A stretch of 64,000 bases of DNA from Bacteriovoracaceae bacterium (GTDB lineage: Bacteria; Bdellovibrionota; Bacteriovoracia; Bacteriovoracales; Bacteriovoracaceae): NCBI GenBank assembly GCA_016786485.1, contig JAEUWD010000034.1, positions 1 to 64,000 of the forward strand. The letters are read 5' to 3'. The notes under the pieces are model-generated. The model was not told where the DNA came from. It saw only the letters and a list, made by a program, of their open reading frames with translations, and did no database searches. A program made the translations under genes and the position numbers. Position 1 is the stretch's first letter, and every line of letters starts with the position of its first letter. Shown piece after piece: positions 1 to 64,000 of this stretch.

Positions 1-30
1 AGAAGTCTTAATTTTGATGAGAGTGGATAT

Positions 31-1857
31 ATGAAGATTAAAAAATTATTACCGGTAACCTTACTCATTATGTTGATGTCGACTGTCGCACATGCGCAAG
101 TTAATGACCTCGACGGTAAAGGACTCGATTGTACTCAGAAGATGGAAGAAATTTACTGGGAAATCTTAGAAAGATGTGAGGAAGTAAACGGAAAAATTAT
201 ACCGAATAAAACTGAAATCCCTGGTGGATATCAAATTTCTTATTCTTGTGAAGCTCGCTCTGGAAACTTCCATTCAAAATCCGTTGGTTGTACACGCTTA
301 ACGGTTGATGTGGATGAAATGGAAAGAAAAGCGCGTGAAGATTGGGAAAAGAATCGTAAAAAGCGCGAGTCGGATAGATCTGAAAATGAGAAAAATCGCG
401 GCAAGACAACTACCACTGGTGGTAAGAGCAATGGCGATGATGAAGACTATGAATACGAGCTTGATGATTATGATTATGTTATCGACGCTGATATCGATCT
501 TGGTGGCTCAAGCGCTGCGGTTGAAGCTGATTTCTTCTTTAACTACGATGGACGTAAGTGGGATTCAAGACGTCATCCATGTTTTATAAATCCTAAGGGC
601 CTAAAAGGTCCGATGTGTAATATCAAAGATATTAAGAAAGGTAAAATTACGGAAAAATGTAAACGCTGTTTAGCGCGAGTTAAAGCGGTTAAGAAAAAAT
701 CAACGACTACCAGCTCAACTACAGGTGGTAGAGGTGATGGTGATAATGAAAGTCGTTCACGTCGTGATTCTGATAATGATGATTCAAGTAGTAGAAGAGA
801 TTCTGATATTGATAGAAGAAGTTCACGTGACCGTACTTCATCAGATAAAGAATATTGTTACCGTGAAAATGGTCGCTTAATCTGCTGTGAATCGCATCGA
901 GGTTCAGAGTGTTTATCAGATAGACATAAACTCATGTTAGAAGAGTTATATCGTCAACGAGGCGGCGGTGCTGGTCAACCATGCTACGCTTGTAATCAAC
1001 AATCAAAAGGTGCTCAAATTATCAATGCTGTTGGTAACTTGGGTCTTGGTTGGGGTGGAATGATTGGAACAATTGTAAGTTCAAATAATTGGAGACGTGC
1101 TCAAGAATCTCAGTGGGATGCTTACAAGCATCAGTCAGATAATATTTTAGGTGGATACAAATACGGAGTTGATCAGTGTTTGGCCGCGAGAAAGGATTAC
1201 ACCGATTTATTGGTTGAGCAGAGCTACGGAATACCGGAGTGGGATAGTTCAATGTGTAATGATTTTGTGATGAGTAGTTATGCTGGTTATAACGGTGCCT
1301 TTAATACTGGTTTTGGTGGTTCTGCTAATCCATGGGGTGCTGCTGGTTACTCACCAGGCTTCATGTCCGGAATGATGGGTCCATGGGGTGGAGCCGGAGG
1401 CTTCATGGGTGGCGGTGCTCAGTGTATGTGTATAACTCAGCCTTGTAACTGTAGTACTATTGGCGGCGGAGTTGGTGGCTTCAACGGCGGGTTAAATGCT
1501 GGTTGGGGAGCTGGCGCAGGAGTTGTTTCTCCTTGGGGTAACGCGGGAAGTTTCTGGGGTAATACCGGCGGCTGGGGCGGTAACAACCAATGGGGTGGTA
1601 ACAACCAATGGGGTGGTAACAACCAATGGGGTAATAATCAATGGGGTAATAATCAATGGGGCAACCAATGGGGTATGCAAGGTAATCCACAAGCAGATTT
1701 CTACAATTCACAGTATGGAAGTTATCAAGATATGATGCTGCAACAAATGGCGCGTCAGAATGGAGCTAATTCATTCTATGGTGGTTCATCAATGTTCTCA
1801 CCTTGGAATATGGGTGGAAATGTCGGTGGGAATTTTAACTTTGGTTTAGGTTTCTAG
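31..1857 (+). CDS. Secreted Cys-rich, Gly/Asn/Trp-repeat protein
   Basis: I do not recognise the family. A Sec signal peptide is clear (charged KIKK, hydrophobic core, AHA-Q cleavage near residue 22). Residues 23-100 and 180-300 hold many cysteines, including CxxC and CC pairs, suggesting disulphide-bonded modules outside the cytoplasm. Between them are an acidic Asp/Tyr stretch (about 135-155) and a Ser/Arg/Asp run (about 239-273). From about residue 415 the chain is Gly-rich, with WGGNNQ repeats near 517-548 and a very Asn/Gln/Met-rich end. The start has a GAGAGTGG ribosome site. The stop overlaps the opposing small gene by 4 nt. A surface or matrix-like role is possible but is only inference. 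Confidence 0.8.
   Translation: MKIKKLLPVTLLIMLMSTVAHAQVNDLDGKGLDCTQKMEEIYWEILERCEEVNGKIIPNKTEIPGGYQISYSCEARSGNFHSKSVGCTRLTVDVDEMERKAREDWEKNRKKRESDRSENEKNRGKTTTTGGKSNGDDEDYEYELDDYDYVIDADIDLGGSSAAVEADFFFNYDGRKWDSRRHPCFINPKGLKGPMCNIKDIKKGKITEKCKRCLARVKAVKKKSTTTSSTTGGRGDGDNESRSRRDSDNDDSSSRRDSDIDRRSSRDRTSSDKEYCYRENGRLICCESHRGSECLSDRHKLMLEELYRQRGGGAGQPCYACNQQSKGAQIINAVGNLGLGWGGMIGTIVSSNNWRRAQESQWDAYKHQSDNILGGYKYGVDQCLAARKDYTDLLVEQSYGIPEWDSSMCNDFVMSSYAGYNGAFNTGFGGSANPWGAAGYSPGFMSGMMGPWGGAGGFMGGGAQCMCITQPCNCSTIGGGVGGFNGGLNAGWGAGAGVVSPWGNAGSFWGNTGGWGGNNQWGGNNQWGGNNQWGNNQWGNNQWGNQWGMQGNPQADFYNSQYGSYQDMMLQQMARQNGANSFYGGSSMFSPWNMGGNVGGNFNFGLGF
1579..1674 (+). repeat. In-frame tandem repeat, 18-bp then 15-bp units
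   Basis: Three exact 18-bp copies of GGTAACAACCAATGGGGT (1579-1632) are followed by two 15-bp AATAATCAATGGGG-type copies and a shortened 12-bp copy. All units are multiples of three and encode GGNNQW / NNQW / NQW, so copy-number change would keep the reading frame. Several long antisense ORFs across this stretch are by-products of the repeat. Confidence 0.9.
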
Positions 1858-2255
1858 ATATTGTGAACTAGCGTCTTAATTTCAGATTGAAACAAAACTT
1901 CAATTTTATTGTTATCGACAATCGAGTGAACTACACCCGGTCCAAAGATTTTGTGTTCTACGATATCACCAAGTTGAAATTTGCCTTGAATGGTATACGG
2001 AACAGATTTCTTTTTTGAATTTGTCATGGCCTCTTTCCAGATAGTTGCTAGAGGAACAGTTGGAGCTCTCGTTCTGGTAGTGGTACTTTTTTTGGCTGAT
2101 GAAGTGGCAGCACTTTTATGTCCGTGAACACTTTTACAAGTATTGCATTGGACTCTAACTATTTTACTTCCATCCATGGCCATAATCAGATGCGAGAGAG
2201 TTAATTTGCATTTTCCGCAATAACTTAAAACGTCTTTTCCTGCTGCATGAACCAT
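1854..2255 (-). CDS. Small zinc-ribbon protein with SH3/Tudor-like C-terminus
   Basis: A 133-residue protein of unknown function. The N-terminus has a CxxC pair (residues 13-16, CGKC) and a second one (38-41, CNTC) followed by HGHK, a likely zinc ribbon. A Ser/Thr/Lys linker leads to a C-terminal segment beginning GDIVEHKIFGPGVV, which resembles the small SH3/Tudor-like modules at the end of UvrD-type helicases and in CarD-like proteins (GD.V.H..FG.G.V). A nucleic-acid or polymerase-binding role is inferred from that resemblance only. It is divergent to uvrC, sharing a roughly 70-nt upstream region, and convergent with the secreted repeat protein. Confidence 0.75.
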   Translation of the reverse strand: MVHAAGKDVLSYCGKCKLTLSHLIMAMDGSKIVRVQCNTCKSVHGHKSAATSSAKKSTTTRTRAPTVPLATIWKEAMTNSKKKSVPYTIQGKFQLGDIVEHKIFGPGVVHSIVDNNKIEVLFQSEIKTLVHNI

Positions 2256-2327
2256 GGTTTTCCTTTTGTTTGAATCACTTCTGGGGTAATAAGAATATTA
2301 ACCTTTTTATTTATTTCAGTCACTCAT

Positions 2328-4217
2328 ATGAATAAACCGGAAACAAAATTTACTACCAAATTATTAGAGAAGGCGAATAACCTACCGACTAATTCGGGTT
2401 GTTATTTAATGACGAACAATAAGCAGGACGTCATTTACATCGGCAAAGCGAAAAATTTAAAAGCGCGAGTGCGAAGTTATTTTGATCAATCGGCCAAAAC
2501 GGTCAAGACACAATTTTTGGTTGGGCATGTTACCGATTTTGAATTTGTGATAACGCAGAATGAAGCAGAAGCCCTCGTCCTAGAAAATAATCTCATAAAA
2601 AAACACACGCCTAAATATAACATCCGCATGCGTGATGATAAGTCCTATCCCTATGTGATTATTGATCGCGATGAGCCTTTTCCACGCTTGAAGTATCTCC
2701 GACGCCCAAAGAAAAAAAGCAAACGTGATTTCTTCGGACCTTTTCCGGTGGGGAGTTCTATTTCTTTAGTGGCAAGTGTTCTCACCAAAACTTTCGGTTT
2801 GCGCGATTGTAGTTTACGTGAATTTCAATCACGTAAAAATCCTTGTCTTCTTTATCAGCTCAATCAGTGTTCTGCTCCTTGTGTAAATTATATTTCGGAG
2901 AGTGAGTACGAACAGCGTTTGCAAATGACGACCAACTTTCTCAAAGGGGGACGTAAAGCGAAAGAAGTTTTGAATTACGTCGACGAGCTGATGCAAAAGG
3001 CGGCGAATGAAGAACGGTATGAACACGCGGCCATTCTGCGTGATAATCATCTGATTCTAAGTCAGTTCATCGAAAATTTTATGAAGCAAAATGTAGAGCT
3101 AATTCAAGATGGCCGAGACATTGATATTATTTCTTATTTCGAAGGTAGCGAAGAAGTCGACATTTGCCTCTATTCAATGCGCGACGGAGTTATGATTGGT
3201 CATAAGAATTTTAACTTCTTGAAAACTGAAATTATGGATGAGATCGAAAATGAAGTGGCGCTCTATATGGTGCAATACTATTCAGGTACGCACGAGTCTT
3301 TACCCGATCTGATTTACACTCATTTAAATCCAGATGTAATGAATGTTCTTGCCTCGGCTTTTGAAAAACTAGCACCTGAATTAGAAAAACATATTCAAGT
3401 CAAACCCGTTTCAAAACGCTTCAAGTCCATTCAGGAAACAGCTCTACAGACCGCACAAGAAGCGCAGAAGCTACGCCAAAAAGGTGTGGAAAGTCTATTT
3501 ACCGCGCTTAATAAACTCAAAGATTTATTAAGTCTCAAAGAGATTCCACGCAGAATTGAGTGTTTTGATGTGGCGATTTGGCAAGGGCGATCACCTACGG
3601 CTTCACAAGTTGTTTTCTCAGATGGAAAACCCAATAAAAAACTTTATCGTTACTATCATCTACAAGAGCGTCCTGAGGGTAATAACGATTTTGCCATGAT
3701 GAAAGAATTATTTGAGCGCCGAATTGAGCATGCTGATTTACCCGATCTTTTTTTAGTCGATGGCGGAAAGGCGCAAGTGAGTACGGTGCTAAAAGTTTTA
3801 AAAGAAGCCAACGTGGATATTCCAGTGGTAGGGATTGCGAAGGCGCGTGATCTGGGTGAATCTTTTCAGGATGCAGAAATTACTCAGTCTGATGAACGTC
3901 TGGTTATTCCGAATCGAAGTAATTCTTATATTTTAACGAAGCAGCCAGCGCTGCTGCATTTGTGTGTGCATCTTCGAAATGAGGCCCATCGCTTTTCACG
4001 CAAGCTTCATCACAAAGCTGAGAATGCTCGCTTATTTGCTTCTTGGTTAGATGAAATTCCGGGGATTGGGGAAAAGACAAAAAATAAAATTCAAAAGAAT
4101 CTCGATCTTTCGTTATCCGAATTAAGGCAGCTCGACCCTCAGGCAATAGCCGATAAATTTGGTATTACATTAGCTGTTGCGGAAAAGATTCAAGAGTATT
4201 TGAAGCAAAGTCGCTAA
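2328..4217 (+). CDS. uvrC: UvrABC excinuclease subunit C
   Basis: UvrC makes the two incisions around a bulky lesion in nucleotide excision repair. At 629 residues it is of normal length. Visible domains: N-terminal GIY-YIG nuclease (SGCYLM about 23-28, VIYIGKAKNL about 35-44), a Cys cluster around 165-186, the UVR helix that contacts UvrB (AANEERYEHAAILRD), the RNase H-like C-terminal nuclease (CFDVAIWQG, FLVDGGKAQ, RNEAHRF) and a helix-hairpin-helix end (IPGIGEKTKNKIQ). The usual DISH after ECF is DVAI and RDEAH is RNEAH, mild departures; the catalytic Asp and His positions are kept. The ribosome site is weak. It ends 4 nt inside an opposing small gene. Confidence 0.97.
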   Translation: MNKPETKFTTKLLEKANNLPTNSGCYLMTNNKQDVIYIGKAKNLKARVRSYFDQSAKTVKTQFLVGHVTDFEFVITQNEAEALVLENNLIKKHTPKYNIRMRDDKSYPYVIIDRDEPFPRLKYLRRPKKKSKRDFFGPFPVGSSISLVASVLTKTFGLRDCSLREFQSRKNPCLLYQLNQCSAPCVNYISESEYEQRLQMTTNFLKGGRKAKEVLNYVDELMQKAANEERYEHAAILRDNHLILSQFIENFMKQNVELIQDGRDIDIISYFEGSEEVDICLYSMRDGVMIGHKNFNFLKTEIMDEIENEVALYMVQYYSGTHESLPDLIYTHLNPDVMNVLASAFEKLAPELEKHIQVKPVSKRFKSIQETALQTAQEAQKLRQKGVESLFTALNKLKDLLSLKEIPRRIECFDVAIWQGRSPTASQVVFSDGKPNKKLYRYYHLQERPEGNNDFAMMKELFERRIEHADLPDLFLVDGGKAQVSTVLKVLKEANVDIPVVGIAKARDLGESFQDAEITQSDERLVIPNRSNSYILTKQPALLHLCVHLRNEAHRFSRKLHHKAENARLFASWLDEIPGIGEKTKNKIQKNLDLSLSELRQLDPQAIADKFGITLAVAEKIQEYLKQSR

Positions 4218-4420
4218 TTCAAAATGTGAATGACTTTTCTATTTCCAGAACCACACTCCATACAGCGAGCAGTTTCTTGGACTAGTAGATTTTTATAGTC
4301 AGGTAAGTGACTTAGTAGGAGTTTCGACCCACAAACTTTACACTCGTCTATGATTTTTTTAACCTCATCTACACCACCAAAATATTCTTCATAGCGCTCA
4401 AATTTGAAGTCGGAATCCAT
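4214..4420 (-). CDS. 68-residue zinc-ribbon protein
   Basis: A small protein with two CxxC knuckles (CKVCG about residue 28 and CMECG about 53), the layout of a single zinc ribbon. A strong GAGGAGG ribosome site lies 7 nt before the ATG, supporting translation. The N-terminal third is acidic and aromatic (FKFERYEEYFGG). No function is known to me. It is convergent with uvrC and the stops overlap by 4 nt, so the two mRNAs share antisense ends. Confidence 0.75.
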   Translation of the reverse strand: MDSDFKFERYEEYFGGVDEVKKIIDECKVCGSKLLLSHLPDYKNLLVQETARCMECGSGNRKVIHILN

Positions 4421-4536
4421 GCAGTAGCCTCCTCAGTCTGACAGTTACCTTAATTTCGGCATCGGGGAGCAGGACTTTAAGGAATTTGAATTAAAAACGG
4501 GTGGGAAAATCTGTTCCTCTGTGTTAGATACCCATC

Positions 4537-5391
4537 ATGGAAGAGACATACAAGACTCATTTGAATGCATTGCAGAAAAAGGTCAGTTCGACTCATTTTT
4601 CTGATGATCTTTTTGGTGCTGTAAATTGGAGCTTTGTGAAGTCGAAACCTTCGGAAGCCGCTCCTGTAAAGCCTGTTGAGCCAAGCCTTTTGAGTGAAAA
4701 GCACCGTGTACTTCGTTCATTCCACGAATTTAGTGAGCAGAAGATTGAAGCTGAAGGACAGTTGAGCGTTGCTGGTGGAGAAATCATTTTCAAAAAGCCT
4801 ACACCTAAAAATTATTTAGATGCTGGCCCACAAAATATTAAAGTTCACTCGCATTCATCACTTAAAGCACTCGCAACTCAATTACTCGGCAAGCGCGCTG
4901 ATTTGAAGTACGAGCAAGAGCTTACAAAGTCAGTCAAAGTTTACTTCATTACTGATAAATATCTGGCAGAAAGTGCAGTAAAAGAATCAAACCAAAACTC
5001 CAAATTAGCTACCGTCTTCCAGAATGAAGTTTTTGATTTGTTTTCAAAAATGGTTAAGGCGATGCAATTAACTGAAGCGGACTATCAAGTAGGAGCGATG
5101 CAGATTGATGAGAAGGAAGAAGTAGACTTTCTTTATCAGGAAATTCTCTATCATGCGCCACAATTTGTTATACCACTTGGCGCCACTGCGACTCGTATGA
5201 TTTTAGATTTAAGCGAGCGTTTATCAAACATTCACGGACAGTTCTTTACTAAAACCTTTAATAAGCAGTCTTTTAACGAATTTACATTCTCCATCTGCCC
5301 ACTTTTTCACCCTGAATTTTTGCTCATTAACCCCAACATGAAGAAAACCGTTTGGATTGATATGCAAAAAGTGATGAAAGAACTCAAATAA
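4537..5391 (+). CDS. Uracil-DNA glycosylase superfamily-like protein
   Basis: The last 130 residues resemble family-4-type uracil-DNA glycosylases: a hydrophobic strand with LGATATRMIL (the family's V.LG..A...L) and a C-terminal FHPEFLLINPNMKKTVW, matching the HP..LL.NP..K...W.D motif that carries a catalytic-loop His. The first catalytic motif (GEAPG-type) and the four iron-sulphur Cys of true family-4 enzymes are not seen; the N-terminal 100 residues are unrelated linker-like sequence. It may therefore be a catalytically altered or inactive relative. It follows uvrC, which fits a DNA-repair context, but is separated from it by the small zinc-ribbon gene on the other strand. Confidence 0.6.
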   Translation: MEETYKTHLNALQKKVSSTHFSDDLFGAVNWSFVKSKPSEAAPVKPVEPSLLSEKHRVLRSFHEFSEQKIEAEGQLSVAGGEIIFKKPTPKNYLDAGPQNIKVHSHSSLKALATQLLGKRADLKYEQELTKSVKVYFITDKYLAESAVKESNQNSKLATVFQNEVFDLFSKMVKAMQLTEADYQVGAMQIDEKEEVDFLYQEILYHAPQFVIPLGATATRMILDLSERLSNIHGQFFTKTFNKQSFNEFTFSICPLFHPEFLLINPNMKKTVWIDMQKVMKELK

Positions 5392-5400
5392 TTCCTAAGC

Positions 5401-5428
5401 TTGTGAAAAATCTCGAATTGGGTAAAAT
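5401..5428 (+). promoter_or_regulatory. Possible sigma-70-type promoter for the SpoIID/amidase pair
   Basis: TTGTGA (5401-5406), a 16-bp spacer, and TAAAAT (5423-5428), 40 nt before the SpoIID start. Read by eye; no transcript evidence. Confidence 0.4.
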
Positions 5429-5468
5429 ACTATTGTAGTACTGGTAGTGATTCCAAGGATTGGGACTC

Positions 5469-6614
5469 ATGATAAGACAAGGATTGTTTTTAATTTTGAT
5501 CAGTGTGTCTGCGCACGCGAAAATCAAACCTGAACCATCAATCAAAGTTAGAATTGCAAAGTCCCTAGAAAACGTCTGGGTTCGTGGTATCGATCTGAAA
5601 AAAAACCTTCACTTACGTAACGAACAAAAAGAATACCAAGGTCGTAAGACTTTGAACTTTAAATGCAAATCGACCGCTTCTGGGAACATAAAAAGAAGTA
5701 AACCGGTTTTACTTGCGAGTGTTGGATCAAATACTGGAATTGTTGGTTGGGATGACAAGAAATACAAAGGTGAGCTTCTACTGGTGGCCAACAGTGCTCT
5801 CACGAGTTGTGATCTCGTAAATGAAATTTCCCTTGAGACATACATCAGCAGTTTACTTTCAAAAGAAGTTAAACATGATTGGCCAGAAGAAGCACTTAAA
5901 GCTCAAGCAGTAGCTGCGCGAACATATGCTTATCACAAAATTGAAACAAAAGAAGTTTCAGGCGTGCATGGCCATGAAACTTATTACGATTTAGAAAATT
6001 CTGAAAAACATCAAGTCAACGGTACAGCTCTAGATGAAACCAGTTCAACTCAGAAAGCTGCGAAGAATACTAAAGGCGAAGTCTTGTTAACAAAAGCGGG
6101 TAAACTCACACCTACTTTTTTTCATTCTAAGTGTGGTGGAAAAACAGTATTGCCTCAAAATGTATGGGCCCATAGTGTGGAAGGCTACCGCTCGATTGAT
6201 TGTCCTTTCTGTAATGACCATGGCAAAAAAGATTGGAAGATACTCATCACCGATACGGATTTAAAAAAAATGTTGAATGAAGCCAATGGCTCAAAAATTT
6301 TTAAAAATATGCATGAGCACGTGACGCTGATTCCAGATGATAAAGAAAAACTCAATATCCGTTTTTATAAAAATGGAGATATGTACAAAGTTAAAAAAGC
6401 TGATTTAAGAAAAGTGGTGGGGCGTGCGGTTCTTCCATCAAATAACTTTATTTTGAAACCACACCCAAACGGTTACATGGCCGAAGGCAGTGGTTTTGGT
6501 CATGGTGTAGGGATGTGCCAGTTTGGTGCTTTTGAAATGGCCAAACGTGGTTTTAATTATCGCCAAATTTTAGCGTATTATTTCCCGGGACATAAGATTG
6601 AAAAAATTTATTAA
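5469..6614 (+). CDS. SpoIID/LytB-domain amidase enhancer
   Basis: SpoIID-family proteins cleave denuded glycan strands (SpoIID) or enhance amidase activity (LytB). This 381-residue protein has a signal peptide (ISVSAHA about residue 15-21), the family signature ALKAQAVAARTYAYHK, the Cys-containing SKCGGKT segment, and a C-terminal GSGFGHGVGMCQFGAFEMA block followed by YYFPGHKIEKIY, all typical. I chose ATG 5469 over the in-frame TTG at 5460 because AAGGA sits 9 nt upstream of the ATG. Its end overlaps the amidase gene by 17 nt, so the two are probably translationally coupled and act on the same peptidoglycan substrate in the periplasm. Confidence 0.9.
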   Translation: MIRQGLFLILISVSAHAKIKPEPSIKVRIAKSLENVWVRGIDLKKNLHLRNEQKEYQGRKTLNFKCKSTASGNIKRSKPVLLASVGSNTGIVGWDDKKYKGELLLVANSALTSCDLVNEISLETYISSLLSKEVKHDWPEEALKAQAVAARTYAYHKIETKEVSGVHGHETYYDLENSEKHQVNGTALDETSSTQKAAKNTKGEVLLTKAGKLTPTFFHSKCGGKTVLPQNVWAHSVEGYRSIDCPFCNDHGKKDWKILITDTDLKKMLNEANGSKIFKNMHEHVTLIPDDKEKLNIRFYKNGDMYKVKKADLRKVVGRAVLPSNNFILKPHPNGYMAEGSGFGHGVGMCQFGAFEMAKRGFNYRQILAYYFPGHKIEKIY

Positions 6615-7365
6615 GATTAAATTCATTCTCGCCTTTTTGTTTGTGAGTTTTAATGCTCAAGCGCTCACTATTCTGCTTGATCCTGGACATGGTGGAGATG
6701 AGTTAGGGGCAGTGACGGAAGTGAATGAAAATGGTCGAGTCAAAAAGATTTATGAAAAAGATCTTTCCCTCGAATTAGCGCAATTGATAAAAAAGAAAAT
6801 TGGTTCTGCTCATAACATTTACTTAACTCGTAGTGTGGATCGAACGGTAACATTGGAAGAGCGTGCGGAGTTAGCTGAGAAATTGAAAGTTGATTTGTTT
6901 ATTTCTATTCATTTTAACTCATCCAAAAACCATAAGCATCACGGCTTTGAAACTTACTATTTGGACAATCACAATAATGCGGCCATCAGAAAACTAGAGG
7001 CTTCAGAAAACACCGACATGAAAGGTGTGGAAAAAACGGTAAATCAAATCTTAATTGATCTCGTTGTGGACAAGACGGTGGATTCATCCAAAAAACTTTC
7101 AACTCTCATTCATAAAAAGATTCAAAATACTTTACCGGATAGATTTCAGATGAAGGATCGTGGTTTAAAACCAGGTCTTTTTTATGTTCTTGCGCTATCG
7201 AAACGCCCTGGAGTTTTGTTGGAAGCAGGGTTTTTATCTAACCCCAAAGAAGCTCAAAAAATTAATCGCAAATCATTCATGGATGAATACGCCAATTCTG
7301 TTGCCAGTGGAATTCGAGAGTATATTTCGTTTAACCACAAAGTGGCTTCGGTTCCGCTTTTCTAA
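6598..7365 (+). CDS. N-acetylmuramoyl-L-alanine amidase (Amidase_3)
   Basis: Zinc amidase cutting the stem peptide from MurNAc. A short signal peptide (ends FNAQA) is followed directly by the catalytic domain: LLDPGHGGDELGA with the first zinc His, EKDLSLELAQ with the zinc Glu, VDLFISIHFNSS with the second His, and VLLEAGFLSNPKEA with the catalytic Glu. There is no AMIN or SPOR domain, so it is a bare catalytic module. The start is TTG, inside the end of the SpoIID gene. An amidase coupled to a SpoIID-type enhancer suggests joint processing of septal or remodelled peptidoglycan. Confidence 0.92.
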   Translation: MKKFIKIKFILAFLFVSFNAQALTILLDPGHGGDELGAVTEVNENGRVKKIYEKDLSLELAQLIKKKIGSAHNIYLTRSVDRTVTLEERAELAEKLKVDLFISIHFNSSKNHKHHGFETYYLDNHNNAAIRKLEASENTDMKGVEKTVNQILIDLVVDKTVDSSKKLSTLIHKKIQNTLPDRFQMKDRGLKPGLFYVLALSKRPGVLLEAGFLSNPKEAQKINRKSFMDEYANSVASGIREYISFNHKVASVPLF

Positions 7366-7380
7366 ACTCTTAGTTCATTC

Positions 7381-7938
7381 TTAGAACTGGCAATTCATGT
7401 TTGGCATACTTTCGTATAATGGTCTTGGATAAAGTGTTTCTGTAATTGGAGCACCAAAGTTTGAACCAAAACCAATTTGAACTGTTCCTGAAACTAAAGC
7501 TGAGTAACCACAAAAGCTATTTGAATCAACTAAGAATCCAGCAGCTTGAATTTGGTTTACAGTATTACTTTGAATATAACTTCTGTGACATAAACTGATA
7601 ATAAGGTCAGAAGTTGTTCCAGTTTGAGTTAGAATAACAACGTCACCATAAGTGGTTCTACCGATCGCAGTACTTGAGAAACCATTGCGACTTGGAGTAG
7701 GGATATTAGCATTATTTAAGGGCTGAGTGACTCCATTTATTGAGCGGAAACCAATAGTTGTACGAGCTTGTGGGCCCACTGAACTATTACATGGAATTTG
7801 CGAGATGATTTGTTGGTCAACATAACCGTTACCGGTATAACCGTTACCAAAAACTCGGCCGTTATCACTGCTACCACAACCAGCTAGGAAGCTAGCTATT
7901 AGTAACAAGCAAAGATTTAGGTTCAATTTCGTTCTCAT
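7381..7938 (-). CDS. Lipoprotein of unknown function
   Basis: A 185-residue predicted lipoprotein: hydrophobic leader ending FLAGC with the lipidated Cys at residue 21 and a short Gly/Asn-rich tether. The body is rich in Gly, Ser, Asn and Thr, with Cys at about 50, 117 and 143, and looks beta-rich. No family recognised. A GAGGAG ribosome site 5 nt before the ATG supports the start. It is convergent with the amidase with a 15-nt gap and transcribed away from the following membrane-protein gene. Confidence 0.75.
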   Translation of the reverse strand: MRTKLNLNLCLLLIASFLAGCGSSDNGRVFGNGYTGNGYVDQQIISQIPCNSSVGPQARTTIGFRSINGVTQPLNNANIPTPSRNGFSSTAIGRTTYGDVVILTQTGTTSDLIISLCHRSYIQSNTVNQIQAAGFLVDSNSFCGYSALVSGTVQIGFGSNFGAPITETLYPRPLYESMPNMNCQF

Positions 7939-8071
7939 AAAAACTCCTCAATATGGATTACGCACGTTAGACATTGCACACCCTATGCCAAACTTAAGCT
8001 GCAATATAAGCCCATAAGCCCATGGTAAGTGATTGATTTTACGATATTTTTAACCTGTAGAGGTTAAGGGG

Positions 8072-9133
8072 ATGGTTATAAAGGATATACACTGTTTAAA
8101 AACTAGACAAAATTCTGCCCTCAAGACGGCTACCCATTCACAGGTTAAAATAGAATTTATGAAACAAAGGTTATCCACCTTATATAAGGGGTTATTTAAA
8201 CTTGAGCACCATAAGTTCATGGTCTATACGGGTCTTAAGATTTGCGGAATATCTTTGTGTATTTTTATGATTCAAGCTTACTGTACCTGGATTTTAATTT
8301 CGATGAATGGTCTTTTCTTTGAAACCTATGGTTTTATCGGAGTTGATCAGCTTCGTGATGCTTATTTTGATTATATTATTTCGACCACCTATGAAATTGG
8401 GCCTTTCGTCGCTCTTTTTTATTTCTTTTTGTTTTTTACGGGAGTCTATTTGGGAAAGGTGCTTCTACGGCCTTTTAAGCTCATCAACGATTATTGCGAA
8501 AAAGCCCTTGAAGATATTCATACGCCTTATTCACCTGATCTTTTTTCAGATTATAAAATCCTCACTCGCTTTAGTGAGTTCTTTTTTAGTTATCTCGTGA
8601 ATTGTCGTACTCAAAAACAACTTCTACCAAATGCGATACCACCGCAATATAATAAAATTCATCGACCGGTCTTTGATCGCGTTTTCTTTTTTCACTTCTC
8701 GCTTTATATTATTATCATTTCAACCATTTCGACTTATATCACCACTAATATAGCCTCAGAGCTTTATGAGAATATCTCAACCTTGGCTTTGGGATTAATT
8801 AAAAATAAAAAATTAGGGATGAGTCATTTTATCTCAGCTCAGTCCTACTTAATGGAATCAACTATTACTCTAAGTATTGTTTTAAGCGTGATTTTCTATA
8901 CTGGCTTGGCGTTTCATCTCTATGCGAGCGTCTCAGCCGCGAGTTTTGGTTTTTTCTCTACGATGCGCGCGTTCATGAAAGGTGACTTTTTTGCTAGGGT
9001 TCACTTGGTTGGCTTCTCTCACATTCGCCCGTATAGCCGAACCTTCAACAAGTATCTTGATCATGTCCAGAAATTGTCAAAAATTGACAACTCTAAAACC
9101 GCTACCCCAATAAGTCTTGCAAATAACCGATAG
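8072..9133 (+). CDS. Integral membrane protein with HAMP-like end
   Basis: About four hydrophobic segments can be seen: near residues 51-75, 107-130, 212-232 and 270-292, with basic loops between them. The final 45 residues (from about FFSTMRAFMKGDFFARVHL to the FNKYLDHVQKL region) have the spacing of a HAMP linker (helix, GD..RV, helix ending FN). No kinase, cyclase or receptor domain follows, so any signalling output would need a partner. The ATG at 8072 has AAGGGG unusually close; ATG 8161 (MKQRLSTL) is an alternative without a good ribosome site. Function unknown. Confidence 0.6.
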   Translation: MVIKDIHCLKTRQNSALKTATHSQVKIEFMKQRLSTLYKGLFKLEHHKFMVYTGLKICGISLCIFMIQAYCTWILISMNGLFFETYGFIGVDQLRDAYFDYIISTTYEIGPFVALFYFFLFFTGVYLGKVLLRPFKLINDYCEKALEDIHTPYSPDLFSDYKILTRFSEFFFSYLVNCRTQKQLLPNAIPPQYNKIHRPVFDRVFFFHFSLYIIIISTISTYITTNIASELYENISTLALGLIKNKKLGMSHFISAQSYLMESTITLSIVLSVIFYTGLAFHLYASVSAASFGFFSTMRAFMKGDFFARVHLVGFSHIRPYSRTFNKYLDHVQKLSKIDNSKTATPISLANNR

Positions 9134-9177
9134 AATTATTACCATTGAAAACTGAATAAACTAAAAAGGATTCGTTC

Positions 9178-9951
9178 ATGAAAAAATTATCGTTCTTGGC
9201 CCTTCTGCTAATCGTATCTTGTACTTCTAAAGAAAGTTTGAAGAAAACATTAATCGAAAACCCGGACATTATGACGGAAGCGATTAAGGCAAACCCTGAT
9301 CAATTTATCGAAGCGCTTAACGAAGCAGTTAAATTAGCACAAGCTTCTCAAGGTAAGAAACGTGAAGAAGAAGAAAAAAAATCACTCGAAGCTAGTTTCG
9401 AAAATCCAATGATGGCGGAAATCAGAAGTGATGAATTGTTCCGTGGAAATAAAAATGCACAAATCACTTTAGTTGAATATTCAGATTTCGAGTGTCCATT
9501 TTGTTCACGTGGTTACAACACAGCAATGGAATTATTAAAGAAGTATGATGGCAAAATTCGTTTTGTTTTCAAACACCTTCCACTAAGCTTCCACCCGCAA
9601 GCGATGATTGCTGCTCAATACTTTGAAGCTATTCGTTTACAGAACGGTGATAAAGCTTGGAAGTTCCACGATAAAATTTTCAACGATCAAAGAAAATTAC
9701 AAAATGGTGAGAAGTTTTTAGAGGCCATCGCAAAAGAAGTTGGCGCTGATATGGCGAAACTTAAAAAAGATATTAATTCTGATGTTGTAAAAAACCGCAT
9801 CAATGCTGACATGGAAGAAGCTGCGAAATTTGGATTCCAAGGTACTCCAGGATTCTTATTTAATGGTGTTCCAGTGAAAGGTGCTTATCCAACAAGTCAC
9901 TTTGAAAACATCATTCAAGAATTAAAGAAAAGAGGAAAAATTACTATCTAA
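9178..9951 (+). CDS. DsbA-like thioredoxin lipoprotein
   Basis: A 257-residue lipoprotein (LLIVSC, lipidated Cys15) with a Lys/Glu-rich helical tether and then a DsbA/thioredoxin-4-type domain. The redox centre is CPFC at 106-109, preceded by LVEYSDFE, and the cis-proline loop is GTPGFLFNG. Such proteins oxidise or isomerise periplasmic cysteines; a membrane-tethered one in a genome with Cys-rich secreted proteins makes sense. Its own AAGGA ribosome site and a strong terminator just downstream suggest a single-gene transcript. Confidence 0.88.
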   Translation: MKKLSFLALLLIVSCTSKESLKKTLIENPDIMTEAIKANPDQFIEALNEAVKLAQASQGKKREEEEKKSLEASFENPMMAEIRSDELFRGNKNAQITLVEYSDFECPFCSRGYNTAMELLKKYDGKIRFVFKHLPLSFHPQAMIAAQYFEAIRLQNGDKAWKFHDKIFNDQRKLQNGEKFLEAIAKEVGADMAKLKKDINSDVVKNRINADMEEAAKFGFQGTPGFLFNGVPVKGAYPTSHFENIIQELKKRGKITI

Positions 9952-9975
9952 TCTTTTTTTAAATTTTAATTTAAG

Positions 9976-10004
9976 AAAGCGGGCCAAAAGCCCGCTTTTT
10001 TTTT
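9976..10004 (+). terminator. Rho-independent terminator after the DsbA-like gene
   Basis: AAAGCGGGC and GCCCGCTTT form a 9-bp stem around a CAAAA loop, followed by a T run to about 10004. Confidence 0.9.
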
Positions 10005-10083
10005 GAAAAAAAATATTGTCATTCAAAATAAAATAAGCAAACATTTAGCTACAGTATTTTATAACTTCTCAAAGGGAGAAAAC

Positions 10084-10362
10084 ATGAACAAGAAAGAATT
10101 AGTTGAAGCGATCGTAAGCGAAAAAAACCTAAGCCACATCTCAAAAAAAGATGCTGATAGCTTTATCAACGCTTACCATGAAATTATCAAGAAAACTGTT
10201 AAGAAAGGTGACGATGTATCACTAGTTGGTTTCGGAACTTTCACAAAAATTAAAAGAGCTGCTCGTGCTGGCGTAAACCCTGCAACTGGCGAAAAAATTA
10301 AAATTAAAGCTAAGACTCTTCCAAAATTCCGTCCAGGGAAAGCTTGGAAAGAAATGTTCTAA
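10084..10362 (+). CDS. hup: HU-family DNA-binding protein
   Basis: A 92-residue nucleoid protein of normal HU length. It has the dimerisation helices (KKELVEAIV, KKDADSFINAYHEII), the GDDVSLVGFGTFTKIKRAAR core and the DNA-wrapping arm with RAGVNPATGEKIKIKAK, including the conserved Asn-Pro intercalating tip. I start it at ATG 10084, 6 nt after AAAGGGAG; the longer TTG-initiated frame from 10003 would add a non-homologous extension across the preceding terminator. Likely monocistronic, with its own terminator. HU versus IHF cannot be split by eye with certainty, but the arm is HU-like. Confidence 0.93.
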   Translation: MNKKELVEAIVSEKNLSHISKKDADSFINAYHEIIKKTVKKGDDVSLVGFGTFTKIKRAARAGVNPATGEKIKIKAKTLPKFRPGKAWKEMF

Positions 10363-10390
10363 TTGATAATTATTTAGAGCTTATATAGAA

Positions 10391-10419
10391 AAAGGGGCAA
10401 TTTTTGCCCCTTTTTTTTT
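10391..10419 (+). terminator. Rho-independent terminator after hup
   Basis: AAAGGGGCAA pairs with TTGCCCCTTT around a TTT loop, followed by a run of T. Confidence 0.92.
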
Positions 10420-10519
10420 GCCGATTGCTTTACTCTGTCAAAAAACCATCTCTTTTTTACCTGACTAAAATGAAAAGTGCTTACTTTCGGCATTTTTTTC
10501 CACTTTTATCGAAGCCCGC

Positions 10520-10548
10520 TTGATTTGAATCCAGTCAGTGGTTATAAT
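10520..10548 (+). promoter_or_regulatory. Sigma-70-type promoter for the flagellar operon
   Basis: TTGATT (10520-10525), an exact 17-bp spacer, and a perfect TATAAT (10543-10548), 47 nt before the fliL start in the 175-nt gap after the hup terminator. A sigma-54 GG-N10-GC site or sigma-28 TAAA/GCCGATAA pair is not evident here. Confidence 0.65.
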
Positions 10549-10595
10549 TTTGACATAGGGAAACAAGATGTTTCTCCGGACTCTAGGATGGGGAT

Positions 10596-11171
10596 ATGGC
10601 CGACGATAAAGCCAAAGATACAAAAGAAACTGAAGATAAAAAAGCAGCTCCTGCGGCTCCAGCACAACCAGGTCCTAAAAACCCTCTTGTAACAGTGTTA
10701 CTCGTGCTCAATATTCTTGTGATGGGCGGAATGTCTTACATGCAATTTAACTATATGAAACAGCAAGCAAGCGAACCAACTGTTCGAGATATCATTAAAC
10801 AAGAAATGAAGGCCGATGGTGATGCTGGTGCAGAAGAAGAATTAGTGAAGACTGATACTTCTACAGATGGGAAACTGCTTCAATTAGAAGGCTTCACTGT
10901 GAACCTTGCAAAAAGCGATGGCCCAAGAAGATTTGTTCGTCTTAATACAGTCTTAAAATTTAGTAACGAGTCGAAAGAAACAGAATTTACAGCTCGGCAG
11001 CCACAAATAAGAGATACCATCATTAGTATTTTAAATTCGAAGAGACCTGAGGATTTATTAAAGCGTGAAGGTAAAACTTATTTAAAAGAAGAAATTAAAG
11101 CTGCGATTAATTCCTTTTTAATTGATGGAGAAGTAACAGACGTATTTTACGTTGGTTTTCAAATTAACTAG
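10596..11171 (+). CDS. fliL: Flagellar basal-body protein FliL
   Basis: FliL is a single-pass inner-membrane protein surrounding the stator and supporting torque. The 191 residues show a 28-residue Ala/Pro/Lys cytoplasmic head, one transmembrane helix (about 31-51, VTVLLVLNILVMGG), a linker, and a periplasmic stomatin-like domain with the typical GFTVNLA, RFVRLNTVLKF and IRDTIISILNSKRPEDL blocks. It is the first gene behind the promoter, 50 nt before fliM. Confidence 0.93.
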   Translation: MADDKAKDTKETEDKKAAPAAPAQPGPKNPLVTVLLVLNILVMGGMSYMQFNYMKQQASEPTVRDIIKQEMKADGDAGAEEELVKTDTSTDGKLLQLEGFTVNLAKSDGPRRFVRLNTVLKFSNESKETEFTARQPQIRDTIISILNSKRPEDLLKREGKTYLKEEIKAAINSFLIDGEVTDVFYVGFQIN

Positions 11172-11221
11172 AAGGTACTTAACAACAGGAAGTTGTTGAG
11201 TGAATATCCCAGGAGGGGAAA

Positions 11222-12214
11222 ATGCCTCAAGTACTCAGTCAAGATGAAGTAGACGCACTCTTAAATGCCGTAGGTGACGAAGAAGAAGATGCCTTAGGCC
11301 TCGATATTGGCGAAGATGTAGACGAAGTCGCCGACAATATACAACCATATGATCTCACCAACCAAGACCGGGTTATCCGCGGGCGAATGCCGATCCTGGA
11401 GATCATTTACGAAAGATTTATTCGTCAGTTTCGTGTTTCACTTTCAAACTCACTCAGAAAAATTTCAACTATCTCGATGATTTCAACCGACTTATTAAAA
11501 TTCGGTGAATTTGTTAACACACTTCCGATTCCATCTTGTATGTGTATCATCCGTTTTAACGAATTACGTGGCCCAGCTTTAATGGTGTTTGAATCGAAGT
11601 TAGCTTATGCCATCATCGATTCATATTTTGGTGGTACTGACCGTCCATTCACAAAAATTGAAGGAAAAGAATTTACGCAAATCGAATTGTCATTCATGAG
11701 ACGAGTTATGGATATGGCGATTAATGATTTAGAAGAAGCTTGGGCACCAGTTCACCGTATTGATGCTCAATATATCCGTACTGAAATTAACCCACAGTTC
11801 GTAGGTGTTGTTCCTCCTTCGGATGTTATTATCACTACTACTTTTGAAGTTGAGTTCGAATCAGCTTCAGGCACTATCATGGTGGTTATTCCATATTCAA
11901 CCATTGAACCAATCAAGCAGAAATTAAGTTCAAGTTACCAAACAGATAACGATGTTGTTGATAGTTTATGGACCAAATCGATGAGCGAACACGTTCAGAA
12001 TACTGAAGCGACAGCGATTGTAAAATTAGGTGAGACTGGAATTTCTGTCGGAGATCTCGTGAACCTTAAAGTTGGGGATATCATTCCTCTTAATCAAGAA
12101 GTTTCGGGTGAACTAGACATCGAGATTGAAGGTGCGAAAAAACTTAAGTGTGTGGTCGGAATTTATAAAGGCAATCGTGCCGTACAAATATCAAAAAGAA
12201 TAGCAGATAAATAA
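11222..12214 (+). CDS. fliM: Flagellar motor switch protein FliM
   Basis: FliM forms the middle of the C-ring and binds phospho-CheY. The N-terminal CheY-binding peptide is intact (LSQDEVDALL, residues 5-14). The middle CheC-like domain includes YFGGTDRPF and the C-terminal SpoA domain is recognisable (LGETGISVGDLVNLKVGDII). At 330 residues it is of normal length, and the intact CheY peptide implies chemotactic switching. A very strong AGGAGGGG site precedes the ATG. Confidence 0.96.
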   Translation: MPQVLSQDEVDALLNAVGDEEEDALGLDIGEDVDEVADNIQPYDLTNQDRVIRGRMPILEIIYERFIRQFRVSLSNSLRKISTISMISTDLLKFGEFVNTLPIPSCMCIIRFNELRGPALMVFESKLAYAIIDSYFGGTDRPFTKIEGKEFTQIELSFMRRVMDMAINDLEEAWAPVHRIDAQYIRTEINPQFVGVVPPSDVIITTTFEVEFESASGTIMVVIPYSTIEPIKQKLSSSYQTDNDVVDSLWTKSMSEHVQNTEATAIVKLGETGISVGDLVNLKVGDIIPLNQEVSGELDIEIEGAKKLKCVVGIYKGNRAVQISKRIADK

Positions 12215-12226
12215 ACGAGGGATTTT

Positions 12227-12619
12227 ATGGAACAAAACAATGCAAAAGTTGATGGAAAAGCAGATGCTGCAGGAGCAAAGATGACGAACAAAGAAAGCGT
12301 GATTAAGCACTTAGCTGATGAAGTAAAAAGTGGTGATGATGCTCTCAATAAACTCAAAATCCAAAACCTGGATTTTATTTTGGATATTCCACTTAACGTA
12401 AGTGTTGAGCTTGGTCGTTCAAAAGTTGTTATTAAAGATCTTTTACAACTTGGTCAAGGTTCGGTTTTAGAGCTTGATAAGTTAGCAGGTGAACCACTAG
12501 AAGTTTTAGTTAATGGAAAGTTAGTTGCACGTGGCGAGGTTGTTGTTGTTAACGAAAAATTTGGTATCAGATTAACAGATATCATTAGTCCAATCGAAAG
12601 AATTGAAACATTAAAGTAG
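12227..12619 (+). CDS. fliN: Flagellar motor switch protein FliN
   Basis: Lower C-ring protein. The C-terminal SpoA domain is clear ([54 protein letters not shown]). The first 45 residues are a variable Ala/Lys/Asp-rich lead typical of the longer FliN forms. It sits 12 nt after fliM and is directly followed by fliO. Confidence 0.95.
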
Positions 12620-12625
12620 GTGACT

Positions 12626-13744
12626 ATGAAATTGCTAGGTTTGTTTGTCCTTTTTCTTTCATTCGGCGCTAAAGCTTTAGATGTTAAGAATGTAACGTTT
12701 AAAGAAAATCAAAAAGACGGCGTGTTAAGCATTGAGTATAAAGGTGTTTTAAAAGAAACCCCTGATATCACCATTAAAGACGATATGATTCAAGTAGTGA
12801 TTCCTCAGTCAAAACTAACAAAAAGCTTTAATCGCAAACTTAAATTTTCAAACCCAGATAGTGGTGATTTGAAAATTAAAGCCGATAATAAAAAAGACAC
12901 AACTTCAATTGAAATTAAATTGCCTTACGACATTGCGGCTCACCATGAACAAGTGGAAATGATGATTCGTGGTGAACACATCGATATCGGTTTTCCTAAG
13001 TTAGCTGTTAGTAAAAAGTCTCGTCCTGAACCTCGTACCGAGACCCGCACTGAAGCTCCTACTACTGAAAAGAAAACAGATGATTTTGTAAAAAATAATT
13101 TGAATGAAGATTTCCTAAATAAATTAGCTAATGAATATAAACCAGAAGTGAAAGTTGAAACAGCAATAGAGGAAGCAAAAAACTCAGCTCCTGAAGTAAA
13201 AACAGTGTTGAAAACGGATATGGTCGCTTTAAAGCAATCAAGTGCCGAGAAAAAACAATTCTCGATGTTGGGATATGCTGGGAAATTCACAGCTTTCTTA
13301 GGTATGGTTTTAGTTCTGTTTTATGTGGTCGTTACACTTTTTAGAAAAGGTGTCATCTCGCGTACGAAATTAGGTTTCTTAAATAACACTAGTCAAATGG
13401 TGATCATTGGAAACACTCACGTAGGTCCAAAAAAGTCACTCATGATGGTAAAAGTTCATAAACAAGTTTTCCTTTTGGCCAATACTGAAAATGGCATCAA
13501 CTTCTTATCTGAAGTTAATGATGTTGCCGGCCTTTTAAAAGGCGGAGAGTTGGAAGTGGCGGGAGACAACTTTGATACTAATTTAACCAGTAACGATAAT
13601 AAGAGTGAAGATGAATTAAACGTAAAATTAAAAGCTGATATTACACAATCATCAGACGAAGGTTTAAAAGTTTCAATGAAGAAAATTAACTTTAAAGATC
13701 AGCTTAAAGAGAAAGTAAAATCTTTAAAGCCGATGCAGCAATAG
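12626..13744 (+). CDS. fliO: FliO-like export-gate assembly protein, extended form
   Basis: FliO helps assemble the FliP ring. Position between fliN and fliP and the block after the membrane helix (ISRTKLGFL, VGPKKSLMMVKVHKQVFLLAN) identify it. At 372 residues it is about three times the size of the enterobacterial protein (about 120). There is a signal-like N-terminus (FLSFGAKA), a roughly 110-residue beta-rich periplasmic region that resembles an AMIN-type domain, a Lys/Glu/Thr linker, and one transmembrane helix near 216-239. I use ATG 12626, with AGGTG just upstream; the GTG two codons earlier is directly on the fliN stop. The AMIN-like reading is tentative. Confidence 0.85.
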   Translation: MKLLGLFVLFLSFGAKALDVKNVTFKENQKDGVLSIEYKGVLKETPDITIKDDMIQVVIPQSKLTKSFNRKLKFSNPDSGDLKIKADNKKDTTSIEIKLPYDIAAHHEQVEMMIRGEHIDIGFPKLAVSKKSRPEPRTETRTEAPTTEKKTDDFVKNNLNEDFLNKLANEYKPEVKVETAIEEAKNSAPEVKTVLKTDMVALKQSSAEKKQFSMLGYAGKFTAFLGMVLVLFYVVVTLFRKGVISRTKLGFLNNTSQMVIIGNTHVGPKKSLMMVKVHKQVFLLANTENGINFLSEVNDVAGLLKGGELEVAGDNFDTNLTSNDNKSEDELNVKLKADITQSSDEGLKVSMKKINFKDQLKEKVKSLKPMQQ

Positions 13745-13757
13745 AAGTAGAGTGAAG

Positions 13758-14498
13758 ATGAGAAAGCTATTTACGATTTTGAGTTTCATTTTAGGTTTGA
13801 TGCCGACTTTAGCGTTAGCACAAACAAATACCAGTCTGCCTGGTATCGCGGTTAATTTTGGTCAAGGGGCTGACTTAGTTGACACGATTGAAATCCTAAT
13901 TTTGTTCACTGTTTTAACCTTAGCTCCAGCGATTATTATTTTATGTACTTCGTTTACTCGCATAATCGTGGTTTTGTCTTTTATGCGACAAGCACTTGGT
14001 ACTCAAAACATGCCACCAAACCAATTATTAATTGGTTTTGCTCTTTTTCTTTCGGTTTTTGTTATGATGCCAACTGGAACGAACATCTATAACAATTCGG
14101 TGAAGCCTTATTTAGCAAAGCAAATTAAAGCTCCAGAAGCTCTTCATAATATTGAATTAGATTTAAGAGTATTTATGGAGAAACATGTTCGTAAGCCAGA
14201 TATCCAATTATTTTTTGATGTGACCGGTGAAGCGCTTCCAACGAACGTTTCAGAAGTCCCAATACACTATTTAGTGCCAGCTTTTATTATTTCAGAACTT
14301 AAGACGGCCTTCCAAATTGGCTTCTTACTTTATATTCCGTTTTTGGTGCTAGATATGGTTGTAGCATCAGTCTTGATGGCGATGGGGATGATGATGCTTC
14401 CTCCTGTCATGGTCTCTCTACCATTTAAATTACTTCTCTTTGTTCTTGTTGACGGCTGGCAACTTGTAACCGGCGCGATTTTAAGATCGTTTAACTAA
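13758..14498 (+). CDS. fliP: Flagellar export gate protein FliP
   Basis: Core of the FliPQR channel. The 246-residue protein has a cleavable signal (LMPTLALAQ), four membrane segments and the strongly conserved TSFTRIIVVLSFMRQALGT and QIGFLLYIPFLVLDMVV blocks. A GTG two codons upstream (13752) is an alternative start; the ATG has GAG 5 nt before it. The overlap-free spacing of about 13 nt from fliO fits one operon. Confidence 0.96.
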   Translation: MRKLFTILSFILGLMPTLALAQTNTSLPGIAVNFGQGADLVDTIEILILFTVLTLAPAIIILCTSFTRIIVVLSFMRQALGTQNMPPNQLLIGFALFLSVFVMMPTGTNIYNNSVKPYLAKQIKAPEALHNIELDLRVFMEKHVRKPDIQLFFDVTGEALPTNVSEVPIHYLVPAFIISELKTAFQIGFLLYIPFLVLDMVVASVLMAMGMMMLPPVMVSLPFKLLLFVLVDGWQLVTGAILRSFN

Positions 14499-14507
14499 GA
14501 GGTATTT

Positions 14508-14783
14508 GTGGGTAATGATTTTGTTATTGAAGTTTCAAATCAAGCGATTAAGGTGACCTTGATGTTAGCTGCTCCGATGCTGGTAGGTGCTTTGCTAATC
14601 GGTATCTTGGTTTCCCTTTTTCAAGCAGTCACACAGATTAACGAACAAACTCTATCCTTCATTCCAAAGATGTTAGTTATCTTCGGGGCCTTGGTTATTT
14701 TCAGCCCTTGGATGATGGAAACAATAACAAGTTTTACTTCGGATTTAATCGTAAGTATTCCGAATGTGGTGAACGGACGATGA
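14508..14783 (+). CDS. fliQ: Flagellar export gate protein FliQ
   Basis: A 91-residue, two-helix protein of the export channel with standard sequence (PMLVGALLIGILVSLFQAVT, QINEQTLSFIPK). It starts at GTG with AAGAGG 6 nt upstream. Its stop overlaps the fliR ATG as ATGA, indicating translational coupling. Confidence 0.95.
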   Translation: MGNDFVIEVSNQAIKVTLMLAAPMLVGALLIGILVSLFQAVTQINEQTLSFIPKMLVIFGALVIFSPWMMETITSFTSDLIVSIPNVVNGR

Positions 14784-15556
14784 ACGTAACGATTATCGAT
14801 CACGCAAATCTTTTAGCATTTTGGTTGGCGTTTACACGCTGGCTTGCGATGTGTATGCAATTGCCTGTTTTTGATAACGTCTCTATTCCTGTTTTGGTTA
14901 AGGTTTTAGCGGCGCTAGTTATTTCTTATTGTTTTTACCCGCAAGTCCAACATATTTTAGTTAGTGAAGTGAATTTTTATGGCCATGAAAATTACTGGTT
15001 TTTAACAATGTTTCACGCAATGGTTGGCATTGTTGTGGGTTTTTGTGTTAAAGTTATTATGAGTATCTTCTTGTCGGTTGGTGCACTCATTAATCAACAA
15101 GTCGGCTTTGCTTCTCTTTCTTATTTCGACCCAAATCACTCTTCTCAAGTTGGCCCATTCGAACAATTAATTCACTGGTGTATGATTATTATGCTTTTAT
15201 CTTCAGGTGCTTTACTCCCGATGTTTAAAGGTGGCTTAGGCACATTTCAAACAATCAATATTGGAAACATTGCTTTGTTAACTCAATCTTCACAGTTTAT
15301 TTATGAATTTTTTAAATCGCTAATAGGTGTGGCCTTAGTTTTGGTTTCGCCGTTAATGTTTATCAACTTGTTATTAAATTTAGTTTTAGGAATCGTGGCA
15401 AAAACCGTTCCACAAATGAATATTTTGATGGTGAGTTTCGCCGTCAATATTGGGATCGGATTAATTGTGTTCGTCGTTATTTCGGAAGAGTTTTTTTATG
15501 TTGCGTATGAAACATACATAGCAAAATTAGGTGAATGGTTTAAATACTTCACTTAG
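14780..15556 (+). CDS. fliR: Flagellar export gate protein FliR
   Basis: Six-helix export-gate protein of 258 residues. FliR features include LAFWLAFTRWLAMC at the start, the GxxxNQQxGFA-type loop (ALINQQVGFASLSYFDP) and the C-terminal PQMNILMVSFAVNIGIGLI. I use the ATG overlapping the fliQ stop; an in-frame ATG at 14708 lies entirely within fliQ and would add a non-homologous lead. Confidence 0.95.
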   Translation: MNVTIIDHANLLAFWLAFTRWLAMCMQLPVFDNVSIPVLVKVLAALVISYCFYPQVQHILVSEVNFYGHENYWFLTMFHAMVGIVVGFCVKVIMSIFLSVGALINQQVGFASLSYFDPNHSSQVGPFEQLIHWCMIIMLLSSGALLPMFKGGLGTFQTINIGNIALLTQSSQFIYEFFKSLIGVALVLVSPLMFINLLLNLVLGIVAKTVPQMNILMVSFAVNIGIGLIVFVVISEEFFYVAYETYIAKLGEWFKYFT

Positions 15557-15566
15557 AAGAGGATAG

Positions 15567-16655
15567 ATGGCAGAGGATAGTGACCAAGGCGATAAAACCG
15601 AAGAACCTTCAGCATACAGGCTGGAAGATTTTCGCAGTAAGGGACAAGTTGCTTCATCGAAAGAAGTAAACAGTCTACTTATTTTAGCCGCTACATTATT
15701 CACCCTTGGATTATGTGGTATCTATATTCTTGAGACTATGCAGGAATTTATTTTGTGGCTATTAAAACTAGAGCCGACAAAAATTTATACTGACAAAGCT
15801 TTCGCCGAAGTAATTAGTAAAATGATTATGACTGGGATTAAATGTAGTGGCCCGGTTTTAGCAAGTGCTTTTATCATTGGTTTCTTAACTCAGCTTTCAC
15901 AAATTGGTTTCATCTACGCGCCGGATTTACTAAGTATAAAATTTGAAAGAATTGATCCACTTAGCGGTTTTAAAAGAATTTTCGCGATGAGAGCGATCGT
16001 CGAAGTTATTAAAGGTCTTTTCAAGTTTGCGATCATCATCTCAATTACTTATTTTTCAATGAAATCAAACTTTAAGATTCTTACTGGCTTTTTACATCTT
16101 GAAGTTGGCGAGTCATTGGTTTATGGCCAAAGCGTTGCGATGAAACTGGCTTTTTCTATTTTACTGGGCCTGGTTTTTGTAGCGACGGGAGATTTTGCTT
16201 GGGAAAAGTATTCGTATCGTAAGAAATTAATGATGACGAAACAAGAAGTGAAACAAGAGCATAAAGAAAAAGAAGGTAATCCAGAAATTAAACAAAAAAT
16301 TAAAAATATTCAGCGTGAAATGAGTCGCAAGCGCATGATGGCCAATGTTCCAAAAGCTGATTTTATTGTGACAAATCCAACTCATTTAAGCGTTGCAATT
16401 AAATATGATCCCAAAAATATGCTAGCACCCGAAGTTATCGCGAAAGGGGCGGATCATGTGGCCTTGAAAATTCGTGAGATTGCCAAAACAAATGACATCC
16501 CAATTGTTGAAAATATTCCGTTGGCACGAACCCTTTATAAAACGGTGAAAGTTGGAGAAGGTGTGCCGCGATCATTATATAAGGCCGTGGCAGAAGTTCT
16601 GGCCTTTGTTTATAAGAAAAAGAGAAGAAGAAAAGCTTTAGGAGCAGGTGTATAA
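15567..16655 (+). CDS. flhB: Flagellar export switch protein FlhB
   Basis: FlhB sets substrate specificity of the export gate. The 362 residues include the conserved head (DKTEEPSAYRLEDFRSKGQV), four membrane helices, and the cytoplasmic autocleavage motif NPTH (in VTNPTHLSVAIKYDP) with downstream AKGADHVALKIREIA. The cleavage Asn-Pro is intact, so substrate switching should work normally. It follows fliR by 10 nt. Confidence 0.96.
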   Translation: MAEDSDQGDKTEEPSAYRLEDFRSKGQVASSKEVNSLLILAATLFTLGLCGIYILETMQEFILWLLKLEPTKIYTDKAFAEVISKMIMTGIKCSGPVLASAFIIGFLTQLSQIGFIYAPDLLSIKFERIDPLSGFKRIFAMRAIVEVIKGLFKFAIIISITYFSMKSNFKILTGFLHLEVGESLVYGQSVAMKLAFSILLGLVFVATGDFAWEKYSYRKKLMMTKQEVKQEHKEKEGNPEIKQKIKNIQREMSRKRMMANVPKADFIVTNPTHLSVAIKYDPKNMLAPEVIAKGADHVALKIREIAKTNDIPIVENIPLARTLYKTVKVGEGVPRSLYKAVAEVLAFVYKKKRRRKALGAGV

Positions 16656-16656
16656 G

Positions 16657-18741
16657 ATGGGAAAAGTCGATCAATTATTATCGAAATTCGGTTTTCTGAC
16701 TAAGAGTGCGGACCTCGCGATTGCAGTTGGTATCTTACTCATATTAGCGATGATGATTTTACAAGTACCAGCTTGGGTGCTTGATTTACTACTTACTACG
16801 TCACTAGCATTATCTTTAATTATTTTACTTTTGAGTGTTTACGCTAGCCGTCCTTTAGATTTTTCAACTTTTCCGGCCGTATTATTAATTTCAACTTTAT
16901 TTAGGTTGGCCCTGAACGTCGCTTCAACTAAAAATATTTTATTATTTGGCGCCAGTGATGGGACTGAAGCGGCAGGTGCCATCATCCATGCCTTTGGTAA
17001 TTACGTCGTGGGTGGAAATTACGCTGTCGGTTTAGTCGTTTTCATTATCTTAGTTATTATCAACTTTATCGTTATCACCAAAGGTGCTGGGCGAGTCGCT
17101 GAAGTTTCTGCTCGATTCACCTTAGATGCAATGCCTGGTAAACAAATGGCGATCGATGCCGATTTAAATGCAGGCTTAATTGATGACAAAGAAGCAAAAC
17201 GTCGCCGCGCTGAAATTGCACAAGAAGCAGATTTCTACGGGTCTATGGACGGTGCTAGTAAATTCGTACGCGGTGATGCAATCGCCGGAATCTTAATTAC
17301 TTTTGTTAATATTATTGGTGGGATTATCATCGGAATGGTTCAAAACAATATGGACTTTTCAAAGGCGACAGAAGTCTTCACGCTGTTAACAGTAGGGGAT
17401 GGTTTAGTCACACAAATCCCAGCGCTTATCATCTCGACTGCAGCTGGTATTATCGCGACTCGAAATACTGAGAGCGATTCTTTGGGTTCACAAATCTCCT
17501 CACAATTTTCAGTTCAACCAAGAGCGCTTTATATTGTTGCTGGTGTTCTGGTTTTATTTTCATTCATTCCAAATATTCCCATGATGCCATTTTTTATAAT
17601 TGGTTCGACCATTGGTTTTTGGGCACTTCGAATTGATAAGCGCAACGCGATGGTTGAGGCGGCAAAAAAACAAACACAAATCGAAGAAAAGAAATCAACG
17701 GGCGAAAACTTGGAAGACTTACTTGGTGTCGAACTGGTCGAGTTGGAAGTGGGTTATGGTCTGGTCAATATTGTTGATACGAAACAGAACGGTGACTTGC
17801 TTGAAAGAATTAGCCACATCAGAAAACAATTTGCGATCGATTGGGGGGTTATCGTCCCTTCTATCAGAATTAAAGATAATTTGGAATTAAAGCCAGGTGG
17901 TTATTCATTAAGAATTAAAGGTATTGAAGTAGCCAAAGGCGAATTGATGCCTGATCACTTGTTAGCGATGGATCCTGGTACGGTTATTGAAAAAATTGAT
18001 GGTGTCGAAACAGTTGAGCCAGTTTTTGGATTACCGGCGGTTTGGATTGGTGAAGAATTACGTGACGATGCTCAATACAATGGTTACACCGTGGTTGATT
18101 TATCAACAGTTGTTGCAACTCATATCACTGAAATCTTGAAAAATAATTTACATGAATTATTTGGCCGTCAGGAATTAGTTCGTGTTCTTGAAAACTTCAA
18201 AGAAGATTATCCAAAAGTTGTTTCTGATTTAATCCCTGAAATTTTAAATATGGGTATCGTTTTAAAAGTTCTTCAGAATTTATTGAAAGAGGGTGTTTCT
18301 ATCCGTGATTTAAGAACGATTCTTGAATGTTTAGCTGAGATTGGTGACAAAATTAAGGATCCTGAGCAATTAACCGAGTTTACTAGACAGGGATTATATC
18401 GAACGATTACAGAATCCATTAAGAGCCAAAAAGGTGATATCCCAATCTTTACATTGGACCGTGGAATTGAAGAGTCTATTTCCGAAGCGGTGGTTCCATC
18501 TGAAGGTGGAATGCAGTTGGCGATGGAAACTCAGGTAACTCAAAAAATTCTATCGAGTTTAAATGAAAAGATTGAAGAAGCTACGAATTTAGGAGAGAAA
18601 ATGGTCATACTATGCTCTCCCGTTATTCGCAAGCACTTTAAAAAGCTCACCGAGAAGTTTATTCCCAATTTAATTGTTGTAAGCCATAATGAATTAAGCC
18701 CTGAAGTGAATATACGATCACTTGGAACGGTGAGGTTATAA
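16657..18741 (+). CDS. flhA: Flagellar export gate protein FlhA
   Basis: The large export-gate nonamer subunit, 694 residues from ATG 16657. Eight N-terminal membrane helices, then the FHIPEP signature (RFTLDAMPGKQMAIDAD) in the cytoplasmic loop and a full C-terminal docking domain (from VELEVGYGLVNIVD to the SPEVNIRSLGTVRL end). The GTG 9 nt upstream, inside flhB, is a less likely start because AGGAG/AGGTG lies between it and the ATG. Next gene flhF begins 1 nt after the stop. Confidence 0.96.
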   Translation: MGKVDQLLSKFGFLTKSADLAIAVGILLILAMMILQVPAWVLDLLLTTSLALSLIILLLSVYASRPLDFSTFPAVLLISTLFRLALNVASTKNILLFGASDGTEAAGAIIHAFGNYVVGGNYAVGLVVFIILVIINFIVITKGAGRVAEVSARFTLDAMPGKQMAIDADLNAGLIDDKEAKRRRAEIAQEADFYGSMDGASKFVRGDAIAGILITFVNIIGGIIIGMVQNNMDFSKATEVFTLLTVGDGLVTQIPALIISTAAGIIATRNTESDSLGSQISSQFSVQPRALYIVAGVLVLFSFIPNIPMMPFFIIGSTIGFWALRIDKRNAMVEAAKKQTQIEEKKSTGENLEDLLGVELVELEVGYGLVNIVDTKQNGDLLERISHIRKQFAIDWGVIVPSIRIKDNLELKPGGYSLRIKGIEVAKGELMPDHLLAMDPGTVIEKIDGVETVEPVFGLPAVWIGEELRDDAQYNGYTVVDLSTVVATHITEILKNNLHELFGRQELVRVLENFKEDYPKVVSDLIPEILNMGIVLKVLQNLLKEGVSIRDLRTILECLAEIGDKIKDPEQLTEFTRQGLYRTITESIKSQKGDIPIFTLDRGIEESISEAVVPSEGGMQLAMETQVTQKILSSLNEKIEEATNLGEKMVILCSPVIRKHFKKLTEKFIPNLIVVSHNELSPEVNIRSLGTVRL

Positions 18742-18742
18742 A

Positions 18743-20173
18743 ATGCATGTAAGAAAATTTGAAGGAGATTCATTGGAAGATGTTCTTCAAACAGTTAAGA
18801 AAGAACTTGGTCCCGATGCAATCATTATTAAAACTAAAACCAATAAAGGTCTGGCTGGTGCGCTGAAAAAGAAAAAAATTGAAATTACCGCCGCCATTTC
18901 TGAAACCTCATATCTTAAAAAAGCTAAAGTTGATTCGGTTCTTAATGAAGAGCAAAAAGAACGTTTCTATAAAAATCCTGCAAGTAAAATTAATGCTACC
19001 GTAAGTAACTTTAGCGATAATACACCAGCGGCTCGTGGCTATGGAAACTTAGCTTTAAATCGTTCGGTTAAAATTGCAGAGACTGAGACTAAAAATAAAA
19101 CTTCTGATTTAGATCGATTCTTAGATGAAAAACCAGCTAATGAACAGCCGGTCAGAAGAGCTGCTCCAAGTATGGCCTTAAATGAATTCATCGGTGGCAC
19201 AGAAGCAGCAGAAGAAGTTGAAGTAAGAAGGCCAACTGCTATTCCTGCGCAAGCTCAGGCGACTGCCACTCAGCCGATTTCAAGTTCAATGAATGACTTT
19301 TCTGGGAAGCTAAGAGAAAACGATCGACGAATAAAAGAACTTGAAGATCGATTGATGGAACTCACTCAATCAGTTACTTTTAAAAATAGAAAAGACGATG
19401 AAGAAAAAGGTATTCTTGAATTAGGAAGAACGCTTCGTTCTTTAGATTTCGATGAAGCAGTAATTCATTTATTAAATAAAAATGCACGCGCCAATCTTTC
19501 TCAAAAAGATTTAGCGGTCAGCGATGTGGTTTTCGATCACGCTTTACAGCACTTGCACTCATTGATTAAAACTAAGCCGATTTTATTTGCGGAAGAGACA
19601 CAGTCGACCAACGGTAAAATCGTAGTGCTTATCTCTGAAGGTTCATCAGGTCAAACATCAATGGCATTGAAGTTATCAAATATTTATGAGAATTGCGTGG
19701 TGATTAAATTCTCACATGGCGCGAGCGCAAATAGTCGCTTCGTCGAAAAAATGTTTGATGTGGAAATGAATATGGTAAGTACCATTTCGGAAGCGCTACA
19801 AGCGATCCGCAAAGCTTCAGAAGCTAACAAAAATATTATTGTAGATTACAAAAATATTTCATCGGAAGTTGATGAAACTAAAAAATTCGTTGAGAGCTTA
19901 AGTCGCTCGTATAAAAATTTAGAAGTAGAGTTAGTGTTATCTGCCATACATTCGGAAATATACAATAGAAAAATTATTTCCAAGTATAAACAGCAGTTGG
20001 ATGGCGTTATAATTAATCATCTTGATAAGTGCTTAAGCTTTGGCTCACTTATCAATGTGCACATGCACTCTGGCCAAATCCCAATGGTGTTTTTCGGCAC
20101 TGGTTGTGTGGTTCCAGAAGATATTGAAGCAGCATCAAGTGAGAGGATTTTAGCAAGTTTAGTTGAACTGTAA
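18743..20173 (+). CDS. flhF: FlhF homologue with degenerate GTPase motifs
   Basis: FlhF is an SRP-family GTPase that sets the pole and number of flagella. The basic N-terminal domain (MHVRKFEGDSLEDVLQTVKK) and long linker are typical, and the end still has the family's GTGCVVPEDIEAAS. The G domain is eroded: the P-loop reads EGSSGQTS (299-306), with Gln in place of the nucleotide-binding Lys; the DTYR block is replaced by SHGAS; DTAGR is DYKNI (368-372); TKxDE is NHLDK (425-429). Tight GTP binding and hydrolysis look unlikely. The reading frame is intact and the neighbours are normal, so this is divergence and not a broken gene. Length (476) is on the long side for the family. Confidence 0.88.
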   Translation: MHVRKFEGDSLEDVLQTVKKELGPDAIIIKTKTNKGLAGALKKKKIEITAAISETSYLKKAKVDSVLNEEQKERFYKNPASKINATVSNFSDNTPAARGYGNLALNRSVKIAETETKNKTSDLDRFLDEKPANEQPVRRAAPSMALNEFIGGTEAAEEVEVRRPTAIPAQAQATATQPISSSMNDFSGKLRENDRRIKELEDRLMELTQSVTFKNRKDDEEKGILELGRTLRSLDFDEAVIHLLNKNARANLSQKDLAVSDVVFDHALQHLHSLIKTKPILFAEETQSTNGKIVVLISEGSSGQTSMALKLSNIYENCVVIKFSHGASANSRFVEKMFDVEMNMVSTISEALQAIRKASEANKNIIVDYKNISSEVDETKKFVESLSRSYKNLEVELVLSAIHSEIYNRKIISKYKQQLDGVIINHLDKCLSFGSLINVHMHSGQIPMVFFGTGCVVPEDIEAASSERILASLVEL

Positions 20174-20232
20174 TTAAAATTGATTTTTTTTGAACAATAG
20201 GATGTTGTTCAAGTTAAGGGGACAGGAAGTCT

Positions 20233-21111
20233 ATGAGTCGTGCTAGTAATTGGTTGTATTCGTTTAATTCAGAAGCTTCAGACGTACTACAAAAAAGCAA
20301 AAATGGAAAAGCAAAAACTATCGCGGTCAGTAGCGGTAAAGGTGGCGTTGGCAAAACGTCGATTGCCATTAAATTCGCCAAGGATTTAGCTGCTCGTGGT
20401 AAAAAAGTTTTACTCATTGATTGTGATTTCAATCTTTCAAATACTTCCATTAAATTAAATATTCCTCTTAATAATTATTTTTCAGAAATGCTTACGCAGG
20501 GTAGACCTTTTGAAGATTGTCTGTATCGTGATGGTAATTTTCACTTATTGCCAGCTGCCAATGGGGACCTGGAGCAATTTTATAAAAATTTGAACATGGA
20601 CGAAGTGATCATTGATATCATCAATGCTCACGAAAATTCTTATGATATTATCATTCTCGATTCTCCAGCAGGGATCTCACGTGAAACGCTGACCCTGAAT
20701 GCTTACTGTGACCATCGCTTTATTATTGTTACTCCTGATCGCTCATCAATTACTGACTCATATTCTCTGATGAAAGTTCTATCGAAAAACTTTGGAATAA
20801 AAGAAAATCATATTATCGTAAACTTTTTTAGTAACAAAAAGCAGTATGACAAAGTCGTCAAAACGCTGAGTGAGACGGCCGAAAACTTCCTAGGCTGCCG
20901 AAGTTACTTGATTGGTGGACTTCGTAAATATGATATTTCTGCTGATGCTTTCGATAGGTATTTTTTGCACGTGGCTGATTCTGCCGCCCACAAAGATTTC
21001 GTAAAGCTTAGTGATTCTTATGTCGAAAAATTCCTTGGACGATCTCTGGATGTTGAACCGATCCCTAGTTCAGTTGCCATGAGAGATGTTCATCTAGATG
21101 TACATTATTAA
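20233..21111 (+). CDS. flhG: FlhG/FleN-type MinD-like ATPase
   Basis: MinD-family ATPase that limits flagellar number, normally together with FlhF. The deviant Walker A motif is complete (SSGKGGVGKTS, about residues 33-43), as are VLLIDCDFNLSNTSIKLN and IIILDSPAGIS. The C-terminal end has no obvious amphipathic membrane helix. The short N-terminus before the P-loop shows no DQAxxLR motif, the element by which FlhG activates FlhF in other bacteria; an in-frame TAA at 20215 rules out a longer N-terminus. ATG 20233 follows GGGGACAGGAAG. Confidence 0.92.
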   Translation: MSRASNWLYSFNSEASDVLQKSKNGKAKTIAVSSGKGGVGKTSIAIKFAKDLAARGKKVLLIDCDFNLSNTSIKLNIPLNNYFSEMLTQGRPFEDCLYRDGNFHLLPAANGDLEQFYKNLNMDEVIIDIINAHENSYDIIILDSPAGISRETLTLNAYCDHRFIIVTPDRSSITDSYSLMKVLSKNFGIKENHIIVNFFSNKKQYDKVVKTLSETAENFLGCRSYLIGGLRKYDISADAFDRYFLHVADSAAHKDFVKLSDSYVEKFLGRSLDVEPIPSSVAMRDVHLDVHY

Positions 21112-21126
21112 AGCAAGGAGTGCTCA

Positions 21127-21912
21127 ATGTCGACAATCACCAGTAAATTAAAGAAGCTAAAAGATTACAAAACAGAAATCAATGCTCAGATGAAAGATGA
21201 AATCATCGTAGAGTATGCTCCTTTAATTAAATATATTGCTCAAAAAATTGCGTCGCGTTTACCGGCCAATATTGAGTTGGATGATTTAATTTCTTGCGGT
21301 GTTATTGGTTTAATGGATGCAATTGCCAAGTTCGATCCTACTCGTGATAATAAATTTAAAACCTATGCAGAATTCCGTATCAGAGGTTCAATTCTAGACG
21401 AACTTCGCGCTCAAGACTGGGTTCCTCGTTCAGTTCGTGAAAAAGCTAAACTCGTTGAAAAAGCATATGCCAAACTTGAAGGTGAATTAGGTCGTCCAGC
21501 CACTGACGATGAAATGTGCGCTGAACTTAATATTACTCAAGATGAATTTTTCTCATTACTAAATAAAGCAAAATCCGTTTCATTGCTAAATATCGACGAT
21601 TCAGCGACCTTTAATCGTGGTGATAAAAAACTGCTTATGGGTCTGCTCGAGCACAGAAGATCATCAAATCCTTTTGCCGCCGTTAACTACAAGCGTGCAC
21701 AAGAAATTATTAAAGATGGAATTAAGTCATTGCCAGAGAAGCAGAGATTAGTTCTTTCTCTATATTATTATGAAGATCTAAACTTGAAAGAAATTGGTCA
21801 AGTTCTCGACGTTACAGAGTCACGTGTTTCTCAATTGCACACTCAAGCTATTTTGAAATTGCGTGTGAAGCTGAAGACAAATTTCGAATCAGTAGAAGAT
21901 ATTGCAGTTTAA
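21127..21912 (+). CDS. fliA: Flagellar sigma factor FliA (sigma-28)
   Basis: Group 3 sigma factor for late flagellar genes. Region 2 is clear (DDLISCGVIGLMDAIAKFDP, KTYAEFRIRGSILDELR), then WVPRSVREKA for region 3 and a region-4 helix-turn-helix (LNLKEIGQVLDVTESRVSQL). At 261 residues it is of normal length. Strong AAGGAG site. Its place last in the export operon means sigma-28 is produced with the export apparatus. No flgM anti-sigma gene is present nearby. Confidence 0.95.
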   Translation: MSTITSKLKKLKDYKTEINAQMKDEIIVEYAPLIKYIAQKIASRLPANIELDDLISCGVIGLMDAIAKFDPTRDNKFKTYAEFRIRGSILDELRAQDWVPRSVREKAKLVEKAYAKLEGELGRPATDDEMCAELNITQDEFFSLLNKAKSVSLLNIDDSATFNRGDKKLLMGLLEHRRSSNPFAAVNYKRAQEIIKDGIKSLPEKQRLVLSLYYYEDLNLKEIGQVLDVTESRVSQLHTQAILKLRVKLKTNFESVEDIAV

Positions 21913-22023
21913 GTTGATATTCTTGGTCAACAATCGGCAATAACATTGTACTTTATGTTTCACTTTGAATAGTGAATAATATCAGTAGGGGAAACCCAAG
22001 GATATATTAAACAGGAAGTTATT

Positions 22024-24384
22024 ATGTTCAAAAAAATCAACTCAAATTTTCCGAAATTTTACCAAGTTTCATTGGCCTTGGTAACAGTGACGGCATCATC
22101 CGCTTTAATATATTTCTGGTTTTCTGGATATTTAGACGGTTCTTTTGCTAGTTCAGTTTATCAAAACGCCCAAGTTGTCGAAAATTTGAAAAATTCAAAA
22201 ATGTTGGATTATGTGGCGGACAGTGTTGCCAAAGGTGAGATTGATCGCGCATTGAAAAATCTAGAATATTTCGAAAGTAATGTTGAACAAATTGATAATT
22301 TCGCAAATACCAATAGCTATGAAGATATGGAAAAAGGTCTTATCAAGTTGAAAGACTCATTGGGAAAAATTCAATCGGTTAACAGTGCCGATGATGCGCT
22401 TCGTGTCTTCCAAGAAAAAATTAGAAGCTTTGAAAACTATGCCAATCTAAATGAGTGGAGAACGCTTTCACGTTTAAGTTCGCGTATTATGGCCAAAATC
22501 ACAGCTCAGTCTTCAATGAGAAATAATATGGCGGAGGTGATCAACAGTGTAAAAACTGATATCACTATTATGAAGAAAGTGACAATGTCTTCTGTACTTC
22601 ATCCAACAACTAAAAATGAAATTGTATCAAGACTTGATTCACTTACTCATGAATTGAATATGCTGAATGGTTATTCGAGCAATAAAAGTTCATTTCAATC
22701 ATTACTAGTAAGCTATCAAAGAAGTTTCGATCGTTGGTTAACGGATGTGAGTCCAGAACTAGCGCTAAAAAAACTTGAAGCCGATAGATTTGGCCATTAT
22801 TTTTTATTTTCACTTATGGCGATTATAGGTCTTTGTCTCAGCTTACTAGCAGTTGGTTCAAGAATGCATCGGAAATTTGCGAGCGAAGAAGTCGAAGCTC
22901 TCGAAAATTCTGTTATTCAATTAATTGAAAAAAGCATCTTGGAACAACAAAATATCAGCAATGAATATTCATTCGAATTCAAAAATAAATTCGACAAGAT
23001 TAAACGTTATATTAAAAAGCGCATGATGTTTGGTTCAATGTTTCAAGACTCATTACCATTTCCATCGCTACTTATGGACAAAAACCTAAAGCTAATTTGG
23101 GCAAATAAATTATTCTGTGAAACATGGTCAATTGATAAAGAAGAAATTAATTCTGAAACTGTTGGTTGGGATACAGTTGCTAAAATCACAAACCTTGGTG
23201 AAGAAGATCCGGTTTATGAAGCTATTAAAAACGGCATCGCAGGTGTTTACCAAATTCAAGTTCGTTTCAGTGAAAATATGCCAAGTGAGCCATTTGAAAT
23301 GTATGTTTCTCCAACAGAATATGCGGGAGAGAAACGTGTTCAAGTTTATTTCTATTCACTGACTTCAGTTCAAGATGTGATTGCTTCTCAAAGTAAATCC
23401 ATTGTTGGGCCTGTGTTACGTACACTTGAAGCGCTGATGAAAGGAAGCTTTGATAGTCAATTTCAAGGTGATATTAAGAGTGATTATGAAGCCGCTCAAA
23501 TTGAAAATCTTTATGAGAAGTTTTTAAAATATAACGACTATGTTGTGCTTCAACGTGAGGGTTTATTATCAGAAATTGACCGTTTAGAAGACACTGTAAC
23601 AGACAATGAAAAGATTATTAATGACGTGGGTGTTTTAAACTCTTCATTAATGCAGAGTCATTTAGAACTTATTAAAGATTTAGGTGTTGTGAGAAGCCGT
23701 ATTATCGAATTATCCGAAGTGGCTGATGGTCATAAAGCGATGAACGTTGAGTTATCTCGCCTGGTTGAAAGTAATCTTGAAAGATACCGCAACTCAATCG
23801 AAAAAAATAAAAACTTGTTCGATTCGTACGACGAAGGCTTGAAGTCTATTCCAACCATCGATAAATTCAAAGACGAACTAAAAATTGTTCGAACTGAATT
23901 GGTAAATAGTAAAAATAAAATTGCTCAAACCATCACGAAGCTTACCCCAAGTACTGATTTTGCTGTGAAGAGCGAACTAGATTATAAAACGACAGCGTTA
24001 ACAGAAAGAATTCAATTGGAATTGGAAAAGTTAACTGACATTGTGGGAATTCTTGAGAAGAAAATGGTTTTCCTTGAAGTTCAATTTTCAAAAACCCAAA
24101 TGGTTTTCAACGAACACAAGAAAACAATTTATGAAAACAAAGTTGAAAATGAAACGGTTACTTTTGAAAGATATAAAGATTATTCAAAAAACTATTCAAG
24201 TAAGTTAAGAGAGCTTGAGCGTCGTACTGATATTTCTGAAAGTGAAGTCGTTAGTCGATTAAAGAGCATTTACGACTTATATCGTTCGAATGCAAAAACA
24301 ATTTATCAAATTAAAGAGATTATCAGCGACAAAAAAGTAGCGGCTGAGCCAACAGGCGAAAGAACTCCTGAACAAGAAGTTTAA
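22024..24384 (+). CDS. Membrane protein with PAS-like and long coiled-coil regions
   Basis: Not a family I recognise. Transmembrane helices lie at about 12-34 and 258-279 and bracket a 220-residue helical periplasmic domain, the layout of a sensor. The cytoplasmic part holds a PAS-like domain (about 339-450: FPSLLMDKNLKLIWANKLFCETW is the usual PAS opening) and then over 300 residues of heptad-rich helix. The conserved hairpin tip of chemoreceptors and any kinase or cyclase domain are absent. It lies 111 nt after fliA in the same direction, with its own GGAAG ribosome site, and is closed by the opposing coaE gene overlapping by 4 nt. A motility-linked sensor or scaffold is inference. Confidence 0.75.
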   Translation: MFKKINSNFPKFYQVSLALVTVTASSALIYFWFSGYLDGSFASSVYQNAQVVENLKNSKMLDYVADSVAKGEIDRALKNLEYFESNVEQIDNFANTNSYEDMEKGLIKLKDSLGKIQSVNSADDALRVFQEKIRSFENYANLNEWRTLSRLSSRIMAKITAQSSMRNNMAEVINSVKTDITIMKKVTMSSVLHPTTKNEIVSRLDSLTHELNMLNGYSSNKSSFQSLLVSYQRSFDRWLTDVSPELALKKLEADRFGHYFLFSLMAIIGLCLSLLAVGSRMHRKFASEEVEALENSVIQLIEKSILEQQNISNEYSFEFKNKFDKIKRYIKKRMMFGSMFQDSLPFPSLLMDKNLKLIWANKLFCETWSIDKEEINSETVGWDTVAKITNLGEEDPVYEAIKNGIAGVYQIQVRFSENMPSEPFEMYVSPTEYAGEKRVQVYFYSLTSVQDVIASQSKSIVGPVLRTLEALMKGSFDSQFQGDIKSDYEAAQIENLYEKFLKYNDYVVLQREGLLSEIDRLEDTVTDNEKIINDVGVLNSSLMQSHLELIKDLGVVRSRIIELSEVADGHKAMNVELSRLVESNLERYRNSIEKNKNLFDSYDEGLKSIPTIDKFKDELKIVRTELVNSKNKIAQTITKLTPSTDFAVKSELDYKTTALTERIQLELEKLTDIVGILEKKMVFLEVQFSKTQMVFNEHKKTIYENKVENETVTFERYKDYSKNYSSKLRELERRTDISESEVVSRLKSIYDLYRSNAKTIYQIKEIISDKKVAAEPTGERTPEQEV

Positions 24385-25025
24385 TTCTCTAAAATATCGT
24401 TTAAAACTTTATCGATTTCCGAATGAAGATGATTCAAGTCTTGATCATTTTTAATGATAAATTGAGCGAAGTTCAATTTATCGGCAATCGGCATTTGGCT
24501 TTGGATAATCTTTTGCGCTAGTGCTGCTTCTATTTTATCCCGTTCTATAAGCCGTTTAATTTGCGTTTTATCATCACAAGCGACAAGAATGTTGATGTCA
24601 ATCTTCGATTGAAGTTTCTTCTCAAAAAGCAAAGGGACATCATAAATAATAAAGTCAACTTCTCCCAGTTTGTTTAATTCAGTTTTGAAAGTATTTTCGA
24701 AATGACTAAAAATAAATCCTTCAACTTTATTTTTGTTTTCGACGTTATTAAAAACGATACTTCTTAACTTTGGAAAATTGATTTTTTTATTTTCAATACA
24801 ATCAGGGAAATTTCGCAGGACAAATTCAAGGCCCAGTTCCGAATGATAAATGTTTTTTACGATCTGATCAGCATCAATCAGGGGCAGCTTCTTTAGTTTG
24901 AAATATTGAGCCGCGGTCGATTTTCCAGTGGCAATTCCGCCGGTGAGTCCAATAATGGGGACGTCAAGCTGGTACAAACGCTCAGCCGTTTTAAGTTTTA
25001 TTAAGTTACTTTTTATTTTTTTCAT
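24381..25025 (-). CDS. coaE: Dephospho-CoA kinase
   Basis: Last step of CoA synthesis: ATP-dependent phosphorylation of dephospho-CoA. The P-loop is GLTGGIATGKST, followed by LPLIDADQIVKNIY; further family blocks are IIYDVPLLFEK and LIERDKIEAALAQKII. The protein is about 214 residues, with about 20 extra N-terminal residues before the P-loop strand compared with typical CoaE, so the true start could be slightly downstream. Its first 20 nt overlap the end of mazG, indicating one two-gene transcript. Confidence 0.92.
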   Translation of the reverse strand: MKKIKSNLIKLKTAERLYQLDVPIIGLTGGIATGKSTAAQYFKLKKLPLIDADQIVKNIYHSELGLEFVLRNFPDCIENKKINFPKLRSIVFNNVENKNKVEGFIFSHFENTFKTELNKLGEVDFIIYDVPLLFEKKLQSKIDINILVACDDKTQIKRLIERDKIEAALAQKIIQSQMPIADKLNFAQFIIKNDQDLNHLHSEIDKVLNDILEN

Positions 25026-25809
25026 TCTTTTTTACTTTTTTCCAGAAATTTTCCATTTCTGCTAAGCTGAGCTCATCTAGCTTCTTGTCAGCATCGGCGA
25101 CTAGTTTTTGCAAAGTTTGAAAACGACCTATAAATTTTGCGTTTGCCTTATGTAATACTTCTTCAGAAGTTAATTTTAAATGACGAGATAATTGGGCCAC
25201 TGAAAAAAGTAAGTCGCCCATTTCTTCTTCGATCTTTTTAATGTTTTTGTTTTTTTTCTTTTTCATTTCGACTTTAAGTTCGTCGAGTTCTTCTTCAACC
25301 TTGGCCAAAACTTGTTCTGTTGTTTCCCAATCAAAATTGAATTTTTTTGATTTTTCACCAATGGTGTGAGCAGAAAGTAGGGCCGGAAATAAATTATCTT
25401 TATGTGAGATGACTTTATGATCGGTTTTGCCTTCTTTAGTTTTTTCTTGTTGCCAAGTTTTATTAATTTCTTCTTCAGTAAAGCGTTTATTCTGAGGGTT
25501 TTGGAATACATGAGGGTGGCGATTAATCAATTTGGTTGCCAGCTTTTTTGCTACCGTCTGAATATTAAATTGTTTCTTTTCAGAGGCAATTTGAGAGTGA
25601 AGAATGACTTGAAGGAGAACATCACCGAGTTCTTCTTCCATCCTGGTCGGGTTTTCACTTTGAAGTGCATCCACACATTCATAACTTTCTTCAATAAGGT
25701 AGCGAATGAGGCTTTGATGGGTTTGTTTAATATCCCAAGGACAGCCGGTTTTAGGATCTCGTAGGCGGGCGATAACCTCAATGAGCTTATCTAATTCAGT
25801 GTTTTGCAT
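25006..25809 (-). CDS. mazG: MazG nucleoside triphosphate pyrophosphohydrolase
   Basis: House-cleaning enzyme that hydrolyses NTPs to NMP and PPi. Both tandem MazG domains are visible: CPWDIKQTHQSLIRYLIEES with EELGDVLLQVILHSQ in the first, and KVEEELDELKVEM with EEMGDLLFSVAQLSRHL in the second, with the metal-binding EExxD-type residues. Length (267) matches E. coli MazG. AAGGT lies 6 nt before the ATG. It is divergent from ybeY across a very short gap. Confidence 0.95.
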   Translation of the reverse strand: MQNTELDKLIEVIARLRDPKTGCPWDIKQTHQSLIRYLIEESYECVDALQSENPTRMEEELGDVLLQVILHSQIASEKKQFNIQTVAKKLATKLINRHPHVFQNPQNKRFTEEEINKTWQQEKTKEGKTDHKVISHKDNLFPALLSAHTIGEKSKKFNFDWETTEQVLAKVEEELDELKVEMKKKKNKNIKKIEEEMGDLLFSVAQLSRHLKLTSEEVLHKANAKFIGRFQTLQKLVADADKKLDELSLAEMENFWKKVKKNEKNKK

Positions 25810-25866
25810 TTGTGACCTTTTATAATTTCTATCATTATGCTAGAAATAAAGAAAGCGAGATTTCCA

Positions 25867-26412
25867 ATGGATGTTTCACAGGTTTATGTAGTTGAGCGGT
25901 TGCAAATGGATGTGAACTTCGAAGGTTCTTACCACCAACTTTCTCAAAGTGAAAAATTAAAACTTTATTTCAACGCCTTTTTAACGGCGGCAGTCCCGTT
26001 CGTGAATAAATTCTTTGGCGCCAGGGCCAAACAAATTTCTACCTTGAATTTATGTGTGATCTGCTGTGACGAAAAACAGATCAGAGCTTTGAATAAAAAA
26101 TATCGCAATAAAAATAAACCCACTGATGTTCTATCATTTCCCGTTCATGAAAATTTGCGTGAAACCAAGGCACGTGGTTTGGCGGGGGAAATCGTTTTAG
26201 GTGATATTTTTATTTGTCTTCCCGTGGCCGAAAAACAAGCCCAAGATTTTAAATTAACGGTTGAAGAAGAGGTGGTTCATTTACTCATTCACGGTTTTTT
26301 ACATCTTTTGGGCCACGATCATGAAATTTCAATCGAGGAAGAGGAAATAATGCAAGAACATGAGACTGCGCTTTTGATGAAAACTGCCGACATATTACGA
26401 ACTCTACGCTAA
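25867..26412 (+). CDS. ybeY: Endoribonuclease YbeY
   Basis: Metal-dependent RNase involved in 16S rRNA maturation and ribosome quality control. The zinc site HGFLHLLGHDHE is complete, as is KNKPTDVLSFP and GLAGEIVLGDIFI. The ATG at 25837 has no ribosome site; ATG 25867 follows GCGAG, so I prefer it (181 residues). Even so the N-terminus is about 25 residues longer than the usual 150-160 residue protein. Confidence 0.92.
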   Translation: MDVSQVYVVERLQMDVNFEGSYHQLSQSEKLKLYFNAFLTAAVPFVNKFFGARAKQISTLNLCVICCDEKQIRALNKKYRNKNKPTDVLSFPVHENLRETKARGLAGEIVLGDIFICLPVAEKQAQDFKLTVEEEVVHLLIHGFLHLLGHDHEISIEEEEIMQEHETALLMKTADILRTLR

Positions 26413-26524
26413 TGTAATTTCAATAACTTACCTAGTGTCCAGCACACCCGTTTTGATATAAATATTTCAAATTTATAGTTCATGCTTAGATGGGGCGCGT
26501 CGGGATGGTACAATGAGTCGAGTC

Positions 26525-26553
26525 TTGAGCGGCTTTTTGGCCCATAATATAAG
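26525..26553 (+). promoter_or_regulatory. Possible promoter for the barrel/lipoprotein pair
   Basis: TTGAGC (26525-26530), 17-bp spacer, TATAAG (26548-26553), within the 195-nt gap after ybeY. Nothing else that looks coding or structured was seen in this gap. Confidence 0.4.
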
Positions 26554-26607
26554 AATATTAAGAGTTTATAAGATATTGAATTTGAGTTTCGTAGTGAGGA
26601 TATTTTT

Positions 26608-27972
26608 TTGAATTGGCGTCATTTTTTGCTAAAAAATTTCAGATCGCTTTACCCAAAATACGCCGTATTTTCTTTTTTTATTTTTATCCAGGCCCAAAAT
26701 ACTTTTGCGCAACGTTTGTATGAGGGTGAGATCAGTATGCAAAATAACCAGCTTGATCAAGACGCTGGTCAGTCGATCGGAAATCAGTACAATGCCGATT
26801 TTAATTTCAAATATATTTCAAGACGTGATGGTCAGGAGAACAAAGTTTTTGATTTCGCTTCAAGGGTAAACAACGAATCGTTGATTATGTTTTCGGTGAT
26901 AGAAGGTTACATCGCGCGCGGCAACGCTGAGCGGGGTAGTCAGTATAAAATTGGTCGGGTGATTCTTCCTTGGAGTCCTATTGATTCTACTTGGGGCCTG
27001 GGAAAAATTAATAACCGCGTGAACTTCGATTTTTTCCGTCCGGGACAAGAAGGCTTGACGGGGTTAAATTATAATATTCGTGGTAACAACGGATTTGTTT
27101 TAAATACTTTTGCGTCGTATTTTTATATTCCAGAATTAAATCCAAGTTTGGATATCAACGTGGATAAGGGTACGATTGATTCGCGTCATCCATGGGCGAC
27201 TGTTCCTGCGACGACAGCTCAGAACGGTACTGATACTTACGACTTACTCTACGATGTTGATTATCCTGATATCGGAAAAATTCTTTTTAACTACTCACTC
27301 GGTCTTAACGTCGGTTGGTCAAATCGTAATTTCGAATTAACTTCGTTCTATATTCGCAAACCAGACAACACTATTTCGATTGCGGCGAAGCCACAGATTG
27401 ATGAGGACTTCGCATCGAATACTGCGACTGTTAAAGTCGAGCCGGGAATTTTCTATAACGACGTCGTTGGAGCTACCGCAAGGTATAAAAACCGTGGGTT
27501 TTCCTTTTATGGTTCAGTCATTGCTTCGTATCCAGATGGAGCTTACGAAGGTGACGTACAGTTCTATAATTTAACTAATTATAAGCACGTTAAAATCAAG
27601 GAAGAGTACGGTGGTATCGGGATGTCGAAGACCAGCGACCGTTTAACTTATGGTGCAAACTATTTAGCTCGTCGAAGTGCTTTTGAGAAAGATGCGGATA
27701 ATATTCTTCAGGAGCTACCGCGTTGGAATGAAAGCGTGAATATCTTTGCAAAAGTAAGTTTTAATAAATTTGTTACGACCGGTTTTGATGTAAAATACGA
27801 TCTTATGACTTTTGATCGCTTATTCTCGTTTAATACGGCGTACTTGTGGAATAAGCATACAAAAATTTCTTTTGGTTTTGATATTATCGGAGCGAGTGAT
27901 CGAGCTGAAACATTTTGGTCACCGTTTCGTAACAATGATAGCGTGTATAGTAAACTACACTACGTGTTCTAA
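26608..27972 (+). CDS. Probable outer-membrane beta-barrel protein
   Basis: A 454-residue exported protein starting at TTG, with GTGAGGA 8 nt upstream and no better start nearby. The signal region is long and basic at first, with a hydrophobic stretch ending FIQAQNTFAQ. The mature part alternates polar and aromatic residues in short strands (for example TYGANYLARRSAF, KISFGFDIIGAS) and ends with aromatic LHYVF, as outer-membrane barrels do. No porin family is recognised. It precedes a large lipoprotein gene by 11 nt, so the two are likely co-expressed and may act together at the outer membrane. Confidence 0.75.
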   Translation: MNWRHFLLKNFRSLYPKYAVFSFFIFIQAQNTFAQRLYEGEISMQNNQLDQDAGQSIGNQYNADFNFKYISRRDGQENKVFDFASRVNNESLIMFSVIEGYIARGNAERGSQYKIGRVILPWSPIDSTWGLGKINNRVNFDFFRPGQEGLTGLNYNIRGNNGFVLNTFASYFYIPELNPSLDINVDKGTIDSRHPWATVPATTAQNGTDTYDLLYDVDYPDIGKILFNYSLGLNVGWSNRNFELTSFYIRKPDNTISIAAKPQIDEDFASNTATVKVEPGIFYNDVVGATARYKNRGFSFYGSVIASYPDGAYEGDVQFYNLTNYKHVKIKEEYGGIGMSKTSDRLTYGANYLARRSAFEKDADNILQELPRWNESVNIFAKVSFNKFVTTGFDVKYDLMTFDRLFSFNTAYLWNKHTKISFGFDIIGASDRAETFWSPFRNNDSVYSKLHYVF

Positions 27973-27983
27973 GGATTAGCAAA

Positions 27984-30722
27984 GTGAAGTTGTGGGCGAA
28001 AATTTTCTTACTCATCTCGGTGCCACTGATAGTGGTGTCGTGTGGTGACGTGGGCGAAGGCCCCGGGATGGAAACATCGGCGCCGTCTTTGTTAAGTTGC
28101 GAATTAGGCGATTACGATTTCAATAAATTTTTCCGCGATGACAGTGCCGCTCAAAAAGAAATCCAAGAAGGTCTGGATTGTTTAGACGAGACATTATCTG
28201 TTTTTATTGAATACGTTGAAAGTCCGAAACCCAATTATCTTTCATACGATCTGCTAAAGCGCTATATCGAAATTAAAAAGCCAGACATGGTAAAAGATCT
28301 TCCAACCATTGAAGCTTTTTTTATTTTAAGTAACTTGATTGTAGGTAGTGAAGTTTTTGATGAAGATAAGTACAAATACATTTCTCAAAAAAACCTAAAA
28401 AACTTATTAGCTTTCCTAAAAGATTTTCATCCAGTCGCCGTTAATATCCAGCGTTTCTTTGATAACCCAAATAGTTCAAGTTTTGTTCTTCACCAAATTG
28501 ATCGTAACCGCATAGAGCGAGATACGATTGAGATTGTGAATAAACTTTTAAAACTCTTCCCAAGTGAAGATGATGATAGTCAAAACCGCACTATCGCCAA
28601 AGTTAATATGAAAGATTTCTTGGATAAGTTTCGTTCTGATACAGACGAAGAAACAAATGCGGATCTGGATAAAGCTAAATCGCTTTCGTTTTTAAAGCGT
28701 CTTTTTGTTGGTGGTGATGAAGAAATCTTAACCGGAACAGAAATGTATTACTTGGTTAAAGATGCACCAACGGTTACGAAAGTTATCTTTGACATGGTTC
28801 GTATTCATGACATTCGTTTTGGCGAAGAAAAACAAAAATGGAAAATGCTTGATGACGATCTGAGCGATGTCGTAAAGTTATTATACGTTGATTTAAATTC
28901 AGATAATGATGCGTTCTTGGTAGTGGACACATTGCTGGAAGCTTCAAAACAATTTAAAGATCATTTTGGCATCGATCTTTCTAAGCACCGTGAAGCCGTT
29001 ATCAATGCCTTGAAAGCTGTGACATCGGGAGTGTTATTTGAAAATAGCGCGGCTACAGCGACAGAGAATTATTTCAGAATCAGCCGCGAGATTGAAAAGT
29101 TTCGGGATGAAAATGCGCGTTCACGTGAGGGTTATACTGTCGTGGATATTCTTGATCTTCTGCGAAAAGACGAAATGACAAAAGTTTCTTATCTCAATCA
29201 ATATGAGCTTAATGGTTTTATTTCTTCGAAAGAATTCGGAATCATTGTTCGTCATGCTCATGAAATTTTTAATATGGGAATTATCTTCTCTGATCTTTAT
29301 AACCAATACTCATCGGCGATTTCATCCCCAATGCGTTTAACGTTGGATATCAAAAATGAACCATCAAATGAGTATGAAGAAGTTTATTTCCCTGCTTTTC
29401 AGCGCATTGTAAACAATTACAAATTCTTCCAAGGTGATATGTTACTTCCGATTTATGATCACTTCTTTCATCGCAATGAAATGGGTATTATCCATATTGG
29501 TATTTTTGAATATGTCGCACAAAACTTTTTTGCTTATTTCGAACGTAAGTATCCATGCCATGAAGAAAAGTATGAAACTTATAAGTGTAATGATGAAGGT
29601 GAAGTAGAAGATTTCGCACAGTCGTTAACACTCAGACAAATACATCGAATCATTCTAGATCTATTTTCGATTCTGGTTGATATCGATATTATTATTCCTG
29701 GTCTTGAGTCAGGTTCTGCTGACAACGTTACGCTTCTAACCGATTTGTTTCAATACCAATCAAATGGTTCTGGAATGGTAGATGTGGTCGAGGCTTCTGA
29801 ATTTGCGGTAAGTATTTTCTCAGCTTTAAAAGCTGGTGATAAGGTTCTCGATGGTATGAAGGCCATCTGTAAGGATTCTTGGTATTACGAAGATGAGAGC
29901 TGCCCAGTAACCGATGAAAGTGGAAATGTGGATGATGAAGATTGTAAAATCAAAGTAAGTCCAGGCTGTTTCCGTGAAAACTTCTTCAAAGTTCTTTATT
30001 CTGATTTTATCGATGATGACGATAAAACAGATAATCTTTCACATTATCTAGTTAAATTTAAAGAATACACTCATGGTAAAAACGGTGTTGGTGGTCTTTC
30101 GGTCGAAGCGCAGCAAAAGTTCATCTTAGAAACGGAAATTTTCTCTCGTACCTGTTTCCCAATGGATAATAAAGATGACTTAGATTTTGGTGAAGGTGAT
30201 ATGCTTTCAATGTTTGGCGGTTTATTAAATATTGAATCGACTTTATTAAAATTTGATTCAACCAATCCAAACAACCGCATGGATCCAGAAGAAGTTGAGA
30301 AAGCATTTTATGAAGTATACTCTGGCGCGATCGAAGCTTTAGTTTATAAGAAAACCAAAACGATTAAAGTTTTTGGATTGGGCAAGTGGTTAGCAAAGTC
30401 ACTGGCCAAGCCCGTGTTTAATTTCTTAATTAAAAATGGCCGCTCGCCTAATTTTGATCTAAAACATATCAAAGAAGCTTTAAGTGTGTTAGTTGGTTAT
30501 CGTAAGTTTAAGCATCCGGCTGAGCGAATGAATATTGCACAAATCTTGAAAACGATTTCTGTTTTAAATTCATGTTATGCGGCTGACGGCACCAATACTT
30601 GCCTTAATTGCAAGGAACCTGAGGAGTGTTCAACCACCACAAGTCCGAACCCGGATCTTTGTGAGTGTACACTAAAAGCGAATGCCGAAAAAATCAGGCT
30701 TAATCACTGTTACGGGAACTAA
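27984..30722 (+). CDS. Large (912-residue) lipoprotein of unknown function
   Basis: GTG start with AAGGA 8 nt upstream; the leader ends LIVVSC with the lipidated Cys at 20. The mature chain is mostly helical and acidic with no recognisable enzyme motif. Two Cys-rich regions appear: around 630-680, where a pro-Asp/Glu loop with several Cys resembles a disulphide-stabilised or calcium-binding insertion, and the last 45 residues (CLNCKEPEEC, CECTL). It is in an operon with the preceding barrel protein. I cannot assign a role; an outer-membrane assembly or surface function would be a guess from context. Confidence 0.75.
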   Translation: MKLWAKIFLLISVPLIVVSCGDVGEGPGMETSAPSLLSCELGDYDFNKFFRDDSAAQKEIQEGLDCLDETLSVFIEYVESPKPNYLSYDLLKRYIEIKKPDMVKDLPTIEAFFILSNLIVGSEVFDEDKYKYISQKNLKNLLAFLKDFHPVAVNIQRFFDNPNSSSFVLHQIDRNRIERDTIEIVNKLLKLFPSEDDDSQNRTIAKVNMKDFLDKFRSDTDEETNADLDKAKSLSFLKRLFVGGDEEILTGTEMYYLVKDAPTVTKVIFDMVRIHDIRFGEEKQKWKMLDDDLSDVVKLLYVDLNSDNDAFLVVDTLLEASKQFKDHFGIDLSKHREAVINALKAVTSGVLFENSAATATENYFRISREIEKFRDENARSREGYTVVDILDLLRKDEMTKVSYLNQYELNGFISSKEFGIIVRHAHEIFNMGIIFSDLYNQYSSAISSPMRLTLDIKNEPSNEYEEVYFPAFQRIVNNYKFFQGDMLLPIYDHFFHRNEMGIIHIGIFEYVAQNFFAYFERKYPCHEEKYETYKCNDEGEVEDFAQSLTLRQIHRIILDLFSILVDIDIIIPGLESGSADNVTLLTDLFQYQSNGSGMVDVVEASEFAVSIFSALKAGDKVLDGMKAICKDSWYYEDESCPVTDESGNVDDEDCKIKVSPGCFRENFFKVLYSDFIDDDDKTDNLSHYLVKFKEYTHGKNGVGGLSVEAQQKFILETEIFSRTCFPMDNKDDLDFGEGDMLSMFGGLLNIESTLLKFDSTNPNNRMDPEEVEKAFYEVYSGAIEALVYKKTKTIKVFGLGKWLAKSLAKPVFNFLIKNGRSPNFDLKHIKEALSVLVGYRKFKHPAERMNIAQILKTISVLNSCYAADGTNTCLNCKEPEECSTTTSPNPDLCECTLKANAEKIRLNHCYGN

Positions 30723-30725
30723 TTC

Positions 30726-31860
30726 ATGAGCGATTTTCATATCAATTCATCCGAAGTTTACGCTTCATTAGAACAATTTAAAACGAAACTCCAAACTATT
30801 CGGAGGTCGCTTTGAAATTGAAAAAAAGAAAGCTCGCCTAGCAGAAATTACGCAAATTGAAGCACTCGATGGTTTCTGGCAAGACACGAATAATGCCGCT
30901 AAAATTCAAAAAGAAAAGGCACTCTTAAACGATATCGTGAGTTCTTACGGGAAAGTGAATGAGCTGGTTGATGAGCTCGAAATCACTCTTGAATACGCTG
31001 AAAATGGCGATGAAGATTCACTTCAAAATTTAAAATCATTATTAGCTAATACTGAACAAGCTGTGCTTAAGTCAGAGCAGAAGGCGCTCCTCTCAGGTGA
31101 AACTGATACCAATAACGCTATCGTTTCAATTAATGCCGGTGCTGGTGGGACAGAATCGTGTGATTGGGCGAGCATGCTTCATCGAATGATTACTCGTTGG
31201 TGTGAAACCAAGGGTTTCAAGGTTTCAGTCTTGGATTACCATTATGGTGAAACGGCAGGAATAAAGTCCATCACTTTCACTGTTGAAGGCGCCTTTGCTT
31301 ACGGTCTTTTGAAATCAGAAACAGGCATTCATCGTTTAGTACGCATTTCACCTTTTGATTCAAATGCCCGCCGCCACACTTCGTTTGCTTCGGTCTTCGT
31401 TTCACCTGAAATTGATGACACCATAGAAATTGAGATTGACGATAAAGATATCCGAATTGATGTTTATCGTTCGGGCGGTTCGGGTGGGCAGTCGGTTAAC
31501 ACAACGGACTCGGCGGTAAGATTAACCCACTTTCCTTCAGGCATCGTGGTTACCTGTCAAAATGAACGTTCACAATTACAAAATAAGCTGACTGCCTTCA
31601 AGGTCTTGCGTTCACGTCTTTATGAAAAGGCGATGGAAGAGAAGCGGGCAGCGCAAGCAAAAATCGAAGATACTAAGATGGAAATTGGCTGGGGCTCACA
31701 GATTCGCTCCTACGTACTTCATCCCTATAAATTAGTAAAAGATCATCGAACAGATTTCGAAAAATCCACGGCGGAAAACGTTTTGGACGGAGATCTGGAT
31801 GATTTTATCGACAACTACTTGCAGTGGAAGGCCGTCGAGGGCAAAGCCGCTCAAGAATAA
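30726..31860 (+). CDS. prfB: Peptide chain release factor 2, programmed +1 frameshift
   Basis: RF2 terminates translation at UGA and UAA. The start ATG 30726 opens a 29-codon frame ending CTT TGA at 30810-30815; sequence continues in the +1 frame with EIEKKKARLAEI, exactly where RF2 homology resumes. The context CGG AGG TCG CTT TGA reproduces the classic autoregulatory site: an internal Shine-Dalgarno-like CGGAGG, then slippery CTT and a UGA recognised by RF2 itself. Joined product is about 377 residues. Downstream, the SPF codon-reading tripeptide (VRISPFDSNARR) and the GGQ loop (SGGSGGQSVN) are intact. Coordinates span both frames. Confidence 0.95.
30801..30815 (+). promoter_or_regulatory. 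prfB +1 frameshift site
   Basis: CGGAGG TCG CTT TGA: SD-like stimulator, slippery Leu codon and in-frame UGA. Slipping from CUU to UUU puts the next codon at 30814 (GAA). Low RF2 leads to slow termination and more frameshifting, hence autoregulation as in E. coli. Confidence 0.93.
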
Positions 31861-31912
31861 TTGCCAATGGTCACGTTTTAGCGCTATTATCCCTTCATTC
31901 CCCGGAGCGAAT

Positions 31913-33463
31913 ATGAAAGACAAATTTATTAAACAGTGGACCGATTTATACTCTGAACAGATGAATGTTAGGCTTGAAAAGCGTGACAAAATGCTGGAAG
32001 CGGGAAGTAATCCTTATAAATCTGGTTACGCACCTGATACCACAGCAACAAAATTAAAAGAAAAGTACGAACATCTTTCGAAAGAAGAAATTGGCACAAC
32101 TCCAGATTTTAAATTTGCTGGACGAGTCTTACTAGTTCGTGACTTCGGTAAAGCCGCTTTCCTTCAATGTGATGATGGGACGGATAGATTTCAGTTATAT
32201 ATTAAAAAGGGTGTTGTAAGTGATAAAGGGTTTGAAGAATATAAAAAACTCGATCATGGCGATATTATCTATGCTTCTGGTGATATTTTTAAAACCAATA
32301 AAGGTGAGCTTTCACTGAACGCCAAAGAATTTTTAATTCTGACGAAGGCACTTCGTCCGTTACCAGAAAAATTCCACGGATTAACAGATCCGGAATTAAG
32401 ATATCGTATGCGATACCTCGATTTAATTATGAATCCAGAAACGCGTGATAAGCTAAAGAAGCGTTCAAAAATTATTCGTTTCATTCGTGAATTCTTCTAT
32501 CAAAATGATTTCTTAGAAGTTGAAACACCAATGTTGCATTCAATTGCCGGTGGTGCGACCGCGAAACCATTCTTAACTCATCATAATGCCCTCGATATGG
32601 AACTTTTCATGCGAATTGCTCCCGAGCTACATTTGAAAAGATTATTGGTTGGCGGTTTCCCTAAAGTTTTTGAAATGAATCGTTGTTTCAGAAATGAAGG
32701 TATTTCTTATAAGCACAATCCTGAATTTACCAGTATCGAATTTTACTGGGCCTACGCCACTTATGAAAACGTTATGGATATTACGGAAGAACTTCTTACG
32801 AAGTTAGTTAAAGAAGTGAATGGTTCAAATAAAGTGGTTTTTGAAGATAAAGAAATTATTTTCAATGAGCGCTTTAATCGTATGACATTAAAAGATTCGG
32901 TCAAGAAGTTTACTGATTTTTCAGATGCCGATTTAAAAGATAAAAAGAAAATGATTGCTCATCTTCTAACTAAAACAGAAGTAAAAAAATCTGAATTAGA
33001 AAAAATGTCGACTGAGCGATTGATGGTTGTGATGTTTGAAGAATTTGTTGAACCAAATTTGATTCAACCAACTTTTATCACGCAATATCCGACAGAAGTT
33101 TCGCCACTCTCAAGACAAAATGATAACGATCCAAACTATGTTGATCGTTTCGAACTTTTTATTAATGGTTGGGAAATCGCTAATGCCTTCTCCGAATTAA
33201 ATAATCCAACTGATCAGCTTTCACGTTTTTCTCAACAAGCCGAACTTAAGGCAGGTGGAGATGAAGAAGCTTGTGACGTCGACTATGATTACGTTCGCGC
33301 ACTTGAATATGGAATGCCGCCAGCAGGTGGATGGGGAATGGGGATCGATCGTCTTTGTATGATTCTAACTAATAGCCCTACGATTCGCGAAATCATTCTT
33401 TTCCCTCAATTGAAAAAAGAACTCTTTTTCGAAGGTGAAAGCTCGGAGTCTAAGGAGACATAG
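31913..33463 (+). CDS. lysS: Lysyl-tRNA synthetase, class II
   Basis: Charges tRNA-Lys. The 516-residue protein has an OB-fold anticodon-binding domain (about 60-160) and the class II catalytic core: motif 2 FRNEGISYKHNPEFTSIEFY and motif 3 GMGIDRLCMIL. I start at ATG 31913 (CGGAGCG upstream); the long in-frame extension from 31799 overlaps prfB and has no homology. lysS after prfB is a common bacterial pair. The next gene starts on the last base of its stop codon. Confidence 0.96.
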   Translation: MKDKFIKQWTDLYSEQMNVRLEKRDKMLEAGSNPYKSGYAPDTTATKLKEKYEHLSKEEIGTTPDFKFAGRVLLVRDFGKAAFLQCDDGTDRFQLYIKKGVVSDKGFEEYKKLDHGDIIYASGDIFKTNKGELSLNAKEFLILTKALRPLPEKFHGLTDPELRYRMRYLDLIMNPETRDKLKKRSKIIRFIREFFYQNDFLEVETPMLHSIAGGATAKPFLTHHNALDMELFMRIAPELHLKRLLVGGFPKVFEMNRCFRNEGISYKHNPEFTSIEFYWAYATYENVMDITEELLTKLVKEVNGSNKVVFEDKEIIFNERFNRMTLKDSVKKFTDFSDADLKDKKKMIAHLLTKTEVKKSELEKMSTERLMVVMFEEFVEPNLIQPTFITQYPTEVSPLSRQNDNDPNYVDRFELFINGWEIANAFSELNNPTDQLSRFSQQAELKAGGDEEACDVDYDYVRALEYGMPPAGGWGMGIDRLCMILTNSPTIREIILFPQLKKELFFEGESSESKET

Positions 33464-34659
33464 TGAGGAGTTTTTTTTCTCTTCCATTTGTGTCTCTCTT
33501 CAAAACAATTTTGAATGGTAAGCATTCGTTACTTTTTTTTACAGCTGCGATCGCAAGTTTTGCTTTTTCGATCAGTGTTATTCTTTGCACCATAGGTTTA
33601 ATGGATGGTTTTGAATACACTTTAAAGCAAGGTTTGCTCAAGTCTTCTGGAGATTTGAAAGTTTTCAGTCGTGAAGGCTTTTTTCACTACGATAATAAGT
33701 TAAGAAATACTCTCGATCATCCTGCTATTTTGCATACAACCACACTGCTTCAATCAGAAGGCTTTTTCATGATTGAGGGTTTGGCCAAAGGGGTTATGAT
33801 CAAAGGTATCGACCCAAAAACTTTTAATGAAGTGACAGGTTTAAATATCCAAGTGAAGGCCAATGAAATGGTGATTGGAACGCAATTGGCGAAAGAATTT
33901 GGCTTGAAAGCTGACGATGATGGGGTCATTGCTTTGGGCAAAGGGAATAAAGGTTTTTCCTCTCTTCCATCAGTAAAGCGGCTGAAGATTTCGCAAGTGG
34001 TGACCCACGGAATTTATGAAAAAGATTTACGTTATGTTTATATTAACAAAACCGATTTAATAAAATTTCTTGATACTCAGGATAAGATTAATTTAGTTCT
34101 GATTAAACTCAAACCGGAAGAGCAACCATTTATTGATGATGTGGTTTTTGAAATTGATGAAAGACTGGAAAGTCCTTATGTCGTGAGACCATTCTGGAGC
34201 GAGTTTTCATCACTCATCGAAGCTGTGAAGGTTGAAAAGTTTTCGATTTCTTTAATTCTGCAATTGATTGTACTCATTGCGATTTTTAATATTGCGGCAT
34301 TTGTCATTTTTATTTCAGAAAAAAAAGCACAGGATTTTTTCCTCTTTCAAGCTTTTGGAATGAATAAACGTACACTTTTTTTATTTTGGTTAATCGTACT
34401 CATTCTGATGTGGGCGATGGCGTGTCTAATCGCTTATCCGCTCACACACCTGTTTAATAGCTACTTTTTGCAATTACCATTCTTGCGTGTGCCTGGTGAA
34501 ATTTATGTCCTCGGAGAACTTAGTTTATTGCTCGATACGCAAGCTTATGTGATGGTTTTTGGTTTATCATTTTTATGGATTATTGGAGTTGCCTTAATAG
34601 GATTAATGAGAATAAATAAAAGAACAATTCTTTATGGGTTGAGACAGGAGTTTGCTTAA
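33463..34659 (+). CDS. LolC/LolE-type lipoprotein-release permease
   Basis: MacB/LolC-fold ABC permease: an N-terminal membrane helix (about 20-48), a periplasmic domain of about 200 residues, then three helices near 260-287, 305-327 and 365-390. The only subunit of this type here, so the transporter may be a homodimer (the LolF-like arrangement) unless a second gene lies elsewhere. Start is GTG, 6 nt after AAGGAG and overlapping the lysS stop by 1 nt. Directly followed by the LolD ATPase, together extracting lipoproteins from the inner membrane for outer-membrane delivery. Confidence 0.85.
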   Translation: MRSFFSLPFVSLFKTILNGKHSLLFFTAAIASFAFSISVILCTIGLMDGFEYTLKQGLLKSSGDLKVFSREGFFHYDNKLRNTLDHPAILHTTTLLQSEGFFMIEGLAKGVMIKGIDPKTFNEVTGLNIQVKANEMVIGTQLAKEFGLKADDDGVIALGKGNKGFSSLPSVKRLKISQVVTHGIYEKDLRYVYINKTDLIKFLDTQDKINLVLIKLKPEEQPFIDDVVFEIDERLESPYVVRPFWSEFSSLIEAVKVEKFSISLILQLIVLIAIFNIAAFVIFISEKKAQDFFLFQAFGMNKRTLFLFWLIVLILMWAMACLIAYPLTHLFNSYFLQLPFLRVPGEIYVLGELSLLLDTQAYVMVFGLSFLWIIGVALIGLMRINKRTILYGLRQEFA

Positions 34660-35319
34660 GTGAGTTTGATTGAATTGTCGGGAGTTTTTAAATCTTTTGG
34701 CCAAACACAGGTTTTGAATGCTGTGAATTTGCAGATCGATAAAGGTGAGCAGTGTGCACTTGTTGGTGCCTCGGGTTCGGGAAAATCAACTTTATTGTAT
34801 CTTTTGGGTGGCCTTGATCGTCCAAGTCAGGGTGTGATCAAAGTTGATGGAAAAGATTTGAGTAAAATGAATGACTCTGATCTGGCGGTTTATCGTAATC
34901 AATTTGTGGGTTTTGTTTTTCAGTTTCACTTTTTATTACCTTCCATGAGCTGCCTGAATAATATTTTATTACCAACGCGCATTGGCGGAGGGGATATTCA
35001 GGAGTCAAAAAAGACCTCAGAGAAGCTGGCCGAGACGCTTGGTGTTGCGCATTGTTTGGATAAAATGCCGTATCAAATTTCTGGCGGTGAGCAACAGAGA
35101 ATTAATATTATTCGTGCCTTATCTCAGCGTCCAAAATTGCTACTTTGTGATGAACCAACTGGTAATCTTGATTCTCAAAATTCTGAAAAAGTTTGCACGC
35201 TTTTGAAGCAACTTGCAAACGAGTTCGAAGCTTCACTTCTGATTGTAACGCATGACGAGAAAGTGGCCCGCCATTTTAGTCGGAAAATAACAATTGAAGA
35301 TGGTCGGATAATTAGCTAA
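34660..35319 (+). CDS. lolD: LolD-type ABC transporter ATPase
   Basis: ATPase partner of the preceding permease. Walker A GASGSGKSTLLYLLGG, the SGGEQQR signature, Walker B LLLCDEPTGNLD and the switch His (VTHDEKVA) are all intact; length 219 is typical. Start GTG directly abuts the permease stop, so expression is coupled. LolD, MacB and FtsE ATPases are similar; the assignment rests on the permease and the outer-membrane gene context. Confidence 0.88.
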   Translation: MSLIELSGVFKSFGQTQVLNAVNLQIDKGEQCALVGASGSGKSTLLYLLGGLDRPSQGVIKVDGKDLSKMNDSDLAVYRNQFVGFVFQFHFLLPSMSCLNNILLPTRIGGGDIQESKKTSEKLAETLGVAHCLDKMPYQISGGEQQRINIIRALSQRPKLLLCDEPTGNLDSQNSEKVCTLLKQLANEFEASLLIVTHDEKVARHFSRKITIEDGRIIS

Positions 35320-35368
35320 AATCACTCTGATTTCGATGATAATTTAGACATCTCAAACTAGGAGATTG

Positions 35369-37699
35369 ATGCCTCGAGCTATTCACTCGTGGTTAAGGTT
35401 CTTTTGCCTTAGCACTTTGTTATTCATTCTTTTAGTTTTTTTCCAACTAAATGCTGTTGCGAGTACTGAAAATCTTGGTAAGACGATCGAGTTATTTAAA
35501 GTTGAAGCGGTGAAGATTGAAGGTACGCACAAAGTTGAACCTGAAGCTGTTTTGGAAAAAATGACTATCAAGGCCGGAGTAAAGCTAGATAATTATCTCC
35601 TGCGCGATGATATCAAAAGAATTTATTCTCTAAAATATTTTGAAAAAGTTGAAGCGCATCAAGAGGGAAATACGCTCATTATTAAAGTTCAAGAAAAACC
35701 CATCATTTCAAAAATCATTATTGAAGGCAATGATGAAATCAGTGACGAAGACATTACTGAGCAAATGAAAACAAAACCGTTTGCGATTCTCGATGTCAAT
35801 ACTTTGAAAGCTGATATGACCTTGATTCAAAATTTCTATGAGGAGAAAGGGTACTTTCTCGCCCAGGCTAAGTATGCTTTAGAATCACACACTGCGGGTA
35901 GTGTGGTGGTGAAAGTTATCATGAAGGAATACGATCAAGTTCTCGTTAAGAAAATTACTTTCCTTGGTAACGATGCTTTAGATGATGATGCTTTGAAAAA
36001 AGTTATGCAGACTCAGGAAGAGGGTTTGTTTTCTTTCATGACCAGTGCCGGGAATTTTAAAGAGTTTAATTTTCAAGCTGACATCGAGCGTATGAAATAT
36101 CTTTATAAGTCAGAAGGTTATTTACAAGTTAACGTAGGAACACCTTCGATTACCGTTTCAGAAGATAAGAAGTGGATTTTTATTACTGTTAACATTACGG
36201 AAGGTCCGAAATTTTCGATCAATAACATTTTCTTTGAAGGCGAACTCATTTTCTCTGAAAGTGAATTGCGTGATGTTGTTACACTTAAGCATAATGATAT
36301 TTATTCGGAAGATAAGCTAAGACTCGACATTCAAGCCTTAACTGAAAAATATCAAGATGAAGGTTATGCTTTTGCCAACGTTCTGAGAACGATTGAAATT
36401 GTTCCCGGTGAAAACAAAGTTGATATTCACTTCTCATTTGAGAAAGGCAAAATTGCTTACTTCGGAAATATCTACGTGAAAGGTAACGTCAAAACTCGCG
36501 ATAAAGTTATCCGCCGCGAACTTCGTATTCACGAAGGGATGAAATTCTCTGGAAGTTTATTGCGTAAGTCACGTGATAACGTTAACCGTTTAGGTTTCTT
36601 TGAACCTGGTAGCGTCGTATTCAATACCATCACACCAAAAGGTAAAGACAATGTTCTCGACGTTGAAATTCAAATCAAAGAACGTCAGACAGGACAAATT
36701 AGTATTGGTGCTGGTTATTCAACTGCAACCAAGGGCTTCTTTCAAGCCTCAATTGCACAAAACAACTTCCGTGGTTTAGGACAGAACCTAAACTTCTCAT
36801 TATCGTTGGCCGCCAATCAGAAATTATTTAACTTAGGTTTTACTGAGCCGTACTTGAACGATACTAAGTGGACCGCAGGATTTGATTTATTTAAAACTAC
36901 CAACCGAAATATCCGTGCTTTCGAATATGATCGTTTTGGTGGTGACGTGAGAATGGGTTATCCGTTGGTGGATTACTTACGTTTATTTGTAACCTACAAG
37001 TGGGAACGCACCGAAATCACCAGTGAAACCATTCCAGATCCCGCTATTATTCCATCTGAAGTTAACGGTATTGCTTCATCAGTTACCACGTCCGTTATTT
37101 GGGATAAACGAAATAATATTTTTGAACCGACCGATGGTCATTACGTGAGTTCATCGCTTGAATACACTGGTATCGCAGGTGATTTGCGTTGGATTAAATC
37201 AGAGGCTGAGGGACGTTTCTATGAACCAATTTGGGGTGACTTAACTCTCAGAACACGCTTAAACGTTTCAAAATTATTTAGAAATGGAAAAAACATTCCA
37301 CGGACAGAAAAATTCTCAATGGGTGGTGCGAGAAACATGAGAGGTTATTACCTCGAAGAAATTGGCCCGCGCCGCTTTGAGCCACTTGCCCTCCCAGCGC
37401 CAGGACAATACTTCAACAACGGTGGTCTATTCTCGTTATTATCGCAGATTGAACTAGAATATCCGCTCGTCAAAGAAGCGGGCCTGAAAGCGGTAATTTT
37501 CTATGATATTGGTAACGTTTATGATCAGTATTTTGGTGCAGACGCTGAAAGTCATCGCTTATACTTCGATTATGGATTTGGTTTCCGTTGGTTTTCACCT
37601 ATCGGAGTTTTACGCTTTGAGTTTGCTTATCCTGTTAACGACGTTCTTGGTGGCGTCGGTGGTAATCAGTTTCACTTTGATATCGGACAATTATTCTAA
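35369..37699 (+). CDS. bamA: Outer-membrane protein assembly factor BamA
   Basis: Inserts beta-barrel proteins into the outer membrane. After a signal peptide (FQLNAVAS) five POTRA repeats can be followed (first begins VEAVKIEGTHKVEPEAV), then the 16-strand barrel with the conserved QNNFRGLGQNL strand and the GGARNMRGYYLEEIGPRR loop-6 motif, ending QLF with the C-terminal aromatic. 776 residues from ATG 35369, AGGAG 4 nt upstream; the TTG one codon earlier is a poor start. Upstream of skp and lpxD, the standard order. Confidence 0.96.
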   Translation: MPRAIHSWLRFFCLSTLLFILLVFFQLNAVASTENLGKTIELFKVEAVKIEGTHKVEPEAVLEKMTIKAGVKLDNYLLRDDIKRIYSLKYFEKVEAHQEGNTLIIKVQEKPIISKIIIEGNDEISDEDITEQMKTKPFAILDVNTLKADMTLIQNFYEEKGYFLAQAKYALESHTAGSVVVKVIMKEYDQVLVKKITFLGNDALDDDALKKVMQTQEEGLFSFMTSAGNFKEFNFQADIERMKYLYKSEGYLQVNVGTPSITVSEDKKWIFITVNITEGPKFSINNIFFEGELIFSESELRDVVTLKHNDIYSEDKLRLDIQALTEKYQDEGYAFANVLRTIEIVPGENKVDIHFSFEKGKIAYFGNIYVKGNVKTRDKVIRRELRIHEGMKFSGSLLRKSRDNVNRLGFFEPGSVVFNTITPKGKDNVLDVEIQIKERQTGQISIGAGYSTATKGFFQASIAQNNFRGLGQNLNFSLSLAANQKLFNLGFTEPYLNDTKWTAGFDLFKTTNRNIRAFEYDRFGGDVRMGYPLVDYLRLFVTYKWERTEITSETIPDPAIIPSEVNGIASSVTTSVIWDKRNNIFEPTDGHYVSSSLEYTGIAGDLRWIKSEAEGRFYEPIWGDLTLRTRLNVSKLFRNGKNIPRTEKFSMGGARNMRGYYLEEIGPRRFEPLALPAPGQYFNNGGLFSLLSQIELEYPLVKEAGLKAVIFYDIGNVYDQYFGADAESHRLYFDYGFGFRWFSPIGVLRFEFAYPVNDVLGGVGGNQFHFDIGQLF

Positions 37700-37725
37700 T
37701 ATGCTCTTTAGGGCGGAGGTTTTTT

Positions 37726-38229
37726 ATGAATAAAATTTTAGTACTTTTGTTAATGGTTATCTCGGTGAATGCGCAAGCCGTTGTTATCGGTTTGGTCGAC
37801 ATGCAGAAAATTTTCTCAACTATCAAGGATGGTAAGTCTGTTCTAGCAACGTTAGAGAAATCTTATAATGAAAAAAAGAAAAAATTAAAAGCAGAAGAAG
37901 ATAAAATCATGAAGCTTAAAGAAGAAATGCAAAAGCAAAGTATGGTTTTAAGTGATGCTGCTAAAGCTAAAAAAGAACAAGAAATGCAAAAGTTGATTAT
38001 GGAACTTCAACAAAAAACAGTTGAATACCAAAAAGAAATCAACGGTCAAGAACAAGACTTAAAGAAACCGGTTTTGGATAAATTAAAAGTTGTGGTTGAT
38101 GAAGTTTCAGTTAAGCAAAATGTTGATTTAACGGTTGAACTAAAATCGTCACCAATGATTTATGTTAAAGAGAAAAAAGATTTAACAGATGAAATCATTA
38201 AAGCTTACGACGCAAAAAACTCGAAATAA
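37726..38229 (+). CDS. skp: Skp/OmpH-family periplasmic chaperone
   Basis: Holds unfolded outer-membrane proteins for BamA. A signal peptide (ISVNAQA) precedes a short hydrophobic strand (VVIGLVDMQKIF, the family opening) and a long charged helical hairpin rich in Lys/Glu, forming the tentacles of the trimer. 167 residues, normal size. It begins with GGAGG 9 nt upstream and overlaps lpxD by one base. Confidence 0.92.
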   Translation: MNKILVLLLMVISVNAQAVVIGLVDMQKIFSTIKDGKSVLATLEKSYNEKKKKLKAEEDKIMKLKEEMQKQSMVLSDAAKAKKEQEMQKLIMELQQKTVEYQKEINGQEQDLKKPVLDKLKVVVDEVSVKQNVDLTVELKSSPMIYVKEKKDLTDEIIKAYDAKNSK

Positions 38230-39266
38230 TGAAGCTTAAAGATTTAAAAAAATTTGATACAACACTCGAAATTATCCACGGTGATAATTGGTCTCAAGAT
38301 ATTGTGACGATTGGTCACTATTTAAATCCTACTGAGCATTCGATTTACTATGCTAAGAATAAAAAATTCTTTGAGCGAGTCATGTCGGGTTTTAAGAAGC
38401 GCATGAATGGTGCGGGATTGATTGTTGAAAAAACCTATTTAAAAGAATTAAAAGATTCAGATAAAAACCAATTTGATTGGATTGCAACCACTCAAAATGT
38501 TGATCTTTCTATGAGCTTTGTTTCAAAGCCATTTTATGATGAGAAAATTGGAAATCTGAATTATCAATTGGATGGTCGTCAACTTGGAACAGCGGAAATT
38601 CATCCAACTGCAAAAATTGCACAAAATGTTTTTCTCGGTGATGGCGTGAAAATTGCGGCGAACGCAATGGTTCTTCCGAACGCCACTATTTTGCCATTCA
38701 CCACCATTGATGAAGGTTCCATTATTTTCTCGAATGTAACTCTTTATCCTTATACTCGTATCGGAAAAAGAGTGCGTATTCATGCAGGGACGTCCATTGG
38801 AACTGATGGCTTTGGCTATAATTTTGATAAAGGTGTTCATCACAAAGTTTGGCATTTAGCTGGTGTTGTAATTGAAGATGATGTTGAAATTGGTTCGAAT
38901 ACTTGTATTGATGCGGGCGCTTTCATTGCCACACGAATTGGTACTGGTTCAAAAATTGATAACTTGGTTCAGGTTGCTCATAACGTACAAATTGGTCGCG
39001 GAGTAGTTATCTGCGGCTTAAGTGGTTTTGGTGGCAGTAGTCGCATAGGAGATTACTGTGTTTTTGCACCCAAGGCAGGAGTTGCTCCAGATATTACCAT
39101 CGGCGCTCAAAGTGTCATCACCGCTGATGCCAATGTGGCTGCGACTTGTCCTGAGAAAAGTATGTTAAGTGGTCACCCTGCACGCAAACACTCGGAGTGG
39201 TTAAAGACCCAAGCCGTTTTACGCCGACTTGCTTTAGGCAAAGAGCGCACCAGTGACGACGCATGA
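38229..39266 (+). CDS. lpxD: UDP-3-O-acyl-glucosamine N-acyltransferase LpxD
   Basis: Third step of lipid A synthesis, adding the N-linked acyl chain. An N-terminal uridine-binding domain (to about residue 105) is followed by left-handed beta-helix hexapeptide repeats. The catalytic His lies in VQVAHNVQIG. 345 residues, normal. Its ATG overlaps the skp stop by one base and its stop overlaps fabZ by 4 nt. Confidence 0.95.
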   Translation: MKLKDLKKFDTTLEIIHGDNWSQDIVTIGHYLNPTEHSIYYAKNKKFFERVMSGFKKRMNGAGLIVEKTYLKELKDSDKNQFDWIATTQNVDLSMSFVSKPFYDEKIGNLNYQLDGRQLGTAEIHPTAKIAQNVFLGDGVKIAANAMVLPNATILPFTTIDEGSIIFSNVTLYPYTRIGKRVRIHAGTSIGTDGFGYNFDKGVHHKVWHLAGVVIEDDVEIGSNTCIDAGAFIATRIGTGSKIDNLVQVAHNVQIGRGVVICGLSGFGGSSRIGDYCVFAPKAGVAPDITIGAQSVITADANVAATCPEKSMLSGHPARKHSEWLKTQAVLRRLALGKERTSDDA

Positions 39267-39760
39267 TTTTTAATATTGAACAAGTAAAAGCTTATCTTCC
39301 TCATCGTGATCCTTTTCTGTTTGTTGACTCTATTAGTGAATTAACTATGCCAGAAGGGATTCAGATGGGGGTTAACCTTGAGCATAAGTATCTTGTTGGG
39401 GCAGGGGTTGTAGGGCATTATCGCACTCGGGCAGAGCATGCCATTTTTAAGGGCCATTTTCCAGAGCATCCTATTTTTCCTGGCGTTTTACAAATCGAGA
39501 TGATGGCACAAGTATCATCGTTTGTTACAGCACTTTCTCAAGGAGGAAGGATCGATAAGATGAAATTAGATGTGGCTTTAGTTGGTGTAGAAAGGACTCG
39601 TTTTCGAAAATCTATTTATCCTGAATTTGATTTAACTATAAAGTCGCGCTTAACTAAAGTTCGCGGAATATTTAGTACCTATGAGGCACAAATTTTTTGT
39701 GGTAATGAACTTATGTCTGAATCATCATTTTTAGCAACGTTAAAAATTATAAACCTTTAA
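39263..39760 (+). CDS. fabZ: 3-hydroxyacyl-ACP dehydratase FabZ
   Basis: Hot-dog-fold dehydratase of fatty acid elongation that competes with LpxA for 3-hydroxyacyl-ACP. Visible motifs: LPHRDPFLFVD and GHFPEHPIFPGVLQIE with the catalytic His and Glu. At 165 residues it is slightly longer than usual (about 150), the extra lying in an insertion around MGVNLEHKYLVGAGVVGHYR. Placement between lpxD and lpxA is the classical arrangement. Confidence 0.93.
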   Translation: MIFNIEQVKAYLPHRDPFLFVDSISELTMPEGIQMGVNLEHKYLVGAGVVGHYRTRAEHAIFKGHFPEHPIFPGVLQIEMMAQVSSFVTALSQGGRIDKMKLDVALVGVERTRFRKSIYPEFDLTIKSRLTKVRGIFSTYEAQIFCGNELMSESSFLATLKIINL

Positions 39761-39771
39761 GAGAGATATTT

Positions 39772-40563
39772 ATGAGCGAAATTCATCCTAGTTCCGTTGT
39801 TCACCCAGAAGCCAGATTAGGCAAAAATGTTAAAATTGGTCCTCTTTGTGTGGTTGGTCCGCATGTTGAAATAGGGGATAATTGTACTCTTCATGCCCAT
39901 GTTGTAGTTGATGGTCATACTAAAATTGGAAAAAATAATGAATTTTACCAATTTGGTTCAATCGGCGCACCTCCGCAAGATATTTCATATAAGAATGAAC
40001 CAACTCGTGTAGAGATTGGTGATAATAATATTTTCCGTGAATTTAATTCGGTTCACCGCGGAACTTTAAAACAAGACCAAGTAACGAAAATCGGAAACAA
40101 CAATTTATTCATGTCTTATGTTCACATCGGTCACGATTGTACGATTGGAAATAATGTTCGTATTGTTAACTCGTGTAACCTCGGCGGTCATTGCAATGTG
40201 GCCAACGGAGTTATCATAAGTGGGGCAACCAGCTTATCACAATTCGTTTCACTCGGGCGTAACGCTTTCATCGGTGGTGGGTCAGCGGTTGATCGTGATA
40301 TTCCAGATTTTTGTACGGCCTTTGGAAACCGTGTTCGCCTTAAGGGTATTAATATTATCGGTATGAAGCGCTCTGGTTTCACAAAACAAGATGTGAGCGA
40401 GGTGGTGGATTTTTATCGTACAATGGAGTCATCAGCACTTTCTCCAAGGGCATTCGTTGATCATGAAGAATTAATGCAAGAATACAAAAATAATGCAGCA
40501 GTAAAGGGAATCGCAGATTTTATTCGTAAGAGTGAAATCGGTATTCCTCCATTCATGTCATAA
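39772..40563 (+). CDS. lpxA: UDP-N-acetylglucosamine acyltransferase LpxA
   Basis: First step of lipid A synthesis. 263 residues of hexapeptide beta-helix; the family block GAPPQDISYKNEPTRVEIGD and catalytic His in SYVHIGHDCTIG are present, then the helical C-terminal domain. Substrate could be UDP-GlcNAc or its 3-amino analogue; the oxidoreductase that follows leaves this open. Confidence 0.95.
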   Translation: MSEIHPSSVVHPEARLGKNVKIGPLCVVGPHVEIGDNCTLHAHVVVDGHTKIGKNNEFYQFGSIGAPPQDISYKNEPTRVEIGDNNIFREFNSVHRGTLKQDQVTKIGNNNLFMSYVHIGHDCTIGNNVRIVNSCNLGGHCNVANGVIISGATSLSQFVSLGRNAFIGGGSAVDRDIPDFCTAFGNRVRLKGINIIGMKRSGFTKQDVSEVVDFYRTMESSALSPRAFVDHEELMQEYKNNAAVKGIADFIRKSEIGIPPFMS

Positions 40564-40578
40564 TAAGATAGGTGATTT

Positions 40579-41535
40579 ATGAGTCTTAAAGTTGCAGTAC
40601 TTGGTTATGGCCATTTAGGTAAATGGCATTGTGATAAAGTAGAGCAAAGCCAAAAAGGCGCAACACTGTATGCAATTGTTGAAAGCTTTAAGGCCAACGC
40701 CGAAGCAGCTCAACAAAAGTTTCCCAAAACAAAAGTGGTAGATGATATAAAAAAAGTCATCAATGAAATCGATGCTGCGGTTATTGTGACGCCAACGTCA
40801 ACACACTTTGAATTGGCGAAATATCTTTTAGAAAACGGCAAACATGTTTTTTGTGAAAAACCACTTTGTAACACATATGAAGAAGTGGAAGAGTTAAAAA
40901 GTTATATCAAATCAAAAAATCAAGTTCTACAAGTTGGTCACTCAGAGCGTTTTCATTTAGCTTGGGAACAAGTCACCAAGTTTATTGAGAATGAAAAATC
41001 GACAATACATATTCGTATCAATCGTATGGCACCTTTTAAAGGTCGCGCGACGGACGTGGATGTCGTACAAGATTTAATGATTCACGATCTGGATCTCGTA
41101 ACTTACCTGCTGGATTCATTGCCAGTCAGCTTACGTGCTCACGGGAAAAAAATTCGAACTAATAAATATGATTTTGCAGTGGTTGATCTCTTTTATAAAA
41201 ATGGTTCAACCGTCAGTATTTCTGCTAGTCGTAACCATGTGAAGGAAGTTCGTGAACTCGAACTTTATACAAAAAATGGTTGTCTCAACGTGGATATGTT
41301 TCAAAACAGTATTCAGGTGGCAACTGGGAGTAATCCTGGTCCAGAATTTGTAAAAGAAGAAAAGTATCCAAAGCGTGATCATTTGATGCTTGAGCATCAA
41401 TGTTTTTACGAATCAATCTTGAAGAAAACTCCGGCGATAGTCGCTTATGAAGATGGACGTAAGGCCGTTTATCTTGTTGAAAAAACCATCGAAGCTATCA
41501 GTTCAGGTGTCGAAGTTACTGTCGAATATGAGTAA
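40579..41535 (+). CDS. Gfo/Idh/MocA-family oxidoreductase
   Basis: NAD(P)-dependent sugar oxidoreductase. The Rossmann motif is VLGYGHLGKWH (GxGxxG), followed by the family's VIVTPTSTHFELAKYLLENGKHVFCEKPL, which includes the EKP substrate/cofactor motif, and IHDLDLVTYLL with the catalytic-region His/Asp. It lies between lpxA and lpxB, as in several delta-type proteobacteria. In organisms that make 3-amino lipid A a related enzyme (GnnA) acts with aminotransferase GnnB; no aminotransferase gene is present in the cluster here, so that role is uncertain. Confidence 0.85.
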   Translation: MSLKVAVLGYGHLGKWHCDKVEQSQKGATLYAIVESFKANAEAAQQKFPKTKVVDDIKKVINEIDAAVIVTPTSTHFELAKYLLENGKHVFCEKPLCNTYEEVEELKSYIKSKNQVLQVGHSERFHLAWEQVTKFIENEKSTIHIRINRMAPFKGRATDVDVVQDLMIHDLDLVTYLLDSLPVSLRAHGKKIRTNKYDFAVVDLFYKNGSTVSISASRNHVKEVRELELYTKNGCLNVDMFQNSIQVATGSNPGPEFVKEEKYPKRDHLMLEHQCFYESILKKTPAIVAYEDGRKAVYLVEKTIEAISSGVEVTVEYE

Positions 41536-42664
41536 GCCTACCAATTGTCTTGTTATTGCTGGTGAGCAGTCTGGTGAAGAGCATGCTCAATCTTTTTTAC
41601 CGGAGCTGATGCGCCGAAACCCCGATATGCATTTTTGGGGCGTGGGTGGCGATGATTTTAAAAAAAGAAACATCGAAATTCTTTATCATTTACGCGATTT
41701 CTCCTCGATAGGTTTTTCAGAAGTTTTTTTTAAACTGCATTTTTATATTCAAGCTGAAAAAAGAATCCTGGAAGAAGTGCTAAAGCGTGATTGTAAAATC
41801 GCGATTCTCATTGATTTTCAGGGGTTTAATTTAAAAATTGCAAAGAAATTAAAAAAACTCGGCGTGAAAGTTCTCTATTACGTCGCTCCACAAGCTTGGC
41901 TGTGGAAACCTTATCGAGCCAATTCCATTAAAAAATATGTACACACTGTTTTTTCCATTATTCCGTTTGAGAAAGAATGGTTTGAAAAACGTGGAGTAAA
42001 AAATCTTAAGCTCGTTCCTCATCCGGTTTTCAGTCGCTATAAGCATTTACTAAGTGAGATTCGTGACCGAAAAAACCAGAACTTCAAAAAGCAATTGAAC
42101 ATTTTGATTCTGCCCGGTAGCCGAAATAGTGAAGTCAAAACTTTATTACCAATTTTTGCTGAAGTCGCTAAAAAGGCCAAAGCTGATTTTCCGGCCAAGA
42201 TTTCTATTGTGAAAACGACTTCGGTGGAAAATAAGTATTATGATCTGCATGAAGGTATTTTCGATAAAGAATATAGTCCCGAGCAATTAGTCGAAGCTTT
42301 TAGTGAAGCTGATATTTGCTTGGCCGCTAGCGGTACCGTAACCCTGACTTGCGGGCTTTTTGAAGTCCCCACTATTGTCTGTTATAAGGTCAGTCTGTTC
42401 ACTGAATTTATTGCCATGAATTTTATTGGTAAGCATTATGACCTTTCATTGACCAATATCTTGCTAAAAGAAACAATTTTCCCTGAATTGCTGCAACAAC
42501 AAGCCAATCCAGAGCTCGTTTATGAATATTTGAAATATTTATTAACAGAAAAAGTGGCTTATGAAAAAATATTGAATAAGATTAAAAAGATAAAAGATAT
42601 ACTTTCAGCAGACGACTTTAAAGTTGTTGATTATATGGATCAGGTACTTCATGAAGATTCTTGA
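41528..42664 (+). CDS. lpxB: Lipid-A-disaccharide synthase LpxB
   Basis: GT19 enzyme joining UDP-diacyl-GlcN to lipid X. The start is AGEQSGEEHAQ (family AGExSGD), with IDFQGFNLKIAKKLKK, YYVAPQAWLWKP and ASGTVTLTCGLFEVP further on. From ATG 41528 the protein is 378 residues; this start overlaps the oxidoreductase end by 8 nt. The longer in-frame start at 41447 lies within the preceding gene and has no homology. Asp of SGD is Glu here. Confidence 0.94.
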   Translation: MSKPTNCLVIAGEQSGEEHAQSFLPELMRRNPDMHFWGVGGDDFKKRNIEILYHLRDFSSIGFSEVFFKLHFYIQAEKRILEEVLKRDCKIAILIDFQGFNLKIAKKLKKLGVKVLYYVAPQAWLWKPYRANSIKKYVHTVFSIIPFEKEWFEKRGVKNLKLVPHPVFSRYKHLLSEIRDRKNQNFKKQLNILILPGSRNSEVKTLLPIFAEVAKKAKADFPAKISIVKTTSVENKYYDLHEGIFDKEYSPEQLVEAFSEADICLAASGTVTLTCGLFEVPTIVCYKVSLFTEFIAMNFIGKHYDLSLTNILLKETIFPELLQQQANPELVYEYLKYLLTEKVAYEKILNKIKKIKDILSADDFKVVDYMDQVLHEDS

Positions 42665-43739
42665 GATTTTTAAATTTGCCTTACTTTCTCCGCTCTCATT
42701 TCTGTGGGAGCAAGTTTATCGTATACGTAGAAATTTGTATGAGTACGGCGTTTTGAAGCGCGCGTATTTTAAAGTTCCGGTTATTTCCGTAGGAAATATT
42801 ACTTTCGGTGGAACGGGGAAAACTCCTTTTATTATTTGGTTAACCGAATACTTTCATCGTGAGGCGATGACGGCTGCGGTTTTAACTCGTGGGTATAAAG
42901 GGAATCTTGAAAATAATTCTGGGGTCATTAAGAGTGGTCAAACTTTTCGCTCAAATCCAGTTGATTATGGTGATGAGCCGCTACTGATTTCTCGTCGTAT
43001 GAAAAGCGGCGCCGTTATCGTTGGAAAAAAACGTAGCCAAAACTTAAAACGATATTTTTCTGAGATTAATCCGGATGTGGTATTACTCGACGATGGTTTC
43101 CAGCATCTTGAACTTTATCGTTCGTTTAATATTTTACTCTTTGATGCCACTCTACCAATTAAGCAATATCAAGTAGCGCCTCGCGGTTATCTACGTGAAG
43201 GTCTTACCGCGCTAAAAGACGCGGATGCGATTGTACTGAGTCGCTGTGATCAAGTTTCGCCGAATCGAATTAAAGAATTAACTGATTTCATCGCTCCTTA
43301 TCACCATCCAGATATTCCGATGGTAAAAATTCGTTACATCCCAACGGGGCTTTACAATACTTACTATAAAAAGATTTTTGAAATTGAAGATATCAAAGGT
43401 CTTAAAGTTATCGCTGTCGCCGCGATCGCTTCGCCAGAATCATTTTACCAATTATTAGAATCATTAGGTGCGGAAGTTTTAGACAAAGTCAGCTTCCCTG
43501 ATCATCACTTTTTTACACCAGAAGATATTAATGAATTATTAATCAAAGCTTCAAAGCACGACGCCGTGGTTGTGACCAGTGAAAAAGATATGGTTAAAAT
43601 GCGTAGAATTGGTCAGGATTCTCGTCTCATGTGTTTAAATGTTTTAGTCGAATTTCTCGATGGCGAAGCGGCTTTAACCACAGAAATGAGAAAAATTTTA
43701 AAGAGTACGAATAAGCAAAATATTGGGGTTCATTACTAA
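42651..43739 (+). CDS. lpxK: Tetraacyldisaccharide 4'-kinase LpxK
   Basis: Phosphorylates lipid A at the 4' position. The P-loop is VGNITFGGTGKTPFI, followed by AVLTRGYKG, YGDEPLLISRR and VLLDDGFQHLELYRSFNILLFD, all family blocks, and the C-terminal FPDHHFFTPED. From ATG 42651 it is 362 residues; overlap with lpxB is 14 nt. An LpxK predicts 4'-phosphorylated lipid A at least as an intermediate. Confidence 0.95.
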   Translation: MKILEIFKFALLSPLSFLWEQVYRIRRNLYEYGVLKRAYFKVPVISVGNITFGGTGKTPFIIWLTEYFHREAMTAAVLTRGYKGNLENNSGVIKSGQTFRSNPVDYGDEPLLISRRMKSGAVIVGKKRSQNLKRYFSEINPDVVLLDDGFQHLELYRSFNILLFDATLPIKQYQVAPRGYLREGLTALKDADAIVLSRCDQVSPNRIKELTDFIAPYHHPDIPMVKIRYIPTGLYNTYYKKIFEIEDIKGLKVIAVAAIASPESFYQLLESLGAEVLDKVSFPDHHFFTPEDINELLIKASKHDAVVVTSEKDMVKMRRIGQDSRLMCLNVLVEFLDGEAALTTEMRKILKSTNKQNIGVHY

Positions 43740-44770
43740 TGAAAGCTTTAATCAAATTTGTTCTGCCTTTATTTATTTTTTCCTGTGCTTGGAATCAGAA
43801 AGAGCTCGAGCAATTGGATGATTTTAAAGGCTCAAATGATGAAGTTTTCCTAGAGCAAATCGATCTAGATAAAAAAGTAACAGAAAAATTCAAAGTTCAA
43901 GAGCCGAAGGTGGTGGAAGCGCCAAAAGCCACAGCCGCAGTTGTCGTAAAACCAAAGCCGGTCATTCCGACTAAGCCCAAAATTGTTGTCACTAAAAAAA
44001 GTACAGTTCCTGCGGATTACCCACCGGAACTTTTAGAATTCGATAAAGCCTCGATTGAAATTTGGAAAAAATTCATTCCGAAAATGACTATTGGTGAGTC
44101 GATTATTTACGATATTACTTATACCGGTATCGTTATTGGCAAAGTTGCGATGACCACAGGTCCAATCAACAAGATTCAAAATCGTGATGCTTATCAAATT
44201 GTAGGTCGTTTGAAATCAGCGCCTTTTTATAGTTATGTTTATGACATTGATGATCAGGTTGAAAGTTATATCGATAAAGAGTATTTTACACCGGTTAAAT
44301 TTGCGTTGGTACAAAGAGAATCGAGTAAAAAAATTAATAACCTCGAACTTTTTGATCGAGAAGAATTAAAATCATACTATCGTTATCGCAAAACGAAAGA
44401 TGATGAGACAATTTTCAAAAAGAAAGACACTTTTATTCCACGATATTTTCAAGATTCATTTTCAGCGATGTTTTTCTTAAGAGGTTTACCGCTAAAAGTC
44501 GGGGAGACGTATACTTTTCCGGTCGTCACCAATGCTAAAATTTGGTTAATGGACATTAATGTTTTAGGAAAAGAAAAAATTGAAACGGCGATTGGTACAA
44601 AAGATTCAATTAAATTACGGGCGATTACTCGTTATACGGGCGAAGTGGTGAAGAAGGGTGTGATTGATTTCTGGTTAAGTGATGATGATAAACGATTTAT
44701 GCTCAAGTTTAATGCTGAAGTAAAAATTGGCTCTGTTAAAGGTGCGATCGTTAGTTACGAAGTAAAGTAA
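43739..44770 (+). CDS. DUF3108-type lipoprotein
   Basis: Leader ending LFIFSC with the lipidated Cys at 16; then an acidic stretch and a Lys/Pro/Val-rich linker (residues about 55-85) able to span periplasmic distance; then a beta-rich domain beginning about residue 117 (GESIIYDITYTGIVIGKVAM) with the DUF3108 pattern (ESYIDKEYFTPVKF, YFQDSFSAMFFLRGLPLKVGE). Function unknown. It overlaps lpxK by one base and is followed by the glycosyltransferase at one base, so it belongs to the lipid A operon. Confidence 0.8.
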   Translation: MKALIKFVLPLFIFSCAWNQKELEQLDDFKGSNDEVFLEQIDLDKKVTEKFKVQEPKVVEAPKATAAVVVKPKPVIPTKPKIVVTKKSTVPADYPPELLEFDKASIEIWKKFIPKMTIGESIIYDITYTGIVIGKVAMTTGPINKIQNRDAYQIVGRLKSAPFYSYVYDIDDQVESYIDKEYFTPVKFALVQRESSKKINNLELFDREELKSYYRYRKTKDDETIFKKKDTFIPRYFQDSFSAMFFLRGLPLKVGETYTFPVVTNAKIWLMDINVLGKEKIETAIGTKDSIKLRAITRYTGEVVKKGVIDFWLSDDDKRFMLKFNAEVKIGSVKGAIVSYEVK

Positions 44771-45942
44771 TGAGAGAAAAAGTTGTTATAAATGATCTGG
44801 CCGCGCTTTATGTTTGTCTAAGCTCAGACTGGGGTTCCATCGAGCGTCGATTCATTCAAGATGCCATTTATTTAAGAGATGTAGGGGGAAGCCCGCTGCT
44901 TTTATGTTTTAAAGGCACGCATCTACTGAAGGCCGCGAAAGTTAATGACCTTCGATATATTGAGATTGAATTGCAGGAAATTTCTCTTTTTAATTTTAGT
45001 TTTCATTTTTTTCTAAAAAAAATTATTAAAGAAAATGCGATAGATATTGTTCATTGCTACGGTTTTAATTTCGTCGCCATGACTTGTATGGTGATGGGAC
45101 GTTATAAGCAAATTCCACTTTTTGTGACGCTCAATAAGCCAGTCGAACAATATTTTAAAAATTATTTTTATAAATACTTATTTAAAAGAATCGATGCCAT
45201 TATTACTTTGGATGCTTTCTCGAGAGAGTTGGTAAGCAGTTTTCTTCCGCTTTCACAAAAGCGCATGCATTCTTTTGGTATGGGGCTTGAATTATATCAA
45301 GTTCATCCGCCGAGTACTGCTGCTCGAAGCGTGGTGAAAATTGGCTGCTACGTTCCCCAGACGGTTTCGGATAAAGCCTATTTTATTCCACTTTTTAATG
45401 CCATTCGTATCCTGCTGACGGAAGAAGGTCCTAAGAGAATATTAGAAAAAATGGAGATTTTTCTTTTTACCGACATTAATTGGGCGGTTTCACACATTAA
45501 TAATGAATTACGCTGGCTAATTAAGGATTTCGGTTTGGAAGACTATATTCGTCTTGATAACGGTTTGAAGTTGCTAGGCAGTCGCCCGCAGTTTGATATC
45601 TTATTGGGACTTGAGAGCAATGAAATCATTTATGATTATGAAATATGGTCGCTTATGCACAATATTCCTATTCTCGTTCCTCGAACTTCTGCTCGTGAGC
45701 ATTTACTCTCGCAAAATGAGTTCATGGGTGAGAGTTACATGGCCAATGATGCTCGTGAACTTAAGAACAAACTAGGTAAAATTATAGGGCGTTTAACCAA
45801 ATATCACGAAGATTTACGGGCCTGTTCCGGTGCTATTCGTGAAGAGCATTCTCTCGAGCGTTATTCGGAAAATATCTTTGCCCTTTATGAGAAGGCCAAA
45901 CAGCAAAGAAAACGCCTATTTAACCCTGAAAAAACCGCCTAA
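44770..45942 (+). CDS. GT-B-fold glycosyltransferase-like protein
   Basis: A 390-residue protein with a GT4-like arrangement: an N-terminal Rossmann half containing VSSDWGSIERR-like and IDIVHCYGFNFVAMTC, a central loop (FVTLNKPVEQYF, IITLDAFSRELV) and a C-terminal half (from VKIGCYVPQTV). The usual EX7E acceptor motif cannot be placed with confidence, so it may be divergent. It ends the lipid A run, overlapping the lipoprotein gene by one base. Adding sugar to lipid A or core is plausible but unproved. The rpsA promoter starts just behind its stop codon. Confidence 0.7.
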   Translation: MREKVVINDLAALYVCLSSDWGSIERRFIQDAIYLRDVGGSPLLLCFKGTHLLKAAKVNDLRYIEIELQEISLFNFSFHFFLKKIIKENAIDIVHCYGFNFVAMTCMVMGRYKQIPLFVTLNKPVEQYFKNYFYKYLFKRIDAIITLDAFSRELVSSFLPLSQKRMHSFGMGLELYQVHPPSTAARSVVKIGCYVPQTVSDKAYFIPLFNAIRILLTEEGPKRILEKMEIFLFTDINWAVSHINNELRWLIKDFGLEDYIRLDNGLKLLGSRPQFDILLGLESNEIIYDYEIWSLMHNIPILVPRTSAREHLLSQNEFMGESYMANDARELKNKLGKIIGRLTKYHEDLRACSGAIREEHSLERYSENIFALYEKAKQQRKRLFNPEKTA

Positions 45943-45946
45943 AACC

Positions 45947-45976
45947 TTGACTTAAAGCGGTGTCGCGTTATATATC
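45947..45976 (+). promoter_or_regulatory. Probable rpsA promoter
   Basis: TTGACT (45947-45952) with TTATAT at 16 bp or TATATC (45971-45976) at 18 bp, about 65 nt before the rpsA start and immediately after the preceding stop codon. Confidence 0.55.
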
Positions 45977-46040
45977 TAATTCTTCAAAAAACATTCTACT
46001 TTGTAGAATCTATTGTCAGCTTAAAAGGCAGGAACATTTT

Positions 46041-47771
46041 ATGGGTACAACAGGATTACCATCATGGGTAAGCGAGTTTGAAGTTATTACTTCAGATGAA
46101 AACGAAAAATCTAAGAGCACGGATTTCGAAAAGCTTTTAGACACAGTTAAGGAAAAACAATTCACGGAAGGTGAAGTCTTCAAAGGGCGAGTTATCGCGT
46201 TGAACGACGACTTTGTAACGGTTGATATCGGTTACAAGCAAGAAGGCTTAGTTTTTACAAAAGAATTTAGAAACTATGACGGCACTTTAAAAATCGCAGT
46301 TGGCGATGATGTTGAAGTTTATTTAGAAAGACTTGAATCAAATCTTGGTAACCTTGTTCTTTCAAGAGATAAGGCCGAAATCATTAAAGCTTGGGATAAA
46401 ATTTCTGAAGCTTGTGAAAAAGGTGAACCAGTTGAAGGTACAGTTATTCAAAAAGTTAAGGGTGGTCTATCAGTTGATATCGGTGTTAAGGCATTCTTAC
46501 CGGGCTCACAAATTGATATTCGTCCAACTAAGAACTTAGATAAATTCCTTGGTAAAACAATGCATTTCAAAGTTATCAAGTTCAACAAGAAACGTGGAAA
46601 TATCGTTCTTTCTCGCCGTGCGATCCTTCAAGAGGAAAGAGGCAAGTTAAGAGGTGAGACATTAGACCAAATTAAAGAAGGAATGGTAGTTAAAGGTATC
46701 GTAAAAAATATCACTGACTACGGTGCTTTCATTGACCTTGGTGGTGTTGACGGTCTTCTTCACATTACAGATATGTCTTGGGGCCGCGTAAAGCATCCTA
46801 ATACACTTCTTAATATTGGCGATGAAATCGACGTTAAAATCTTAAAATATGATAACGAAAAAGAAAGAGTTTCTTTAGGACTTAAACAAGTTCAACCAAA
46901 TCCTTGGGAAGAAGCTCCGGCTAAATATCAACCAGGTTCACGTGTATCTGGTGAAATCGTTTCAATTAAAGATTACGGAATTTTTGTTGAATTGGCAGAT
47001 GGAATTGAAGGTTTAATTCACGTAAGTGAAATGAGCTGGAATCCACAAAAATCAAAAATGCCAGGCAAGAACTATAACGTAGGCGATAAAATTGAAGCTG
47101 TGGTTTTAGAAGTTGATGTTGAAAACAAGAGAATTTCTCTTGGACTAAAACAACTACAACCAAACCCATGGACATCAATTGAATCAAAATACAAAATTGG
47201 CCAAACCGTTAAAGGTAAAATTAAGTCAATTGTTGATTTTGGTCTTTTCGTTGATCTAAACGAAGAAGTAGATGCTTTAATTCACATTTCTGATATTTCT
47301 TGGACTAGAAAAAATATCAACCTAAATGAAGAATTTAAAATGGATCAAGCAGTAAGTGCGAAAGTTCTAACTGTTGATAGCGAAAACCAAAAATTCTCTC
47401 TAGGTATGAAGCAACTAGAGGAAGATCCTTGGAAGAAAATTGAAGAACGTTTACCAGTAGGCTCTCAAGTTGAAGGTGAAGTTGTTAGAGTTACAGATTT
47501 CGGCGCTTTTGTTGAACTAGAAACAGGCATCGAAGGCTTAATTCACATTTCTGAACTTTCAGAAGAAAGAGTTGAAAAAACAACTGACGTTGTTAAGAAA
47601 GGTGATGTTGTAAAATCTGTCGTTATTTCAATTGATAAAGATGCTAAGAAAATTGCACTATCAATGAAAGCAACGGCTGGTGGTGATTATAAGTTTACGA
47701 AAGATGACGTAAAATCAGCAACATTAGCAGATAAATTCAAAGGTATTAACGTTTCAGGTTCAAACGACTAA
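46041..47771 (+). CDS. rpsA: 30S ribosomal protein S1
   Basis: Binds mRNA on the 30S subunit for initiation. 576 residues with six S1 repeats, visible as GEVFKGRVIALNDDFVTVDIG, GEPVEGTVIQKVKGG, GMVVKGIVKNITDYGAF, GSRVSGEIVSIKDYGIF, GQTVKGKIKSIVDFGLF and GSQVEGEVVRVTDFGAF (first of each repeat). I start at ATG 46041 after GGCAGGAAC; the longer frame from 45960 begins inside the promoter. Codons are strongly AT-rich yet orderly, as for a highly expressed gene. Confidence 0.95.
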   Translation: MGTTGLPSWVSEFEVITSDENEKSKSTDFEKLLDTVKEKQFTEGEVFKGRVIALNDDFVTVDIGYKQEGLVFTKEFRNYDGTLKIAVGDDVEVYLERLESNLGNLVLSRDKAEIIKAWDKISEACEKGEPVEGTVIQKVKGGLSVDIGVKAFLPGSQIDIRPTKNLDKFLGKTMHFKVIKFNKKRGNIVLSRRAILQEERGKLRGETLDQIKEGMVVKGIVKNITDYGAFIDLGGVDGLLHITDMSWGRVKHPNTLLNIGDEIDVKILKYDNEKERVSLGLKQVQPNPWEEAPAKYQPGSRVSGEIVSIKDYGIFVELADGIEGLIHVSEMSWNPQKSKMPGKNYNVGDKIEAVVLEVDVENKRISLGLKQLQPNPWTSIESKYKIGQTVKGKIKSIVDFGLFVDLNEEVDALIHISDISWTRKNINLNEEFKMDQAVSAKVLTVDSENQKFSLGMKQLEEDPWKKIEERLPVGSQVEGEVVRVTDFGAFVELETGIEGLIHISELSEERVEKTTDVVKKGDVVKSVVISIDKDAKKIALSMKATAGGDYKFTKDDVKSATLADKFKGINVSGSND

Positions 47772-47796
47772 TTAGTTCGAATAATGAAAGTAAAAG

Positions 47797-47825
47797 AAGG
47801 GTCGCGAAATGCGGCCCTTTTTTTA
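47797..47825 (+). terminator. Rho-independent terminator after rpsA
   Basis: AAGGGTCGC and GCGGCCCTT pair (one G-U) around GAAAT and run into seven T. It overlaps the stop codon of the opposing rlmK-like gene. Confidence 0.88.
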
Positions 47826-48752
47826 TCTTTTTTCAAATTTAAAACATTTGTGAATTTTCATGTCCCGGAAATCCATCGGAATGGTTCGTTCGCTGATGTC
47901 TTCAGCATACTTAAATGATGGATCTAATTTAAAACCACGTTTATTCGTAGAGAAGTAAAGTGTCCCACCATAATTAAGAAGCTTTAAGCAGATACCAACT
48001 AAGTTGTGGTGATCTTCTAGAATATCTAAATGCGTGGTCATTTTCTTGGAATTAGAAAAACTTGGGGGATCCAAAATAATTAAGTCATAAGTTTTTTGAT
48101 GGTGAGGCAAGAAACCTAAGATATCACTTTGTAGAAAATCATACTTGCTTAAGTTAAGTCCATTGAGTTCAAAGTTTCTTTTGCCCCAGTTGAGATATTG
48201 GTTTGAGAGATCGACTGAAGTGACACTTTTGGCTTTTCCCACCGCCGCGGCTAAGCTGAGCGAACAGGTATAAGAAAAAAGATTCAGAACATCTTTGCCT
48301 TCACTCGAATTTAAAACAATTTTTCGAAGGGGTCGGTGATCCAAGAAAAGTCCCGTATCGAGATAATCTACCAGGTTAACGTAATATTTAATCCCATGTT
48401 CGCTGATGATTTTTTCTTGTTTAGCATTTTTGAGTTTATTGTATTGAGCATTTTCTTTTTGTACGCTGCGGGTTTTAAAATGTTGCTTATCCGGAGTGAT
48501 GTTTAAAAGCTGCTGAAGTGCACTGCTAATAAGCTCCGTGCTATTGTCGCGGAGGTATTCCGTTTCTTCATCCAACGTCTTACCTTTTTCATAGATAACC
48601 GCTTCATCATGATAAATATCAATAAGATAGGGGTAATCAGGGATATCTTTTTCATAAAGCCGGTAACAAGTGATTTGATTTTGCTTCAGCCAGCCTTTGA
48701 GGCGCTGCAAGTTCTTGGTGAGTCGATTAAGGAGCATTGTATTTTCAGTCAT
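47823..48752 (-). CDS. RlmK-like 23S rRNA (guanine-N7) methyltransferase
   Basis: Class I SAM-dependent methyltransferase. The sequence follows the C-terminal (K) half of E. coli RlmKL: LLNRLTKNLQRLKGWL and CYRLYEKDIPDYPYLIDIY at the start, LDTGLFLDHRPLRKIV, the SAM loop VLNLFSYTCSLSLAAA, TSVDLSNQYL, and the catalytic DLIILDPPSFSNSKKM (PPSFSNS). In E. coli K is fused to the RlmL m2G domain; here it stands alone at 309 residues, as in other bacteria. It is divergent from clpS across only 30 nt. Confidence 0.85.
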   Translation of the reverse strand: MTENTMLLNRLTKNLQRLKGWLKQNQITCYRLYEKDIPDYPYLIDIYHDEAVIYEKGKTLDEETEYLRDNSTELISSALQQLLNITPDKQHFKTRSVQKENAQYNKLKNAKQEKIISEHGIKYYVNLVDYLDTGLFLDHRPLRKIVLNSSEGKDVLNLFSYTCSLSLAAAVGKAKSVTSVDLSNQYLNWGKRNFELNGLNLSKYDFLQSDILGFLPHHQKTYDLIILDPPSFSNSKKMTTHLDILEDHHNLVGICLKLLNYGGTLYFSTNKRGFKLDPSFKYAEDISERTIPMDFRDMKIHKCFKFEKR

Positions 48753-48782
48753 AACATCAGTATAATAGATTTCGAGAAGTTT

Positions 48783-49124
48783 ATGTTTAAATTCAATATC
48801 ATTATGTCTAATAAGAACGATACGGAAGAAAAATCTGGCGTTGCCACGATTAAACGTGAAAAATTACAGCCCCCACCCAAATATAAAATCTTAATGCATA
48901 ATGATGACTACACCACGATGGAATTCGTTATATTGGTTTTAAAAAAGTTTTTTAATAAAACCAATGAAGAAGCTCATGCATTGATGCTTAAAGTGCATAC
49001 CGAAGGCATGGCCATCTGCGGAATCTATACCCATGAAGTGGCCGAGTCAAAAGTGGCAAAAGTGACTGGGTTTGCGCGTAAAGAAGGTCATCCTTTAAAA
49101 TTAAGTTTCGAACCTTGCGAATAA
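48783..49124 (+). CDS. clpS: ATP-dependent Clp protease adaptor ClpS
   Basis: Delivers N-end-rule substrates to ClpA. The core is complete: PPPKYKILMHNDDYTTMEFV with the substrate-pocket Asn-Asp-Asp, the HA..LM..VH..G.A.CG pocket region and the EHP-like end (EGHPLKLSFE). ATG 48783 has GAGAAG nearby; ATG 48804 (MSNKNDTEE) is equally plausible and gives 106 residues. Forms a clear operon with clpA, 53 nt downstream. Confidence 0.93.
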   Translation: MFKFNIIMSNKNDTEEKSGVATIKREKLQPPPKYKILMHNDDYTTMEFVILVLKKFFNKTNEEAHALMLKVHTEGMAICGIYTHEVAESKVAKVTGFARKEGHPLKLSFEPCE

Positions 49125-49177
49125 CAAATTCGCTACCATATTTAATCTAAGGATTAAATACAATCGAGGTTTCCTAT

Positions 49178-51520
49178 ATGATTAGCGCTAAATTAGAAAT
49201 ACTACTCAATCAAGCTATAAAGCGGGCCAACGAAAAGAAGCATGAGTTTCTCACTTTAGAAAACGTCCTGCTTTCAATGTTGGATGATGAAGTTGTTGCT
49301 CAGGTCTTAAAGGACTGTGGTGCGGAGCTCGAGAAGTTAAAGCAAGAACTGGTGGAATTCTTAGATGAGGATTCGCATTTCAGCATTCTTTCGAACGAAG
49401 AAATTAATGAACTTAATCGTAAACAATTTGTTAACGAGCAATTAAGAGAGCTCGCAAAGCAAAGTGGTATTGTCTATCAACCAGAAATCAGCGTTTCTTT
49501 ACAAAGAGTCATTCAGCGTTCAGCCCTTCACGTACAATCTTCAGGAAAGAAAAATATCCAAGCCGTAAATCTCCTAGTTGCCTATTTTAGTGAAAAAGAA
49601 AGTCATGCGACTTATTTTTTACAAAAACATGGGGTTAAACGGATTGATGTGGTGGAAAAAATTGCTCATGGAATCGATCGTTCGATATCTAATGATGATG
49701 GCGAACGCGAACGCACACCTGGTCGTGGCGATCCACTCAGAAAAGAGGAAAAATACGAAAAGGCGTTGGAAGATTTCACCGTTAACCTGACCAAAATGGC
49801 GCTTGAAGAAAAACTTGATCCAACCATTGGTCGCGAAGATGAGATCCGTCGAATCGTTCAAATTCTAAGTCGTCGTCGTAAAAATAACCCATTATTAGTG
49901 GGCGATGCGGGCGTTGGTAAAACAGCGATCGCAGAAGGCTTGGCGCAAGCCATTGTGAATGGCGATGTGCCAGATAATCTTAAAGGCTTAAGTGTTTATA
50001 GCTTGGATATGGCCTCACTATTGGCCGGAACAAAATTTCGCGGAGATTTTGAAGAGCGTTTAAAAATTGTTTTGAAAGCACTTGAGAAAAAGAATGAGGA
50101 TCAAGGCAGTTTACTTTTCATTGATGAAATTCACACCATTATTGGTGCTGGTTCAACCAGTGGTGGGAGTTTGGATGCTTCCAATCTTTTAAAGCCATCA
50201 CTGAGTAAGGGAACGCTTCGTTGTATGGGTAGTACGACTTTTGAAGAATACCGTAAGTTTTTTGAAAAAGATCAGGCGCTTAACCGTCGTTTCCAAAAAA
50301 TCGATATTAAAGAACCTAGTATCAGCGATACCGTTAAGATATTAGAAGGTTTGATCTCTCGCTACGAAGATCATCATGGCGTGACTTATTCGCCAGAAGT
50401 TATTCAGGCAGCGGTTAACTTATCTCAAAAGCATATTAGCGATCGTAAGTTGCCGGATAAGGCCATCGACGTGATTGATGAAGTCGGGGCTTACTTGCGC
50501 CTTAAAGAGAAAACTGAACGTCGTGATGCCGTTACCGTGGAAGATGTTGAGCATATTGTGGCGTTGATTGCCCGAATTCCTCAAAAATCAATCTCGGCCA
50601 ACGAAAAAGATCGTTTAAAGAACCTCGAAAGAGATTTGAAATTCTTAATTTACGGGCAAGATGTTCCGGTTTCGACTGTGGCAAATGCCATCATCATGTC
50701 ACGTTCAGGACTTGGTCATGCGGATAAGCCGATTGCTTCTTTCCTTTTCACAGGTCCTACTGGTGTTGGTAAGACAGAACTTGCAAAACAACTTGCACAT
50801 ACCATGGGCGTAAACTTTAAGCGGATTGATATGTCAGAGTTTATGGAAAAGCATAGTGTGGCGAAATTAATCGGAGCGCCTCCGGGATACGTCGGATTTG
50901 AACAGGGTGGTATTTTAACGGAAGCGATTCACCAAAACCCGTACACCGTTCTCCTTTTAGATGAAATTGAAAAGGCCCATCCGGATGTTTTCAATATTTT
51001 ATTACAGGTGATGGATCATGGTGCACTTACAGACTCTAACGGTCGCACGACTGATTTTAGAAACGTGGTTCTGATCATGACAAGTAATGCTGGTGCGAAG
51101 GAAATGGACGCTGGTTCGATTGGACTTTCAGGTCGCGGGTCTTTGAGTAGCAACTCAAGCAAGCGTGATCAGGCCATCAAGAACTACTTTTCACCGGAAT
51201 TTCGTAACCGCTTAGATGCAATCGTGCATTTTAACAAGCTATCGGATGAGCATATTGAAAGTATCGTTTCGAAATTCATCATGGAGCTTGAAGCACAGTT
51301 AGCAGACAAGAAAGTTGAACTCGAAGTGGATAAAGAAATTATTTCCCATCTCGCGAAAGTTGGTTTTGATGAGAAGTTAGGCGCACGACCAATCGCTAGA
51401 ATCGTGACTGAGAAGATCAAGAAGCCACTTGCGAACGAAATTTTATTTGGAAAATTATCTAATGGCGGAAAAGTGCACGTGAAATTTAAAAAAGGTGAAA
51501 TTGATTTTCGTTTTTCTTAA
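49178..51520 (+). CDS. clpA: ATP-dependent Clp protease subunit ClpA
   Basis: AAA+ unfoldase feeding ClpP. N-domain repeats ([29 protein letters not shown]), AAA-1 with [13 protein letters not shown] and [14 protein letters not shown]-2 with [13 protein letters not shown] and [11 protein letters not shown]. No long middle coiled coil, so ClpA and not ClpB/C. The ClpP-binding IGL loop is present ([15 protein letters not shown]). 780 residues. Together with clpS it provides the N-degron pathway; clpP is not in this window. Confidence 0.96.
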
Positions 51521-51598
51521 TATTCGTTACTTTTCGTGAAATTTTTTTTGTATTTGCGATGTTTTTCTACAAATTTATCAAAAAAATGTTTTTTTTGT

Positions 51599-51627
51599 TT
51601 GCGTTAAAACAAAAATGTGTTTAACAT
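51599..51627 (+). promoter_or_regulatory. Possible promoter for the Lys/Ala-rich small protein
   Basis: TTGCGT (51599-51604), 17-bp spacer, TAACAT (51622-51627) in the AT-rich 160-nt gap behind clpA. Moderate matches only. Confidence 0.3.
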
Positions 51628-51680
51628 TTAATTAGTAGATAAGTTTGGTTATTAAGAATTTAATTTCCTGGGAGGAAATC

Positions 51681-51773
51681 ATGGCTGCAAAGAAAAAGAA
51701 ATCAGTTAAGAAAGCTGGAAAAAAAGTTGCTAAGAAAAAAGCAACAAGAAAGAAAGCTGCTAAGAAGAAGTAG
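51681..51773 (+). CDS. 30-residue Lys/Ala-rich basic microprotein
   Basis: A 93-nt ORF whose product contains only Met, Ala, Lys, Ser, Val, Gly, Thr and Arg, with runs of KKK and AKKK/KKAxKK type repeats reminiscent of histone H1 C-terminal tails. A near-perfect ribosome site (GGGAGGAAATC) precedes the ATG and a strong terminator lies 18 nt after the stop, so it is very likely a real, separate gene despite its size. Such peptides in bacteria can bind DNA or RNA; that is inference from composition. It is too short to appear among ordinary ORF calls. Confidence 0.75.
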   Translation: MAAKKKKSVKKAGKKVAKKKATRKKAAKKK

Positions 51774-51790
51774 TAAGTTTTTGTACTTGA

Positions 51791-51820
51791 AAAAAGGGCC
51801 TCTAGAGGCCCTTTTTTTTT
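51791..51820 (+). terminator. Terminator behind the Lys/Ala microprotein
   Basis: AAAAAGGGCCT pairs with AGGCCCTTTTT around a CTAG loop, followed by nine T in total. Confidence 0.93.
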
Positions 51821-51853
51821 GTCTTCTTTCGAAATCTTGGATAGGTTAGCTGC

Positions 51854-52447
51854 ATGATGAAAAGTATTTATAGTGTGTTTATCAGAGGGTTATTGGTGGT
51901 TCTGCCAATGATCGTAACCGTTTTCTTGCTTGTTTGGGTTACGAGTAAGGTCGAAAGTCTATTTGGCGATTCGATGCAATCACTGCTCGGTGAATGGTAT
52001 TTTCCTGGGTTTGGTATCTTGTTCACTATTCTGCTTATTTTGTTAGTGGGTGTTTTAGTTAGTAATTACGTAACTCGCAACATGATCGCTTTCTTTGTAA
52101 AGAAATTCGAAAGTTTACCTGTTATTAAAACAGTTTATCGTCCAATTAAAGACTTTGTCGGTTTGTTGGGTGGAAGTGAACACAATCACCTTAAGCGGGT
52201 GGTGATTTTTAATTATAATGAAAATATTCAAATGATTGGTTTAGTGACCCGTGATGATTTTGATGATTTACCGGCCGGCCACTTCACTGATGAGCATATC
52301 GCAGTTTATATCCCATTTAGTTATATCTTTGGCGGCACGACAGTTTTCGTTAAGCGTTCGATGGTGAAAGAGATCGATATCGCTGCTGATTTTACCCTGC
52401 GTTCAGCAATTACGGGTTGGATCAAGAATAATTCGGATGAAAATTAA
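51854..52447 (+). CDS. DUF502-family membrane protein
   Basis: A 197-residue protein with two hydrophobic segments (about 8-28 and 53-75) and the DUF502 pattern: RGLLVVLPMIVTVFLLVW, KFESLPVIKTVYRPIKDF and VYIPFSYIFGGTTVFVKR. Members are widespread inner-membrane proteins of unclear role. ATG 51854 is followed by a second ATG codon; either could be used. Its stop overlaps the opposite-strand lipoprotein gene by 4 nt. Confidence 0.85.
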   Translation: MMKSIYSVFIRGLLVVLPMIVTVFLLVWVTSKVESLFGDSMQSLLGEWYFPGFGILFTILLILLVGVLVSNYVTRNMIAFFVKKFESLPVIKTVYRPIKDFVGLLGGSEHNHLKRVVIFNYNENIQMIGLVTRDDFDDLPAGHFTDEHIAVYIPFSYIFGGTTVFVKRSMVKEIDIAADFTLRSAITGWIKNNSDEN

Positions 52448-52800
52448 TTTTTAAAGACAAACGGTTGTTCGATTTGCCACAAACTTCCGCCTAATTCAGG
52501 GAATTTTATATTTTCAAGCACGTTAATCATACAATTAGTGAGCTCACTCTTCTTGTTGTTCTTGTCGTTGGTCCAAAACTTAACGACTTCGCCTTTGCTA
52601 TTGAGCGTGAGGTAGATAATAATTTTGATACGCGAGTTTTCCGTTTTTGTTTTGTCTGAATATTCAATCGCGCAGCCTTTGAAATCTTCGACGTTTTCCA
52701 CCAAGAGATTGCGCACGCGTTTTTTCACTTGTGATTCGTCCAGTGGTCCTTGTGAGCAACTAGTCACGAGAATTAAACCAAGTAAAATAATCTTCTTCAT
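52444..52800 (-). CDS. Small lipoprotein, AgmX/PglI- or TonB-C-like
   Basis: Leader ends VTSC with the lipidated Cys at 15. The remaining 100 residues have the alternating pattern of a short beta-alpha domain with LTLNSKGEVVKFW and LTNCMINVLENIKFPELGGS, as in the C-terminal domain of AgmX/PglI and TonB-type proteins (C...L...FP..). Two further Cys (about 43 and 89) could bond. Unknown function; convergent with the DUF502 gene. Confidence 0.65.
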   Translation of the reverse strand: MKKIILLGLILVTSCSQGPLDESQVKKRVRNLLVENVEDFKGCAIEYSDKTKTENSRIKIIIYLTLNSKGEVVKFWTNDKNNKKSELTNCMINVLENIKFPELGGSLWQIEQPFVFKN

Positions 52801-52933
52801 GACTCCATTATATTATCAGTCAGATGAAATGCAATGATCTTTTGCGTGGCGAAAGACCTGATTTTAAATCACAAGGAGTTTGCATGTTCCTGACAAAAAA
52901 AGCGCTCAACGTAGGCATACTAATAACAAGAAA

Positions 52934-52949
52934 GCTTGCTAAGGCAAGC
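52934..52949 (+). promoter_or_regulatory. Hairpin between two alternative starts
   Basis: GCTTGC and GCAAGC with a TAAG loop, 6-bp perfect stem, just upstream of the second AAGGAG. Possible translational effect; no T run follows, so not a terminator. Confidence 0.35.
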
Positions 52950-52970
52950 GAAGCATTAAGGAGTATGTTT

Positions 52971-53135
52971 ATGAGAAAGGTTTTGTTGTTTGTGATGTTA
53001 ATTGGATTTGCGCTTCCAAAGGGCTCAATTGCATGCCCAGATAACAACGATGATAAAAAAGATGAGAAGAAAGATCAATTCGTTTATGAATCCCATGGTG
53101 ACTTTGGTAGCCATCGTTACTTGGGTGCAAAATAA
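52971..53135 (+). CDS. Small secreted peptide (54 residues), alternative start upstream
   Basis: A 54-residue exported peptide: hydrophobic leader FVMLIGFALPKGSIA then mature CPDNNDDKKDEKKDQ, an acidic/basic tail with a C-terminal Gly/His segment. AAGGAG lies 7 nt before the ATG at 52971. A second in-frame ATG at 52884 also has AAGGAG 6 nt upstream and would add 29 residues of basic amphipathic sequence. A GCTTGC-TAAG-GCAAGC hairpin (52934-52949) lies between the two starts. No homologue known to me. Confidence 0.55.
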   Translation: MRKVLLFVMLIGFALPKGSIACPDNNDDKKDEKKDQFVYESHGDFGSHRYLGAK

Positions 53136-53140
53136 AGTAT

Positions 53141-53190
53141 TAACTAGCTGGCATAGAACTTCCTCTCTGCCCTCAGTCGCCAGCTAGTTA
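53141..53190. repeat. 12-bp perfect inverted repeat
   Basis: TAACTAGCTGGC (53141-53152) and its exact reverse complement GCCAGCTAGTTA (53179-53190) enclose 26 nt just after the small-peptide stop codon. No T tract follows, unlike the terminators nearby. Could be an mRNA 3' structure, a small RNA part or a protein-binding palindrome. Confidence 0.7.
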
Positions 53191-53217
53191 CTATTTCAAT
53201 CCCCCCTCCTTCCTGAC

Positions 53218-53246
53218 AAAAAACCCTCTTAATGGAGGGTTTTTTA
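53218..53246 (+). terminator. Terminator before pepD
   Basis: AAAAAACCCTC pairs with GAGGGTTTTTT around TTAATG; T-rich on both sides, so it may work in both directions. Confidence 0.85.
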
Positions 53247-53308
53247 TTTTACGCCGGTCATTCGTTACGTTAAGCTCGAAAGGTAATTTTTGAGCCTAAG
53301 GACAAACC

Positions 53309-54763
53309 ATGAGTTTACCAACTGATTTCCCATCACAACCCAAAGAATTATGGAAACATTTTTATGCTTTCACACAATGCCCGCGACCTTCTGGTCATGA
53401 AGGAATTGTGCGTGAGTATGTCATAGGTGAAGCTAAAAAGTTAGGTCATGAATATAAGATCGATTCGGTAGGAAATGTTTTGATTAACGTTCCTGCTTCA
53501 AAAGGCTACGAGTCGCATCCTTCAGTTGTGATTCAGAATCACTTAGATATGGTGACGGACGCGACACCTGATCGGAAAATTAATTTTCAAACAGAACCGA
53601 TTAAAACATATGTGGAAGCTGATTGGCTGAAAGCAGATCGAACGACTTTAGGTGCAGACAACGGTATCGGTTGTGCCGCAGCTTTAGCACTGATGACGGA
53701 CGACTCGATTGCCCATCCACCACTGGAATTACTTTTCACCATTGATGAAGAGACCGGTTTAACGGGGGCCCTAGGTATTGATCCGACTTTAGTGAAATCA
53801 AAACGCATGATCAATCTCGATACGGAAGAGTGGGGCGCACTTTATATTGGTTGCGCTGGTGGGATTAATTATGAATTTCAAAAAGATATTACTTTTGCTT
53901 CAGGAAATAAAAACTACAAAACGTATCAGCTAACAGTTGGTGGGTTGCGTGGTGGTCATTCCGGCATTGATATTCACATGCAGGTGGGTAATGCCATGAA
54001 ACTTTTAAACGAGTTACTCGTGGAATTGCAAGCCGTTGATTATGAGCTGGCCGAAATTCGTTGCGGTCGTGCTCACAATATTATTCCACGTGAAGCTTAT
54101 GCTTACATACGTTTTTCAGCAAATCACCAAAAACAAGTCGAGGCCGTAATAGCGAAGATGTTAAAGTGTTGGAAAAGTTATCTACCAAAAGATGATAGTG
54201 GTCTAGAAGTGAATCTTGAACTCACGAACGAAACGAAAGAAGTGGTGAGTGAAAATGATAAGAAGCAGATTCTTTCTTTTATTTCGCTTTTCCCGCATGG
54301 TGCTCACCGATACCTGCACGACTCCGAAGAACCTTTAGTCAGTATGAGTAATAACCTGGCGATTGTGCTCGTTATGAACGGTAAGTGGTACGCTTTGAGT
54401 TCATTGCGCTTTTTTGACCGCGAAGAAGTGCGAGCGCTGGAGCAGCAGATGCGACAACTCAGTGTGGCCTTTAATATTCAAGCTATACATGAAGGAGAGT
54501 ATCCAAGCTGGAAGCCGAGTCCGGGCAATGATTTGCTGGAAAAAGTGAAGTCGATTTATAAAGAAAACTTCAAACAAGAAGCTCGTGTTACAGCGATTCA
54601 TGCGGGTCTTGAATGTGGTGTTTTGCGCGATCGCATCGGACCTATCGATGCTGTGTCGTTTGGGCCAACGATTATGGGGGCTCATTCTCCGCAAGAGCGT
54701 GTGCAGATTTCAACTGTGGATAAGTTCTGGAAGCTTGTAGTTGCGGTCATAGAAGCGCTATAA
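53309..54763 (+). CDS. pepD: Cytosol non-specific dipeptidase (PepD-like, M20)
   Basis: Zn-dependent aminoacyl-histidine/dipeptide hydrolase. M20 metal ligands: QNHLDMV, TTLGADNGIG, DEETGLTGA and a late AHSPQERVQ. The lid domain inserts at about 210-390 (GGLRGGHSGIDIHMQVGNAM). The 484 residues match PepD. ATG 53309 with AAGGA 8 nt upstream. Supplies amino acids from peptides, an expected trait for a protein-consuming bacterium (inference). Confidence 0.94.
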   Translation: MSLPTDFPSQPKELWKHFYAFTQCPRPSGHEGIVREYVIGEAKKLGHEYKIDSVGNVLINVPASKGYESHPSVVIQNHLDMVTDATPDRKINFQTEPIKTYVEADWLKADRTTLGADNGIGCAAALALMTDDSIAHPPLELLFTIDEETGLTGALGIDPTLVKSKRMINLDTEEWGALYIGCAGGINYEFQKDITFASGNKNYKTYQLTVGGLRGGHSGIDIHMQVGNAMKLLNELLVELQAVDYELAEIRCGRAHNIIPREAYAYIRFSANHQKQVEAVIAKMLKCWKSYLPKDDSGLEVNLELTNETKEVVSENDKKQILSFISLFPHGAHRYLHDSEEPLVSMSNNLAIVLVMNGKWYALSSLRFFDREEVRALEQQMRQLSVAFNIQAIHEGEYPSWKPSPGNDLLEKVKSIYKENFKQEARVTAIHAGLECGVLRDRIGPIDAVSFGPTIMGAHSPQERVQISTVDKFWKLVVAVIEAL

Positions 54764-54773
54764 TTATAGTATT

Positions 54774-54995
54774 ATGATCCGACTGCTTTTAGACATTTAT
54801 GCCTTTATCATTATATTACAGATTATATTGAGCTACGTGCCGGCGTTTCGCGATCAAATCTGGATGTTCTGGTTACGAAAAGTTTGTAACTTTACACAAG
54901 ATCCGATTCGCAAGATTCTACCTCCTGATTTACCGTTTGATTTTTCGGCGGTGGTCGTCGTGCTTATTATTAATATTATTAAGATGCTCTGGTAG
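54774..54995 (+). CDS. YggT-family membrane protein
   Basis: A 73-residue protein with two hydrophobic helices and the YggT pattern: IILQIILSYVPAF and NFTQDPIRKILPP (FTEPxLxPxRR-type). It contains only one YggT unit. Role unknown; relatives are linked to division-site or osmotic homeostasis. It follows pepD by 10 nt and precedes the next gene by 8 nt. Confidence 0.88.
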   Translation: MIRLLLDIYAFIIILQIILSYVPAFRDQIWMFWLRKVCNFTQDPIRKILPPDLPFDFSAVVVVLIINIIKMLW

Positions 54996-55003
54996 GATTG
55001 CCG

Positions 55004-55729
55004 ATGTTAGAAGATATTGATTTTTTAGTTCGTGAAACCTTTAAGCATCTGGAAGAATCACGCAAGCTTGAGCAGCTGCCTGAAATGGATGGTCCGGGTT
55101 TTATCTACAAAATCGAAAAAAATACCCAGACCTTTGTGCTTCGAATTTATCCAAGTGAAGACCTACTAAGTGATAAAGAATTATTAGAGAAGATGCCAAC
55201 GGCGCTGACTGAGTTAAAAATGGAAACTCAAGGTGAGACCGGTTTCTTTGCGTGTGACTATGGCATGGCCCTGCATCTCCAAAAACATTTAGCGAACCGT
55301 CGCTTCAGTATTAACGAAGATATTTACACGCTTTCACAAGCCGATGATGATTGGTGGCTGGCGTATCAACCAGGTCGTTTGAATATTAGCTTTAAGAAGA
55401 CTAAGACGACAGACTTGTTAAAACTAGGTCCAGTCGCTACTAAGCAAGAATATAAGATTCTTATGAATGTTTTTTTTAAGTATTTCTCAGAGCAATTTAA
55501 CTTAGAATTTATTCCAAATGATTCAGGTTTTGAATTACGTGGTGAAGAGAGTTTTCTTGCTGATTGGGGCAATCTCTTTCAGACAGGAAGAGTGACAGAC
55601 TTAATTGAAGAAGTTTTTCGTTCAAAAATGATTCCACCAGAGCAGCGTAAAAGCTCAGAGTTTTTTAAGAAACTTGCTCATAGTCGCAGATTTCTAAAAA
55701 TGGTGTATGAAAAATTAGTGCATCCCTAG
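55004..55729 (+). CDS. Hypothetical protein (241 residues)
   Basis: I use ATG 55004, TAGGA 6 nt upstream; the TTG at 54998 would add two residues. A soluble acidic protein with no signal peptide. Sequence begins with helices (LVRETFKHLEES) and continues with a beta-alpha mix; no catalytic motif recognised. It trails yggT by 8 nt and its end overlaps the next gene on the opposite strand by 15 nt. Confidence 0.65.
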   Translation: MLEDIDFLVRETFKHLEESRKLEQLPEMDGPGFIYKIEKNTQTFVLRIYPSEDLLSDKELLEKMPTALTELKMETQGETGFFACDYGMALHLQKHLANRRFSINEDIYTLSQADDDWWLAYQPGRLNISFKKTKTTDLLKLGPVATKQEYKILMNVFFKYFSEQFNLEFIPNDSGFELRGEESFLADWGNLFQTGRVTDLIEEVFRSKMIPPEQRKSSEFFKKLAHSRRFLKMVYEKLVHP

Positions 55730-55963
55730 AGTTTTTTCCGTATCAAATTTCGCCGCTAAATATCCAGTGATAAGCACTTGTGCCAATGAACCAAGTTCTT
55801 CATCATTTTCAATGCCGTAGAAATCTTCCAAGTGACCAATAATAATTTCAATCGCTTCGTCGTCCAGATACTGGCCAACTTGCTCCATCATTTGATTCGA
55901 ATCGAACTTTGAGAGGTGTTCAAAAAAGGCATTGAGATTTTTTTTCGTTTCTTCTGGTTTCAC
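55715..55963 (-). CDS. Small acidic protein of unknown function
   Basis: 82 residues, GTG start with AAAGGG 5 nt upstream. Helical, acidic, no cysteine. Internal pattern LSKF..NQMMEQVGQYLDDEAIE suggests two short helices; no family recognised. Convergent overlap of 15 nt with the preceding gene. Confidence 0.6.
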   Translation of the reverse strand: MKPEETKKNLNAFFEHLSKFDSNQMMEQVGQYLDDEAIEIIIGHLEDFYGIENDEELGSLAQVLITGYLAAKFDTEKTLGMH

Positions 55964-56139
55964 TTTGACCCTTTGGCTGCTTGTTTAGGGCCAAATTGAC
56001 CACGAATTGCCCGCCATTTCAAATACTTTGTAACTTTCTCGATAACGCAGTATGTAAACATTACCTAATCTATTGAAAAAAGGTAAAGATATTGTACATT
56101 GCACTAGCACGCGCATACAAAAAAAGGACGGACGTATTT

Positions 56140-56988
56140 ATGAAACTTTTCACCATTTTGGCTATGGCTTCATTGTCACTTTCAGCATTAGCACAAAGCA
56201 CGACAAATTTGTCGTCGACAAGTACTTCTTCCAGCAAATGGGAAGAATTTAAGAAGGATTATGATTTAGGTTATTCAGGTTTTTATTCAGGTCAAGCTCT
56301 GTCTGGTCTGAATGAAAGTGTTCGAAACACAACGGACGGCTCGGATGCAACTCAGCCTCTAAGATACGATTCGCAGTTGGGTTTTGATAAAACTATATTC
56401 GGTGATAAGGAGCTAGCTTTTCTTATCCGTTGGCGTAACGAAATCGGTGGAAAAGGTACTAATAAAACGGAGAATAACAGTACTCTAAAAGATTGGCGTG
56501 TGGGTATTCAGGGAACTTGGTATGAAAACGGTAACTTTTCTTACTGGGCCAGATTTTATCTTGAACTACCGATGTCAGATAATGCAAAAAATAACGGTAG
56601 AATCGGAGCAACAGCTGTTTCTCAGGACTTTGCTTACAGGTTGAATGACAAGGTATTGATTGGTGCTTGGCAGGTTACTTCTTATAACTACTTTAATAAT
56701 GAAACAGCAGCTCCAGGACAGTTGAGAGATAATCTTTACACCTATACAGCGCCATATATCAACGTAGCGATTAGCGACTTAGCAACTTTCAAAGCTTACT
56801 ACGAGTATGAATTCGGTGAAGCCAACGAAGGTGTTTATCGTCGTCTACAAAATGATTTTCTAGCTGGTGTTGATTTGCAGATTACAAAAGATTGGTCATT
56901 CTACCCTCACGTGTTTGTTGGGTTGGATAATAAAATCAATACTGATGACGTAGGATTGCATTTCTGGTTATCAGGTGCTTTTTTCTAG
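56140..56988 (+). CDS. Putative outer-membrane beta-barrel protein
   Basis: ATG 56140 with AAAGGACGGACG upstream (the longer frame from 56092 begins in likely promoter sequence). Signal peptide ends LSALAQ; then a Ser/Thr spacer and amphipathic strands with many aromatic residues (LAFLIRWRNEIGG, GNFSYWARFYLELP, FKAYYEYEFGEA), ending HFWLSGAFF. 282 residues, so probably 12-14 strands. Family unknown. Followed by a strong terminator, hence probably monocistronic. Confidence 0.75.
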   Translation: MKLFTILAMASLSLSALAQSTTNLSSTSTSSSKWEEFKKDYDLGYSGFYSGQALSGLNESVRNTTDGSDATQPLRYDSQLGFDKTIFGDKELAFLIRWRNEIGGKGTNKTENNSTLKDWRVGIQGTWYENGNFSYWARFYLELPMSDNAKNNGRIGATAVSQDFAYRLNDKVLIGAWQVTSYNYFNNETAAPGQLRDNLYTYTAPYINVAISDLATFKAYYEYEFGEANEGVYRRLQNDFLAGVDLQITKDWSFYPHVFVGLDNKINTDDVGLHFWLSGAFF

Positions 56989-57017
56989 AACATAGAGTTA
57001 AAACATGAATATCTTAC

Positions 57018-57047
57018 AAGGGCTTTCAGTAAATGAAGGCCCTTTTT
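57018..57047 (+). terminator. Terminator after the outer-membrane protein
   Basis: AAGGGCTTTC pairs with GAAGGCCCTT (one G-U) around AGTAAAT, followed by TTTTT. Confidence 0.9.
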
Positions 57048-57162
57048 CATTTTAGAGTATAATTTTTACATACCCACTCTGCACTAATTACACACACTAC
57101 GCCTTTTTTCCCATAATCAAACCACTGTCTAATTTCAGGTTGAAATAACAGAGGGAGAGTTT

Positions 57163-59088
57163 ATGAGAAGGATATCGCTATCGTTTTTGCTTTTATTAAG
57201 TTTGCTAGTTTCCTGTGGGCCAGCACCATTAACCAAGATGACGGAACTCGAACGAGTTGCCGATATGTATTGGCTCATTTCAGTCTATGAGCAGAACTAT
57301 GCACCGATGGAGTACAAGGCCCAGGTCGCGGGTCTGACTTATGAAGAGACTAAGGCTAAATATCTTGAGCAGGCCAAGAAAGATCAGGAAAATGATGCTT
57401 TCTTCTTATTGATGCATAAATATATCGCGGAATTTAAGGATGCCCACGCTAGTGGTTCTCTAACACCGGCCAATTATCCAGGTGTTCACCAGGTAGCATA
57501 CCTCGGATTTAAAGGGGAGCGAACGGGTGATACCTTTAAAGTCACCGAACTCATGCCGACCTTTAAAGGAAAATCTGATTTTGAAATCAAAATTGGTGAT
57601 GAAATTGTTTCTGTGAACGGAAAATCCTTAAAACAAATTGTCGATGAAGAGTTGTTGTCTTACCGTAACTTGGGTCAAGCCGAAGCTAACTATACTTATC
57701 ACATGGGGAATATCTTTTTACGTAGCTCAACCTCATTACCACTACCAAAAGATGAGTTTGTGACGGTAAAGCTTATTCGCGAAAAAATCACTTTGGAGCG
57801 AACATTAAAATGGATCAAAAAAGATCGTCTAGAGTTTATTGAAGAACAGCAAAAAGCTTTAGCTGCTGAGACCCCTGAGAAGAAAAATGTTCAGTTCTAT
57901 TTAACCGATCTCATGAATAAGCAACTCGATTTTAATGGAAATATTAAAGAGAGTATTAAGAAAATTGAGGACGCAGGGGCTTGGAAAACAGTTTTTCAGG
58001 ATCGCAGTATCTTAAATCTCTTCAAAGACGTTAATAGCTTGGAAATGATTCTCGGAGTTGAACTCGACAGTCACTTTTCAGCTGAAAAAACCTATGAATT
58101 TTTTAATGATCGTTTTGATTGGTTCGTAGGAAATTCTGAAAGACTAAGAGCGGCTTCAACTGATCGTTTTTCGAAGGCCCGTAATAGTTTTAGTGGTCGA
58201 AAAATTTATCTAACGAAAGACGGTAAATCAGTCGAACCAACTTACCCGGCATATATCAAGGAAGAAGTGGTTTTAGGTTTAACCAATAAAGTGGGTTATA
58301 TTTTCTTAGATACTTTTAGTCCACCAGCACTGGCCACAGTCGCAGTGGAAGATGTGAAGCTGACATTAGAAGAGTTCCGTTACTTAGGTGTAAGTAATAT
58401 TGTTATCGATATGATCAATAACGGTGGTGGTTCCTTAGCGCTTGGAGCACAAATCGCCCAATTATTTTCTGATACTAAAATTGCTATGCCGACCTTACGT
58501 TACCGTTTAAGTGACGATTGGTTGCGTGATTTTATTTCGATGAGTGAGGATAGCGCGGCCAACGATTCCGTTCGCAGCTATTCAGAATATTATTTAAAGC
58601 AATTATGGGAAGATAAAAATATGGGTCAGTGGTTATCAAGACCGATGCCCCTTGAATCACTTTTCCCTTATGCCTTTGAAGTGGATGGAAAAACTCGTTC
58701 TAAATTTAATGTGCTTCTTCTGGTCAATGAAATGTGCGCTTCAATGTGTGATATCTTCACTGGCATTATGAAAGATAACAAATTGGCGAAAGTCATGGGC
58801 GTTCAAACCATGGGTGCCGGTGGTAACGTGGTTATGCATGGAGCAGCTCCCCGTAGTCAGTTCTTAGTTCGCACGACTGAATCTTTGATTATTCGCTCGA
58901 ATGGTGAATACATCGAAAATAATGGTGTAAAACCTGACTTTGAAGTGAGTGTGAATGCTGATGCTGCTGGAAAATATTCAGCGATTATTGCTCAAGCTTT
59001 TCAAAAAGTTTTAGCAACAGAATTAAGTATTCAGCCGATTTTAACTGAACCAGAAGTTGCGCCAGAAATTGCTACTGCAGGAAACTAA
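57163..59088 (+). CDS. S41-family peptidase-like lipoprotein lacking the dyad Lys
   Basis: A 641-residue lipoprotein (LLVSC, Cys18) with a helical N-terminal part, a PDZ-like domain (about 130-170, IGDEIVSVNG), and an S41 (tail-specific/CtpA) catalytic fold: VIDMINNGGGSLALG and VNEMCASMCDIFTG. The nucleophile Ser527 lies at the expected place. The general-base Lys of Prc/CtpA would fall at residue 552, which is Ala here (TMGAGGN). An upstream DAH (His95) might substitute as in Tricorn-type S41, or the protein may be a non-catalytic scaffold. A stable-looking hairpin follows the gene. Confidence 0.8.
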   Translation: MRRISLSFLLLLSLLVSCGPAPLTKMTELERVADMYWLISVYEQNYAPMEYKAQVAGLTYEETKAKYLEQAKKDQENDAFFLLMHKYIAEFKDAHASGSLTPANYPGVHQVAYLGFKGERTGDTFKVTELMPTFKGKSDFEIKIGDEIVSVNGKSLKQIVDEELLSYRNLGQAEANYTYHMGNIFLRSSTSLPLPKDEFVTVKLIREKITLERTLKWIKKDRLEFIEEQQKALAAETPEKKNVQFYLTDLMNKQLDFNGNIKESIKKIEDAGAWKTVFQDRSILNLFKDVNSLEMILGVELDSHFSAEKTYEFFNDRFDWFVGNSERLRAASTDRFSKARNSFSGRKIYLTKDGKSVEPTYPAYIKEEVVLGLTNKVGYIFLDTFSPPALATVAVEDVKLTLEEFRYLGVSNIVIDMINNGGGSLALGAQIAQLFSDTKIAMPTLRYRLSDDWLRDFISMSEDSAANDSVRSYSEYYLKQLWEDKNMGQWLSRPMPLESLFPYAFEVDGKTRSKFNVLLLVNEMCASMCDIFTGIMKDNKLAKVMGVQTMGAGGNVVMHGAAPRSQFLVRTTESLIIRSNGEYIENNGVKPDFEVSVNADAAGKYSAIIAQAFQKVLATELSIQPILTEPEVAPEIATAGN

Positions 59089-59102
59089 TCAATGATATTT
59101 AT

Positions 59103-59133
59103 TGGAGCGGCTGATGAAGTCGCTCCAGTATTT
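59103..59133 (+). terminator. Possible terminator after the S41-like gene
   Basis: TGGAGCG and CGCTCCA form a 7-bp stem around 11 nt; the T tract (GTATTTT) is short, so efficiency is uncertain. Confidence 0.55.
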
Positions 59134-59207
59134 TGCTCGCTTGATAATTTCACTACACATGTTAAAATTAAGAAAGCAGGATGTCGTTAGCAACAGGATG
59201 TTACGTC

Positions 59208-59777
59208 ATGAATACTTTCTATGGTCAGGATGGCCTATCACATAATCACACCGATGAATTACCGGAATATTCTCGTAAAAGTCGTAGTAAAAAACCACTC
59301 GAGTTAGACCCGCCTTTTTCCGCTGGCCCACCAGTTGTGGTGGATGAAGTAAAAGAAGTCAGACGTAAAAGAGTAGCGACGTTTGATGATATTGAATTTA
59401 CTCAGCCAAGCACTTATGTCCCTCGCAATAACAAAAATAGTTTGGCCAATACCTATACCAAAAACAAAAGTAAAAAAAAGAATCTCACTGATATGTTGGC
59501 AAAATATCTTTGGGTGGCGCTAGCGATATTGGTGTTACGTTTAGTTTTTATGAAACGCGGAGTTTTGGATTATTATCAAATGGCGCAGCGTTTGGATCAT
59601 TTAAGTTATCAAGCCAAGCAAGCTGAAGAAGAGAATCACGCCTTAATCGAAGAAATCAAACAGATAAAAAATAGTAAGTCTTATCAAAAGAGAATTGTTC
59701 GTGATCACTTAGGTGTTATCGATACTGACGAATACCTTGTGTTGTTTGCTCAAGAGAATAAGGACCCTTCCAAATAA
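59208..59777 (+). CDS. FtsB/DivIC-like septum protein with N-terminal extension
   Basis: The C-terminal 100 residues match FtsB/DivIC: one transmembrane helix (about 102-120 in this reading), a periplasmic coiled coil (RLDHLSYQAKQAEEENHALIEEI) and the end RIVRDHLGVIDTDEYLVLF. In E. coli FtsB is 103 residues; this protein has about 80 extra cytoplasmic residues rich in Lys/Arg/Pro. ATG 59208 follows CAGGATG; ATG 59181 has its ribosome site abutting the codon. The end overlaps the opposing DUF192 gene by 62 nt. Confidence 0.78.
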   Translation: MNTFYGQDGLSHNHTDELPEYSRKSRSKKPLELDPPFSAGPPVVVDEVKEVRRKRVATFDDIEFTQPSTYVPRNNKNSLANTYTKNKSKKKNLTDMLAKYLWVALAILVLRLVFMKRGVLDYYQMAQRLDHLSYQAKQAEEENHALIEEIKQIKNSKSYQKRIVRDHLGVIDTDEYLVLFAQENKDPSK

Positions 59778-60267
59778 GCTGATCCCCAATTTGCATTTTT
59801 TTTGCTAGCGGCGATGTCGCTTTCATTTCCAAAACATGGCGACAATAAATCGGTCTCGCTCGCGGAATCGAATCAGGGTTTTCTCGACCTACATAATGAG
59901 GCAGGTTGCGATCAATATCGATGATGACGAGATCGGCATTAAGATAGAAAAGGTCTAAATCAAAGTACGTATCCGGCATCCAAAAATAGCGAGTATCATC
60001 GTAAAGATTAAAGAATAACATGGCCTCATTATCTTGAAAGTCTGCGGGTTGAACACCGCTTAAGCCCTGGGTTTGCTCAGCACTGGTAATTGCCATCCGG
60101 GTTTCAATCACTTCACCGGATTTAAGATGGATTTGACTCAGCTTTAAGTCCTCGAGAGAACTAGGTTCAGACGAGAAAAAATGACACGATTGCCAAAGGC
60201 AAAGGACCAAAATCTGACCAAGGTTTTTCGTGAACTTTCCAAAATAATGCGGTATATGTAGCGTCAT
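59716..60267 (-). CDS. DUF192-domain protein
   Basis: A DUF192 core: MAITSAEQTQGLSGV, MLFFNLYDDTRYFWMPDTY and VIIDIDRNLPH, ending MKATSPLAKKMQIGDQL. The N-terminus from ATG 60267 contains a hydrophobic stretch ending QSC, a weak lipoprotein or signal sequence. An upstream start (60315) would run into the aspS start and is less likely. DUF192 proteins are secreted and of unknown function. The 62-nt tail overlap with the ftsB-like gene is larger than typical in this window. Confidence 0.8.
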   Translation of the reverse strand: MTLHIPHYFGKFTKNLGQILVLCLWQSCHFFSSEPSSLEDLKLSQIHLKSGEVIETRMAITSAEQTQGLSGVQPADFQDNEAMLFFNLYDDTRYFWMPDTYFDLDLFYLNADLVIIDIDRNLPHYVGRENPDSIPRARPIYCRHVLEMKATSPLAKKMQIGDQLIWKGPYSLEQTTQGIRQYR

Positions 60268-60301
60268 CACTACAAGATAATGAAAAAGATAGGAATTTAC
60301 A

Positions 60302-62086
60302 ATGGCGACGAACAAAGAATTACCAGGACTTTTAAGAACTCATCACTGTGGTCAGCTACGTACTGAAGATATCGGTAAAGAAGTCACTCTATGTGGTTGG
60401 GTTAACAAATATCGTAATTTAGGAAGCCTTCACTTTATCGATCTTCGCGATAAGTTCGGCTTAACTCAATTAGGTTTTGAAACGTTCAAAGGTGACATCA
60501 CAGTTCTTAAAAAGTTTTCTTTAGAATCAGTTATTCTGGCCAAAGGTAAAGTTCGTGCTCGTCCCGAAAGTGCCATAAATAATAATATGCCAACGGGTGG
60601 AGTGGAAGTGCAAGTGGAGGAAGTGAGACTGCTTTCTCAAGCTGAAATCGTGCCTTTCTTACCTCATGGTGTGATTGAATCAACTGAAGATTTGAAATTA
60701 AAATATCGTTACCTGGATTTACGTACGACTTTCCTGCAAAGTATTTTGAAACTACGTTCAGATACCGCGAGAAAAATTCGTACCGCTTTGTATGAAGCGA
60801 ACTTCACAGAAGTTGAGACTCCGATTCTTTATAAAACGACACCAGAAGGTGCTCGTGACTACATCGTTCCAAGTCGTGTCCATAAAGGAAAAGTTTATGC
60901 TCTTCCACAATCACCACAAACACTTAAGCAGTTATTAATGATTGGTGGGACAGATAAGTACTTTCAACTTTGTAAGTGTTTCCGTGACGAAGATCTCAGA
61001 GCGGAAAGACAACCAGAGTTTACTCAGGTCGATATTGAAGTCAGTTTTGCTCGCCAAGAATATATTCGAAATCTTGCGACCAAATTAGTTCAAACGGTTT
61101 TCAATTTGCCGGAAAATTTCCAAATGCCGATGCTAACTTTTGATGAAGTTATGCGCCGATATGGTTCTGATAAGCCTGATACTCGTTTTGGTTTAGAGCA
61201 TATGGACGTAACCGCCCTTTTTGCAAAATCAGAATTTAAAGTTTTCTCTTCTGCCGCTCAAGCTGGTGGTTTAGTGAAAGCGATTTTTGTTTCAGAAAAA
61301 ACCGGAAGTTTAGCTCGTAAAGACATTGACGCCCTGACTGACGTAGTAAAGCCTTACGGCGGTAAAGGGGTAGCGTGGTTTAAAGTAGCAGGCGGTGAAA
61401 TCACGGGTGGTATTGCAAAATTTATTACCCCAGAAATCCATAAGAGCTTACAGCAATTGGCCGGTACGACTGAGGAAGGAACGTGGTTCTTCAGCGCTGA
61501 TAATAAAGCAAAGATAACTCACGATTGTATGGATGCCGTACGACGACATTTAGGTAAACAATTAAAATTAATTGATGATAAAGCTTATAACTTCTTGTGG
61601 GTTTATGACTTTCCACTGCTTGATTATGATGATGAAACGAAGCGCTTCTACGCTCTCCATCATCCATTCACATCACCTAAAGATGACGACATGGAAAAGT
61701 TCATGCATGGTGGAATTGAAGAACTTAAAAAAATTAAGGCCAACGCTTACGACGTCGTTTGTAACGGCTACGAAATTGGCGGCGGTTCAGTTCGAATTTT
61801 TGATACCAATGTTCAGCAAAAAATGTTCAATGTTTTAGGTATGCAACCGGAAGAGTGTCAAATGAAGTTTGGTTTCTTCTTGGAAGCACTTAAGTATGGA
61901 ACTCCTCCACACGCAGGTATTGCTTTTGGTTTTGATCGCATCATGATGCTACTGGCACGCACAGAAAATATTCGTGACGTTATTTCGTTCCCTAAAACGA
62001 ACGCGGCAACGGATTTAATGGCGCAAGCTCCGTCGTTCCCGGGTCAAGAGCAGTTAGATGAATTATCAATGAGATTCTTAGATTAA
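60302..62086 (+). CDS. aspS: Aspartyl-tRNA synthetase
   Basis: Bacterial-type class II synthetase. OB-fold N-terminal anticodon domain (LCGWVNKYRNLGSLHFIDLR), motif 2 with FRDEDLRAERQPEFTQVDIE, a GAD insertion domain (about 285-415) and motif 3 GIAFGFDRIMMLL. 594 residues is the usual length. Bacterial forms may be discriminating or, with gatCAB, non-discriminating; this cannot be decided here. Its stop overlaps the RDD gene by 4 nt. Confidence 0.96.
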   Translation: MATNKELPGLLRTHHCGQLRTEDIGKEVTLCGWVNKYRNLGSLHFIDLRDKFGLTQLGFETFKGDITVLKKFSLESVILAKGKVRARPESAINNNMPTGGVEVQVEEVRLLSQAEIVPFLPHGVIESTEDLKLKYRYLDLRTTFLQSILKLRSDTARKIRTALYEANFTEVETPILYKTTPEGARDYIVPSRVHKGKVYALPQSPQTLKQLLMIGGTDKYFQLCKCFRDEDLRAERQPEFTQVDIEVSFARQEYIRNLATKLVQTVFNLPENFQMPMLTFDEVMRRYGSDKPDTRFGLEHMDVTALFAKSEFKVFSSAAQAGGLVKAIFVSEKTGSLARKDIDALTDVVKPYGGKGVAWFKVAGGEITGGIAKFITPEIHKSLQQLAGTTEEGTWFFSADNKAKITHDCMDAVRRHLGKQLKLIDDKAYNFLWVYDFPLLDYDDETKRFYALHHPFTSPKDDDMEKFMHGGIEELKKIKANAYDVVCNGYEIGGGSVRIFDTNVQQKMFNVLGMQPEECQMKFGFFLEALKYGTPPHAGIAFGFDRIMMLLARTENIRDVISFPKTNAATDLMAQAPSFPGQEQLDELSMRFLD

Positions 62087-62724
62087 GCCGCTTTTTTGAC
62101 TTCGTCGGCTTCACTGTTCCAATCATATGAAACGACTGCTGGAGCAGCGGTTTGGTTGCGAGCAAAGATTAAATCATAGATATCCGCATCGTCCATGGTC
62201 TTCGTCGCTGAGAATAAATCCGCCAGACCTAAACGATCTTTTCTGAAGAACGGAACTAAAAAACCTAAACCGAAAGTTAAGTAACAAGCCACATAACCGC
62301 TCGCTCGCTTAAAAGCTTCAAGTAAGTTTGGATAAATATTTTTTCGTGCATTCGAGTCAGCGCGATTGATGAGTCGAGTTTTTGTATACATCCCACCGAA
62401 AGTTTTTCCTTCGCCCAGATAAAAACAAATCACAAAGTAGCCATACAAAATCACAATAGAAGTAATCGGGTCTATTTTTGTGAGGCCATTGATCAATCCG
62501 TCTTTAGTCTGTTTTGGTAATTGGATTAAAAACAATTTTACGAAACTAGAGTAGGAGCTATTCACTAAAATTTTAATGAAGGTGATAGCATAGATATCAA
62601 CCGCGAAACTAGTGAAGCGTTTTTTTAGACTCGCAATCTGATTATCAGCATGAAAAGCTTGTACTGACTTGTTGCCAGCCTTGTCTTTTAAATAGTCGAC
62701 TAAATTGATCGTGTTTGTGTCCAT
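62083..62724 (-). CDS. RDD-family membrane protein
   Basis: 213 residues. The RDD signature appears as KKRFTSFAVDIYAI (Arg and Asp spaced as in the family), with hydrophobic helices near 45-70, 88-108 and 140-160. Members are inner-membrane proteins, some reported as transporters or Na+/H+ antiporters; function here unknown. Short Lys/Glu-rich cytoplasmic tails at both ends. 44 nt downstream of mutS in the same direction, so possibly its operon partner. Confidence 0.85.
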   Translation of the reverse strand: MDTNTINLVDYLKDKAGNKSVQAFHADNQIASLKKRFTSFAVDIYAITFIKILVNSSYSSFVKLFLIQLPKQTKDGLINGLTKIDPITSIVILYGYFVICFYLGEGKTFGGMYTKTRLINRADSNARKNIYPNLLEAFKRASGYVACYLTFGLGFLVPFFRKDRLGLADLFSATKTMDDADIYDLIFARNQTAAPAVVSYDWNSEADEVKKAA

Positions 62725-62768
62725 TTCTCCACGTCCTTAGAGACTTATCGTGCAGAGCTTGAAAAGTC

Positions 62769-64000
62769 TTAATGGCGAATGAGATTTTGTTTTAAATCAT
62801 CGAGTTTTTTTAAAGCGTCTAAAGGCGTAGTATTCATGATATCGATATCTTGTATACTTCGCTCGAGGTCTTTTAAATACTCAGGAACAACTGGCCCAGG
62901 CGTTTCTTGCGCCAGGAAGTCGAGCTGCGAGCTGGTCTGGATAAGTGTATCGTGATTTGGGGTGGTTTTTTCCAGTCTTTTTAAGACCTGTTGTGAACGC
63001 TTGATGATCTCTTTTGGAAGGCCCGCCAGCTGAGCAACATAAATACCAAAACTCTGAGTCGCACCTTCTTCAATCAATGAATACAAGAATTGAACTTTGC
63101 CGTTTTCGTTAATTGTTTTTACCGTTAAATTTTTCGCCGTACGAATCGTACTCACCAGATCAATTAATTCGTGATAGTGAGTGGAGAAAAGGGTTAATGC
63201 CTTCGTTTTTTCATTGAGATATTCCACCAGTGCCCACGCAATACTTAAACCATCGAAGGTCGAAGTTCCGCGGCCGATCTCATCGAGAATAATGAGTGAA
63301 CGAGAGGTCGCGTGACGAATGATTTCTGCCGTCTCGGCCATCTCCACCATAAAAGTTGATTGGCCACGAATGATGTCATCACTCGCACCTAAACGACTGA
63401 ACATGAAATCACAAATTCCGACCATTGCCGAATCCGCCGGAACAAAAGAACCAATTTGTGCTAAAAATTGAATGATCGCCACTTCTCGCATAACGGTGGT
63501 TTTACCGGCCATGTTCGGGCCCGTAATTAATCCAAAATAAACATCGTCATTCAAATGAATATGATGAGTAACAAATTGTTCTTTAATATTCGATTTAATA
63601 AGTGGGTGCCAGGCACCTTTAACTTGGAAAATTTTTTTATCTGTTTCAAATTGTGGCTTCACTAATTTGTGTTCTTTTGCCATCCAGCTTAAAGCTTGGA
63701 GCGAATCACAGAGAGCGAGTGATTCATTAATTTGATGAATCGAAAAACTTAAGTCTTGAATATCAGCATTAAATTTATCAAAGATTTCTTTTTCTAAGCG
63801 ATAAAGATGATCTTTTGCCAGGAGAATCTCTTTTTCAAATTCAATCAGCTCTTCAGTCAAATAACGTTCGTTGTTCACCAGTGTTTGTCGACGTTCAAAA
63901 TGCTTTGGTACTTTTTTCAGATGTGATTTCGAGACTTCAATGAAAAAACCATTAATATTATTCGATTTAATTTTTAGATTAGTAATGCCCGTTTCTTGAC
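62769..64000 (-). CDS. mutS: DNA mismatch repair protein MutS (3' part)
   Basis: The window cuts this gene; about the last 410 residues are present and the reading frame stays open to the edge. Connector/core sequence (QETGITNLKIKSN, FFIEVSKSHLKKVPKHFE) runs into the ATPase: Walker A GLITGPNMAGKTTVMR, signature region RLGASDDIIRGQSTFMVEM, Walker B ILDEIGRGTSTFDG and the His-containing LFSTHYHEL. MutS1 with a short C-terminal tail (EYLKDLERSIQDIDI). The GTG near 63878 is only an internal codon. Mismatch recognition with MutL. Confidence 0.95.
   Translation of the reverse strand, partial: QETGITNLKIKSNNINGFFIEVSKSHLKKVPKHFERRQTLVNNERYLTEELIEFEKEILLAKDHLYRLEKEIFDKFNADIQDLSFSIHQINESLALCDSLQALSWMAKEHKLVKPQFETDKKIFQVKGAWHPLIKSNIKEQFVTHHIHLNDDVYFGLITGPNMAGKTTVMREVAIIQFLAQIGSFVPADSAMVGICDFMFSRLGASDDIIRGQSTFMVEMAETAEIIRHATSRSLIILDEIGRGTSTFDGLSIAWALVEYLNEKTKALTLFSTHYHELIDLVSTIRTAKNLTVKTINENGKVQFLYSLIEEGATQSFGIYVAQLAGLPKEIIKRSQQVLKRLEKTTPNHDTLIQTSSQLDFLAQETPGPVVPEYLKDLERSIQDIDIMNTTPLDALKKLDDLKQNLIRH

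Follow-up and report, generated by a model that had tools for sequence, protein, structure and literature searches.

In other bacteria FlhF positions the flagellum through a switch that depends on bound GTP, and the locus described here raises the question of what becomes of an FlhF that has lost key residues of its GTPase site. The locus lies in a window (the whole stretch of DNA analysed, 64,000 nucleotides) from a member of the Bacteriovoracia, which are mostly predatory bacteria. The gene order in the window is flhA-flhF-flhG-sigma (Table 1), which confirms the place between flhA and flhG given to flhF in a preliminary description of the sequence, and flhG is found directly 3' of flhF in nearly all loci of the class. 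Directly 3' of flhF-flhG-sigma the window carries a gene (22024-24384) for a 786 amino acid membrane coiled-coil protein without Pfam match, and similar-looking coiled-coil proteins follow the sigma factor in the loci L060 (6048-7970) and L070 (645-2969).

Table 1. Coordinates of the genes and protein segments of the flhF locus; positions are those of the window, residue numbers those of the respective protein.
Feature	Position	Strand	Basis
flhA, upstream of flhF	16648..18741	+	PF00771, 891.8 bits
flhF homologue, candidate pseudo-GTPase FlhF, 476 aa	18743..20173	+	ATG start; ORF call, weak FlhF profile match, orthologues, AF2 NG fold
N-terminal FliG-interaction-domain-like head of B domain (residues 1-62)	18743..18928	+	pN/pS 0.048; modelled strands and helix
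variable linker, predicted disordered (residues 95-180)	19025..19282	+	pLDDT <50 over 97-123 and 129-178; pN/pS 0.438
former P-loop (G1), residues 298-306 SEGSSGQTS, Lys to Gln304	19634..19660	+	Q 90/90 class, K 30/30 outgroup
former G2 / switch I DTxR site, SHGAS (324-328), lost, length variable	19712..19726	+	column 326: Asp 30/30 outgroup, variable in class
former G3 DTAGR, now DYKNI (368-372), sole survivor Asp368	19844..19858	+	D368 89/90 class; Gly371 30/30 outgroup, variable in class
SAIHS (400-404), new class-specific conserved motif	19940..19954	+	class alignment, n=90
former G4 TKxDE, now NHLDK (425-429); Asp428 stays, Lys and Glu gone	20015..20029	+	D428 89/90
retained G5 / closing-loop block GTGCVVPEDI (452-461)	20096..20125	+	G454, P458, D460: 87-89/90 class, 30/30 outgroup
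flhG, MinD-type ATPase	20233..21111	+	Walker A KGGVGKT intact; no DQAxxLR enhancer helix, no C-terminal FW tail
Trp7-Leu8, new invariant motif at FlhG N-terminus	20251..20256	+	42/42 aligned FlhG
sigma factor gene (FliA-type position), downstream of flhG	21127..21912	+	sigma-70 regions 2, 3, 4

The protein matches the NCBIfam FlhF model TIGR03499 with 57.9 bits, below the cut-off of 174.15, and its Pfam SRP54 match (31 bits) covers residues 347-474 only, in the C-terminal part of the G domain. No genome of the class comes close to the FlhF cut-off. In the source assembly, which is 98% complete, PF00448 gave only two strong SRP54-domain matches, taken as FtsY and Ffh; a second, intact FlhF is absent among these matches and hence from the rest of the assembly. 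The open reading frame is a distant FlhF, linked to flhA-flhG.

An AF2 model built with 57 class sequences reaches a pLDDT of 80.8 on average and of 92-97 in most blocks of the G domain; it confidently predicts an NG fold of the SRP type that is closest, among solved structures, to FlhF. In VIA-align the GDP-bound FlhF of S. putrefaciens (8r9r) came top (Z 24.2, rmsd 2.7, 239 aligned), and the GTP-bound FlhF of B. subtilis (2px3) came third with Z 23.6, tied with FtsY. The secondary structure of the P-loop is preserved in the model, with a strand at 293-298 and a helix starting at 304. Residues 1-52 are modelled as three strands (2-8, 27-33 and 46-52) and one helix (11-21), which match the FliG-interaction domain (FID) as described in PMC11236974.

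The residues read by the preliminary description, i.e. EGSSGQTS with Lys replaced by Gln304 at the P-loop, SHGAS, DYKNI and NHLDK, are all correct, and the VPEDI block is retained as it had stated, with G454, P458 and D460 conserved class-wide. Throughout the class the P-loop is without its Lys and its first Gly (Ser in 88 of the 90 class sequences), switch I without its Asp and Arg, G3 without its Gly, and G4 without its Lys and the Glu that follows the Asp; at this last position, column 429, all 30 outgroup sequences have Glu and those of the class Leu, Gln or other residues. The retained residues are the P-loop Gly303 (89/90), Ser/Thr305 (86/90), the G3 Asp368 and the G4 Asp428 (89/90 each). 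The Thr/Ser of G4 is mostly retained too, with Lys changed to His, Asn or Tyr in most sequences. To call the site dismantled was therefore too strong, since G303, T305, D368 and D428 remain. Some of the altered positions are conserved in a new form: the P-loop consensus in the alignment of 90 class sequences is S-[ED]-x-S-x-G-Q-[ST]-S, and at 400-404, where the outgroup mostly has SATTR, the class has SAIHS (S in 87, A in 75, I in 86, H in 78 and S in 70 of 90). No GK[ST] P-loop is present at any other position of the 476 amino acid protein, which rejects a shifted P-loop and disposes of the true GKT motif elsewhere for which the preliminary description had allowed. The protein keeps the head of the B domain, the N domain and the G fold, and has lost the residues that contact the gamma-phosphate and serve in catalysis.

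Orthologues were found in 119 of the 129 Bacteriovoracia genomes searched, with intact flhF open reading frames in nearly all class genomes. In the alignment of 90 class sequences and 30 FlhF of other lineages in the phylum, the column of the P-loop Lys holds Gln in 90/90 class and Lys in 30/30 outgroup sequences, so that the loss is clade-wide, a point which the preliminary description had put up for checking. Forty further outgroup FlhF from additional families all carry GK[ST], which brings the outgroup to 70/70 genes, the comparison being one within a single phylum (class and outgroup families). A scan of named genomes gave GQ in 80/80 loci from Bacteriovorax, Halobacteriovorax and uncultured Bacteriovoracia and GK[ST] in none, although these loci overlap the anonymous genomes and the two counts are not independent. 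Chance and sequencing error are excluded, as are close relatives with intact motifs, since the same replacement residue is found class-wide, in independent assemblies and in cultured isolates. In a maximum-likelihood tree of FlhF, in which class and outgroup separate and whose root is unreliable because of long branches, the class sequences group in one clade (SH-aLRT 98), whose stem measures 1.71 changes per column; one clade with a long stem requires only a single loss. We conclude that the GTPase site was lost a single time, on the branch leading to the Bacteriovoracia, after which the change became fixed and constrained.

The constraint is visible in pN/pS values obtained from 109 close pairs (52 sequences), of which only the ordering of regions is to be trusted, given nearly saturated synonymous sites and pairs that are not independent of each other. 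The best-conserved part of the protein is the N-terminal head (FID, 0.048); the G5 block has 0.054, the region around G4 0.040, the former P-loop region 0.104, the G domain 0.127 and the linker 0.438. Purifying selection acts on the G domain, and these values together with the class-wide conservation reject a lone, decaying pseudogene.

The partner FlhG was rebuilt in parallel, as judged by its sequence, which the preliminary description overlooked. The class FlhG shares with FlhG/MinD-type ATPases such as FleN and YlxH an intact Walker A motif KGGVGKT, matches to the MinD-type profile and an alpha/beta core, confidently predicted in the model. It differs from them in lacking the DQAxxLR helix and the FW-type tail, and in carrying the N-terminal Trp-Leu motif. 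The enhancer helix, absent from the N-termini of class FlhG, elsewhere supplies the co-catalytic Gln for GTP hydrolysis by FlhF (PMC12826062); FlhG has thus retained its ATPase site and lost the helix that elsewhere triggers hydrolysis. An aromatic FW-type C-terminal tail, a putative membrane-targeting sequence, is present in 45/52 outgroup FlhG by a loose pattern and in the class in 3/82 by the loose and 0/82 by a strict pattern; the C-terminal tail is disordered in the model. Many class FlhG end in -E[QH][ED]V[HQ]..., the codons of which could double as the ribosome-binding site (GAGGT) of the downstream sigma gene. The Trp-Leu motif occurs in 81/84 class flhG loci, and WLx[SG] in 0/52 outgroup FlhG. 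The loci L062 and L069 lack it altogether, and their paired FlhF are among the most diverged. The model places the Trp-Leu segment outside the confident core, as a helix of low confidence (block pLDDT 50). A membrane helix at this position is not supported, since its hydrophobic moment of 0.34 is near the background of 0.31.

A clean co-loss of the FlhG helix with the GTPase site of FlhF was rejected. The helix is present in families f24 and f26-f29 and is also missing in Bdellovibrio-type families which keep GK[ST], so that its loss is not specific to the class and not by itself the cause of the loss of the site; these families also contradict the textbook FlhF-FlhG switch. Bdellovibrio-type loci with an intact FlhF P-loop and an FlhG without DQAxxLR are L105, L106, L115, L116, L118, L120, L122 and L203-L234. 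From this distribution the FlhG helix may have been lost first and the GTPase site of FlhF later.

Two cultured strains with the Gln form have been described as flagellated. Bacteriovorax DB6_IX and BSW11_IV, whose FlhF (L132 and L189) carry it, are reported to be motile with one single polar sheathed flagellum (PMC4511183). Co-occurrence of FlhF with FlhA is weakened as proof of flagellar function by gene adjacency, since draft genomes lose both genes together; six genomes without both FlhF and FlhA still show a strong FliG match. The core claim of the preliminary description, a functional FlhF which is no longer a conventional GTPase, is well supported by the class-wide and single origin of the change, purifying selection, the retained fold and FliG-binding domain, and the strains with a single polar flagellum.

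The FlhF of V. alginolyticus, P. aeruginosa, S. putrefaciens and B. subtilis have the same gene order, FID-type head, NG fold and VPEDI block, and differ from the protein described here by having the P-loop Lys, DTxR, the G3 Gly and the G4 Lys and Glu, and a DQAxxLR helix in FlhG. The same positions have been altered in laboratory mutants, i.e. K305A, T306A, D439A, E440K and others in V. alginolyticus and hydrolysis mutants in P. aeruginosa, some of which still place flagella (PMC6092412, PMC12713375), whereas in Bacteriovoracia the changes arose naturally and in combination, are ancient, and have become fixed in about 40 genera, with a parallel change in FlhG. In V. alginolyticus flagellation is lowered by K305A, G299A, G304A, D377A and K437A and abolished by T306A, D439A, T436M and E440K (PMC6092412). 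Mapped by motif position (K305 to column 304, T306 to column 305, D439 to column 428), the Vibrio-essential T306 and D439 are retained in the class, the tolerated K305 and K437 are lost, and E440 is lost too. As K305A merely reduces flagella, loss of the Lys alone is no proof of loss of the nucleotide, and as the survivors include residues that Vibrio can least spare, they are compatible with a structural need or with residual ligand binding.

We consider it fairly probable that the gene encodes an FlhF-derived pseudo-GTPase which acts as a tether between FliG and the pole and is regulated by the ATPase cycle of FlhG. FlhF would then work independently of a nucleotide cycle of its own, and may be the polar marker that the preliminary description proposed. 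By extrapolation from other species, its N-terminal head would bind FliG and its NG domain a putative polar receptor, and FliG-bound head and pole-bound NG domain together would seed the MS/C-ring at a single pole. The ATP cycle of FlhG, as the only nucleotide switch, would supply on/off control, with the Trp-Leu motif of FlhG perhaps docking on the pseudo-GTPase. While the steps at the level of the genes can be read from the sequences, the tether mechanism is suggested by analogy: S. putrefaciens FlhF has an FID-FliG contact and an NG-HubP contact (PMC11236974), and the NG-HubP binding in Shewanella is GTP-independent according to work cited in PMC12713375. The FimV/HubP C-terminal domain gave no match in the assembly, a negative that is uninformative since the domain model matched only one control genome, weakly, and none of the controls above the cut-off. 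Flagellum placement in the class probably runs without the usual GTP switch. A GTPase fold is used as a scaffold by the eukaryotic pseudo-GTPases Rnd, RhoH and CENP-M, which belong to an unrelated GTPase class, not to SRP/SIMIBI, and are comparable only in the way they work.

Against the tether, the conservation of both Asp (G3 and G4) and of the Gly and Ser/Thr of the P-loop would seem more than a pure scaffold needs, and since these Asp and Ser/Thr residues remain, residual binding of guanine nucleotides is possible. An FlhF dead for hydrolysis and competent for binding would hold GDP, GTP or an alarmone in its pocket via Asp428, Gln304-Thr305 and Asp368, and nucleotide binding would control dimerisation. 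The near-invariance of the two Asp (89/90 each) and of the P-loop Ser/Thr (86/90) agrees with such a protein, as do the crystal structures of the SRP GTPases Ffh and FtsY with (p)ppGpp and the localisation of FlhF in P. aeruginosa and V. alginolyticus, which is reported to need binding and not hydrolysis (PMC12713375). We nevertheless regard it as rather unlikely, in view of the class-wide loss of the P-loop Lys, the first Gly, the whole DTxR, the G3 Gly, the G4 Lys and the Glu that follows, at which E440K abolishes the flagella of Vibrio (PMC6092412).

A sharper form of the tether reading, and compatible with it, is a mixed SIMIBI complex of nucleotide-free FlhF and ATP-bound FlhG in which Trp-Leu replaces the enhancer helix. 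Trp7 and Leu8 are invariant in 42/42 FlhG and absent in 52 outgroup FlhG, their predicted position in a low-confidence helix outside the core is as expected of a partner-binding motif, and the FlhG without them (L062, L069) pair with strongly diverged FlhF; but FliM/FliN, a transcription factor or the membrane might be the target of the motif instead, and we hold this complex to be doubtful. That the gene is decaying or mis-sequenced and its protein dispensable, as the motifs lost relative to textbook FlhF and the profile scores below the family cut-off might suggest, has a negligible likelihood and is already refuted by the identical replacement residue across the class, pN/pS of 0.04-0.13 in the former motifs, and intact open reading frames in nearly all genomes, from independent assemblies and cultured isolates.

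The preliminary description also overlooked an aflagellate genus that keeps a pseudo-FlhF. Three genomes of genus g27 (G065, G067 and G068, 94-99% complete) carry at the loci L058, L059 and L060 a shortened open frame of 351-384 amino acids with GQ[ST], and have no FlhA or FliG match; a fourth g27 genome is without pseudo-FlhF. In L060, the only one of these loci read gene by gene, pseudo-flhF has a coiled-coil membrane protein and a sigma factor as neighbours, and flhG is missing. A 173 amino acid open reading frame (L060, 3426-3947) overlaps the start of pseudo-flhF and has no Pfam match above cut-off. If real, a role of FlhF outliving the flagellum, and thus a non-flagellar role, is possible. 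A wider proposal, for which we see somewhat less than an even chance, is that the class turned the two-nucleotide FlhF-FlhG switch into a single-ATPase system, with FlhF as a nucleotide-free scaffold and an FlhG that lost helix and membrane tail and gained a Trp-Leu docking motif, the scaffold being general enough to outlast the flagellum, FliG included, in one genus.

The accessible part of the open-licence literature yielded no report of a GTPase-dead FlhF lineage or of an SRP-family pseudo-GTPase, and a 2025 review of the FlhF-FlhG switch, in the part available, describes FlhF as a GTPase. As the protein studied here scores far below the FlhF cut-off, automatic annotation may miss such proteins. 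The need of FlhF for GTP in flagellum placement is disputed between species, and the Bacteriovoracia offer a natural experiment, a one-time change retained across 40-odd genera, cultured strains that bear a single polar flagellum among them. Should FlhF act without GTP in these bacteria, polar placement would be separable from the GTP cycle, and the surfaces of FlhF that are still conserved would point to the true tethering interfaces.
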